Shown here: positions 1-43,766 of the stretch, piece after piece | Position numbering within the stretch: position 1 is the stretch's first letter | How the letters are laid out: every line of letters begins with the position of its first letter | Source of the DNA: Deltaproteobacteria bacterium | GTDB taxonomy: Bacteria > Desulfobacterota > Dissulfuribacteria > Dissulfuribacterales > QOAL01 | Length of the DNA stretch: 43,766 bases | NCBI GenBank assembly: GCA_024275145.1 | Contig: JAJRZR010000020.1 | Span: 1 to 43,766 of the forward strand | Direction: 5' to 3' | The notes under the pieces: model-generated | What the model was told of the DNA's origin: nothing | Databases searched by the model: none | What the model saw: the letters and a program-made list of their open reading frames with translations, nothing else | Position numbers and translations under genes: made by a program

Positions 1-16
1 ACGAAGGTTTGGGAAC

Positions 17-2590
17 ATGATGAGTCCGGACAGCCAGAAGCGATTGTATCTCCTGGGTACAGGGATGCTATTGACCGTCATGATCTTGCCATTGATATTT
101 GCCATGTTCGGCACAAAGTTCATGGGCGGCATGTTCACAGCCAGTTGGCACTGGCCTTTTCCATCCGATCCTCACAGCGGTTTCTACAGGGCCTTTTCAT
201 TGGCCGCCTCTCTGTTGATAGCCGTTTTGATGGTGGTGTTCGTGGAGATGAAGAGGCTGAACAGGGTGATTGGTAGATCCAGGGATCGTTACCGGTCGCT
301 TATTGATATATCTCCCTATGGAATGGTTCTTACGGATAACCAATTGAGGATCAAGGGGGGAAACAGATTTTTCGCCGAGCTTTTCGACCAGCACATAAAG
401 GATCTCATAGGTAAAGGATTACAGGAGGTAGTCGCCCTTGCGTGGGAGGATATATCTCCAAGGTTCTCCAGATTACGTGTGGGGGAAAACCTTCAACTTT
501 CACCTTTGAGATTGTCCGAGGGGCGTGGGGAGGCAAAATGGATCGGGTTCCAGGTGTTTCGACACGATGCCAACAGCCTCTACTGGCACGTTTCTGATGT
601 CAGTGAGGCAACCGAGCTGGAGCAACGCCACAAGGAATTGATAGACCATCTTCCCCTTGGCATCTTCGAGGCCGATATATCAGGGCGCCTCAAGACCTTG
701 AATCCAGCGGCTCTGAGCCTTCTTGGTGTCGACAAGGTGCCATCTACCCTGGATCTCTTTTTCCCAGAAGAGGCATGGGACTACCTTGTATATCAACTCA
801 GATTCACCGGTGAGCCTGAGAAGGGAATCCTCAAGTATACGACTCCATCGGATGAAACGAAATTCATTACATACAGGGCAAAGCTCGAGACAAAGGACGG
901 TGTTCCCATGGTTTCAGGGACCCTGACGGACGTGACCGAGGAATTCAGGTTACAGGAAAGACTGACCGCCGCCCTGAAAGATGCCGAGATGGCCAACAAG
1001 GCCAAAAGCGCATTTCTTGCAAGAATGAGCCATGAAATCCGGACCCCTTTGAACAGTATCCTGGGCATAGCCCATCTGCTCCAGGATAAGGTGGTGAGGC
1101 AGGAGGCCAGGGACCTTTTGGATGACCTGTCCGAATCTTCCGAATACCTTGCGTCCCTTATCGGCGACATACTGGATCTTTCCAGGATTGAATCCGGCCG
1201 CCTGGAACTCCACGAGTGCCCATTCGATCTGGAACGGATGCTGATCCCTCTGCTCAAGACCTTTGAGATACAATGCAGGGAAAAGGGGGTGACGCTGAAC
1301 ACAGACATTCGCCTGAGTGATGGCACCTGTTTTTTGGGCGATCCGGTTAGGATAAAGCAGATTTTCTACAATCTCGTTGGTAACAGCCTTAAGTTTGTGG
1401 AAAAGGGCAACATTACACTCAGGACATATACCAATGGCAAAAATCACGATGGAAAAACTGTAATCAAGATCGAGGTTTCCGATACCGGGCCCGGTATCGC
1501 CCCTGACATTTTGCCGTTTATCTTTGATCCCTTTGTGCAGGATAAAACCGGCGTCAAGACCGGTGGCACCGGCCTCGGGTTGGCCATTACCAGGCACATA
1601 GCCCAGCTTATGGATGGTGAAATAACGGTGGACAGTATCCTGGGCCATGGTACTACCTTTGTGGTCACAATCGCACTGGGGATCGCTTCCGGGGTAAAGA
1701 AGGGTGGCGATGATACGGAAGAATCACTTGATCCTACGGCTATTCCCAATGGCCGGGCATTGATAGTAGATGACGTCTTTTTGAACAGGAAGATCCTTAA
1801 ATTGCTCCTTGAAAAGGAGGGATGGCGCACTGTTTCTGCTGAAAATGGTCTCGAGGCAGTGGACATATTGAAGTCCGACAGGACGTTCGATGTAATTCTG
1901 ATGGACATATCCATGCCAGAGATGGACGGACAACAGGCTACCAAATACATAAAGAAGAAATTGTCCATAGAGGACATCCCAGTGATTGGAATCTCTGCCC
2001 ATGCCCTGACCGGTGACCGTGAAAAATACATGGATTCCGGTATGGACGGTTACGTCACCAAACCAATAAGTCCATCGACCCTGTGGACTGAGATAAACAG
2101 GGTACTAAGGAAAGATGCCAGCGATAATGCTTCTACCAAACCGGATAGAAGACGGGAGTGTAGCTGTTCCGACCGGCATCCGGTTCACAAAGGTGCTTCT
2201 AAGATAATCCCCGCCGATTCCCGTTCACGCAAACTGGATTCCGTTGCACCCCCACTCTCCATGGACGAATTGATCGATACCTGTCAGGGGTCCAGAGAGC
2301 TTGCATTTCAACTCATCGAGTCCCTGGTGGATGAGATCCCCAAATGGATAACAGAGGCCGCCAGGACCGTGGCCAGCAAGGATGTGAAAGGCATAAGGAA
2401 GATTTGTCATCTCATAAGGGGAACGGTCAGTACCCTTGGAGCCTCAAAACTTGAAGATGCAGCCGCCAGGCTGGGTAAGGCGGCAAGAGAGGGGGAAATA
2501 TCGCAGTTGCCGGTCCTTTTGAAGCGTTTGCAGTCCGAGGCAGAGGCGGTGAGGACTTGGAGTGTTTCCCTTCTTGAAAAAAATGGGTAG
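17..2590 (+). CDS. Hybrid sensor histidine kinase (PAS-PAS-HisKA-HATPase-REC-Hpt)
   Basis: Membrane-bound hybrid kinase of 857 aa that should autophosphorylate and pass phosphate His-Asp-His to an unlinked response regulator. Two hydrophobic segments (about residues 13-32 and 58-77) bracket a short periplasmic loop. Two PAS-like domains follow (about 88-195 and 203-312). HisKA carries the phospho-acceptor H339 in MSHEIRTPLNS. The ATPase domain has the N box YNLVGNSLKF (451-460), G1 DTGPGIAPD and G2 GGTGLGLAIT. The receiver has D585/D586, phospho-acceptor D630 (MDISMPEMDG) and K682. A C-terminal Hpt domain has the acceptor H798 in CHLIRGT. All catalytic residues are present, so this is a BarA-type complete phosphorelay protein. 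No regulator gene is adjacent, so the input signal and output are unknown. ATG at 17 follows a weak GAAGG; the next ATG at 20 is equally possible. Confidence 0.93.
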   Translation: MMSPDSQKRLYLLGTGMLLTVMILPLIFAMFGTKFMGGMFTASWHWPFPSDPHSGFYRAFSLAASLLIAVLMVVFVEMKRLNRVIGRSRDRYRSLIDISPYGMVLTDNQLRIKGGNRFFAELFDQHIKDLIGKGLQEVVALAWEDISPRFSRLRVGENLQLSPLRLSEGRGEAKWIGFQVFRHDANSLYWHVSDVSEATELEQRHKELIDHLPLGIFEADISGRLKTLNPAALSLLGVDKVPSTLDLFFPEEAWDYLVYQLRFTGEPEKGILKYTTPSDETKFITYRAKLETKDGVPMVSGTLTDVTEEFRLQERLTAALKDAEMANKAKSAFLARMSHEIRTPLNSILGIAHLLQDKVVRQEARDLLDDLSESSEYLASLIGDILDLSRIESGRLELHECPFDLERMLIPLLKTFEIQCREKGVTLNTDIRLSDGTCFLGDPVRIKQIFYNLVGNSLKFVEKGNITLRTYTNGKNHDGKTVIKIEVSDTGPGIAPDILPFIFDPFVQDKTGVKTGGTGLGLAITRHIAQLMDGEITVDSILGHGTTFVVTIALGIASGVKKGGDDTEESLDPTAIPNGRALIVDDVFLNRKILKLLLEKEGWRTVSAENGLEAVDILKSDRTFDVILMDISMPEMDGQQATKYIKKKLSIEDIPVIGISAHALTGDREKYMDSGMDGYVTKPISPSTLWTEINRVLRKDASDNASTKPDRRRECSCSDRHPVHKGASKIIPADSRSRKLDSVAPPLSMDELIDTCQGSRELAFQLIESLVDEIPKWITEAARTVASKDVKGIRKICHLIRGTVSTLGASKLEDAAARLGKAAREGEISQLPVLLKRLQSEAEAVRTWSVSLLEKNG

Positions 2591-2604
2591 CATCCACCTG
2601 TAAC

Positions 2605-2874
2605 TGTTTAATCCCGGATTGTGCACTTCAAATACTGAATGAATAGAATTGTTTAAAAATTACAAGACGTTATAAGCAAATCAGCATCCTTTTCGGTTCA
2701 CCCAAAAGGTGCATCAACTTCTCAACGAATTATACAGCATTTGAAGCTGCAAGGGGCGGCAATTTTGCCGAATTCGCTGTGTTGTCGGGAACTTGAAGTG
2801 CACAACTAGGTCTTGCGTGTCCTCTGCCTTGCATCTTCGCCAAACTTGCGAGCTGCATAATCCGGGATTAAACA
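2605..2874. repeat. MITE-like palindromic repeat, full copy A
   Basis: A 270-bp non-coding element bounded by perfect 16-bp terminal inverted repeats: TGTTTAATCCCGGATT at 2605-2620 and its reverse complement at 2859-2874. A second inverted pair lies inside it, TTGTGCACTTCAA (2619-2631) and TTGAAGTGCACAA (2793-2805). A second full copy is at 29007-29270, with about 80 percent identity by eye over the whole length. No transposase is visible, and ORFs inside are short and unconvincing. It separates the hybrid kinase gene from murI. Confidence 0.82.
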
Positions 2875-2938
2875 ATGTGCCCGATCGGGCTTGCGCCAAT
2901 CACCTGCAATAAAAAAATCATTGGAAGGACGAACCAGT

Positions 2939-3730
2939 ATGGACTTCAAGGTAGGTGTGTTTGATTCGGGCATAGGGGGACTGTCGGTAGTCAGGGAGAT
3001 CAAAAGGCTCATGCCTGGCCAGCCGCTGATCTATTTCGGTGATACCGCCCGAACTCCATACGGCCCCAAGAGCCTGGAGATTCTTCGGCGTTACGCCTTA
3101 CAGGATGCAAAGTTCTTGATACAGCAAGGGGCCAGCTTGGTCGTCATAGCCTGCCACAGCGCGGCCAGTGCGGCAACCGGCTTGTTGGAATCAGAATTGG
3201 CTGTTCCGGTCTTCGAGGTGGTCACTCCATCGGTGGCCCAGGCCATAACACTTACGCGGAATTTCAGGATAGGGGTTATAGGTACCAGAGCAACCATCAG
3301 CAGCCGGATCTATGACAGGCTCATACCCGAAAGGCTCAAAAATGTAAGGGTCTTTGGCAGGGCCTGCCCATTGCTGGTTCCCCTGGTTGAAGAGGGCTGG
3401 ATCAACAACAGGGAAACCCGGATGATCGTTAAGAGATACCTCCGGCCATTGAGGGAGAAACAGATTGATACCCTTGTCCTCGGATGTACGCACTATCCAC
3501 TGCTCAAGCGGGTGATAATGGAAAAGGCCGGCAAGAGGGTCAAGATAGTCGATCCTTCCGAGGAGGTAGCAAGGGCCGTACATGGATTTCTAAAGGGGAA
3601 AGGACTCCTCGCGGAAGGGTCTGGAGATAATGATCGTTTTTTTGTCTCGGATTTGACATCCAATACGCAAACGATCGTGGAGAGGTTCATGGGAAAGGGG
3701 ATCAAACTGGAAAAGGCCGTGTTCTCGTAA
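2939..3730 (+). CDS. murI: Glutamate racemase
   Basis: Interconverts L- and D-glutamate in the cytoplasm to supply D-Glu for peptidoglycan. The 263-aa product begins MDFKVGVFDSGIGGLSVV, the standard N-terminus of the family. The first catalytic Cys is in ACHSAASAAT and the second in LGCTHYPLL, with the YFGDTARTPYG segment also present. I chose ATG 2939 because GGAAGGA (2922-2928) sits at good spacing and family homology begins there; the frame is open further upstream (to 2891) but that part has no family similarity. The gene starts 65 bp after a MITE-like repeat, so its promoter may be influenced by it. It is convergent with kdsB, with only 11 bp between the stop codons. Confidence 0.95.
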   Translation: MDFKVGVFDSGIGGLSVVREIKRLMPGQPLIYFGDTARTPYGPKSLEILRRYALQDAKFLIQQGASLVVIACHSAASAATGLLESELAVPVFEVVTPSVAQAITLTRNFRIGVIGTRATISSRIYDRLIPERLKNVRVFGRACPLLVPLVEEGWINNRETRMIVKRYLRPLREKQIDTLVLGCTHYPLLKRVIMEKAGKRVKIVDPSEEVARAVHGFLKGKGLLAEGSGDNDRFFVSDLTSNTQTIVERFMGKGIKLEKAVFS

Positions 3731-3741
3731 CGCTGGGCCTG

Positions 3742-4521
3742 TCAAGACTGCGTATTCTCATACCTTGGCGAGGCCATCTTCCTTACCCTTTCGAGATCCT
3801 CTGCCGTATCCACCTCCACCGGCGCCTGCTCCACTACTGTCACACCGATGGTGTAACCATTTTCCAGTGCCCTCAGTTGTTCAAGCTGTTCCAGTTGTTC
3901 AAGCCTGGATGGGGGCAGGTTGACAAATTTTTGTAGGAATCCTTGCCTGAAGGCATAGATGCCCAGATGACGCAGATAAGGGGATGTCATGTTGTTGGCA
4001 GCGCCGGTTCCGTTCAGTATGCCTTCCCTGTCGAACGGAATGGGAGACCTGGAGAAATACAGGGCGTTTCCCGAGATGTCCAGTACGACCTTTACCCTGT
4101 TGGGATTGGTGGCCTCCTGTATCGGCAAGGGGCATGCCGCCGTGGCCATGGCCAGGTCTTCCCTTGATCTGAGCAGGTCGATTATATTGCTTACAGGTTG
4201 TGGATCAAGCAGTGGTTGATCTCCCTGGATATTGACCACCATGTCCTGGGAAGACAGACCTATCCTTCTGGCCACCTCGGCAACCCTGTCCGTTCCGGAG
4301 GGGTGGTCAGGATGTGTCAAAAAGCATTCACCGCCTATTGCATGGATGTGCGATGCAATCCTTTTATCGTCCGTGGCCACGATGACCCTCTCTATAGCCA
4401 GGATGTTAACAGCACGTTCATAGACCCTCACGATCATGGGTTTGCCCCAGATTTCTGCAAGAGGCTTGCCAGGAAGCCTGGTAGAGCCATATCTTGCAGG
4501 TATGATAGCCACCACTTTCAT
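3742..4521 (-). CDS. kdsB: 3-deoxy-manno-octulosonate cytidylyltransferase (CMP-KDO synthetase)
   Basis: Activates KDO with CTP to CMP-KDO for lipopolysaccharide inner-core synthesis, so the cell has an outer membrane with LPS. The 259-aa product has the nucleotide-binding start IPARYGSTRLPGKPL, then ATDDKRI and NIQGDQPLLDP, and normal family length. An odd local feature is a run LEQLEQLEQL near residue 215, encoded by a short in-frame triplet-type repeat, probably slippage-derived in a helix. It is the last gene of a minus-strand group with rsmI, which ends 37 bp upstream. Confidence 0.95.
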   Translation of the reverse strand: MKVVAIIPARYGSTRLPGKPLAEIWGKPMIVRVYERAVNILAIERVIVATDDKRIASHIHAIGGECFLTHPDHPSGTDRVAEVARRIGLSSQDMVVNIQGDQPLLDPQPVSNIIDLLRSREDLAMATAACPLPIQEATNPNRVKVVLDISGNALYFSRSPIPFDREGILNGTGAANNMTSPYLRHLGIYAFRQGFLQKFVNLPPSRLEQLEQLEQLRALENGYTIGVTVVEQAPVEVDTAEDLERVRKMASPRYENTQS

Positions 4522-4558
4522 CTTTTTTCTTCCCTTTTGCTACCCTTGTCCGGCACCG

Positions 4559-5452
4559 TTACACGCCCTGCTTGACCTCTAGGGCGAGTTGGTAAACGAG
4601 GCCCTTGTTGAACGGGGCCAGCTCCGTGAGCAGGTCAACCGCATCCCTCAGGGAAAGGGATTTTTCGGTCATGAGGAACCTAAGTGCCTTCTTGATCGCA
4701 GGCTGTCTCTGGAGCCGTAGTTGTTCAGCCTGATCAGTTCCTGCCCCTTCTACTATCAAGGTGATCTCTCCTTTTATCGGGCCTTGGCCGATGGTGTCGA
4801 TCAGGCCTGAAATAGTGCTGTATACAGTGGTTTCATGAATCTTGGTGAGTTCCCTTGCCATGAATATCTTTCTGTTACCAAGTACCTCTTGCATGGCCTT
4901 AAGGCTATCGATAAGCCTGTGTGGTGCCTCGAAAAAGACTAGCGTGTGAGGGAGTTCCCGCAATGCCTCTAGTGATCTCTTCCTGGCAGAATCCCTGTTG
5001 GGCAGGAAACCAACAAAGAAAAAGGAGTCGGCAGGCATACCGGAGACACTCAGTGCGGTGGTGATAGCCGAAGGACCTGGTACCGGAATGACCTGGAAAC
5101 CTCTATCTCTCACACGCTTGACCAGCTTGGCTCCGGGATCGGACAAACCCGGTGTTCCGGCATCGCTAACTAGTGCCACGTTACTGCCGGAAGCCAGGGT
5201 TTGCAGGATTACCTGTGTCCGCTGCTCTTCATTAAATTTGTGGCAACTGATCATCTTTACCCGTATCTCCAGATGACGGAGTAACCGCTGTGTCCGTCTG
5301 GTGTCCTCGGCTGCAATCAGATCCACCCTCTCGAGGGTGTTTCCAGCCCTTGAGCTTAAGTCCGTGAGGTTGCCAAGAGGCGTACCTATTACGTAGAGAA
5401 CTCCGGGCCTTTTTTTCTTTTCAGAGGCCTTTTCAGTCATGGGACCTGTCAC
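4559..5452 (-). CDS. rsmI: 16S rRNA (cytidine-1402-2'-O)-methyltransferase
   Basis: SAM-dependent tetrapyrrole-methylase-fold enzyme that 2'-O-methylates C1402 in the decoding centre of 16S rRNA. The 297-aa product shows GTPLGNLTDLS near the N-terminus, AAEDTRRTQRLL, the glycine-rich SDAGTPGLSDPG and FFEAPHRL, all standard for RsmI. Its start overlaps the end of the upstream CDP-alcohol transferase gene by about 20 bp (ATG 5452; a second ATG at 5440 is possible), which implies translational coupling. Confidence 0.94.
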   Translation of the reverse strand: MTGPMTEKASEKKKRPGVLYVIGTPLGNLTDLSSRAGNTLERVDLIAAEDTRRTQRLLRHLEIRVKMISCHKFNEEQRTQVILQTLASGSNVALVSDAGTPGLSDPGAKLVKRVRDRGFQVIPVPGPSAITTALSVSGMPADSFFFVGFLPNRDSARKRSLEALRELPHTLVFFEAPHRLIDSLKAMQEVLGNRKIFMARELTKIHETTVYSTISGLIDTIGQGPIKGEITLIVEGAGTDQAEQLRLQRQPAIKKALRFLMTEKSLSLRDAVDLLTELAPFNKGLVYQLALEVKQGV

Positions 5453-6032
5453 GTTGATTGTATACGTGGATGATCCGCTGAATGGCCGTTATATGGGTAA
5501 ATATTGCCAGGAACCACAATATCGGGTAGATCCAGTTAAATATCAATCCGACAGCCAGGGCGAATAGCCGTTCAAAACGTGTGAGAATGCCGATCTTACA
5601 TTCAAAACCCAGGGCCTCGGCCCTGGCCCTGGCATAGCTGACCAGAATGGAACCGGTAAGGGCGCTAAGTACCAGCGCGGCCTCACGAAAGCCACCGCCA
5701 CTGTGGATAAGGAAATAGGAGAGAAGACCCAGATAGAGGAAGAATTCAGCATATCTGTCCACTGTTGAGTCCAGAAACGCCCCGAAGGTACTTTCTCCCC
5801 CCTGGTCCCTTGCAAGAAGGCCATCTACTGCGTCTAGGGGGCCGAACACGGCAAGCATCCAGCCGGCCACAGCAGGATGTCCCAGGCCAAGTACGAGGCC
5901 TGTAGCGCCATAGGCCGCCAATCCCATCAATGTGACGGTATTAGGGGTGCAACCAAGTCGCCCGAGAAACCGGGCAACCGGGCGCAGAAAAGGGCCTGAC
6001 CATCCCCTACACCAGTCACTGAATGACCACAC
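5433..6032 (-). CDS. CDP-alcohol phosphatidyltransferase family protein
   Basis: Integral membrane enzyme that transfers a phosphatidyl group from a CDP-linked lipid to an alcohol. It carries the family signature DxxDGxxARx8Gx3Dx3D, seen as DAVDGLLAR followed by GAFLDSTVD, and several hydrophobic helices after it. I prefer GTG at 6032 (199 aa) because it lies just after the ileS stop (6065) and has AAAGGCAGG upstream. An ATG at 6140 would give 235 aa but would overlap ileS by 76 bp with residues that do not look conserved. The acceptor alcohol (glycerol-3-phosphate, inositol phosphate or other) cannot be decided from sequence alone, so no symbol is given. Confidence 0.85.
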   Translation of the reverse strand: MWSFSDWCRGWSGPFLRPVARFLGRLGCTPNTVTLMGLAAYGATGLVLGLGHPAVAGWMLAVFGPLDAVDGLLARDQGGESTFGAFLDSTVDRYAEFFLYLGLLSYFLIHSGGGFREAALVLSALTGSILVSYARARAEALGFECKIGILTRFERLFALAVGLIFNWIYPILWFLAIFTHITAIQRIIHVYNQRDRSHD

Positions 6033-6064
6033 TATTGCACCTGCCTTTCCACAAAGGTTTCCTG

Positions 6065-8944
6065 TTAATTGTTTTCCTGGGAAGGCCCTATACCCAGTTC
6101 TTTGAGTACACTGGCACAACGGGGGCACACGTCCGGCCATTTTTCGTTTTTCCCAACATCCTCACTCCAGGTCCAGCAACGGGCGCATTTTGCCCCAGAT
6201 GCCTTGGTTACGGCAACCTCCAGGCCCTCCAGCTCCTCGCTGCGATAGACATCTGTAGCCATGGAGTTTGTATTCTCGGAAACCTCAAGTTGGGATACGA
6301 TAGTGATCGTGCGCAATAATTCCCTGTGCTCCATGCAAAAGTTCCTCATGTCCACAGGTGGTTTTATCACTACCTTTGCGTCGAGTGCCAGTCCTATCCT
6401 CTTCTCCTGTCTTGCAATCTCGAGCGCCTTCGTTACCTCGGCCCTTATCCGCCAAAGCGTCTCCCAGGTATCCATGAAGGATTCATTTGCTGGTATCTTT
6501 TCTTCAAAATCATGGGTTTCAAGGAAGATGCTCTCGGCCTTCTTGCCACCTAGATAACCCCATGCCTCCTCTGCGGTAAAGGAAAGTACCGGCGCCATTA
6601 TCATCAACAGCTCCCTTGCAATCTTGTAGATGGCTGTTTGGGCGGAACGCCTCAGTCTGCCAGAGGGTGTTTCACAGTATAGCCGGTCTTTTAATATGTC
6701 CAGATACAGGGCGCTCAAGTCTACCGTGCAGAACTGATATATACGGTGAAAGACTACATGAAAGCGGTAATCCCTGTAGGCCTGTTTAACCCTTCCCGCA
6801 ACCTGGTTGAGCCGCCATAAGGCCCACTTGTCCAGGAATTCCATCTGCTCGAAGGCCACCATGTCAACCTCTGGGTCAAAATCGGCAAGGTTGCTCAATA
6901 GGTATCTTATGGTATTTCTGATCTTCCGGTAGGCCTCGGTAAGCCTTTGGAGAATTTCTTCCGATATCTTTATGTCGTCCTGGTAATCTTCCGCAGAAAC
7001 CCACAGGCGCAGGACCTCTGCTCCATATCGTTTTATTATCTTTTCAGGCGGGATGACATTACCCACGGACTTGGACATCTTTTTGCCCTTGCCATCTACG
7101 ACAAAGCCATGGGTGAGAACCGTCTTGTACGGGGCCCTGTGCCTAGTGGCCACGCAGGTAAGAAGCGAACTCTGGAACCATCCCCGGTGCTGATCGCTTC
7201 CCTCAAGGTAAAGGTCAGCAGGTGAGCAAAGCTCTGGGCGGGCCTCGAGCACGGCGGCATGGCTGACCCCGGAATCAAACCATACATCCAAGATGTCGGT
7301 TTCCTTCTCGACGTTTCTGCCTCCACAACCAGGGCATGTGACATCTTCAGGCAAAAAGTCGGTAGCCGGTCTGTCGAACCAGGCATCCGCCCCCTCCCTG
7401 GAAAAGATTTCCACTATACGTTCGGCGACCGAGTTGGTCATCACCGGCGCATAGCAATCCTGGCAGACCAGGACGGTTACCGGTACCCCCCAAGACCTCT
7501 GGCGTGATATGCACCAGTCAGGCCTCGATTCCACCATTCCATGGATCCTGTCCTTACCCCAATCCGGGATCCATCTTACCTTGTCTATGGTGCTCATGGC
7601 CTCTTTTCTTAGTCCCCCGTTATCCATGGAGATGAACCATTGGGGTGTGGCCCGAAAGATGACCGGTTTTTTGCATCTCCAGCAGTGAGGGTAACTGTGT
7701 TCCAGGGTCTCTACCGCCACAAGGTTGCCATCCTTCTTCAACAGCTCGATTATCTGGTTGTTTGCCTCGAATATGTTGACACCCTCAAGCAATGGGACAT
7801 CTCTTGTAAATCTGCCACGATCATCAACCGGCGAATAGACATCGAGGTCGTATTTCAGCCCGCTTTCATAATCGTCAGCTCCATGGCCCGGGGCGGTGTG
7901 CACGCAACCTGTACCTGCCTCAAGGGTTACATAGGAGGCAACGATCAACAGGCTTTCCTGCTCTAGGAAGGGATGGAGTGCATGCATACCCTGGATTTCA
8001 TCTCCCTTGAAATAGCCTACTATCTTGCAGTCGGTCTGTTCCATCTCAAGTGATGCAAGGAATGGAAGGAGTCTGCCCTCGGCCACGATCCAGATCTCCT
8101 TCCCATTTCCCTTGCCAGATGCTGTCCCCTTTGCCCTGGCCATATCGACCTCTACTACCACGTATTCGAAATCCGGGTGCAGGGCCACTGCCTTGTTGGC
8201 AGGGAGCGTCCATGGTGTAGTGGTCCAGATCAATACATATGAAGGGATCTCAGCGTCGATTCCGTAACGTTCCTTCAGCCAGCCAGAAAGGTCTTCCGCT
8301 GACTTGAATCTGACCGTTATCGAGGGTGATTTGTGGGGCCCATATTCTACCTCGGCCTCTGCCAGTGCGGTTACGCACGTGGGGCACCAATATACGGGCT
8401 TTTTGCTCCTTATCACGTGTCCATCCAGGAAGATTCTGCAGAATTCCCTGGCTATCGAGGCCTCATAGTCATATGTCATGGTTAGATAGGGATGCTCCCA
8501 GTCACCAAGGACTCCTAACCTTTCGAATTCCTTTTTTTGTATCTTGACGAATTTCTCTGCGTAACGGCGGCATGCCTTTCGAATTGCCAATAGGCTCATT
8601 TGTCTTTTTTTGGGGCCAAGGTCCCTTTCCACATTATGTTCAATAGGCAGGCCGTGGCAATCCCATCCAGGGACAAAGGGGGCGTCCAGTCCTTCCATCT
8701 GGCGGGATTTGACTATTATGTCCTTTAAGACCTTGTTCACCGTGTGGCCGAGATGTATGTGCCCGTTCGCATACGGGGGGCCGTCATGGAGTATGAACTT
8801 GGGTTGCCCAGCCCGTTTTTTTCTCATGGTCCCGTATAGATCCAGCTTGCTCCAGTGTTTCAATATCTCTGGCTCCCGCTGATTGAGGTTGGCCTTCATG
8901 GGGAATTTGGTCTTGGGAAGATTTAGCGTCTTTTTATAATCCAT
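6065..8944 (-). CDS. ileS: Isoleucyl-tRNA synthetase
   Basis: Class I aminoacyl-tRNA synthetase charging tRNA-Ile, 959 aa from the start chosen here. The N-terminus MDYKKTLNLPKTKFPM is typical for bacterial IleS. The HIGH-type motif is GHIHLGH and the KMSKS loop is GKKMSKSVGN. The editing-domain threonine-rich segment (IWTTTPWTLPANKAV) is present, and a C-terminal zinc finger uses CARC and CPRC pairs. The frame is open to 9118, but the 58 extra residues have no family similarity. ATG 8944 has ACAGGT about 10 nt upstream; ATG 8968 is an alternative. First gene of the ileS / CDP-alcohol transferase / rsmI / kdsB group. Confidence 0.95.
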   Translation of the reverse strand: MDYKKTLNLPKTKFPMKANLNQREPEILKHWSKLDLYGTMRKKRAGQPKFILHDGPPYANGHIHLGHTVNKVLKDIIVKSRQMEGLDAPFVPGWDCHGLPIEHNVERDLGPKKRQMSLLAIRKACRRYAEKFVKIQKKEFERLGVLGDWEHPYLTMTYDYEASIAREFCRIFLDGHVIRSKKPVYWCPTCVTALAEAEVEYGPHKSPSITVRFKSAEDLSGWLKERYGIDAEIPSYVLIWTTTPWTLPANKAVALHPDFEYVVVEVDMARAKGTASGKGNGKEIWIVAEGRLLPFLASLEMEQTDCKIVGYFKGDEIQGMHALHPFLEQESLLIVASYVTLEAGTGCVHTAPGHGADDYESGLKYDLDVYSPVDDRGRFTRDVPLLEGVNIFEANNQIIELLKKDGNLVAVETLEHSYPHCWRCKKPVIFRATPQWFISMDNGGLRKEAMSTIDKVRWIPDWGKDRIHGMVESRPDWCISRQRSWGVPVTVLVCQDCYAPVMTNSVAERIVEIFSREGADAWFDRPATDFLPEDVTCPGCGGRNVEKETDILDVWFDSGVSHAAVLEARPELCSPADLYLEGSDQHRGWFQSSLLTCVATRHRAPYKTVLTHGFVVDGKGKKMSKSVGNVIPPEKIIKRYGAEVLRLWVSAEDYQDDIKISEEILQRLTEAYRKIRNTIRYLLSNLADFDPEVDMVAFEQMEFLDKWALWRLNQVAGRVKQAYRDYRFHVVFHRIYQFCTVDLSALYLDILKDRLYCETPSGRLRRSAQTAIYKIARELLMIMAPVLSFTAEEAWGYLGGKKAESIFLETHDFEEKIPANESFMDTWETLWRIRAEVTKALEIARQEKRIGLALDAKVVIKPPVDMRNFCMEHRELLRTITIVSQLEVSENTNSMATDVYRSEELEGLEVAVTKASGAKCARCWTWSEDVGKNEKWPDVCPRCASVLKELGIGPSQENN

Positions 8945-9802
8945 GGATAGTTTACCTGTATCTTTCATCTGAGAAGATATACCGCCTACCATTGTCACGT
9001 AGCCCGGGCTACCCGAAGCCGTCTCCATGCACGAGGCGAGACCTGATGGAGAATGTATTCTTACGATAAGATTGGTCCAGGGCAATCCGGTGAAGGCAGG
9101 TATTTCATGTTTGCGCATTCCTCTTAGCGTATTTTTCCAAATGCCTCAAGGGTAAGCTACTGACATCGTAGGCAGGAGGTCTTCCAATCCTGTAGAGGCC
9201 CGGTTGCAATTCGACATCAAAAGGTACCACCCGGTGCAATCATAGTACAGCATTCCATCAAGATAACCGGTTGATGCTTGTCTGACAAAATTCCCATGGG
9301 TGTGTAACACGGTCGGGTAAAGGGGACAGGGAACGCTCCCGTTTCCCAGGGGCATCTTTTAATAAAAAAGAGATATGTATCGATAAGGACAGTGAGTTGC
9401 CCGCAAGACCCTGTGGAGGGCCTGATTCAACCGAAACCGGTCTTTATGACAAGAGGCCAAGGAGAGAGGTTTTCCCTGGCTGGAGTTTTTAAATTCATGA
9501 GGTCTCAGGAAATCAATTGCGCCGGGACCATGGAGGCAAGACTTTGCCGCCAAGGAGATGGAAACGGGCCTCTTTTGTATATGCCTATGCGTCTGATCGG
9601 TGGCACGGAAGGTCAGCAGGGCGCCTTTCAACGCATCATGTCGGCGCGTGGGTGTTTTTTGGAGGTTATATCTGCCATGTCGATACCGGGGTATCAAGAA
9701 AATCTATCTATACGAGGCATGTCAGGCCTCACGGCACGGACTCATCCTTCAAAGGCCCGGTGCGTTTTGGGAGCATAAATTTTTTGATAGCGAGGTCAAC
9801 AG
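8945..9802. other. Gene-free divergent region between ileS and cheY
   Basis: About 860 bp without a convincing gene. It should hold the promoters of the minus-strand ileS group and the plus-strand chemotaxis cluster. A perfect 14-bp palindrome GTAGCCCGGGCTAC is at 8999-9012, and GATACC-GG-GGTATC at 9682-9695. Short ORFs occur on both strands (for example 9146-9355 minus and 9392-9778 plus) but lack a recognisable domain, and overlapping frames compete. No clean sigma-54 or sigma-28 promoter was found. Confidence 0.6.
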
Positions 9803-10174
9803 ATGAAGGCTCTTGTAGTTGATGACTCTCAATCGATGAGAAATATAGTCAAGACCGGTCTCAAAAGCATGGGAGTCTTTAACCAGATCAGCGAGGCGGT
9901 AAACGGGGTTGATGCCCTGGAAAAGATAGATAGCGAAGGGCCTTTCGATATTATCCTGTTGGATTGGTACATGCCAGAGATGGAGGGTTTCGACTGCCTG
10001 GTGAAGATTCGTAAAGATCCCCGCTTGAATAATACCAAGGTCATGATGGTTACCACGGAAAACCAGCAGGAAAATGTCATAAGGGCGGTGATAGCTGGGG
10101 CGAATGAGTATCTCATGAAACCATTTACGAACGAAATGCTCGAAGAAAAGGTAAGAATGGTCCTGGGATTATGA
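9803..10174 (+). CDS. cheY: Chemotaxis response regulator CheY
   Basis: Single-domain receiver of 123 aa that, when phosphorylated by CheA, binds the flagellar motor switch. It has the acidic pair D8/D9 (VVDDSQSMRN), phospho-acceptor D54 (LLDWYMPEMEG), the switch Thr in MVTTE (about residue 84) and K106 (MKPF). It has no output domain. It opens the chemotaxis cluster, and its end overlaps the cheB start by 4 bp (ATGA), so the two are probably translationally coupled. A long upstream leader (8945-9802) precedes it. Confidence 0.94.
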   Translation: MKALVVDDSQSMRNIVKTGLKSMGVFNQISEAVNGVDALEKIDSEGPFDIILLDWYMPEMEGFDCLVKIRKDPRLNNTKVMMVTTENQQENVIRAVIAGANEYLMKPFTNEMLEEKVRMVLGL

Positions 10175-11358
10175 TAAAGGTACTTATAGTCGATGACTCC
10201 ATAGTTTTCCGCAAGATTCTCCAAGAGGCCCTTTCCAGGCATCCCAGGATCAGGGTGGTCGGAATGGCTGCCGATGGCATGGAGGCCCTGGGACTTATCA
10301 GGAAGCTGCGCCCCCATCTTGCGATCATGGATGTTGAAATGCCAAGGCTCGATGGTCTCCAGACCCTTGACGAAATTAACCGGCAACATCTCAAACTGGG
10401 TGTCATCATGTTCTCGTCGCTGACATCGAAAGGGGCACAAACTACCCTTGACGCCTTGGCAAGAGGGGCCTTTGATTTTGTGCCCAAGCCCACGGGAACA
10501 GGTGCCTTTTCCGAGAGTACGCGGCGCATTCAACGGGAGCTGATTCCAAAGATAGAGGCATACGCCGAATCAGTAAGGGGAAACGGAAGGCAGCAAGGGC
10601 CCTTGCCCAGGGCCAGGGTGGCACGTCCTGCTATCAGGCAGGTTTCAGTCCAACAGTCCAGGTCTCGTAGATATCAAAGGGGGAAGAGCTCTGATCATCC
10701 TTTCAAGTACCCTGAAAAGAAGGTCCATAGACCCGCAACTATTGTTCGTGCCGGGGCCCGCAGGTTCGGGTTTAGGCCCGAGGCAGTGGTAATAGGGGTC
10801 TCTACAGGGGGACCCAATGCCTTGAACAGTGTTATTCCTCTATTCCCTTCCAGTTTTCGGCTGCCCGTGTTTTTGGTTCAGCATATGCCCCCGGTCTTTA
10901 CTACCCAGCTTGCCAAGAGGCTGGATGAGAAATCAAGATTAAAGGTCGTGGAGGCCAGGGACAGGCAGCCGGTTTCCGGTGGCACCGTATACATAGCGCC
11001 AGGCGACTACCACATGGAGGTGAAATCCAATGGCACACAGCGAATCATAAGGCTTAACCAGGATCCCCCGGAGAACAGTTGCCGTCCCTCGGTTGATTTC
11101 CTGTTTCGGTCGGTTGCCAGGACGTACGGCGGCAGGGTGGTTGGTGTGATCATGACTGGTATGGGACAGGATGGGCTTGAAGGATCAAAGATCCTCAAGG
11201 AGAAGGGGGCAGTTATCTTGGCGCAGGACAAGGCTTCATCGGTGGTTTGGGGCATGCCCCGCTTTATTGCCGAGCAGGGGCTTGCCGATAGAGTATGCCC
11301 GCTCAACACAATTACTACTACTATATTGGAATTAACAGGTTTTTCAGGAAGGGCATAA
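10171..11358 (+). CDS. cheB: Chemotaxis protein-glutamate methylesterase CheB
   Basis: Response-regulator methylesterase that removes receptor methyl groups for adaptation and can also deamidate receptor glutamines. The 395-aa product has a receiver (1-120) with D8/D9 and phospho-acceptor D54 (IMDVEMP), a basic linker rich in Arg, Gln and Lys (about 130-195) that is longer than usual, and the esterase domain with catalytic S211 (GVSTGGPN), H238 (VQHMPP) and D334 (GMGQDG). It overlaps cheY and is followed 44 bp later by cheR, the opposing enzyme. Confidence 0.95.
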   Translation: MIKVLIVDDSIVFRKILQEALSRHPRIRVVGMAADGMEALGLIRKLRPHLAIMDVEMPRLDGLQTLDEINRQHLKLGVIMFSSLTSKGAQTTLDALARGAFDFVPKPTGTGAFSESTRRIQRELIPKIEAYAESVRGNGRQQGPLPRARVARPAIRQVSVQQSRSRRYQRGKSSDHPFKYPEKKVHRPATIVRAGARRFGFRPEAVVIGVSTGGPNALNSVIPLFPSSFRLPVFLVQHMPPVFTTQLAKRLDEKSRLKVVEARDRQPVSGGTVYIAPGDYHMEVKSNGTQRIIRLNQDPPENSCRPSVDFLFRSVARTYGGRVVGVIMTGMGQDGLEGSKILKEKGAVILAQDKASSVVWGMPRFIAEQGLADRVCPLNTITTTILELTGFSGRA

Positions 11359-11402
11359 CGAGATAAACGCCTTCAGTCAGATCGTTAAAGGAAGGATTGG
11401 AA

Positions 11403-12221
11403 ATGATCACTCCGGAACAGTTCCGGTTTTTTGCCGATTTGGTCAAAGCATCGAGCGGAATCGCTCTGGGGAAGGGCAAGGAGTACCTCCTTGAAAGCCG
11501 TCTCAATGAATTGGCCAAGGTCCTTGGTTTGAAAGACCTGGATGAGTTGTATCGCAAGGCCAGGTTCCAGATGACCCCGAAATTAAAGGACCAGATAATT
11601 GAGGCAATGACCACCAATGAAACCTATTTTTTCAGGGATCAGCATCCATTTGAGGCCCTGAAGAATGAAATCGTTCCCGATCTCATGGCCAATAACAACG
11701 GCAGAAAACAGATCAGGTTCTGGAGCGCGGCGTGTTCCACGGGGCAGGAACCATACAGCATAGCCATGACACTTTCAGAGTATTTTCCAGGACTTTCCAC
11801 GTGGAACACCGAGATACTGGCGACCGATATCTCGCAACAGGCGATTCAGAAGGGCCAGGCTGGCCGTTTTACCCAGGTCGAAGTGAACAGAGGCCTACCA
11901 GTTACGTTACTGATCAAATATTTCAAGCAACAGGGGGCCTTCTGGATAGTGGATTCAAGATTGAAGAAGAACATGCGGTTCAGGCGGTTGAATCTTCTAC
12001 AGCCGTTTGTAGGCATAAGGGATCTGGATGTAATTTTTTGCAGGTATGTACTGATCTACTTCGATCAACAAACAAAGAAACAAATCATAGAAAAACTCGT
12101 AAAGGTATTAAGGCCTGGTGGTTACCTCGTATTGGGGGCAACCGAAACGCCGGTGGGTATGCCATCCGTAATGCAACGGAAGATGTTCGGGCGGGCCTTG
12201 TGTTGGCAAAAGAACCTTTGA
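11403..12221 (+). CDS. cheR: Chemotaxis protein methyltransferase CheR
   Basis: SAM-dependent enzyme that methylates receptor glutamates. The product is 272 aa. An N-terminal helical domain is followed by MTTNETYFFRD, the SAM-binding segment SAACSTGQEPYSIAM and CRYVLIYFD. The last motif is usually CRNVLIYF, so the Asn is replaced by Tyr here. ATG 11403 has GAAGGA six bases upstream; a TTG at 11397 in the same frame is less likely. It is followed closely by cheA. Confidence 0.94.
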   Translation: MITPEQFRFFADLVKASSGIALGKGKEYLLESRLNELAKVLGLKDLDELYRKARFQMTPKLKDQIIEAMTTNETYFFRDQHPFEALKNEIVPDLMANNNGRKQIRFWSAACSTGQEPYSIAMTLSEYFPGLSTWNTEILATDISQQAIQKGQAGRFTQVEVNRGLPVTLLIKYFKQQGAFWIVDSRLKKNMRFRRLNLLQPFVGIRDLDVIFCRYVLIYFDQQTKKQIIEKLVKVLRPGGYLVLGATETPVGMPSVMQRKMFGRALCWQKNL

Positions 12222-12240
12222 GCAACTGGAGGAACTTCTC

Positions 12241-14931
12241 ATGGTAATGGAAGACGATATCCTTAAAGATTTTTTGGCGGAGTCGAAGGAAAATCTGGAA
12301 TTGCTAGACCAGCAATTCGTGGAACTGGAGCAGGAACCCGATAATGAAGAGCTGATAAAGAGCATTTTCAGGACTATCCATACGATAAAGGGAACTTCAG
12401 GTTTTTTTGGATTCACTACATTGGAGGGTATAGCCCATTTCGCAGAGGACATCCTTTCAAAATTGAGGGATGGGATCGTGTCGGTCAATGAGGACATTAC
12501 CACCATGCTTTTACAGTCGGTGGATTACATAAAGGCCATACTTGGCTCCCTTGAACAGACAGGTAAAGAGCCTGACGATACGGCTTACCTGGATTTTATC
12601 GTTGATCTCAGAAACTTTGCAGAGAAAATCACAAAGGATGTCCCGAACCCGGCGGAAAAAGGGGAGGCTGACAGGGGGACCAGTGACGCGGAATCAAGGG
12701 CCGACCAGGACGAGAAACAAGGTGATACAAGGGCAACAGGACAGGAGCAGCCCACTCCAGAGGCATCGGACAAGCTCCCAGAAATACGGGGAAAACAGAC
12801 TGCCAAGGAAGAGGATAACAATAAGCCCAAGAAGAAAAAGGCCCCTGCTCCACCGGTAAGCGCCCACCAGCTTACAGAGACCCATGTCAGGATCGATGTA
12901 CATCTCCTTGATCAGTTGATGACCCTTGCAGGTGAGCTTGTACTTTCCAGGAACCGCCTCACGCAGATTGCCGGCCAGTTGAACAATCCCGATCTCATGA
13001 CGGCAAATCAACGGATGAGCCTGGTTGTCACCGAGCTTCAAGAACAGATCATGAAAACCAGGATGCAGCCCATTGGCAATGTGTTCAACAAATTTCCAAG
13101 GATAGTGCGCGATCTTGCCAGGGCCGCTGAAAAACAGGTTCAGCTCAGGATAGAGGGAGCGGAGACCGAACTCGATCGGTCCATAATAGAGAGCATCAAG
13201 GATCCATTGACCCACATGGTCAGGAATTCCATTGATCACGGGATCGAGCCGCCGGATATCCGCATACAGAAGGATAAACCCGCAGCGGGAATCCTTGTCA
13301 TGAGGGCCTATCATGAAGGTGGCCAGGTAATAATAGAGATACAGGACGATGGCGCTGGCATAGATCCTGAGAAATTGAAAAACAAGGCCCTGGAAAAGGG
13401 CATCATAACCGAGGATCAACTGAATTCGTTATCCGACCGGGAGGCATTGATGCTTATATTCCAGCCGGGTTTCTCTACCGCGGAAAAGGTAACGAATATC
13501 TCCGGCAGAGGGGTGGGGATGGACGTGGTCAAGACCAACATCGAGAAGCTGGGTGGCACCGTAGAGCTCCAGAGCGAGGTGGGCCATGGCACCACGGTCA
13601 AGATCAAGATTCCATTGACACTTGCAATAATACCTGCCTTGATAGTCCACAGCGCCAATCAACGGTATGCGATTCCCCAGGTCAACCTAGTGGAATTGGT
13701 TCACCTCACCAGGGAGGCAGTAGAAAGGGACGTACAGGTCATCGGGGATTCTGACTTTTACCGCTTGAGAGGCGAGATACTGCCATTGATACGCCTGCGC
13801 AAGGCGCTCAAGACCCCTGAGGTTGCTTCGGACAACCGCGAGGAAGGCATGAACGTGGTCGTGCTGAATGCGGGAGATCGACCCTTTGGCCTGGTCGTAG
13901 ATTCAATAAGTGATTCGGAAGAGATCGTGGTCAAGCCACTGGGGCAGCACCTCAAACATATCCGTACCTTTGCAGGGACAACGTTGATGGGTGATGGCCG
14001 GGTGGCCCTTATCCTGGACGTTATGGGTATAACCTCTTCCATGAGTATGGCCAGGGAGGAACATCTGCAAAAGGCTTCACTGGTTACCGAAAAGGGCGCT
14101 GAGGAAGAACGGCAATTCCTGCTACTTTGCACGGTGGCAGACGACGAATTTTTTGCCCTGCCGCTGGCCCTGGTCAACCGGCTCGATAAGATATCGGCCT
14201 CCAGCATAGAACTCGTGGGGGGAAAGGAAGTGGTGCAGTACAGGGGCCATTCCATGCAGGTTATACGCCTGGAGAATTACCTCCCTATATCCCCCCTTCC
14301 GGAACAGGAGGACTATCACCTTATAGTCTTCCACATGAATGGAAAGGATATCGCCTTCCTAGTTTCCCGGATAGAAGACAGCCTGGATATGGCTATAGAG
14401 GTAGAAGAGCACACCTTCAAGCAGGAGGGCATATTGGGATCGGCGATCATAAAGGACAAGACCACGTTGTTCCTTGATATCTATCAGATTATCCAGATGC
14501 ACGATCCAGACTTTTTTATCCTTCCCGAAAAGGGCGAGGTCGTGGAATCAGCGCGAATACTCCTGGCAGAGGATTCGACCTTCTACAGGAATCTTCTCAC
14601 CTCGTACCTGGGTTCTGCAGGCTATGAGGTGCTCGTGGCAGAAGATGGCCAGAAGGCCTGGGAGCTCATCCAGGAGGAGGACGTAGATCTCCTCATTACC
14701 GATATAGAGATGCCAAACATGAACGGCTTCGAGCTCACGAAGAATATTAGGGCCAATGAACAACTCAAGGATATGCCGATAATAGCCGTTACGTCCCTTT
14801 CCGGGGAAGATGACAAGAGAAAGGGCTTGGAGGCAGGGGTAAACGACTATCAACCAAAGCTTGACCGGGATCAGGTCCTTGCAGCGGTACATAACCTTCT
14901 CGCCCCATCAAGGTTGGAAATGGCTGCTTGA
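12241..14931 (+). CDS. cheA: Chemotaxis histidine kinase CheA with extra CheW domain and C-terminal receiver
   Basis: Central kinase of the chemotaxis pathway, 896 aa, longer than classical CheA (about 650-700). Order: Hpt with acceptor H47 (IHTIKGTSGFFG); a hydrophilic charged linker (about 126-210) in place of a clear P2 domain; dimerisation helices (LAGELVLSRNRL); ATPase with VRNSIDHGIEPP, DDGAGIDPE and GRGVGMDVVK; a first CheW-like domain (about 459-600); a second CheW-like domain (about 623-755); and a receiver (772-890) with phospho-acceptor D821 (ITDIEMPNMNG) and K873. All kinase residues look intact. GGAGG lies 8 bp before ATG 12241. The fused receiver may act as a phosphate sink or a second output beside CheY. 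Confidence 0.95.
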   Translation: MVMEDDILKDFLAESKENLELLDQQFVELEQEPDNEELIKSIFRTIHTIKGTSGFFGFTTLEGIAHFAEDILSKLRDGIVSVNEDITTMLLQSVDYIKAILGSLEQTGKEPDDTAYLDFIVDLRNFAEKITKDVPNPAEKGEADRGTSDAESRADQDEKQGDTRATGQEQPTPEASDKLPEIRGKQTAKEEDNNKPKKKKAPAPPVSAHQLTETHVRIDVHLLDQLMTLAGELVLSRNRLTQIAGQLNNPDLMTANQRMSLVVTELQEQIMKTRMQPIGNVFNKFPRIVRDLARAAEKQVQLRIEGAETELDRSIIESIKDPLTHMVRNSIDHGIEPPDIRIQKDKPAAGILVMRAYHEGGQVIIEIQDDGAGIDPEKLKNKALEKGIITEDQLNSLSDREALMLIFQPGFSTAEKVTNISGRGVGMDVVKTNIEKLGGTVELQSEVGHGTTVKIKIPLTLAIIPALIVHSANQRYAIPQVNLVELVHLTREAVERDVQVIGDSDFYRLRGEILPLIRLRKALKTPEVASDNREEGMNVVVLNAGDRPFGLVVDSISDSEEIVVKPLGQHLKHIRTFAGTTLMGDGRVALILDVMGITSSMSMAREEHLQKASLVTEKGAEEERQFLLLCTVADDEFFALPLALVNRLDKISASSIELVGGKEVVQYRGHSMQVIRLENYLPISPLPEQEDYHLIVFHMNGKDIAFLVSRIEDSLDMAIEVEEHTFKQEGILGSAIIKDKTTLFLDIYQIIQMHDPDFFILPEKGEVVESARILLAEDSTFYRNLLTSYLGSAGYEVLVAEDGQKAWELIQEEDVDLLITDIEMPNMNGFELTKNIRANEQLKDMPIIAVTSLSGEDDKRKGLEAGVNDYQPKLDRDQVLAAVHNLLAPSRLEMAA

Positions 14932-14945
14932 TCCAGGAGGAAACC

Positions 14946-15461
14946 ATGAAAAAAGGCAACATGGACAATGTCCCAGTAAGTACTGAAAAGGAGCTGGCCG
15001 AGCCGAGGAGTGAAAATGCGGCCCAGTTCGTAACATTTTATTTTGGAAAGCATTTTTTTGGGCTGCCCATCGACGATGTAATTGAGATCAACAGGGCACT
15101 GGATGTAACCCCGGTACCTCTTGCACCTTCTTATGTCGCAGGGGTCGTCAACTTGAGGGGCCAGATACTTACGGCCATCGATCTTGCCAATCGCATAGGA
15201 CTCAACGCCGAAACGAAAAAGGAAGACGGTTTTAACAACGTTATCATGGGTGATAGGGAGGAGCCGGTGAGCCTGTTGGTTCAGAGCATTGGTGATGTGA
15301 TGTCCGTCCCAAGCAGTCAGATTGAACCAACCCCGGAATTGATAGAGGGTGTCGATGTAAAATATGTGAACCATGTCTGTAAGCTGCCAGGGAAGTTGCT
15401 CATAATCTTGGATAGCAGGGCCCTGGAGCAGGCTGAAAATGTGAATGATTCCAAGGGATAG
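14946..15461 (+). CDS. cheW: Chemotaxis adaptor protein CheW
   Basis: Soluble scaffold that links receptor tips to CheA. The 171-aa product has a charged N-terminal extension of about 25 residues before the CheW fold (VTFYFGKHFFGLPIDDVIEI, then VAGVVNLRGQILTAIDL, typical of the family). ATG 14946 is preceded by a perfect AGGAGG (14935-14940); an in-frame TTG at 14928 is rejected because it would include that ribosome-binding site. It lies 14 bp after cheA. Its end overlaps the start of the DnaJ-like gene by 17 bp. Confidence 0.94.
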   Translation: MKKGNMDNVPVSTEKELAEPRSENAAQFVTFYFGKHFFGLPIDDVIEINRALDVTPVPLAPSYVAGVVNLRGQILTAIDLANRIGLNAETKKEDGFNNVIMGDREEPVSLLVQSIGDVMSVPSSQIEPTPELIEGVDVKYVNHVCKLPGKLLIILDSRALEQAENVNDSKG

Positions 15462-16491
15462 AAAACACAATAAAAGAAGGCCTCATCATTGCCCCCAAAA
15501 TGATCCCCACAGCGTCCTGGGGATCGATCCTGGGGCCTCTCTGCGCGAGATAAAGAGCGCCTATCGTCGGAAGGTGCGCCTTCTTCACCCAGACACCGCC
15601 GGTACCGGCAGGGCTGGTACAGCAGCGTTTGAGATGTTGAAGGAGGCCTACCAAGACCTGCTGGCCTTATACTTGTCCGGAAAGATGACAGGGCAAGGCA
15701 GGTCTGAAAATGTATCCTGCCACGGGAAGGATATGTATGACGGCACCTTTGTCTTCGTAACGGTTTCTCCAGAGGAGGCCCTTTATGGGAAAAGCGTAGA
15801 GATCGATGTCTATGACAAAGAGGAGTTTTGTATCCGTTGCCATGGTTCCGGATTCGTGGCCGATCCAGAGGCAACGAGGTGTGAGACATGCCAAGGCAAG
15901 GGATACAAGTGCCTGCCATGGGGAAAGGAAAGGCTCAGGCTTGTTTGTACTGCGTGCAGCGGCACAGGGTTTGGTGCCAAAACAGTCTGCCCCGGATGCA
16001 GGGGAAGGGGAAAGATAACCAGGAAACGAAGGGTGCATGTTCAGCTTCCCAGAGGCACCAGGGACGGCATGTTGTTACGTCTGCAAGGACAAGGCCCATG
16101 GTCCATGGAGAATAATGCCAGAGACCCTCTGTATGTGGAAGTTAGGGTCAGGTTGCCGGAGAATTGGACAATAAAAGGGATCGATATCCACGCACCTGTA
16201 ACCGTTGACATCTGGACAGCCCTTATCGGAGGCGATATTCCGGTACCAACTGTTGATGGTATTGTGATTCATCCCCTTCCCCCCGGTTCCAGGGATGGCA
16301 GCATCATACGGATACCGGGCCGGGGTTGGGCAGATGCAAAGGGCATCAGAGGGAACCATGTGGCTGTTCTGGATATCGAGATGCCAATGGGTGTGCCGGT
16401 GCCTTTGGTCAGGAGCCTGATCAAGTGGATAAAGATTCTATGGCCTTGTCACGGGCAGGTTGTCAAGGCCCTTGTAAAAAAGGAACCTTGA
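15445..16491 (+). CDS. DnaJ-like co-chaperone with J domain and four zinc-finger repeats
   Basis: Hsp40-type protein of 348 aa expected to stimulate DnaK ATPase and bind unfolded clients. A J domain (about 20-72) has the essential HPD at residues 48-50. The Gly/Phe-rich linker of classical DnaJ is nearly absent. Four zinc-binding repeats of the CxxCxGxG type follow: CIRCHGSG, CETCQGKG, CTACSGTG and CPGCRGRG. Two beta-sandwich-type client-binding segments close the protein. It starts inside the end of cheW (17-bp overlap), so it is likely co-transcribed with the chemotaxis genes. The main dnaJ is usually next to dnaK or grpE, so this is probably a paralogue with a dedicated role, but that is inference. 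Confidence 0.88.
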   Translation: MIPRDRKHNKRRPHHCPQNDPHSVLGIDPGASLREIKSAYRRKVRLLHPDTAGTGRAGTAAFEMLKEAYQDLLALYLSGKMTGQGRSENVSCHGKDMYDGTFVFVTVSPEEALYGKSVEIDVYDKEEFCIRCHGSGFVADPEATRCETCQGKGYKCLPWGKERLRLVCTACSGTGFGAKTVCPGCRGRGKITRKRRVHVQLPRGTRDGMLLRLQGQGPWSMENNARDPLYVEVRVRLPENWTIKGIDIHAPVTVDIWTALIGGDIPVPTVDGIVIHPLPPGSRDGSIIRIPGRGWADAKGIRGNHVAVLDIEMPMGVPVPLVRSLIKWIKILWPCHGQVVKALVKKEP

Positions 16492-16508
16492 AGAGAAATG
16501 GTCCAAAA

Positions 16509-16593
16509 TCTTCATGTGGCCTGTACCGTTGACGTCGCCCTCAGGGTATAAAAACACGACCCGGGGTCAGTGCGTGTTTTCACGCCAAATATA
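16509..16593 (+). repeat. Dispersed intergenic repeat, copy 1
   Basis: Begins with the box TCATGTGGCCTGTACCGTTG and ends with GTGCGTGTTTTCACGCC, the two conserved blocks of the family. Between them lies an inverted repeat AAAACACG (16551-16558) and CGTGTTTT (16573-16580) that extends inward through GACC/GGTC, a strong hairpin followed by T residues. It could terminate the DnaJ-like transcript ahead of the mcp gene. Confidence 0.65.
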
Positions 16594-16690
16594 GTCCTAT
16601 TGCCTGTAAGCTAGGTACCGATTTGCGGTTTTTGTTCTTTTGCTCAAGTTTAATGTTTTTATTGTCGATGTGATTTTAGGAGGTATCATC

Positions 16691-19006
16691 ATGGCAGGCT
16701 CACAGTTCACGTCTATAAAAGACAGGCTCTCCATTACGGCCAGGATTCTTGCTGGTATCTGCTTGATTGTATTTCTATTGTCTGGTGTTCAGGTCTGGAT
16801 GATACATCGATGGGGCGCTGAACAGGAACAGCGCCTGCACGAGATGGCCTTGAAAGGCCGGAATCTCCTGGGCAAAGAGGCCAGAAGAATCGCAAGTAAC
16901 AATCTTGCACTGGCCCGGGTCATAGCCAGCATGGAATCGGTAAAGGAGGCAATGGGGCTTCAGGATAGGGAAAGGCTTCTGGGTATCGTTAAACCTATCG
17001 TGGAGGCGGTGGACAGGGATACCAAAATTCCTATAAAGGTTCATTTTCATATCCCGCCAGGCAAGTCCTTTCTACGGGTATGGAAGCCTGATAAATATGG
17101 TGATGATCTCAGGTCGTTCAGGAACACTGTGGTTGAGGCCCTGACTACGGGCAGACCCGTGGAGGGTATTGAGGCAGGCCGGGTTGGCCTTGCCGTAAGG
17201 GGGGTAGCCCCCATATTCTGGGGCGACAAGAAACCCGTTGGGAGTGTCGAGGTGGCAACAGACCTTACGGCGCTGGCCAGGTTGCTGAGTGAACTCAAGG
17301 GCGATGTCAACGAAATCCTGAGTGTGCAATCCGTAGAGGCTACAGCGGCTACATCAAGGCTGGGCAGGCTTGGAAAGTTTACGGTCCTTTCTCCACCACC
17401 GGATCGGGCATATCAACGGGAGATTACAGAAGACTTTCTAGATCAGGCTATTAGAAATCGTACGGCGGAAAAGCGTTTCGGTGATACACTGATAACAGCC
17501 ACACTAATCCCGGATTACAAGGGCCGGCCGGCTGGAGTCTACGTAAAGTTTATAGACCTTTCCCGCATACATCAAACGATCAGGAGAAATGAATTCTCTG
17601 CATCGATGGTTGCAATAGTGGCCCTTATCCTGGCTATATTGATTTCATTTATTGGTTTGAATACCACCTTGAGGAGGCCTCTTGGCAAGGTGTTGACCAC
17701 CCTGGACGAGATAAGCCAGGGCCACTTCAATCACTGGATGAGGCCAGAGGGCGCGCCTGAAATGAGGGGGCTCGCCAGGATGGCAAACAACATAATCTAC
17801 AGTACAGGTCAGCTCTTGAATGCACTTAAGGCCCAGGCAAAGGGAATGCTGGTCATTTCAGCCCATCTCAAGGATACGACGGATGTGGTCAAAAAAGGGG
17901 CAAAGGATATAGATAAAAGCGCTGAAGATGTTGCCAGTGCCTCGGGCGAGGCCGCTTCAACCCTGGATACCGTGGCTAAATCCACCTCGGAACTTACAGA
18001 GGCAACCAATGAAATCGCACAAAGCGTTGCTGAAACCGCAAAGGTAACGGATGAGGCCAGGGAAAAGGCACAGATTACACAGGAAGTCATCCAGCAATTA
18101 GGGGATAATTCAGAGAAGATCGGTGGAATCATCCAGGTCATAAGCACCATTGCCGAGCAGACCAACCTTTTGGCCCTCAATGCCACCATCGAGGCGGCCA
18201 GGGCCGGAGAGGCGGGTAAGGGGTTCTCGGTGGTGGCCAATGAGGTGAAGGAACTTGCCAAGCAGACCGCCCAGGCAACGGGGGATATAACCAACATGAT
18301 CCACACGATCCAGGCCGGTACCAAGGAGGCTGTTTCGTCGGTTGAGGAAATAAACAGCATAGTCGCCAGGATAAACGACCTTGCCAATACCATTGCCAGC
18401 GCTGCTGAAGAGCAGACGGCCACGGTTTCTGAAATAGATTCGAATGTTGGGGAGGGCGCCCAAAAGGTAAGGCAGCTTGAGGTTCGTGCGCGTGAAATGG
18501 CCGACCAGGCCAATGAGTTCGCAAAGGTTGCCGAAACCGTCAACACGGCCCAGGGTGCGGTGTCCGAGATAGCAAACCAGGTCCATTCCGTATCAAAGAT
18601 GTATCTTGTGGATCGAAATGTGCTCTTGCAGGCAAAAGAGGCGGCATCCCCAAAGATTCAACTCATTGGCGCCATCCTGGCCCATTACAACTGGCTCGAG
18701 TCCTTAAGGAGTGCCATCTTAACCGGAAGGCTGCCCGATGTGGAAACGGATCCCAGCAGATGTTTCCTTGGACAGTGGCTGGCAGGGCAAAGCAAATACT
18801 GCTCCTCAGGACAAGTGTTGTTTGAGCGGATCGTGCCCATGCATGAGGAAATTCACCATGGCATGAAGGAAATTCGCGAACTGATGAAGACAGACGGCAA
18901 TAGGGAGGATGCCATAAATATTTTCACGACCCGAATAGAACCAATATTTAACGAAATGATAGGGATGCTCACCAAAGCGACTGAAATAGAGTGTGATGGG
19001 GGCTAA
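16691..19006 (+). CDS. Methyl-accepting chemotaxis protein with Cache-like sensor and CZB domain
   Basis: Transmembrane chemoreceptor of 771 aa. TM1 is at about 17-37 and TM2 at 303-325, enclosing a periplasmic region of about 265 residues that looks like a single-Cache type 3 sensor ([13 protein letters not shown], then [16 protein letters not shown]). HAMP follows at 326-378. The signalling domain carries the conserved tip [19 protein letters not shown] near residue 490-510. The C-terminus (about 655-757) is a chemoreceptor zinc-binding (CZB) domain: [20 protein letters not shown] and MHEEIHHG supply His, Cys, His, His. ATG 16691 has a perfect TAGGAGGT upstream, so the TTG at 16640 is not used. 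Ligand unknown; the next gene encodes a periplasmic binding protein that could present one. Confidence 0.94.
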
Positions 19007-19072
19007 GTGGCAAGGCAGTGCAACTAGTGTTTGTATCATGGATTGGGCAGTTTGTAACCTTGCCAAAGATGC

Positions 19073-19108
19073 TAGGCAGGGGGTTTAAGGTATTTTCTGC
19101 CGGTAAGG
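19073..19108 (+). repeat. Dispersed intergenic repeat, weak copy (3' block only)
   Basis: GGCAGGGGGTTTAAGGTATT followed by CTGCCGGTAAG resembles the downstream block of the dispersed repeat family. It lies 12 bp before the start codon of the PhnD-like gene. The upstream block is not clear, so this is a tentative copy. Confidence 0.35.
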
Positions 19109-19119
19109 AGTAAGTAAAA

Positions 19120-20013
19120 ATGAAATCCAGAAACATCTTGAGAACGTTTTGTCTTGGAATCCTTGTATCCTTTCTTCTGTTGATTTCCCATGTGGGTCTG
19201 GCATCCGATACGGTTAAACTCGGGGTGTTGGCCAAGAGGGGGGCGGCAATCGCCATCAAGAAGTGGGAACCACTGGCACAGTATCTATCATCACAGACCG
19301 GTACGAATTTCGTCTTGTTACCACTTTCATTTGATGCCATCGAACCGGCTGTGCGGCTCAAGAAGATAGACTATCTCATTGCCAATCCTGGTTTCTTCGT
19401 AACCCTGCAAAAAAAATATGGTGTGTCCGCCCTTGCAAGCCTGCTCAATCTGCGCCAGGGGCAGGCCCTGAATCGTTTTGGGGGTGTAATCTTCGTAAGG
19501 AGTGACAGCCCGATAAATTCCGTATCCCAACTAAAAAATAAGAGATTCATGTGCGTGAAGTTATCGTCATTTGGCGGTGGACAGATGGCCTTTCGTCATC
19601 TGCTGAAGAAGGGGATAAACCCCTTCAAGGACTTTCCCGCACTTCTCGAGGGGAAAAAACACGATAACGTGGTGATGGCCGTCCGCCGGGGAGTGGTAGC
19701 GGCTGGAACCGTGCGCAGTGACACATTGGAGCGTATGAGCGCCGAAGGGAAGATATCCATGTCTGAATTCAAGGTACTTGACAAGGTAAACGATGATTTT
19801 CCCTTTGTACATTCCACGATACTTTATCCTGAATGGCCCTTTGCTGCCTGTGCCCATGCCAATGGCGACCTGAACAAGAAGGTCACATCCGCCCTATTGG
19901 CCCTCAAGGCCGATAATCCCGCTGCCAAGGCCGCCAAGATTGCAGGTTGGACTACCCCTCTCGATTATACCCCGGTGGCTGAATGCCTTGAGGAAGTGGC
20001 AGCAAAAAGGTGA
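19120..20013 (+). CDS. PhnD-like periplasmic substrate-binding protein
   Basis: Secreted binding protein of 297 aa in the phosphate/phosphonate (PhnD) type II family. A signal peptide spans about residues 1-29 (basic start, hydrophobic core, VGLASD cleavage region). The mature part starts with VKLGVLAKRG and includes WEPLAQYLSSQTG, VRLKKIDYLIANP and QLKNKRFMCVK, all normal for the family. No permease or ATPase gene is adjacent, so it is unlikely to be part of a local ABC transporter. Location 113 bp after the chemoreceptor gene suggests it may present a ligand to that receptor or to another sensor. The ligand cannot be named. Confidence 0.82.
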   Translation: MKSRNILRTFCLGILVSFLLLISHVGLASDTVKLGVLAKRGAAIAIKKWEPLAQYLSSQTGTNFVLLPLSFDAIEPAVRLKKIDYLIANPGFFVTLQKKYGVSALASLLNLRQGQALNRFGGVIFVRSDSPINSVSQLKNKRFMCVKLSSFGGGQMAFRHLLKKGINPFKDFPALLEGKKHDNVVMAVRRGVVAAGTVRSDTLERMSAEGKISMSEFKVLDKVNDDFPFVHSTILYPEWPFAACAHANGDLNKKVTSALLALKADNPAAKAAKIAGWTTPLDYTPVAECLEEVAAKR

Positions 20014-20263
20014 AGGACCTGCTGTCATACAGGGATTACCCCAGATTATGACTTCAAACGTCTTGGGAAAGATTTGTTTTGAATAAGCCAGTAGTTTTAG
20101 ATGTAGTTAATGAAATCAAGCCCTTCATCTAAAAGCTGGGGCCTTACCAGTTGTTTATTCTAGTTACTGGTGTCAAAAATTAGGCCAGAAACTTGAGATA
20201 GAAGAAATCAAAATCTTTTGAAAAGAGATCATTGGCCACACCTTACCCGTGCCTTCTTCCTGG

Positions 20264-20614
20264 TCAACAGGTCAGATGCGCGGCAAAGGCCACCTTTGCA
20301 GGACTCAACCGGGAGACGAGCTCATTGAATTTTTTGGCGGCAAGTTCGGTAGGCAGTGCTATCACCTTTATACCTTTGTCCGTAAGCAGCTTGGAGAGCC
20401 CGGGGGCCAGTTTCATCATCCCGGATGCCCCGGTACCAAATATTACGATATCAGGCCCTGCGGCCATTATATCCTCGATGTCTGAAGGTACTACCTCGTG
20501 CCCCTTGCTCCGCCACCAATTGTTTTTTACTATTCCCTTGATGATCTTAAGGTCACTTGTATATACCTTTTTGTCGATTACCATCTGACCGAAACGATAG
20601 GATTCGATAACCAT
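20264..20614 (-). CDS. Mth938-like (DUF498/NDUFAF3-type) domain protein
   Basis: Small 116-aa protein of the Mth938 family, whose mitochondrial relative NDUFAF3 is a complex I assembly factor; the bacterial role is not established. Typical signature parts are ESYRFGQMVIDKKVYTSD, NNWWRSKGHEV, GTGASGMMKL and the C-terminal FAAHLTC. ATG 20614 has AAGGAGG at ideal spacing. It is a single-gene unit on the minus strand, preceded by a reverse copy of the dispersed repeat at about 20737-20800. Confidence 0.85.
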   Translation of the reverse strand: MVIESYRFGQMVIDKKVYTSDLKIIKGIVKNNWWRSKGHEVVPSDIEDIMAAGPDIVIFGTGASGMMKLAPGLSKLLTDKGIKVIALPTELAAKKFNELVSRLSPAKVAFAAHLTC

Positions 20615-20736
20615 TTGATCCTCCTTCCCTGATAGATTTGATCCTTGTAAACTGGGCCAAATCCTCTACATGTCCGGCTGTCTGCGCAGAGCGTCTGGCA
20701 GGCTGAAGGTTTGAAACCAAGACCCCCAATAATTTG

Positions 20737-20800
20737 CCGTGAAAAGATATCCTCTGCCCCTGGACACTGTTTCCATGCCCTGGAGGTGCAGCATTAAGAG
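20737..20800 (-). repeat. Dispersed intergenic repeat, reverse copy
   Basis: On the minus strand it reads GGAAACAGTGTCCAGGGGCA then GAGGATATCTTTTCACGGC. This nearly matches the copy at 21132-21226, which reads GGAAACACTGTCCATGGGCA. It lies in the leader region of the Mth938-domain gene and points in that gene's direction. Confidence 0.6.
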
Positions 20801-20998
20801 GTGTGTGCCTCATAAGAAATTTATATATCTTTTCCTGCAGTTGACAAGGCCGCCAGGGCCTAATATATGAAAGGATATCTACGTGTTTGGGACATGTTTA
20901 AAGTGCACGAGGCGGAACGGGTTTTGTCTTGGATCCTCCACTTCAAATCCCGTGCAAAAATGCCTTTTGATTTCCAGTGACGGCGCATTCCCAGGCAT

Positions 20999-21021
20999 AT
21001 ACATCCATACGAGGGATGTAT
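20999..21021 (+). other. Hairpin just upstream of tRNA-Pro
   Basis: ATACATCC (20999-21006) and GGATGTAT (21014-21021) form an 8-bp stem with a 7-nt loop ending 21 bp before the tRNA. It may sit in the promoter or 5' leader of the tRNA gene. No function is assigned. Confidence 0.4.
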
Positions 21022-21042
21022 TCGCTATATAGTTTTTTGTGT

Positions 21043-21119
21043 CGGGACGTGGCTCAGTCTGGTAGAGCACAGCGTTCGGGACGCTGGGGTCGGAGGTTCA
21101 AATCCTCTCGTCCCGACCA
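21043..21119 (+). tRNA. tRNA-Pro (anticodon CGG)
   Basis: A 77-nt cloverleaf with encoded CCA. Acceptor stem CGGGACG pairs with CGTCCCG, the D arm is GCTC...GAGC, the anticodon stem CAGCG/CGCTG encloses loop TTCGGGA (anticodon CGG, reads CCG), and the T arm is GGAGG-TTCAAAT-CCTCT. All standard positions are present. Confidence 0.97.
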
Positions 21120-21131
21120 TTTTCAACTAAA

Positions 21132-21226
21132 TCTTCATGCGGCTTGTACCTTTGAGGCCGCATCCTCGGATATAGCTTGGAAACACTGTCCATGGGCAGA
21201 ATGATACCTTTTACGGCAGAAACTTA
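21132..21226 (+). repeat. Dispersed intergenic repeat, copy 2
   Basis: Starts TCTTCATGCGGCTTGTACCT and ends with GGGCAGAATGATACC then TTTTACGGC. The inner part forms a stem ATGCGGC / GCCGCAT around the first box. It lies between the tRNA and the IMP cyclohydrolase start (11 bp downstream). Confidence 0.65.
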
Positions 21227-21236
21227 GGGGCTTCAT

Positions 21237-21860
21237 ATGAACAAAATAAAGAGGGCTCTTATCAGCGTTACTGACAAGAGCGGGGTGACGGAACTTGCCA
21301 GCGAACTCCATAATATGGGGGTGGAAATTATCTCTACCGGAGGTACGGCAAAGGCAATCAGAAAAGCCGGTGTGGATGTAAGGGACGTATCAGAAATAAC
21401 GGGTTTCCCTGAAATGATGGACGGGCGCGTAAAGACCTTACACCCCAAGATTCACGGGGGGATACTGGCTATAAGGGACAATGAGACCCATGTAGAGCAG
21501 ATGAATGCCCATGGCATTGGGCCCATCGACATGGTGGTTGTAAACCTCTACGCCTTTGAAAAAACGGTTGCCAAGGAAGGGACAGGGTTGGCAGATGCCA
21601 TAGAGAACATAGATATCGGTGGACCCACACTACTTCGTTCTTCAGCTAAAAATTTCAAATACGTGACCGTGGTTGTCGATCCGCAGGATTATCAAAGGGT
21701 ACTTGACGAAATGAGGGCAAACGACGGGACAACCTCGCTCAAAACCAGGTTTGACCTTGCCAGGAAGGTATTTGCAACAACTAGTTACTACGATGAGGCC
21801 ATCAGCCGGTATCTTGCTTCCATTGACCCAGAAACAGATCCCTATTTTCAAGGCGATTAA
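21237..21860 (+). CDS. purH: Stand-alone IMP cyclohydrolase (PurH N-terminal domain only)
   Basis: Ring-closing enzyme of the last step of purine synthesis, FAICAR to IMP. The 207-aa product is only the MGS-fold half of the usual bifunctional PurH (about 510-530 aa): [53 protein letters not shown] and [16 protein letters not shown]. It ends naturally at DPYFQGD with TAA, and no AICAR-transformylase remnant is visible downstream to 22148. The formyltransferase must be encoded elsewhere. A dispersed repeat copy sits directly before the start codon. Confidence 0.92.
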
Positions 21861-21998
21861 ACGTTGGCGGAGGGGGATGGGCTGGTAAGAGGTCTATTTG
21901 ATGCCTCCATCGCGGTTCAAACGCACGGCACCCTTTATCGGCCGGCCCCAAACGGATGTCCCTGAAACCTTGAAGCAGGCTACATACGATCCCAATTC

Positions 21999-22084
21999 GC
22001 CGTGAAAATACATCCTATATCCTTAGGCCGTATTTTCACGCCCTGTGCGGGAGGCGGCGTCAAGGGTAGGTGGCCGCATGGAGG
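21999..22084 (-). repeat. Dispersed intergenic repeat, reverse copy
   Basis: On the minus strand it reads CCATGCGGCCACCTACCCTT, GACGCC and, at the far end, GGATGTATTTTCACGGCG. An internal perfect 11-bp inverted repeat CGTGAAAATAC (22001-22011) and GTATTTTCACG (22030-22040) is present. This copy points away from aroD, so the family is not simply a gene leader. Confidence 0.65.
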
Positions 22085-22148
22085 TTTGCGATACACATGG
22101 AACCAACAGGGAACCCCCTAGGTGCTGTAGGATGGTTTGGGTATATTC

Positions 22149-22835
22149 ATGATCTGTGTGTCCCTGGCTGAAGCAGAACCAGATTCTCTTTTGAGACAAC
22201 TAACCCATTTTGGAGGGAAAACCGATGTCCTTGAGATTCGGTTGGATGCCCTGCATCATCCAGCTGATCTGGATTTAATCACCCTGATACGAAACAAACC
22301 CTGCCCATTGATCTTTACAAACCGACCGAGGAATGAAGGGGGGTGTTTCCCTGGCAGTGAACATGAAAGGATTTCCCTGCTTGGGCAGGCCGTAGCCGCT
22401 GGGGCCGATTATATAGATATCGAATTGCGCACCGACGATTCCTTGAAGGCTCCTATCATTAAACAGGCCCGCAGGCACGGAACCAAGGTCATAGTCTCCT
22501 ATCATGACTTTAACGGTACTCCCAGTCTTGATAAATTGCGTAATATTTTGAAAAGTCAGATAAAAACAGGTGCTGATATGGGGAGAATCGTCACCATGGC
22601 CAGGGTTCATACGGATTGTGGCAAACTGCTTTCCATTTATTGCGGGCATGATATATCCCTGTTCCCATTGATCGCCTTTTGTATGGGGGAGTTGGGAAAG
22701 ATTACCAGGGTTGCATCCCTTGCATTGGGAGGGAATCTCATCTTTGCCTCCCCTTCCAGGGGGGAAGAAACCGCACCCGGGCAGATTCCTCTCGAAGATT
22801 TAAGACAAATTCTGCGCCATCTGCTACCCATATGA
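22149..22835 (+). CDS. aroD: Type I 3-dehydroquinate dehydratase with Arg at the catalytic Lys position
   Basis: Third step of the shikimate pathway. The product is 228 aa from ATG 22149 (TTG 22137 in frame is an alternative; neither has a strong ribosome-binding site). Family features are EIRLD (substrate-binding Glu and Arg), FTNRPRNEGG, the general-acid region DYIDIEL, the catalytic His in SYHDF, the Arg in GKITRVAS and the C-terminal APGQI. The Schiff-base Lys expected in the ADxxKIA segment is replaced: the sequence reads GADMGRIVTMA, with Arg codon AGA at 22584-22586. All other active-site residues I can place are kept. Either the enzyme is inactive or altered, or the base is an error (AAA to AGA). 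Confidence 0.88.
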   Translation: MICVSLAEAEPDSLLRQLTHFGGKTDVLEIRLDALHHPADLDLITLIRNKPCPLIFTNRPRNEGGCFPGSEHERISLLGQAVAAGADYIDIELRTDDSLKAPIIKQARRHGTKVIVSYHDFNGTPSLDKLRNILKSQIKTGADMGRIVTMARVHTDCGKLLSIYCGHDISLFPLIAFCMGELGKITRVASLALGGNLIFASPSRGEETAPGQIPLEDLRQILRHLLPI

Positions 22836-22919
22836 GATACGGATGAGATATCCGTCGTATTCATATATTGTGATCAAAAAATGATACTGGTCCATGCAGC
22901 CTTTAGTTTTTTCCCTGCG

Positions 22920-22953
22920 AAGGGGCTAGGCCGCTTAGGCCTTCCCGTTTTTA
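22920..22953 (+). terminator. Probable rho-independent terminator after aroD
   Basis: AGGCC (22928-22932) and GGCCT (22938-22942) with outer GGG/CCC pairs form a GC-rich hairpin followed by GTTTTTAT. It lies 85 bp downstream of aroD and upstream of the ihfA promoter. Confidence 0.5.
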
Positions 22954-22970
22954 TAAAAATTGTTATCTTC

Positions 22971-22999
22971 TTGACTTAACGAGCTTTTTTTTATATTTT
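22971..22999 (+). promoter_or_regulatory. Candidate sigma-70 promoter for ihfA
   Basis: TTGACT (22971-22976) and TATTTT (22994-22999) are separated by 17 bp, within an AT-rich tract, about 170 bp before the ihfA start. This is sequence-pattern evidence only. Confidence 0.45.
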
Positions 23000-23170
23000 A
23001 AATAATCGTCCAATAATCATTAGGCTGGCAAAGGAGATGCCGGCCGGCCAATCTGTTCTTATTTTTAAAGGTGACGTCAAGAGGCCTGTACAATGGAACA
23101 GGTTGAGTCCTGATGATTTTTTGACGTGATTGCTGTTCATATTTCAATTGAAAGGGGCGGGGAAAAACCT

Positions 23171-23464
23171 ATGACGCTGACCAAGGCAGATCTTATCCAC
23201 AGGATTTATGAGGCAGAGGTTCTAAATAAGGCTGAGTCAGTAAGGGCAGTTGAGGCTCTGATAGAGATCATAAAAAGAAGCCTGGAAGATGGAGAAAATG
23301 TCTTGATAAGTGGATTCGGCAAATTTACGGTTAAGGACAAAAGGGCGAGGAGAGGCAGAAACCCCCATACCGGTGAGGACCTAATGCTGGCGCCAAGAAG
23401 GGTGGTGACTTTCAAACCGTCAGGCGTCCTGAGGGATAGGATCAATCGTTCTAAGGAGCAATAG
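23171..23464 (+). CDS. ihfA: Integration host factor alpha-type DNA-bending protein
   Basis: HU/IHF family protein of 97 aa that bends DNA for recombination, replication and sigma-54 promoter activation. It begins MTLTKADLIHRIYE, has SGFGKF, the DNA-contact GRNPHTGEDL, and the RRVVTFKPSG segment typical of IHF-alpha rather than HU. The ATG at 23171 follows a G-rich stretch (GGGGCGGGG) that can serve as ribosome-binding site; the open frame upstream (from 23126) lacks similarity. Its 3' end overlaps the convergent rlmN gene by 14 bp. Confidence 0.92.
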   Translation: MTLTKADLIHRIYEAEVLNKAESVRAVEALIEIIKRSLEDGENVLISGFGKFTVKDKRARRGRNPHTGEDLMLAPRRVVTFKPSGVLRDRINRSKEQ

Positions 23465-24530
23465 AGGGCTTACCCATCCGTTTATCATGCCTTTTTTTAA
23501 CAGAAGCGTAGAGCTGTCCACATGCCGCTGATATGTCCCTTCCCCTGCTTTTTCGAATTATCGTCGTGTAATTAGCCCCCTTTATTATTTCCTGAAAGGC
23601 CAACACGTCTTTTGGTTCCGGTGGCCTGAAACCAATTTTTGGGATTTCATTGAACGGGATCAGGTTTATCTTCGCAGGGATATCTCGCAAGAGTTTTGCA
23701 AGAAGCCTGGCATGAACGGGCCTGTCGGTTACCCCGCCCAACAGTAGGTATTCAAAGGTGATCCGTCGTCTTGGGGGAAGATTGTATCGTTTACATGCTG
23801 CAATCAACTCGGTCAGTGGATAACGTCTGTTTATGGGCATTATCCTGGAACGTATCTGGTCGTCAGGAGCATGAAGTGATATTGCCAGCCCAACATTTGT
23901 GTCCCTGCCCAGCCTTTCGATTTCCGGCACCAGTCCACAGGTTGATATCGTTATACGCCTGCTTGAGAAATTCAGCCCTAAATCATCAAGCAATATCTCT
24001 AATGATTTTAAGAGATTATCGTAATTAGCCAGGGGCTCTCCCATCCCCATGAACACGATATTTCGTGGCCTCTCTTTAGAGTCTATCTGCTCTATAACCC
24101 CCAGCACCTGACCTGCTATCTCGGAAGGGGAAAGATCCCTCCTGAGGCCCATCCGTGCCGTATAACAAAATTTACAACCCATGGCGCATCCTACCTGGGT
24201 TGATACACAAATGGTGTTGTGATCCTGTTCCGGTATCAGAACGGTTTCCACTACCTGGTCATCGGCCAATCTAAATGCCCATTTCCGGGTACCGTCCCTG
24301 GATATCTCTTCCCTGAGTGTATGAAGTGAATAGAAGGTTCCAAGACCTGGCATCCTTTGTCGCAAGGCCTTGGGGAAGTCTGTAATCTGTGAAAAATTCC
24401 GGAAGCAGGGGCGCCAGAGCCATCTGAAGAGCTGCCTGCCCCTGAAGGCCGGCATTCCTTGGTCTATGGCCCATGTCTCGAGATCCCTCCTGCTGAGATT
24501 CCTGAGATCCACCAGCGTTGAGTCAATCAT
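23451..24530 (-). CDS. rlmN: Dual-specificity 23S rRNA/tRNA adenine-C2 methyltransferase
   Basis: Radical SAM enzyme that methylates A2503 of 23S rRNA and A37 of some tRNAs. The 359-aa product has the radical SAM cysteines in CAMGCKFC, the preceding CVSTQVGC, GMGEPLANYDN, STCGLVPEI and the C-terminal Cys in SAACGQL needed for the methyl-Cys intermediate. AAGGAA precedes ATG 24530. It ends inside the end of ihfA on the other strand. A 147-bp gap separates it from the upstream TPR gene on the same strand. Confidence 0.95.
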   Translation of the reverse strand: MIDSTLVDLRNLSRRDLETWAIDQGMPAFRGRQLFRWLWRPCFRNFSQITDFPKALRQRMPGLGTFYSLHTLREEISRDGTRKWAFRLADDQVVETVLIPEQDHNTICVSTQVGCAMGCKFCYTARMGLRRDLSPSEIAGQVLGVIEQIDSKERPRNIVFMGMGEPLANYDNLLKSLEILLDDLGLNFSSRRITISTCGLVPEIERLGRDTNVGLAISLHAPDDQIRSRIMPINRRYPLTELIAACKRYNLPPRRRITFEYLLLGGVTDRPVHARLLAKLLRDIPAKINLIPFNEIPKIGFRPPEPKDVLAFQEIIKGANYTTIIRKSRGRDISAACGQLYASVKKRHDKRMGKPSIAP

Positions 24531-24677
24531 GAATCACTATTCCTTGCTTGCCCTTCTCTGCACTGCTTCGTTACGGTCCAGGTTACATGGCACAACGCTA
24601 CGTTGTCCAGGTTGTGTCCTGCAGGTACGAAAAACAATACTGCGATCTTGCGATGTTGTATGATTTACTACTCAACA

Positions 24678-26990
24678 CTAGCTGAGTTCGGAAAGTAACG
24701 CTTCCGCCTTTTTTCTTTCAGGGAAATCCCGTTTTAATCCCAGGGCCTTCTCCAGCTCCTGTTTTGCCTCGTTGTTTCGCTTCAGCCCCTTCAATGCAAC
24801 TGCCAGATGATAATGGATACTCGGCTGATCAGGCCATTTCCTGAGTGCCTCTTCAAGATTTGATACGGCAAGCTCGTAGCTGCCCTTCTTGGTGAGCACC
24901 CAACCTACCGTATCCAATATGGCCGGTTGATCTGGAGCAGCGCTCTTTGCCCTTTGGGCATAGATAAAGGCCTTTTCCAGGTCTCCTTCCTTCTCAGCCA
25001 TTAGCCACGCGAGATTGTTCGCCGCAGGGGCAAAGTTCCTGTTGATTTCGAGGGCCTTCAAATACGCATCTTTTGCCTTTTTGTAATGGTTAAGCTGCTC
25101 CTCAATAGTCCCTATAGCCATGTAGGCCACTACCATGTCCGGATTCTTCTTGAGGATTTTTTGATACTGTTCAATTGCCTCCTCAGCCTTGCCCGTGGCC
25201 ATGTACAATTTCGCCAGATCCATGTAAGGGCCTATGAGGCCCGGGCTTAATTCCATTGAATGTTTAAATGCTGCTTCAGCTTCCTGAAACCTGCCACTGG
25301 AGGCCAATACCTTGCCTCTGATAAAGGCTATTGATGCATTGTCTGGGTATTTTGTGCCAAGATCATCCAAAAAGGCAACGGCCTCGCCTGGTTTCTTTTG
25401 ATAAAAATATACAGAGACCAAGGAAATGAGTGCCGGTAGGTAATCCGGATGTCGCCCGAGGATTTTTTTGAATTCCTCCTTTGCCCCAGCAAATTTTTTC
25501 TCCGCCATATAACTGCGACCGAGGAGATATTGAATAGCCGGATCATCAGGGGCAGTTTTTAGTGCCAGTATCAGCTCTTTTTGTGCGGCTGCAGGCTTTT
25601 TTCGGGCAAGGGATGCAGCTGCACGTAGTGTCAATGCCTTTGGATCATTGGGGATTCTTTTAAGGATAAAATCCGTTTGTGTATCTACCACATCCGGTTT
25701 CCCTTCTCGTAAGGCAACCTCCGCAAACAGTAGGCGTGCCTTTAGGAAACGGGGTTGAGTTTCTAGAAGTCTTTCTAGATCACCATGGGCATTCGAAAGC
25801 CTGCCCGCCCTCATGTAGGCAAGCCCTCTGAAATAAAGCGCCTCGGGGTTGTCAGGCTTGAGCCTCAAAAGCTCATCAAATTTTTTTATGGCCCTGTCGT
25901 AGGACCGCCTTTTAATCGCAATTTTTCCCTGTACCAGGATGGCCAAGGGCTGTAGGGCATTTATCTTCAAGGATTCATCTGCAAGCTTTGCAGCCGTGTC
26001 TATATCGCCCTGGTCAAATCTCACAGCAGCAAGCCTTGCCTTAAGATTTTCATTTTTGGGGGCGATGACCAATGCCTGCTCAAGGTAGGCTGCTGCCTCG
26101 TCTAACTTTCCCTGGCGGGATCTGATTTCAGACATGAGCACCAATGGGGCCAGGGCCCTTGGAAAACGCTCCATAGCCTGTTTAAGTACCCTTTCGGCCC
26201 TCGTTGTCTCACCATGTCTTAAGTAGAATTTTGCCAGCACCAGTAGCGTATCTACCTCTGCCGGGTTTTCGTCTACAATTCGCCTGATTTCCTGCTCTGC
26301 CTTTGATGCCTGGCCTTGTGTTTCATAGAGGGAGGCCAGTGCCAGCCTGGATTGGGCCTGTTCTTTCCCTTTGTTACTTACGGAAATAGCCTTTTTGAGC
26401 AGACCTTCAGCACGCACAGCCTCCTTTTTCTTTAAATAGGCCTCTGCCAAGGCTAGATAGACCCTCCTGTTTTTTGGATCCAGCTTCAATGCCCTATTGA
26501 ATACCTGAATGGCCTGGTCTATCTTATCCTTTTTTAAGGATACCGTCCCCCTTAGGAGGAGAGCATCGACATTTTCAGGATCCTTTTTCAACAGGATTTC
26601 AGCGTTTTTTTCTGCTTGGTCCAGCTTTCCTGCCAGTAAAAGGATTTGGGCTAAACGAAGCCGCGCATCCAGATTTTCAGGGTTGACATCGATTGTTTTT
26701 TGAAATTCCAGGTATGCGTCCCTGATGCTTCCAAGTTTCAGGTAGGCGAGTCCCATATGATAGTATCCAGGACCATATTTGGGATCTATCTGCACCACAT
26801 TCTTGAATTCAATTACTGCTGCCTTGTATTTTCCCTCATTGGCATAGTTTAGCCCCCTCTCGTAATGATGGGCCCTTCTCTCTTCCGGGGTGCCACAGGC
26901 GGTAAGAAACGCCAGGAATAGTATCGATGCCAGTATCCACCAATAACCTGAATTCCATCTAGACATTAAGTTTCCCCGTTTGCATTTCAT
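24678..26990 (-). CDS. Large tetratricopeptide-repeat lipoprotein
   Basis: 770-aa protein built almost entirely of TPR units (roughly 20 by eye, repeats with the pattern W/A-x2-L-G-x2-Y-x8-A-x3-F-x2-A-x4-P). A signal peptide with lipobox FLTAC (Cys 32) predicts a lipoprotein facing the periplasm or outer membrane. Two ATGs are usable (26990 with AAGGG, 26966 with GGGGA); both keep the signal peptide. The overall plan resembles TPR lipoproteins such as PrsT of exosortase/exopolysaccharide systems, but no such genes are next to it, so the role is unknown beyond protein-protein scaffolding. Downstream neighbour: rlmN. Confidence 0.88.
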   Translation of the reverse strand: MKCKRGNLMSRWNSGYWWILASILFLAFLTACGTPEERRAHHYERGLNYANEGKYKAAVIEFKNVVQIDPKYGPGYYHMGLAYLKLGSIRDAYLEFQKTIDVNPENLDARLRLAQILLLAGKLDQAEKNAEILLKKDPENVDALLLRGTVSLKKDKIDQAIQVFNRALKLDPKNRRVYLALAEAYLKKKEAVRAEGLLKKAISVSNKGKEQAQSRLALASLYETQGQASKAEQEIRRIVDENPAEVDTLLVLAKFYLRHGETTRAERVLKQAMERFPRALAPLVLMSEIRSRQGKLDEAAAYLEQALVIAPKNENLKARLAAVRFDQGDIDTAAKLADESLKINALQPLAILVQGKIAIKRRSYDRAIKKFDELLRLKPDNPEALYFRGLAYMRAGRLSNAHGDLERLLETQPRFLKARLLFAEVALREGKPDVVDTQTDFILKRIPNDPKALTLRAAASLARKKPAAAQKELILALKTAPDDPAIQYLLGRSYMAEKKFAGAKEEFKKILGRHPDYLPALISLVSVYFYQKKPGEAVAFLDDLGTKYPDNASIAFIRGKVLASSGRFQEAEAAFKHSMELSPGLIGPYMDLAKLYMATGKAEEAIEQYQKILKKNPDMVVAYMAIGTIEEQLNHYKKAKDAYLKALEINRNFAPAANNLAWLMAEKEGDLEKAFIYAQRAKSAAPDQPAILDTVGWVLTKKGSYELAVSNLEEALRKWPDQPSIHYHLAVALKGLKRNNEAKQELEKALGLKRDFPERKKAEALLSELS

Positions 26991-27155
26991 CTCAAACCCT
27001 TATCTAGAGCCCTATCCGATGCTATCTTCTCAGGGTTTGAAAGCACGAGCTGTGCCTTCATGTTAGCTTGCCAAGGCAGGAACAAGGACGATACCGATGG
27101 GCTGCGGAACCCACAGTGTCCATGTTTTTTCATAACACATACCGATATAAAATTA

Positions 27156-27172
27156 CGCCATTCTAAATGGCG
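27156..27172 (-). terminator. Hairpin after the phosphofructokinase gene
   Basis: CGCCATT-CTA-AATGGCG is a perfect 7-bp stem with a 3-nt loop, 57 bp past the end of the kinase gene. On the minus strand it is followed by TAATTTTAT, a weak T tract. On the plus strand it is followed by AAAAAAG. A terminator is plausible. Confidence 0.5.
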
Positions 27173-27228
27173 AAAAAAGCCTTTAGGGGTATCGATATTG
27201 AATTTTTTACCTAATCATCCTGTCTAGT

Positions 27229-28626
27229 TCAACCCAATCTACATGCATCAGAAACAGGTGCCTGCAATGCGGGCTGCCCAGTCGTTTCCAGGACCCCCAT
27301 CCAGAAGCGGCTCTTAAGATTGATATGCTTGCGTCTCATAACGGCTGAGGCGATGGGAATGTGAATATATCTGTCATTCCAAAGGCTTACCAACATGGCC
27401 GTCTTGCCAGCCATCGCGGCATGGACAGCGTTCTGGCCCAGGTTGCCACAATATAGACGATCATCCACATTGGCCGGGACACTGCGAATAATATAACTTG
27501 GATCTATGTATCGGACATATATTTCCATCCCTATTTCGCGAAAATGTCTCTTGAAGGTAGCCTTCAAGAAGGTACCAATGTCGCCAAGCTTCACATTGCC
27601 GGATGGATCTTTTTCCTCTTTATTACCCCTGACGTATTTCTGACCAGCTCCCTCGGCTACTACTATCACTGCGTGCCCCCTTGACTTGAGCCTGAGTTCT
27701 AACGCCCTCAAAAGGCCATATTCTCCTTCCAGGTCGAAATCGCATTCAGGGATAAGGCAGAAATTTACTTCCCGCAATGCCGCCGTGGCCGCTGCAGCGA
27801 TGAAGCCAGAATACCTTCCCATTAGTTTTACCAGGCCTATTCCATTCGGCGCCCCGGTAGCCTCGTTATGGGCACACCTTATGGCCTGGCATGCCATGTC
27901 AACTGCTGTGTCAAAGCCGAATGTCTTGGAGACCAGGTAGATGTCGTTATCAATGGTCTTGGGTACTGCCACCACTGAAATCTTCAGGCCACGTTTTTCT
28001 ATTTCATCGGCAATCTTGGCGCCAGCCCTGAATGTACCATCACCACCGATTATAAATAGAATAGATACATTCAAGCGCTCCAGCGCATCTACTATTCCAT
28101 CCACAGGCTGTGGCCCCCTAGATGACCCTAATATGGTCCCGCCATATTCATGGATCCTATTAACGGTTGATGGATTAAGCTCCGCCACAGGCAGACCATA
28201 CTCAGGCATGAATCCCCTCAACCCATAACGAATACCAATTATCGTTTTAACGCCGTAGCCATGATATAGAGTCATGACTATGGAGCGTATTACATCGTTA
28301 ATGCCGGGACAAAGCCCTCCACATGTGACTACTGCGCATTTCAGCTTGTTTGGGTCGAAGTAGATCCTTCGTCTAGGACCCGCCAGCTCAAATGAAAGAG
28401 GTTTTCTCTTCGAGGATTCTATTTTCTCGTAGGCCTTGCTGGAGACCCTGGCCAGGACCCGATCCGCGTCATTTACAAAACAACTGTAATCTTTCTGCAC
28501 AAGGGGAGAGGTAATAACGGGTCTGCCCAATGTGGGAATATCTCCACTAACGCCATCTAGTTCTATTTCATCTATGAGATCCAATCCGTTATTTTCAGGT
28601 GAAAAGGAACAACAATCTTGGGACAT
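27229..28626 (-). CDS. pfkA: 6-phosphofructokinase (long, plant/trypanosome-like clade)
   Basis: Phosphorylates fructose 6-phosphate to the 1,6-bisphosphate. The 465-aa product is longer than E. coli PfkA (320 aa), with an N-terminal extension of about 90 residues. The phosphoryl-donor motif is GGDGTFRAG, with Gly at the position equivalent to E. coli Gly104 that favours ATP. The catalytic motif is PKTIDNDI, with Lys at the position of E. coli Gly124. This Gly/Lys combination is known from ATP-dependent enzymes of plants and trypanosomes; PPi-dependent enzymes normally have Asp at the first site. ATP use is therefore predicted, not proven. MGRYSGF and the DPSYIIRS segment are also present. 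ATG 28626 has AGAGGAGG eight bases upstream; an in-frame TTG at 28674 is not needed. Confidence 0.9.
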   Translation of the reverse strand: MSQDCCSFSPENNGLDLIDEIELDGVSGDIPTLGRPVITSPLVQKDYSCFVNDADRVLARVSSKAYEKIESSKRKPLSFELAGPRRRIYFDPNKLKCAVVTCGGLCPGINDVIRSIVMTLYHGYGVKTIIGIRYGLRGFMPEYGLPVAELNPSTVNRIHEYGGTILGSSRGPQPVDGIVDALERLNVSILFIIGGDGTFRAGAKIADEIEKRGLKISVVAVPKTIDNDIYLVSKTFGFDTAVDMACQAIRCAHNEATGAPNGIGLVKLMGRYSGFIAAAATAALREVNFCLIPECDFDLEGEYGLLRALELRLKSRGHAVIVVAEGAGQKYVRGNKEEKDPSGNVKLGDIGTFLKATFKRHFREIGMEIYVRYIDPSYIIRSVPANVDDRLYCGNLGQNAVHAAMAGKTAMLVSLWNDRYIHIPIASAVMRRKHINLKSRFWMGVLETTGQPALQAPVSDACRLG

Positions 28627-29006
28627 AGGATTATCCTCCTCTAAGAGACGGCAATAGCCTTGATCAAAAGCCAATATTTAGCATGAAAGTAAGCATGATC
28701 GCTGAGGGTTTCTATATTTTTTTCGGGTCCTTGACGTTTCATGTGGATTTTAGGATGTGGGCTATACGATCGCGGCATCATCTAACCCTTCCGTGATCCC
28801 GGGAACATGAAGGCCTGGACAGGTTCCACGTCCATGCTACCGGCAGATTTTTGTAAAAGATCTGGATTGGCACCTAACAAGGACACGCTTGTAGGTTCAA
28901 TTCAAGTTTATTAGGGCTTGAATAACAGGAGAAACCCATGAGCATACTTAAAAGTTTATCCAAAAAATGTTGGAAATCAAACGATTCCGCATCACCTATT
29001 TTTCCT
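28627..29006. other. Gene-free stretch upstream of phosphofructokinase gene
   Basis: About 380 bp without a convincing ORF. It should contain the minus-strand promoter for the kinase gene. Nothing further was recognised. Confidence 0.5.
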
Positions 29007-29270
29007 TCAACCCAAATTATGTACTTCAAATGCTGAATAAATAGGAGTGCGTTAAAATTACAAGATCTTATAAGCAAATCAGCGTCCTCTTCGGTTCACC
29101 CAAAAGGTGCATCACCTTCTCATCAACGAAATCATCCAGCATTTGAAGCCGCAAGGGGGCATTTTGACGAATTTGCTGCGTGTCGGGCATTTGAAGTACA
29201 CAAGTAGGTCTTACGTGTCCTTCCGCCTTGCATTTTCGGCAAACTTACGAGCTGCATAATCCGGATTCAA
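29007..29270. repeat. MITE-like palindromic repeat, full copy B
   Basis: About 264 bp, aligned end to end with copy A at 2605-2874. Shared blocks include ATAAGCAAATCAGC, TTCGGTTCACCCAAAAGGTG and GAGCTGCATAATCCGG. The inner arms are TGTACTTCAAAT (near 29020-29031) and ATTTGAAGTACA (near 29190), where copy A has GTGCACTTCAA / TTGAAGTGCAC. A further pair is CTTCAAATGCTG / CAGCATTTGAAG. The outer termini are less perfect than in copy A (CAACCCAAATTATG against CATAATCCGGATT). Confidence 0.8.
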
Positions 29271-29827
29271 AGATTGGGACAAGGACTTTGGCTGAATGCC
29301 AAGCCACGTAAGACCGGCAGAAGCTATCCTCTTGTAAGGCCGCAAATACGCCATCGCAGTCGGTTCCATCGGGCTTAATAGCCGGAGCGCATATACGCTT
29401 CTCATCAGGCAGACGACAGGTTGAAGTGTATAACAAACCAATTTATCACGGTAATACTAGGAAAAAAATACCGCACCTGTTTTTTTGACAGGTTTGCCGC
29501 GGCATTTACCTTGGAAGATATGCACGGCAAGAATTTTCCCCGGCTGGTAACCCCTTTAAATGTAGGGTTTTTTTCGGTCCTCTCCTTTATGTCATCCCTG
29601 CCTGCTTCTTTGCGGCATACTACTTGCTGTGTAGACAGTATCGATAAGCCAATGGCCTTCGATGGGTAGGCCCAGCCCTTGTGGTGACCATTCTCCTCCA
29701 TCTTTCCCTGGGGAATTTGCCACCCCAGGATAAAAAATAGCCATTTAGTTCCCTCTTAGCCCATGAGAGTTGCCGCAAGGGCGGGATCTATCCATACATA
29801 AGTGCCTTGTTGAAGGAGATGTAGAAT
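29271..29827. other. Gene-free leader region of the flagellar operon
   Basis: About 560 bp between the MITE-like repeat and flgF. A 7-bp stem CCTGGGG (29707-29713) / CCCCAGG (29723-29729) lies 100 bp before flgF and is followed by ATAAAAAATAG. Short ORFs on both strands (for example 29421-29669 plus) have no recognisable domain. I searched for sigma-54 and sigma-28 promoter patterns and saw none I would defend. Confidence 0.5.
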
Positions 29828-30586
29828 ATGGAAATAAACAATTTTCAGGGGCTTCATCCCTACAGTAGGTTGGGTCACATGGAGGCACTGGAGGGGGCGG
29901 TTATCCTGGAACGAAAGCTTGACCTGATCGCCAACAATATGGCCAACATCGACACCGTGGGATTTAAGAAACAGGGGATCACCTTTGAGGAATATCTCTT
30001 GCCCCAGGTGGACGATACCAAACGTACCTCCAAGGGAGAGCTGGAGTGGACGAACTTCTCCCCGGGCAATCTTCGTGTAACCGGCAATCCTTTGGATTTC
30101 GCCATAGAGGGCAAGGGTTTTTTCGTGATAGATACCCCTGACGGAAGAAGGTATACGCGGGCTGGCAATTTTACATTGGACTCCCAAAATCAACTGGTCA
30201 CACAGGAAGGATATCCTGTGCTCGGCAATGGGGCGCCGATCGTCCTGGAGGATACTACCGGTAAAGGCCTGTGGCTTAGTGGCGACGGCAGATTCTTTGT
30301 GGACGGTACCCAGACAGGTGCGATCGATGTGGTTTCATTCGACAATCCCCAGGCATTGAAATGTATGGGCGGCAATCTGTTCTCCGCTACCCAGGGGGCA
30401 GGGGCGGCAACCCCTGTTGATGCCAGGGTCAAACAGGGTTACCTGGAGGATTCAAACGTCAATCCGTTGGAGACGATGATCCAGTTGATAGATGTCTATA
30501 GGGCGTATGAAGTTCAGCAAAAGGCCCTTCAGACCGTGGATCAGATGGACAATCAAGCGGCTGGTGAGCTCGGCAAGCCTTCATAA
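29828..30586 (+). CDS. flgF: Flagellar basal-body rod protein FlgF
   Basis: Proximal/distal rod junction protein, 252 aa, exported by the flagellar type III system. The N-terminal rod motif is IANNMANIDTVGFKKQ, the central part has DFAIEGKGFFVI and RYTRAGNFTLD, and the C-terminal helix has NPLETMIQLIDVYRAYE. An unusual extra 20 residues precede the motif. AAGGAG (29813-29818) is 9 bp before the ATG. First gene of the flagellar operon; flgG follows after a dispersed repeat. Confidence 0.94.
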   Translation: MEINNFQGLHPYSRLGHMEALEGAVILERKLDLIANNMANIDTVGFKKQGITFEEYLLPQVDDTKRTSKGELEWTNFSPGNLRVTGNPLDFAIEGKGFFVIDTPDGRRYTRAGNFTLDSQNQLVTQEGYPVLGNGAPIVLEDTTGKGLWLSGDGRFFVDGTQTGAIDVVSFDNPQALKCMGGNLFSATQGAGAATPVDARVKQGYLEDSNVNPLETMIQLIDVYRAYEVQQKALQTVDQMDNQAAGELGKPS

Positions 30587-30588
30587 TG

Positions 30589-30676
30589 TCACATGCGGTT
30601 TTGTACGCCTGAACCCGCTCCTTCAGGGCATGAAGATATGGCTAAGGGGCAGGGTGTATTTTCGTTATAAAATAAA
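30589..30676 (+). repeat. Dispersed intergenic repeat, copy between flgF and flgG
   Basis: Begins TCACATGCGGTTTTGTACGC, contains an inner stem CCTGA...TCAGG, and ends GGGGCAGGGTGTATTTTCGT. It fills nearly the whole gap between flgF and flgG, ending 26 bp before the flgG start and 5 bp before its AGGAGG. Confidence 0.65.
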
Positions 30677-30702
30677 GCAACATCCAGGAGGAAGATTCCA
30701 AA

Positions 30703-31485
30703 ATGATGAGAGCACTGTGGTCCAGCGCATCCGGCATGAACAGTATGCAACTAAACATGGATGTCATATCCAATAATCTGGCCAATACCAATACCCTTGG
30801 ATTCAAACGCAGCAGGGCAGATTTTGAGGATTTGTTGTATCAGACTGTGAGAATGGCCGGTACGGAAAACGCAGATGGTACCCAGGTCCCCACGGGAATG
30901 CAGATAGGCATGGGCTCGCGCCCCACAGCGGTCCAGAAGATATTTACACAGGGGGACTACGAAAACACAGGTAATGAGCTTGACTGGGCCATAGAGGGAC
31001 GGGGATTTTTCAAGGTTGTCAGCAATGGAGAAGAGCTCTATACCCGTGCCGGTGCATTCAAGCTTGACAAGGACGGCTATATTGTAACGTCCAACGGTGA
31101 CAGGTTGCAGCCGGAGTTTGCCGTTCCTTCTGGCACCACCAAAATCACCATCGATAGCTATGGCCTTCTAGTGGCCTCAGACGGCAGCGGCACCCCGCTA
31201 GCCTCCACTCAACTCACCATCTTTGATTTTGCCAATCCTGCTGGTCTGAACAGCATCGGGCGCAACCTTTATAGGCCGACCCAGGCCTCAGGGGATCCTG
31301 TAGAGGGAAACCCGGGCACAGAGGAGTTTGGGACCATAAGCCAGGGCTTCCTTGAGCAATCAAATGTGGACGTGGTGAAGGAAATGATCGACATGATTGT
31401 GACCCAAAGGGCCTATGAGCTGAATTCGAAAACCGTCCAGACCTCGGATGAAATGCTCGGGATCGCAAGCAACCTCAAGAGATAA
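30703..31485 (+). CDS. flgG: Flagellar distal rod protein FlgG
   Basis: Builds the distal rod of the basal body; 260 aa, normal length. It has SNNLANTNTLGFKRSRADF at the N-terminus, WAIEGRGFFKV and YTRAGAFKLDKDG in the centre, and QSNVDVVKEMIDMIVTQRAY at the C-terminus. AGGAGG lies 12 bp upstream of ATG 30703 (a second ATG follows at once). Followed by flgA. Confidence 0.96.
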   Translation: MMRALWSSASGMNSMQLNMDVISNNLANTNTLGFKRSRADFEDLLYQTVRMAGTENADGTQVPTGMQIGMGSRPTAVQKIFTQGDYENTGNELDWAIEGRGFFKVVSNGEELYTRAGAFKLDKDGYIVTSNGDRLQPEFAVPSGTTKITIDSYGLLVASDGSGTPLASTQLTIFDFANPAGLNSIGRNLYRPTQASGDPVEGNPGTEEFGTISQGFLEQSNVDVVKEMIDMIVTQRAYELNSKTVQTSDEMLGIASNLKR

Positions 31486-31686
31486 ACCAGTGCCATGTTC
31501 AAGATACCGTCTGAATACTCTATAGGGGGGGTGTTCATATCAACCTCCTGCATGGCCAGTATCCCTGGCGCCATCACATCAAGGGAGATGAAAACAAAGT
31601 CCATGCCCCGGGCAGTATCCCGTGAATGCTTGCAAGGGCATGAGTGCCTTGCAAGGGCTGGCCGCTTAAACAGAGGGACCAGGTAT

Positions 31687-32421
31687 ATGACATTGGTATT
31701 GTTGGCCATACTGTTGGCCATCATTGCCTGTTGGCCCGCTTATGCGACCTATGTACCGGGTGAAAGGGCTGGTATGCAGGTTGTTACGATCAGGGAGCTT
31801 GCCCCTGTTTTCGAGAAGGCTGTAAGGGAAAATGCACCATGGCCTGCCCAGGACATGAAGATCACGGACCTCAGGGCCTATCCCTCAAGGATTCGAATGC
31901 CAAAGGGAAGGCTTACCTTCGAGATCGAGGCATCACCGAGCTCTAAGTTCCTTGGCAGGACATCATGCCTGATAACGATTTCGTCAGGGGAAGGTATGCA
32001 GAGAAGGGTCAGGGTATGCGGCTGGATAGAGGTGTACAGGCAGGTCTTATGCGCTACCCGACCCATGAGAAAGGGGGATATCGTCTCGCTCGACAATGTA
32101 AGCCTGGTTAGACGTCCCTTGTCACGTCTCAGAGGCCAGGCGATTGGCAACATAAAAGAGGCCTACGGGCTTGCCCTCAAGCGTTCCATCAGGGCTGGTC
32201 AGATATTGACCGTCAAAATGTTGACTCGTCCATTGGTGGTCAAGCGGGGGACCCGGGTGACTATAAAGGCCGAATCTGCCCATATCCTTGTAAGAACACC
32301 TGGCAAGATTCAACAGGCAGGAGCAATAGGCGACTATGTCAAGGTGCTGAATATCATGAGCCACAGGGAGGTAGTCGCCAAGGTTCTGGATAGTAAAACG
32401 GTGGCGGTCAATTTGAATTAA
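31687..32421 (+). CDS. flgA: Flagellar P-ring assembly chaperone FlgA
   Basis: Periplasmic chaperone for FlgI during P-ring assembly. From ATG 31687 the product is 244 aa, with a signal peptide (MTLVLLAILLAIIACWPAYA) and GAGGG upstream. The C-terminal SAF-like part shows VLCATRPMRKGDIVSLDNV, LKRSIRAGQIL and GDYVKVLNIMSHREVVAKV, standard for FlgA. The frame is open to 31495 and could give a 308-aa form, but the added part would bury the signal peptide. An 11-bp direct repeat CTTGCAAGGGC sits upstream within that extension. Confidence 0.9.
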   Translation: MTLVLLAILLAIIACWPAYATYVPGERAGMQVVTIRELAPVFEKAVRENAPWPAQDMKITDLRAYPSRIRMPKGRLTFEIEASPSSKFLGRTSCLITISSGEGMQRRVRVCGWIEVYRQVLCATRPMRKGDIVSLDNVSLVRRPLSRLRGQAIGNIKEAYGLALKRSIRAGQILTVKMLTRPLVVKRGTRVTIKAESAHILVRTPGKIQQAGAIGDYVKVLNIMSHREVVAKVLDSKTVAVNLN

Positions 32422-32437
32422 CAGTGGGAGGAAGAAC

Positions 32438-33157
32438 ATGAAACGGTTTGGATGGCTTGTCCTGATTGCCATGGGAACAGGATGTCTGCTGGCGGCCTGT
32501 ACACCGCATCCGACACCACCTCAAGCCGTGGCCCCGACAACACTTAGGCAGATTTCCCAACCTTCCTATAATAGGGCAGAGGGCTCGCTTTTCAGTCCAG
32601 GATGCCAGACGAGCCTGGTTGAGGATTTCCGTGCAAGGCATGTGGGCGATGTGGTTACCATCCTGATCGAGGAGAACGTAAAAGGTTCAAAGAACGTAAA
32701 AACCCAGACACAGAGAAAATCCGAGATGAACATAGGCCTTTCCGGGATTTTTGGGCTTGATTTTGAAAAGCGTATGAACCCCCGCTACGAAAAATCACCT
32801 GGGAAGACAGTTAACGCAGCCAAGGCCCTTGGTGGGACGACAACGGATAAATTTGACGGCAGCGGGAAGACATCCAGGGATGCATCGCTTACCGGCACAA
32901 TATCCGCAAGGATCACCCGGATACTTCCTGGTGGGAACCTTTTGATCGAAGGCAGCAGGGAGTTGAGGATCAACAACGAGACGCAGTACCTGACTATTTC
33001 CGGTATCATCAGGCCGCAGGATATTTCCCCAGACAATACGGTTTCATCCACTAGGCTTGCCGATGCGAGGATAGGCTATACCGGTGGCGGGGTCCTATCG
33101 GAAAAGCAGAGCCCGGCCTGGTTTGCGAGGATCCTGGGGCTCATGGCCCTTTTCTAG
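32438..33157 (+). CDS. flgH: Flagellar L-ring lipoprotein FlgH
   Basis: Forms the outer-membrane L ring. The 239-aa product has a signal peptide with lipobox LLAAC (Cys 21), a short proline-rich stretch, then DFRARHVGDVVTILIEENVK and the C-terminal INNETQYLTISGIIRPQDIS typical of FlgH. GGGAGG precedes the ATG by 7 bp. Together with FlgI it confirms a Gram-negative envelope. Confidence 0.95.
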   Translation: MKRFGWLVLIAMGTGCLLAACTPHPTPPQAVAPTTLRQISQPSYNRAEGSLFSPGCQTSLVEDFRARHVGDVVTILIEENVKGSKNVKTQTQRKSEMNIGLSGIFGLDFEKRMNPRYEKSPGKTVNAAKALGGTTTDKFDGSGKTSRDASLTGTISARITRILPGGNLLIEGSRELRINNETQYLTISGIIRPQDISPDNTVSSTRLADARIGYTGGGVLSEKQSPAWFARILGLMALF

Positions 33158-33297
33158 GAGATCGGGCTCTAAGTCTCGCACGGCAAGATGGCCAAAATAA
33201 ATTCTATTTCGTCTCATTGCCTGGCCTCTTTTTTGCTTTTTCCTGATAAGAAAGATTGATTTTACAAAAAGATCTTCGAAAACTGGCAATCAAGGCC

Positions 33298-34458
33298 ATG
33301 TCAAACCACAGAAAATGCACTACATACCAACCGGTCGGAAAAATGATCCTGGTCATTTTCGAGATATGGGTCATTTTTTCCCTGGCGTTGTTGCCAATAG
33401 GCGGTCTCGGTCGGGTGTCGGCGGCTAGGATAAAGGATATCGCTACTGTCCAGGGTATGCGAATAAATCAACTGGTTGGTTATGGCTTGGTTGTAGGGCT
33501 AAACGGATCGGGTGATGGTACCCAGGCGCAATTCACCACCCAGTCCATCGTCAATATGATGGAGCGGATGGGCATTAATGTAGACCCTAAGCAGGTGAAG
33601 GTTAAAAATGTTGCCGGCGTAATGGTAACCGCCAAGCTTGGGCCGTTTGCCAAGATAGGACAAAGGATAGACGTGGTGGTCTCTTCAATGGGCGATGCCA
33701 AGAGTCTCCAGGGAGGAACCCTGCTGCTTACACCGCTCAAGGGGGTCGATGGCAAGGTCTATGCCCTCGCTCAGGGGCCGCTAAGCATCGGTGGCTTCGC
33801 TGTGGAGGGGGCTTCCGGGACAGGTGTCCAGAAAAATCATCCAACCGTAGGCCGGATCCCTAACGGGGCAACAGTGGAACAGGAAATCCCTTTCAACCTT
33901 AACGATAAATCTAAAATAAGTATAAGTCTGAACAGCCCGGATTTCACCACGGTCACCAGGATAACCGAGGCTATAAACGACACACTCGGCGCTGATCTTG
34001 CCCGTCCTGTCGATGCGGAAACAGTGAGCCTAACAGTACCACCGGAATATGAAGGTAATGCGGTAGGGCTTATGGCCGCCATTGAAAACCTGGAGATAGA
34101 TCCTGATACCAGGGCAAAGGTGGTATTGGATGAGCGTACCGGGACGGTAGTAATGGGAGACCAGGTGCGGGTATCAAGGGTGGCTATAGCCCATGGGAAT
34201 CTGAGTATACAGATCAAGGAAACACCACAGGTTTCCCAGCCCCAGCCATTTGGCCAGGGGCAGACGGTAGTTACTCCCCAGACCGAGATAAATGCCAAGG
34301 AGCAAGGCGGCAAGCTGGTTGTCTTGAGATCTGGAACAACCATAGGAGAACTTGTAAGGGCATTGAACGCCGTGGGGGTTACCCCGAGGGATTTGATTTC
34401 CATCCTACAATCGGTCAAGGCTGCCGGTGCCCTGCAGGCAGACCTGGAAATAATCTAG
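33298..34458 (+). CDS. flgI: Flagellar P-ring protein FlgI
   Basis: Forms the periplasmic P ring around the rod. From ATG 33298 the product is 386 aa; a signal peptide is visible after a basic start (MILVIFEIWVIFSLALL then RVSAARIKD). Family blocks: IATVQGMRINQLVGYGLVVG, LNGSGDGTQAQFT, GVQKNHPTVGRIPNGATVE and VVLRSGTTIGELVRALNAVG. TTG 33256 and ATG 33343 are alternative starts; 33298 keeps positive charge before the hydrophobic core. FlgA, upstream, is its chaperone. Confidence 0.93.
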   Translation: MSNHRKCTTYQPVGKMILVIFEIWVIFSLALLPIGGLGRVSAARIKDIATVQGMRINQLVGYGLVVGLNGSGDGTQAQFTTQSIVNMMERMGINVDPKQVKVKNVAGVMVTAKLGPFAKIGQRIDVVVSSMGDAKSLQGGTLLLTPLKGVDGKVYALAQGPLSIGGFAVEGASGTGVQKNHPTVGRIPNGATVEQEIPFNLNDKSKISISLNSPDFTTVTRITEAINDTLGADLARPVDAETVSLTVPPEYEGNAVGLMAAIENLEIDPDTRAKVVLDERTGTVVMGDQVRVSRVAIAHGNLSIQIKETPQVSQPQPFGQGQTVVTPQTEINAKEQGGKLVVLRSGTTIGELVRALNAVGVTPRDLISILQSVKAAGALQADLEII

Positions 34459-34550
34459 TTTTATGCGGCCTGTGTAACCTTTTAGGCCACGCTATTGGGT
34501 ATGAAAGCGTGGCCCGGGGGCAGGGTGTATTTTTTGCGGTAAAAGGCGGT
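34459..34550 (+). repeat. Dispersed intergenic repeat, copy between flgI and flgJ
   Basis: Reads TTTATGCGGCCTGTGTAACC at the start and GGGGGCAGGGTGTATTTTTT then GCGGTAAAA at the end. The variable centre is a strong hairpin: GGCCACGCT (34485-34493) with AGCGTGGCC (34506-34514), 9 bp perfect. It fills the gap between flgI and flgJ. Confidence 0.7.
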
Positions 34551-34558
34551 ACAAAATT

Positions 34559-34882
34559 ATGGAACCCTTGTCACTGATTCCTGCTCACTTACTCATCAAT
34601 GGAACCTGGGAACACGATTTCCAGGACGGACTAAAGACCGGCAAGAAGGATGAGGATCTAAGAAAGGCATGTGCCGGTTTTGAGGCCGTATTCCTCAACA
34701 AGCTGTTACAATCCATGCGCCGCACGGTACCTGAAAGCGGCCTCCTGGATGGAGGCCTGCAAGAGGATATATACAGGGGCATGTTCGATGAAAGGCTCGC
34801 CCAGGCAATGGCCCAGAGGGGGATTGGTATCGGTGACATGCTTTACAGGCAATTGAGCGCCCAAAACAAGGAAAAGGGATAG
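34559..34882 (+). CDS. flgJ: Rod-binding protein FlgJ (N-terminal domain only)
   Basis: Rod-scaffold protein of 107 aa. It has the rod-binding core CAGFEAVFLNKLLQSMRRTV and MFDERLAQAMAQRGIGIGDM. The peptidoglycan-hydrolase domain found in enterobacterial FlgJ (about 313 aa) is absent, as in many non-enteric bacteria, so another enzyme must open the wall. No strong ribosome-binding site is seen right before the ATG. Its stop overlaps or touches the start of the FlgN-like gene. Confidence 0.88.
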   Translation: MEPLSLIPAHLLINGTWEHDFQDGLKTGKKDEDLRKACAGFEAVFLNKLLQSMRRTVPESGLLDGGLQEDIYRGMFDERLAQAMAQRGIGIGDMLYRQLSAQNKEKG

Positions 34883-34884
34883 TG

Positions 34885-35520
34885 ATGACAGGTATCCACC
34901 CACAGGATCTGGCGGCAAGGCATCTTGGTCCCATGCCCAGGGAATTCTGGAGACTATGTGATCAGATACTCAAGGCATGGCAGCAATTAAACTGCATCCT
35001 TGATAGGGAGAGGCAGATTTTGTTGTCCAGGGACCTTGGATCCCTATGGACCATCATCGGTTCCAAGGATGCATTGGCAGAAAGGATTCAATGCCTTGAG
35101 TCGGATCTTGATTCCTTGGCCAGGCGAATACTCACGAATCAAGGGACCAGTGGCACACCCTCTACGGTTGCGCTGGGGCAGATTCTGCATCCAGGCGAGG
35201 CGGATAGATTCATACGTTGGAAAACAAGGCTGGAGCTTGCCAGGGCCCAGGCACAACGGACCAACAAGGCAACCCTGGAATGGATCACCCAGGAGATGGA
35301 TCTTGGGAGACAGCTTATCGGGATCCTGTGCGGCAGAGGGCATGCAATCGACATAACCTATACCAGGCCTGGTGATAACGGAAGGGGCGACAGCGCCAGG
35401 ATGAAAGCACGGCAGGACATACCAGGTGCCAATGCCCCGTGCGGGGTGGATTTCTTAAGACAGGGGGTTTCCTCGTATCGGGCCAATCAACTCCATGGGA
35501 AAAGGGATGGTGATATTTAA
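34885..35520 (+). CDS. flgN: FlgN-like flagellar export chaperone
   Basis: 211-aa mostly helical cytoplasmic protein, probably the export chaperone for the hook-junction proteins FlgK and FlgL encoded next. The pattern LDRERQILLSRDLGSLWTI with a following coiled-coil segment (SKDALAERIQCLESDLDSLA) fits FlgN. The C-terminal 60 residues are polar and unusual. The assignment leans on position between flgJ and flgK. ATG 34885 follows AAGGG; GTG 34882 overlaps the flgJ stop. Its TAA shares its last A with the flgK ATG, which implies coupling. Confidence 0.65.
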   Translation: MTGIHPQDLAARHLGPMPREFWRLCDQILKAWQQLNCILDRERQILLSRDLGSLWTIIGSKDALAERIQCLESDLDSLARRILTNQGTSGTPSTVALGQILHPGEADRFIRWKTRLELARAQAQRTNKATLEWITQEMDLGRQLIGILCGRGHAIDITYTRPGDNGRGDSARMKARQDIPGANAPCGVDFLRQGVSSYRANQLHGKRDGDI

Positions 35521-38339
35521 TGCCTGGTTTATCAAGCCTTCTTAACATAGGAAAGGTAGGGCTTCTTACCCACCAGACCAGTCTGCAGACCACTGGACAC
35601 AATGTGGCCAATGTCAATACCAGGGGATATTCACGCCAGGAGGTGACACTGGAGGCCCGCACACCCTCTCCTTCGTTCGTCGGCCCCATTGGCAACGGCG
35701 TGAAGGCGGTAGAGATAGCCAGGGACTTCGATAGATTTATTACGAATACACTCTTTGACAAGACCTCGGTAATGTCTGGTCTGGAAACCAGGCAATCTGG
35801 GATGAAGCTCATAGAAGGGGTCCTCAATGAAGTAGATGAGAATGGGCTCAACGAATTGATGAATCAATTCTGGTCAGGGTGGGACGATGTGGCAAACAAT
35901 GCCGAGGCAATGGCCGAAAGGACTACCTTGCTTCAACGGGCCTCACTTTTAGTGGATCAATTACGGGACAAGTATAACTCCCTCATCCAGATGTCCCACG
36001 ACGTGGATTTGAATATCGACAGTAACATAAAGGACATAAACCAGTTATCGAAGCAGGTGGCTGAATTGAACGTCCAGATCGTGAGCGCAGAGGCCAGTGG
36101 CCACTCTGCCAATGACCTTCGGGATCAAAGGGATGGCTTGATAAAGAAGCTTTCCCGCCTTACCGATATCCACTACTTCGAGACGGAAAGAGGATCAGTT
36201 ACCGTATTGATTGGCCAAGGCAGTCCCCTAGTAGAAGGGGACAGTGCGTGGAAACTGGATTTTCGTGAAGGCAAAGTGTACTGGTCCGGGAAGGATGGTC
36301 AGAGCGTGGAGTTGACCCCCAGTGATGTGGAAAACGGCGAACTGGGTGGTTGGATCGAGATAAAGAGCCGGATTTCCCCAAGGGATACCTCTGTACTCAC
36401 CTCGTCACAAATCAATACAACAGGTGGAAAGGCAGTCAAGATGTCCACTAATTGGGGGGACATCGATGGCGTTACGGTGACAGGTCCCTTTACTATATCC
36501 GTTTCCGGCACGACCCAGGAGGGACTGCCTGTCACAGGGAATTATGATAGCGGCACCGATTACGATAGCGATGGCTCCAGCGGCACATTGGCGGATTTTG
36601 CAGCGTTCATCGAGGATAGGTTCCTGGCCGCTTCGCCGTCCGCCCAAGTGAGGGCAGGCGTGACTCAGGACGGAAGGTTGAACATCGAGGACCTGAGTCC
36701 TGGTGCCCATCCCATATCCTTCCAGATAGATGGTATATCAGGCGGTGTAATCGGTTTGAACCTTGGCAAATTTGATGGTTCCTATCCCCTCAACTATGTA
36801 GAGCAACTGAACAAGATCGGCAGGGAGTTGATCAAGGCGGTCAATAGCCAACACGCACAGGGGGTAGGGCTTATAAGGCTCCAGGAGACTACGGCCACAA
36901 ACGGAGCGGTCAACCCGTCGGAGCCGATTTCCTTGCGGTCCTCAGGGCTTGAATTTTCAGACGAGATCCATGATGGTGAGCTCGAGATATGGCTCTATGG
37001 ACCCGATGGAAATGTCATAGACAGTGATCCCTCGACTCCTCTAGTCAACGACCCGGTACGTATACAGGTTACAGAAGGAACTGGTGGCACATCCCTGGAG
37101 GACCTGCGTACGGCAATTGATGGTATAAACGGACTAAGGGCTCGCATCCTCAATGGAAGGCTCGTAATAGGTGTGGATGATCCGAACCTTGTCGGCTCCT
37201 TTGCCTTTGGGAAAGACACATCTGGCACTACAGCGGCCCTTGGGCTGAACAGCTTTTTTACAGGACACGACGCAGCCACAATCGGTATCAATGATAAGAT
37301 CCTTGAAGACCCTCGCCTGATAGCTGCAGCTCAAGTGGAGGCGTCCGGGGCCAGCACAACACTGAGTACCACATCCGTCAGGGAACCCGCTAGGCCGCTT
37401 GGTATCGCCATCCAGAATGGTACGGTCAGTGTGTCGTTGATGGATTCGCAGGGCAACATAGATACAACGAAGGATATCACCATCGACCGGGATACTACCT
37501 CGTTAAAGGATATAGTGGAACAGATCAATCAGATCGATGGGATAAACGCCGCCATAAAAGAGGGATTAGTAGAGATATCCACAGACAGGTCCGGCTGGAC
37601 CGTGTCCATCGATGACACAACTACAGGGGATACCCACTTCCTCGAATACCTCGGTATGGCATCTCCCGTGTCTGGATCGAGCTTTAAAGGCACATTCCAC
37701 GTGGAACGCACATTTGATCCTGTTTCCTCCTATGATACCAATGTGTCTCCTGGTAATCTCACAATCGAGCTTACGGATGACCAGGGTGCAACTACCCAGG
37801 TTACTATTGCCCTTACTGCAGATGGATTGGGGCGGGTCCAGGAGTCTCTCGATGATATCGCAGCGGCCATTGATAGTAATAGTAATATAAGCGCAGCGGT
37901 CGTAGATGGCCGTCTCAGGGTCTCCGCTGCGGGCAGTACCAGTTCATTGAAATTTCTGGACGACACCACGGGGCTGCTTACGTACATGGGGCTTAGCACC
38001 CCTGCTGGTGGGGATGTGTCACCGGCTAATAATCAAAATGCCCTGGCCATAAGGAGGTTGAATAGGCAACCGATTGCCGACCTGGATGATGCCACCATAG
38101 GTGAGGCCTATCAGGGACTCGTGGGTACTGTGGGGATCCATTCACGGGGGTTCCAACAGGACTATGACTTTAGCAGGGCGACCGTGGACCAGCTCCAGGC
38201 CAGGAGGGACGAGGTTTCAGGGGTCTCGCTCGATGAAGAGATGGCAGATCTTATAAAATTTCAACATGCCTATGCGGCGGCTGCCAAGCTGATCAAGGCC
38301 GCTGATGAGATGTTTATGACCTTGCTGGAAACGAAATGA
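35520..38339 (+). CDS. flgK: Flagellar hook-associated protein 1 FlgK, enlarged
   Basis: Hook-filament junction protein. At 939 aa it is much longer than common FlgK (about 450-650). The conserved N-terminal part has LTHQTSLQTTGHNVANVNTR and GYSRQEV, and the C-terminal helix has VSLDEEMADLIKFQHAYAAA and LIKAADEMFMTLLE. The extra length is in the middle: a Gly/Ser/Asp-rich segment near residue 327-355 and three similar beta-rich modules starting near residues 480, 633 and 745. Each has a strand of the GxLxIxLxDxxGN type, a helical AIxxxxxIxAxxxxGxLxI stretch and an LGL/LGM ending, like flagellin hook-IN modules. The ATG at 35520 overlaps the flgN stop (TAATG). Confidence 0.93.
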   Translation: MPGLSSLLNIGKVGLLTHQTSLQTTGHNVANVNTRGYSRQEVTLEARTPSPSFVGPIGNGVKAVEIARDFDRFITNTLFDKTSVMSGLETRQSGMKLIEGVLNEVDENGLNELMNQFWSGWDDVANNAEAMAERTTLLQRASLLVDQLRDKYNSLIQMSHDVDLNIDSNIKDINQLSKQVAELNVQIVSAEASGHSANDLRDQRDGLIKKLSRLTDIHYFETERGSVTVLIGQGSPLVEGDSAWKLDFREGKVYWSGKDGQSVELTPSDVENGELGGWIEIKSRISPRDTSVLTSSQINTTGGKAVKMSTNWGDIDGVTVTGPFTISVSGTTQEGLPVTGNYDSGTDYDSDGSSGTLADFAAFIEDRFLAASPSAQVRAGVTQDGRLNIEDLSPGAHPISFQIDGISGGVIGLNLGKFDGSYPLNYVEQLNKIGRELIKAVNSQHAQGVGLIRLQETTATNGAVNPSEPISLRSSGLEFSDEIHDGELEIWLYGPDGNVIDSDPSTPLVNDPVRIQVTEGTGGTSLEDLRTAIDGINGLRARILNGRLVIGVDDPNLVGSFAFGKDTSGTTAALGLNSFFTGHDAATIGINDKILEDPRLIAAAQVEASGASTTLSTTSVREPARPLGIAIQNGTVSVSLMDSQGNIDTTKDITIDRDTTSLKDIVEQINQIDGINAAIKEGLVEISTDRSGWTVSIDDTTTGDTHFLEYLGMASPVSGSSFKGTFHVERTFDPVSSYDTNVSPGNLTIELTDDQGATTQVTIALTADGLGRVQESLDDIAAAIDSNSNISAAVVDGRLRVSAAGSTSSLKFLDDTTGLLTYMGLSTPAGGDVSPANNQNALAIRRLNRQPIADLDDATIGEAYQGLVGTVGIHSRGFQQDYDFSRATVDQLQARRDEVSGVSLDEEMADLIKFQHAYAAAAKLIKAADEMFMTLLETK

Positions 38340-38355
38340 CAGGACACTGTTTAAA

Positions 38356-38440
38356 CCTTGATGTAGCCCGTACCTTTTGATCTGTACTTGTGGCATAAAA
38401 ATAGATTTCAAGGGCTGGATGTGTTTTTTACAGTAAATTA
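38356..38440 (+). repeat. Dispersed intergenic repeat, copy between flgK and flgL
   Basis: Diverged copy reading CTTGATGTAGCCCGTACCTT at the start and AGGGCTGGATGTGTTTTTTA then CAGTAAATT at the end. It lies between flgK and flgL, 57 bp before the flgL start. Confidence 0.55.
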
Positions 38441-38496
38441 AAAATGTTCGGAACGATCGAACGGACCGTCAACAGAGATATTGCCGGAGGCCAGTT

Positions 38497-39081
38497 ATGA
38501 GGGTAACGATGAACACGCTCTACGATCAGATCAACACGGATCTTTCGAGGTTGGTTGAGAAACAGGCCAAGACAAACAGCAGCATATCTTCGGGTAAGAT
38601 CTATCGTATGCCCTCGGATGCCCCGGTGAAATTGACACATGCGTTGGAGGTGAGAAGTACCCTGTCTGAAACGGATCAGTACAAAAGAAATATCTCGTAT
38701 GGCAAGGGCTGGACAAAGGCGACCGAAACGGCATTGAGGCAGATTGTGGATCGTCTCGGCCGGGCCAAGGAGCTTGCGGTTGAAGGGGCGAACGATATCC
38801 AAAATTCCGATGATAGGAGGGCCATTGCCTCCGAGGTCAAGGCCATTCGGGAGGAGGTGGTGGCCTTGGCGAATACCAAGATGGGAAATAGATATGTTCT
38901 GGCGGGTTCAAAAACGACCGGTTATCAACCAGGCCAGCATCCTTTCTCCTTGGACAGGGATGGGCATGTCATCTATCTAGGTAACCAGGAGGACTTCTCT
39001 GTGGATGTGGCCTCTGGCCAGAGATTGAAGATAAATATCGACGGTCAGACTGCCCTGATCCAAAGTGGAATTTTCGAGTAG
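38497..39081 (+). CDS. flgL: Flagellar hook-associated protein 3 FlgL, N-terminal part up to an in-frame TAG
   Basis: The first 194 residues of the hook-filament junction protein that sits next to flagellin. It has the typical start MRVTMNTLYDQINTDLSRL, the SISSGKIYRMPSDAPVKLT segment and LANTKMGNRYVLAGSKTT. The frame is then stopped by TAG at 39079-39081, after GIFE, exactly where FlgL proteins continue into the helix following NVFD. The same frame goes on without gap to 39393 and encodes the missing C-terminal part. Together the pieces give 299 aa, the normal length of FlgL. See the next entry and the finding. Confidence 0.92.
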   Translation: MRVTMNTLYDQINTDLSRLVEKQAKTNSSISSGKIYRMPSDAPVKLTHALEVRSTLSETDQYKRNISYGKGWTKATETALRQIVDRLGRAKELAVEGANDIQNSDDRRAIASEVKAIREEVVALANTKMGNRYVLAGSKTTGYQPGQHPFSLDRDGHVIYLGNQEDFSVDVASGQRLKINIDGQTALIQSGIFE

Positions 39082-39393
39082 TTGGACCAGCTCTACGATG
39101 CATTACAGGCAGATAGCCGCCCCGATATAGAAATTGCCCTGGGGGATATCGACAAGGGTATCAAGCACATAAGTGATCAAAGCGCAGTTCTAGGAGCCAT
39201 CCAGAACGATCTTGACAATCGGGATGATATCACGGATACGCTAAAGCTGACGAACAAAACCCTGCTCTCTTCCATAGAGGATACAGATATCATAAGGGCG
39301 ATATCCGATCTAAAGACCCTTGATACAGGGTATCAAGCTGCGCTTGCCTCGGCTTCAAAGGTAATGAGCCTGAGTCTGGTGGATTTCCTGTAA
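39082..39393 (+). CDS. flgL: FlgL C-terminal part, in frame after the TAG
   Basis: 103 residues in the same frame as the upstream part: LDQLYDALQADSRPDIEIAL, DIDKGIKHISDQSAVLGAIQ, then the C-terminal heptad helix LASASKVMSLSLVDFL that FlgL shares with flagellin. There is no ribosome-binding site before its first codon (TTG directly after the TAG), so independent translation is unlikely unless by reinitiation. FlgL needs both terminal helices to assemble; without this part the filament junction should fail. Possible meanings: recent nonsense mutation, sequencing error, or amber readthrough. Confidence 0.88.
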   Translation: MDQLYDALQADSRPDIEIALGDIDKGIKHISDQSAVLGAIQNDLDNRDDITDTLKLTNKTLLSSIEDTDIIRAISDLKTLDTGYQAALASASKVMSLSLVDFL

Positions 39394-39459
39394 TGTGTGG
39401 GTAGGGGAGGTATATCCAAATCCATGCGATCGGTGCCTTAAACGCCATATGAACCCAAA

Positions 39460-39532
39460 ATCCTCATGCGGCCTGTGCCCTTGACGCCTCACCTCAAGGG
39501 CAGGATGTATTCTATTTTCACGGTAGTAAATT
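39460..39532 (+). repeat. Dispersed intergenic repeat, copy between flgL and csrA
   Basis: Best-conserved copy of the family: TCCTCATGCGGCCTGTGCCC, a stem CCCTTGA / TCAAGGG, then GGGCAGGATGTATTCT and TTTTCACGGTAGTAAA. It abuts a reverse fragment of the MITE-like repeat. Confidence 0.7.
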
Positions 39533-39655
39533 ATGTAGCTTGTAAGCTTTGTAAAATGCAAACTGGAAAGGATGCAGAGGCATTTTGGTATTTCAATCCC
39601 CTGTCAGTACATCAGATTTGTTGAAATTGCGAGCCCCTTGCGGCTGCAAATATCG
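39526..39655 (-). repeat. MITE-like repeat, partial reverse copy C
   Basis: On the minus strand it aligns to the right half of copies A and B: GCAGCCGCAAGGGGCTCGCA near 39630-39651, then CTCTGCATCCTTTCCAGTTT, GCATTTTACAAAGC and AGCTACATAATTTA, ending at the terminus. The left half is missing or unrecognisable. Confidence 0.6.
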
Positions 39656-39718
39656 TCTCAGTGAAAACGCTGCCAGGGTCCCAGTGGATTCCCGCGTCCG
39701 ATTGCCATGGAGGGCAAC

Positions 39719-39943
39719 ATGCTTATTTTAGCTAGAAAGTCAGGCCAGAAGATCCTCATCGGTGATGACATAGAGATATCCATATTGGAAATACGGGGGC
39801 GTCAGGTACGCCTAGGCATAAAGGCTCCCAAGGGGCTATCGGTACACCGGGAAGAGGTCTTCCGAAAGATACTGGAAGAAAATATTAACGCTGCCAGCTC
39901 GACTGCCGATATAGAAGATAGCGAATTGCCCTTCAGGCTTTAA
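39719..39943 (+). CDS. csrA: Carbon storage regulator CsrA
   Basis: RNA-binding homodimer that represses translation of target mRNAs, in flagellated bacteria notably flagellin. The 74-aa product starts [20 protein letters not shown] and contains [19 protein letters not shown] 39719 has GGAGG six bases upstream; this GGA could also be a CsrA self-binding site (inference). The stop TAA (39941-39943) lies within the left arm of a short inverted repeat. The antagonist gene fliW follows. Confidence 0.95.
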
Positions 39944-40031
39944 CCCGAATTATGTGGTTTTGTTTGTAATATGTTGTAATTTAAGAAAATTTTATTTAGT
40001 TGGTGCTTAAAGTGCATAATTTGGGTTTAAG
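39939..40031. repeat. Short inverted-repeat element D between csrA and fliW
   Basis: Arms TTTAACCCGAATTATG (39939-39954) and CATAATTTGGGTTTAA (40016-40031) match at 14 of 16 positions and resemble the termini of MITE-like copy B (CAACCCAAATTATG). The 61-bp AT-rich centre has no ORF. It looks like a short derivative of the same family. The csrA stop codon is inside the left arm. Confidence 0.55.
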
Positions 40032-40130
40032 GGCCGGTTGAGATTCCTCTGCCGATATCTTGCCTGTGATACAGCTAAGCAAAAACTACTTCCAGACAGA
40101 AACAAGAGGCTTTTGAGGGGCCTGCATCGT

Positions 40131-40628
40131 ATGAAAATTAATACCAGCCGTTTTGGAACCCTGGAAATAGACGAGAGCAAGATAATTACATTCAAACAAG
40201 GGATACCAGGATTTAAAGAGTACAGGCGTTTTGTGCTACTTCCGCACCGTGGTGACTCTCCATTTATCTGGTTACAATGCATTGACAGGCCCGAACTTGC
40301 CTTTCTAACCATTGATCCTGCCTTTATATGCCCGGATTACAGTTTCAGCATACCGGATGAAATAGTTGAGGATTTGGATATAAGGGATACCGGTTCCATA
40401 GAGACACTGGTCCTGGTCACCATAAGAAACCAGGGTAAGGACGCCTCACCCAAGGTTACGGTAAATCTGCTAGGTCCCATCGTAATCAATTGTAGGAATA
40501 CGCTGGCGGTACAACTTGTCCTTGATCCCAAGAAGTACCAAGTACAGTTCGAGATCCACCCGAAAAAGGGCACGAGTACGTTATCATCAGCCGGCGTCCC
40601 GTCTAGGAATCCTCTTGAGGCCTTATGA
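40131..40628 (+). CDS. fliW: Flagellar assembly factor FliW
   Basis: Cytoplasmic antagonist that binds CsrA and flagellin, so that flagellin synthesis is matched to secretion. The 165-aa product has NTSRFGTLEIDESKIITFKQ, GIPGFKEYRRFVLL, WLQCIDRPELAFLTIDP and the LNLLGPIVIN-type segment VNLLGPIVINCRNTLAVQ. GAGGGG precedes ATG 40131. Pairing with csrA is the usual arrangement. Its last 26 bp overlap a gene on the other strand. Confidence 0.94.
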   Translation: MKINTSRFGTLEIDESKIITFKQGIPGFKEYRRFVLLPHRGDSPFIWLQCIDRPELAFLTIDPAFICPDYSFSIPDEIVEDLDIRDTGSIETLVLVTIRNQGKDASPKVTVNLLGPIVINCRNTLAVQLVLDPKKYQVQFEIHPKKGTSTLSSAGVPSRNPLEAL

Positions 40629-41088
40629 GACCATATGCCTTCCCCACCCTGTATACCAGATTCGCAAACCCCTTGGGCAGCGGCACGGGCCGTTCCTCTA
40701 TTAGTATTCCGTAGTCCCTGGCCCTGATTAATGCCCCTTGATCTCCATCGTTCAGGCCCTCCTGGTAATCACAAAGAAATTGGACCCTTAGGGCATCGGT
40801 AAGAAGGATTTTCAGGTCTGCAAATTCAGCACCCATGTTGCCTAATTCCCTTTCGATCCGTTCAGAATTTGCCACTGCAAACGTGGCAAATCGTTTCTCA
40901 GGATTAGGGGTACCGAAAAGGTGATTGACCATTGCCCCTGACAACATGGCTACATAACCGGATTCCTCATGTGGATATCTATCTGCAAGATATCTCTTCA
41001 ATCGCATGAAGAGGACCATCCTTACGAGATCCACCCCTTCTCTCAGGGCCGGAATAAAGCGTCTTTCAACCAGTTTGTTCTCTATCAT
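40603..41088 (-). CDS. Conserved-looking hypothetical protein
   Basis: 161 aa, not recognised. It is predicted to be soluble and mostly helical, with no signal peptide or membrane segment. Notable parts are VLFMRLKRYLADRYPHEESG, VAMLSGAMVNHLFGTPNPEK and a C-terminal basic/aromatic region. The 3' end overlaps fliW by 26 bp (convergent). The start is about 180 bp from the divergent cytochrome gene, with an operator-like palindrome (41160-41181) in between. The clean long frame and its place in an otherwise tight gene order support a real gene. Confidence 0.65.
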   Translation of the reverse strand: MIENKLVERRFIPALREGVDLVRMVLFMRLKRYLADRYPHEESGYVAMLSGAMVNHLFGTPNPEKRFATFAVANSERIERELGNMGAEFADLKILLTDALRVQFLCDYQEGLNDGDQGALIRARDYGILIEERPVPLPKGFANLVYRVGKAYGLIRPQEDS

Positions 41089-41159
41089 AGTTGCCCCCTG
41101 TGCTTCACGTATTATAAGGTATTCCTGTTTGGTTTGCGTTTATCGTTAAAATACAGCCC

Positions 41160-41181
41160 AGATGATGCAAATGCATCATCT
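41160..41181. promoter_or_regulatory. Operator-like palindrome in the divergent region
   Basis: AGATGATGCA-AA-TGCATCATCT: two perfect 10-bp arms with a 2-nt centre, in the 182-bp gap between the divergent hypothetical gene and the cytochrome gene. The size and symmetry fit a binding site for a dimeric helix-turn-helix regulator. The regulator is not identified. Confidence 0.5.
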
Positions 41182-41270
41182 ATACCGGCCTGGTATGGAG
41201 GTTTTCAGTAACACCCTGTAATCAGTTACAGTAAAAAATAAACATCGATGGGTCAGGAGGTGTGGTTTCG

Positions 41271-43646
41271 ATGACTAAGGGGTTATATTTCTTATATGTT
41301 GTGCCAGTACTACTGATATTCCTGTTTGGCATATCCATGTTGGCTGGAATCGCTATCGCGGGATGTAATACAAGGGGTTGCCATGAGGGCATAGAGGATA
41401 TCATGCCACCCGATTCTGGTATGGCCCGTTCCATTAAGGCCCTTGGGTTGGAGTACGGTGATCCTGGTGGGTGCGTTGTCTGTCATGGCGGGAATCCGAA
41501 CGAGGAATCGGACAGGTCTATTGCCCATAGTGGCGCGCCGGAGGGGTTGAAGGATGGCAAGGGTCCGAAGGCATTTTATCCTGATCCTGGTTCCATATGG
41601 ATTGCCGATAACACCTGTGGGGTTTGCCATCCGGGTTATGTCCGCCGCGTCAAGCTCTCACTCATGAACACCGAAGCCGGGAAGATCTGTGGTAACCTGC
41701 ACACCTGGGGGTTCAAGGAGGCCAGAGATTACAGAGTACCTTATGGGAACTATGCAATAAAGGATATCGATGGTCCTGTGCCCATGGTAGGCAGCAGGAC
41801 ATACAAGGAATATATGGAGATGCAGATAAGCAAGTACCCATTTCAGTATCCCAAGGTTCTCGCTAGGTTGCCCTACCCTGATCTCAACGCGCTCAAGCTG
41901 AATCCACGGTTGGCCGCCTTGACCTATCAGCGGCATGAGTGCCAACGTTGCCATGTCGGGGTACGTGGAAGGGAAAGACGGGGCGATTACAGGGGGATGG
42001 GCTGCAGCGCCTGCCATATCCTTTATGCCAATGATGGCTTCTACGAAGGCAAGGATAAAAGTATTGATAAAGATGAGCCGGGACATATATTGCGGCACAG
42101 TATGGTAGGCACCCGTAGAACAGGGGGTATACCTGTAGAAACCTGCAATACGTGTCATAACCGTGGCAAACGGATCGGTGTATCGTTTCAAGGCCTGATG
42201 GAATTTCCATATGGATCTCCATATGGCAAGGGCGACAAGAAACAGCCAAAGCTTCACACGAAGACCTACCTTTTTATCTCTGACGACCTTCACCACCAAT
42301 ACAGAAGCCGAAAGGGCAATCCCAAGGGAGGTCTGTTGTGCCAGGACTGTCATACCAGTATTGATGTGCATGGTGATGGCAATATACCCGGAACCACCCT
42401 GGCACAGGTGGAAATAGAATGTAGCGATTGCCATGGAACCCCAACTGCATATCCATGGGAGTTGCCCATAGGCTTCGGTGACGAGGCAGGTAAGATGCTG
42501 AGTGACAAGCCCAGAGGGGTGGGACAAAAGAGGAATCGACCCGAAGAGGAATTCGGATTCCCCTATGAACCTGAAGACGGTTTCATACTCAGCGCCCGGG
42601 GGAATCCATTGGGTAATGTCATCCGCAGGGGCAATGACATCATTCTTCATTCTGCAACAGGACAGGATTTCAAGGTCCCCGTACTTAAGAATATCGCTTC
42701 CAGGAATGAATGGAAGAGTCTGGCGGCAAAGACAGCCATGCTTTCCGTCAAGCGCCACATGGAGAAGATGGAATGTTATAGCTGCCACGCCTCATGGGTC
42801 CCTCAATGCTATGGCTGTCATGTGAAGGTGAGCTATGCCCCAAATGCGGGACAGGCACCCATGGGAACCGATTGGACCGCAAATGGTAATGCCCATATGG
42901 AAAATGGATTAACGCCTGACGCCTTCCTGGGTACTAGTGGTATTGAATCCCCTGGAAAGGTTTCGGAGTCAAGATCCTATCTTCGTTGGGAGGAGCCTAT
43001 CATCGGCTATAATGGTGAAGGGAGGATCTCTCCGCTTATGCCGGGTTGCCAGGTGGTCTATAGCGTAATCGGGCCTGACGGAAGGAGCCTTGCCCAGAAC
43101 CGTATCGAAAAGAGTCCGGACGAGGCGAGGTCCATTGGACAAAAGAGGATACCTTTGGCAATCGACATGTCACCGGTTCAGCCTCATACCGTGCAGAGGC
43201 AGGCCCGTACATGTGAGTCCTGCCACGTAGATCCGAAGGCCGTGGGCCTTGGCATATCTGGTGGCAGGTTCGGAAGATATGACAAGAACGTAGTAGAAGA
43301 TTTGATGAATGCCAAGACAGGCCAGATAATACCCCGCCGCTACCAGGTTCAGATCCCGGCGATACCTCAATTGACCTTTGACTGGTCAAAGATCTTGGAT
43401 GTGAACGGCACGCAGCTCGTAACCGTCGGTACCCATTGGCCCTTGAGCCGGGCACTAAATAAGAAAGAACTCGATGTCATGAGAAAGGGTGGGACGTGCA
43501 TAGGGTGTCACCGGTACACGTCGGATAAATCCATATGGGAAGGAATTGGTACCATAAAGAGGATTGATCAAGCCAAACATGTCAGGATGATGATGGATAT
43601 CATGGGGTTTGTCGGCAAAAAGGGTTTGAATTCTGCCCAACACTAG
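41271..43646 (+). CDS. Multiheme c-type cytochrome (11 CxxCH plus one CX4CH)
   Basis: Exported electron-transfer protein of 791 aa. An N-terminal hydrophobic segment (about residues 5-30) is a signal peptide or anchor, with AIAGC just after it. Heme motifs in order: CNTRGCH (CX4CH), CVVCH, CGVCH, CQRCH, CSACH, CNTCH, CQDCH, CSDCH, CYSCH, CYGCH, CESCH and CIGCH, up to 12 hemes. Extra His residues can act as distal ligands. It may be a periplasmic or surface oxidoreductase, but the substrate is unknown and I see no similarity to a named enzyme that I would defend. ATG 41271 has AGGAGG ten bases upstream; GTG 41262 is too close to that site. A long minus-strand ORF inside is a shadow. Confidence 0.92.
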   Translation: MTKGLYFLYVVPVLLIFLFGISMLAGIAIAGCNTRGCHEGIEDIMPPDSGMARSIKALGLEYGDPGGCVVCHGGNPNEESDRSIAHSGAPEGLKDGKGPKAFYPDPGSIWIADNTCGVCHPGYVRRVKLSLMNTEAGKICGNLHTWGFKEARDYRVPYGNYAIKDIDGPVPMVGSRTYKEYMEMQISKYPFQYPKVLARLPYPDLNALKLNPRLAALTYQRHECQRCHVGVRGRERRGDYRGMGCSACHILYANDGFYEGKDKSIDKDEPGHILRHSMVGTRRTGGIPVETCNTCHNRGKRIGVSFQGLMEFPYGSPYGKGDKKQPKLHTKTYLFISDDLHHQYRSRKGNPKGGLLCQDCHTSIDVHGDGNIPGTTLAQVEIECSDCHGTPTAYPWELPIGFGDEAGKMLSDKPRGVGQKRNRPEEEFGFPYEPEDGFILSARGNPLGNVIRRGNDIILHSATGQDFKVPVLKNIASRNEWKSLAAKTAMLSVKRHMEKMECYSCHASWVPQCYGCHVKVSYAPNAGQAPMGTDWTANGNAHMENGLTPDAFLGTSGIESPGKVSESRSYLRWEEPIIGYNGEGRISPLMPGCQVVYSVIGPDGRSLAQNRIEKSPDEARSIGQKRIPLAIDMSPVQPHTVQRQARTCESCHVDPKAVGLGISGGRFGRYDKNVVEDLMNAKTGQIIPRRYQVQIPAIPQLTFDWSKILDVNGTQLVTVGTHWPLSRALNKKELDVMRKGGTCIGCHRYTSDKSIWEGIGTIKRIDQAKHVRMMMDIMGFVGKKGLNSAQH

Positions 43647-43766
43647 CATCTTTGTTGGGTCTATTGTAGGACAGCTTGGCCGAACGTGGAATCTTGCCGT
43701 AAAGCTTACCTTCCTATAAGGAAGTTACCGTGTCCATGGCGTGGCGTCAGGACGGGGCGTTGCAGG

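Follow-up and report, generated by a model that had tools for sequence, protein, structure and literature searches.

A single in-frame amber codon in flgL of a Dissulfuribacterales draft genome as a probable consensus base error

The interrupted flgL gene and its relatives

The stretch of DNA analysed here (the window; 43,766 nucleotides, contig JAJRZR010000020.1) carries a flgL gene whose reading frame is cut by one amber codon (Table 1). The original prediction, made from the letters of the window, described a single TAG with no shift of frame and FlgL sequence continuing on both sides of it. Direct reading of the sequence bears out the first statement, and matches to protein family models bear out the second, but the length given for the two parts, 299 aa, is corrected to 297 aa (298 codons when the stop position is included). 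When read through the stop, the product scores 223.6 bits against the NCBIfam model TIGR02550 (flagell_flgL), above the curated cut-off of 127.2, and Pfam places a Flagellin_N and a Flagellin_C domain on it. The two parts match the 387-position model of FlgL (HAP3, the hook-filament junction protein) in order and reach both of its ends. The difference from the family lies in the single TAG, which is absent from every relative aligned and leaves the gene without one uninterrupted frame. A second intact flgL, named beforehand in the original prediction as a finding that, together with the lack of a suppressor system, would point to an error or a pseudogene, was searched for, and the host assembly holds one flgL only, the sole other match being an intact flagellin of 507 aa.

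Table 1. Coordinates of flgL and of other features discussed (positions in the window unless a locus or contig is named)
Feature	Location	Strand	Description
flgL, whole frame	38497..39393	+	closed by TAA at 39391..39393; no frameshift (direct sequence)
flgL, part before the stop	38497..39078	+	194 codons; Flagellin_N (PF00669); TIGR02550 positions 1-184
In-frame TAG, probable consensus base error	39079..39081	+	direct sequence; Ala, Ser, Thr or Gly codon in 29 relatives
flgL, part after the stop	39082..39393	+	103 codons and TAA; Flagellin_C (PF00700); TIGR02550 positions 284-387; no relaxed selection detected
PurH-like gene	21237..21860		207 aa; IMP cyclohydrolase-type
CCG protein gene, candidate selenoprotein	L123:3065..4333 (contig C80)	-	TGA inside NTE-TGA-GH
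Periplasmic binding protein gene (PF01497)	L135:11009..12304 (contig C98)	-	in-frame TGA, probable selenocysteine
Long ORF (L310)	contig C21, stop at 11585	+	TGA, probable selenocysteine

The codon was compared in close relatives, as the original prediction had proposed. In G001, a genome of the same genus, the orthologue aligns over 298 of 298 positions without gaps and at 92% identity, and has ACG (Thr) at the stop site. Across the 29 relatives aligned, the site is occupied by Ala (20), Ser (five), Thr (two) or Gly (two); all have a sense codon, and neither TAG nor any other stop occurs there. The dN/dS ratio between the host and G001 is approximately 0.04 before the stop and 0.06 after it, and polarisation by nine outgroups places three of the changes after the stop on the host branch, compared with six on the G001 branch. 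Neither measure detects relaxed selection downstream of the stop, a result that a very recent nonsense event would also give. The neighbours of flgL common to the host and G001 are open and similarly constrained, and the window's other genes for the flagellum and for chemotaxis are likewise open. The statement that the remainder of the operon is intact thus holds for the neighbouring genes checked.

Elsewhere in the window lies a solitary PurH-like gene without the transformylase half, which has the same short form in G001.

Single-stop interruptions across the host assembly

The host genome is a draft assembly of 2.65 Mb in 120 contigs, rated 100% complete. A sample of 1,028,108 bases (1.03 Mb, 39% of the assembly) was scanned for lone stops flanked closely, in the same frame, by coding sequence on either side. 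Most of the candidates proved to be neighbouring genes, not interrupted single genes. By a list that depends partly on our own reading, 14 single genes, flgL included, are cut by one stop: five by TAG (flgL, murB, a biotin carboxylase, an ABC ATPase with a C-terminal extension and hypB), seven by TAA (dnaB, secA, trmFO, a phosphoglycerate mutase, a kinase-like gene, a methyl-accepting chemotaxis protein and a hypothetical gene) and two by TGA (moaE and mazG). Counting in-frame TAG codons in other genes, another of the checks first proposed, thus yields four more TAG-cut genes, together with the TAA and TGA cases. Nine of the cut genes were named by Pfam, secA, hypB, trmFO and mazG by solved structures, and the kinase-like gene by our own reading. 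At least 13 single-stop genes other than flgL are spread over contigs C27, C50, C16, C98, C2, C9, C15, C18, C31 and C66; as dnaB, murB and secA are among them, genes annotated on this assembly should be treated with caution.

The same scan of 281 kb of G001 found no interrupted single gene, the candidates being only neighbouring genes by our reading; at the rate of the host assembly, such a zero has a probability of 0.02 to 0.04. In 400 kb of G023, a relative assembled as a single contig, two candidates may, in our judgement, be interrupted genes, and both are non-essential.

It is well established that a null of dnaB, murB or secA is impossible in any living cell, and all three show the fault seen in flgL. 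dnaB and murB have one match each in the host genome, both interrupted, and the secA stop falls within a conserved stretch, single-match status being established for dnaB and murB alone. The consensus sequence of these indispensable genes must therefore be in error, and because flgL shares both the type of fault and the spectrum of change, a base error is the most likely source of its stop as well.

The spectrum in question emerges from comparison of each stop with the residue found at its site in homologues. The relatives have Glu at the dnaB stop site in eight of nine cases and Glu or Asp at the sites in the biotin carboxylase and the ABC ATPase, and a relative has Glu at the site in the kinase-like gene. 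The murB site holds Ser in G001 and Ser, Ala, Phe or Cys in other relatives, and in solved chains the residue is Glu in SecA and TrmFO and Gly in MazG. At all nine sites with a homologous residue, flgL included, a single G>T (or C>A) change would turn a codon for a residue found at that position into the stop; this fit assumes Glu at sites where both Glu and Asp occur among relatives, and Ser (TCG) at flgL and murB. In three of the genes (flgL and those for the biotin carboxylase and the ABC ATPase) TAG cannot be reached from the G001 codon in one step, and the fit assumes a codon from other relatives or, as with TCG at murB, an unobserved one. Given the codon use of the host, G>T and C>A steps make up 36% of the one-step routes to stops, and nine of nine has a p of approximately 1e-4 under uniform substitution. 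On these assumptions the spectrum supports a base error but does not prove it. Oxidised guanine in sheared DNA is known to give G:C>T:A errors (PMC8748355), the change that all nine of these stops fit; that artefact is usually described at the level of reads, whereas here it is deduced from the consensus alone.

Of the three readings offered in the original prediction, sequencing error is strongly supported, since dnaB, murB and secA are interrupted in the same way; a nonsense mutation is possible but weaker, and readthrough is contradicted. We consider the flgL TAG to be a consensus base error in the draft assembly, with a probability of about 0.86. A probable origin is an oxidised guanine read as T, or similar damage or a library artefact, and the error would then have become fixed in a thinly covered consensus. 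The flgL of the living organism is probably intact, its product an ordinary hook-filament junction protein. The assembly therefore invites caution: in a draft, even one rated 100% complete, genes may seem broken through base errors, essential genes of the same assembly, once inspected, quickly expose them, and calls of motility loss, pseudogenes or recoding are premature on the consensus alone.

A genuine and very recent nonsense mutation appears unlikely. It would leave a FlgL of 194 aa without the C-terminal helical region, with filaments unattached and the strain non-motile. Such a mutation would be viable, as flgL and the flagellar genes are dispensable for growth; it would affect the single flgL copy and, if very recent, would leave selection unrelaxed, as observed. 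However, like faults in genes that cannot be lost show that false stops are common in this assembly, and the open state of the remaining flagellar and chemotaxis genes of the window also speaks against it. The literature searched yielded nothing useful, either on flgL nonsense mutants or on premature stops in metagenome assemblies.

It is very improbable that the stops are present in the cells of a real G:C>T:A mutator lineage, arisen for example by loss of mutY or mutM. This spectrum is the classic mutY/mutM phenotype and fits it as well as it fits an artefact, but dnaB, murB and secA could not have been lost, and flgL has no changes private to the host genome at positions invariant in relatives.

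Amber decoding and re-initiation at flgL

Decoding of the flgL UAG as an amino acid, by pyrrolysine or by a suppressor tRNA, is hardly credible. The frame does continue and both parts are conserved, and an in-frame TAG between conserved coding sequence is likewise the mark of pyrrolysine-encoding genes of the MttB type. In contrast to such systems, the host has neither pylS nor MttB and does not avoid TAG, and its relatives have no TAG at the site. The search for pylS, which the original prediction had suggested, gave no match over the cut-off in the host genome (two weak matches were read as an EpmA-like protein and LysS), and the MttB-type methyltransferase family (PF06253) had no match there. 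In the 1.03 Mb sample TAG terminates 180 of 624 long ORFs (approximately 29%) and is therefore an ordinary stop in the host, and genes are cut by TAA at least as often as by TAG. Pyrrolysine decoding was rejected on the missing pylS and MttB and the common use of TAG as a terminator. Nor does the intact operon favour readthrough, as had been argued, because interruptions are scattered across the whole assembly.

The proposed search for an amber suppressor gave a partial answer. From sequence spanning each of the 36 Rfam tRNA hits, 37 tRNAs were typed by ARAGORN; the anticodon CUA occurs in none of the 37, a set that is incomplete, with Asn, Ile and Tyr tRNAs also missing, so that a suppressor could be overlooked. 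A separate pattern search for suppressor tRNAs gave four matches, the same number as its reversed control, and ARAGORN confirms one of them, as tRNA-Arg(UCU). A UAG truly present and decoded by an unrecognised suppressor, with filament assembly dependent on readthrough without pyrrolysine genes, we regard as highly implausible. Least probable of all is a FlgL made as two chains, the second re-initiated at the TTG directly 3' of the stop (39082): the TTG adjoins the TAG, but flgL is split in no relative.

Conserved TGA interruptions

TGA interruptions that are conserved between genomes were set apart from the error set as selenocysteine candidates. One lies in a gene for an iron-sulfur protein with the cysteine-rich (CCG) domain. 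Because all 13 genomes searched contain the TGA-bearing gene and SelB is present, this protein is probably a selenoprotein. In the periplasmic binding protein the same codon is TGA in G001, and another relative has Cys at that position; here the TGA probably encodes selenocysteine. At the TGA of the long ORF on contig C21, G023 likewise has TGA and a distant G001 homologue has Cys, a pattern that also points to a probable selenocysteine.
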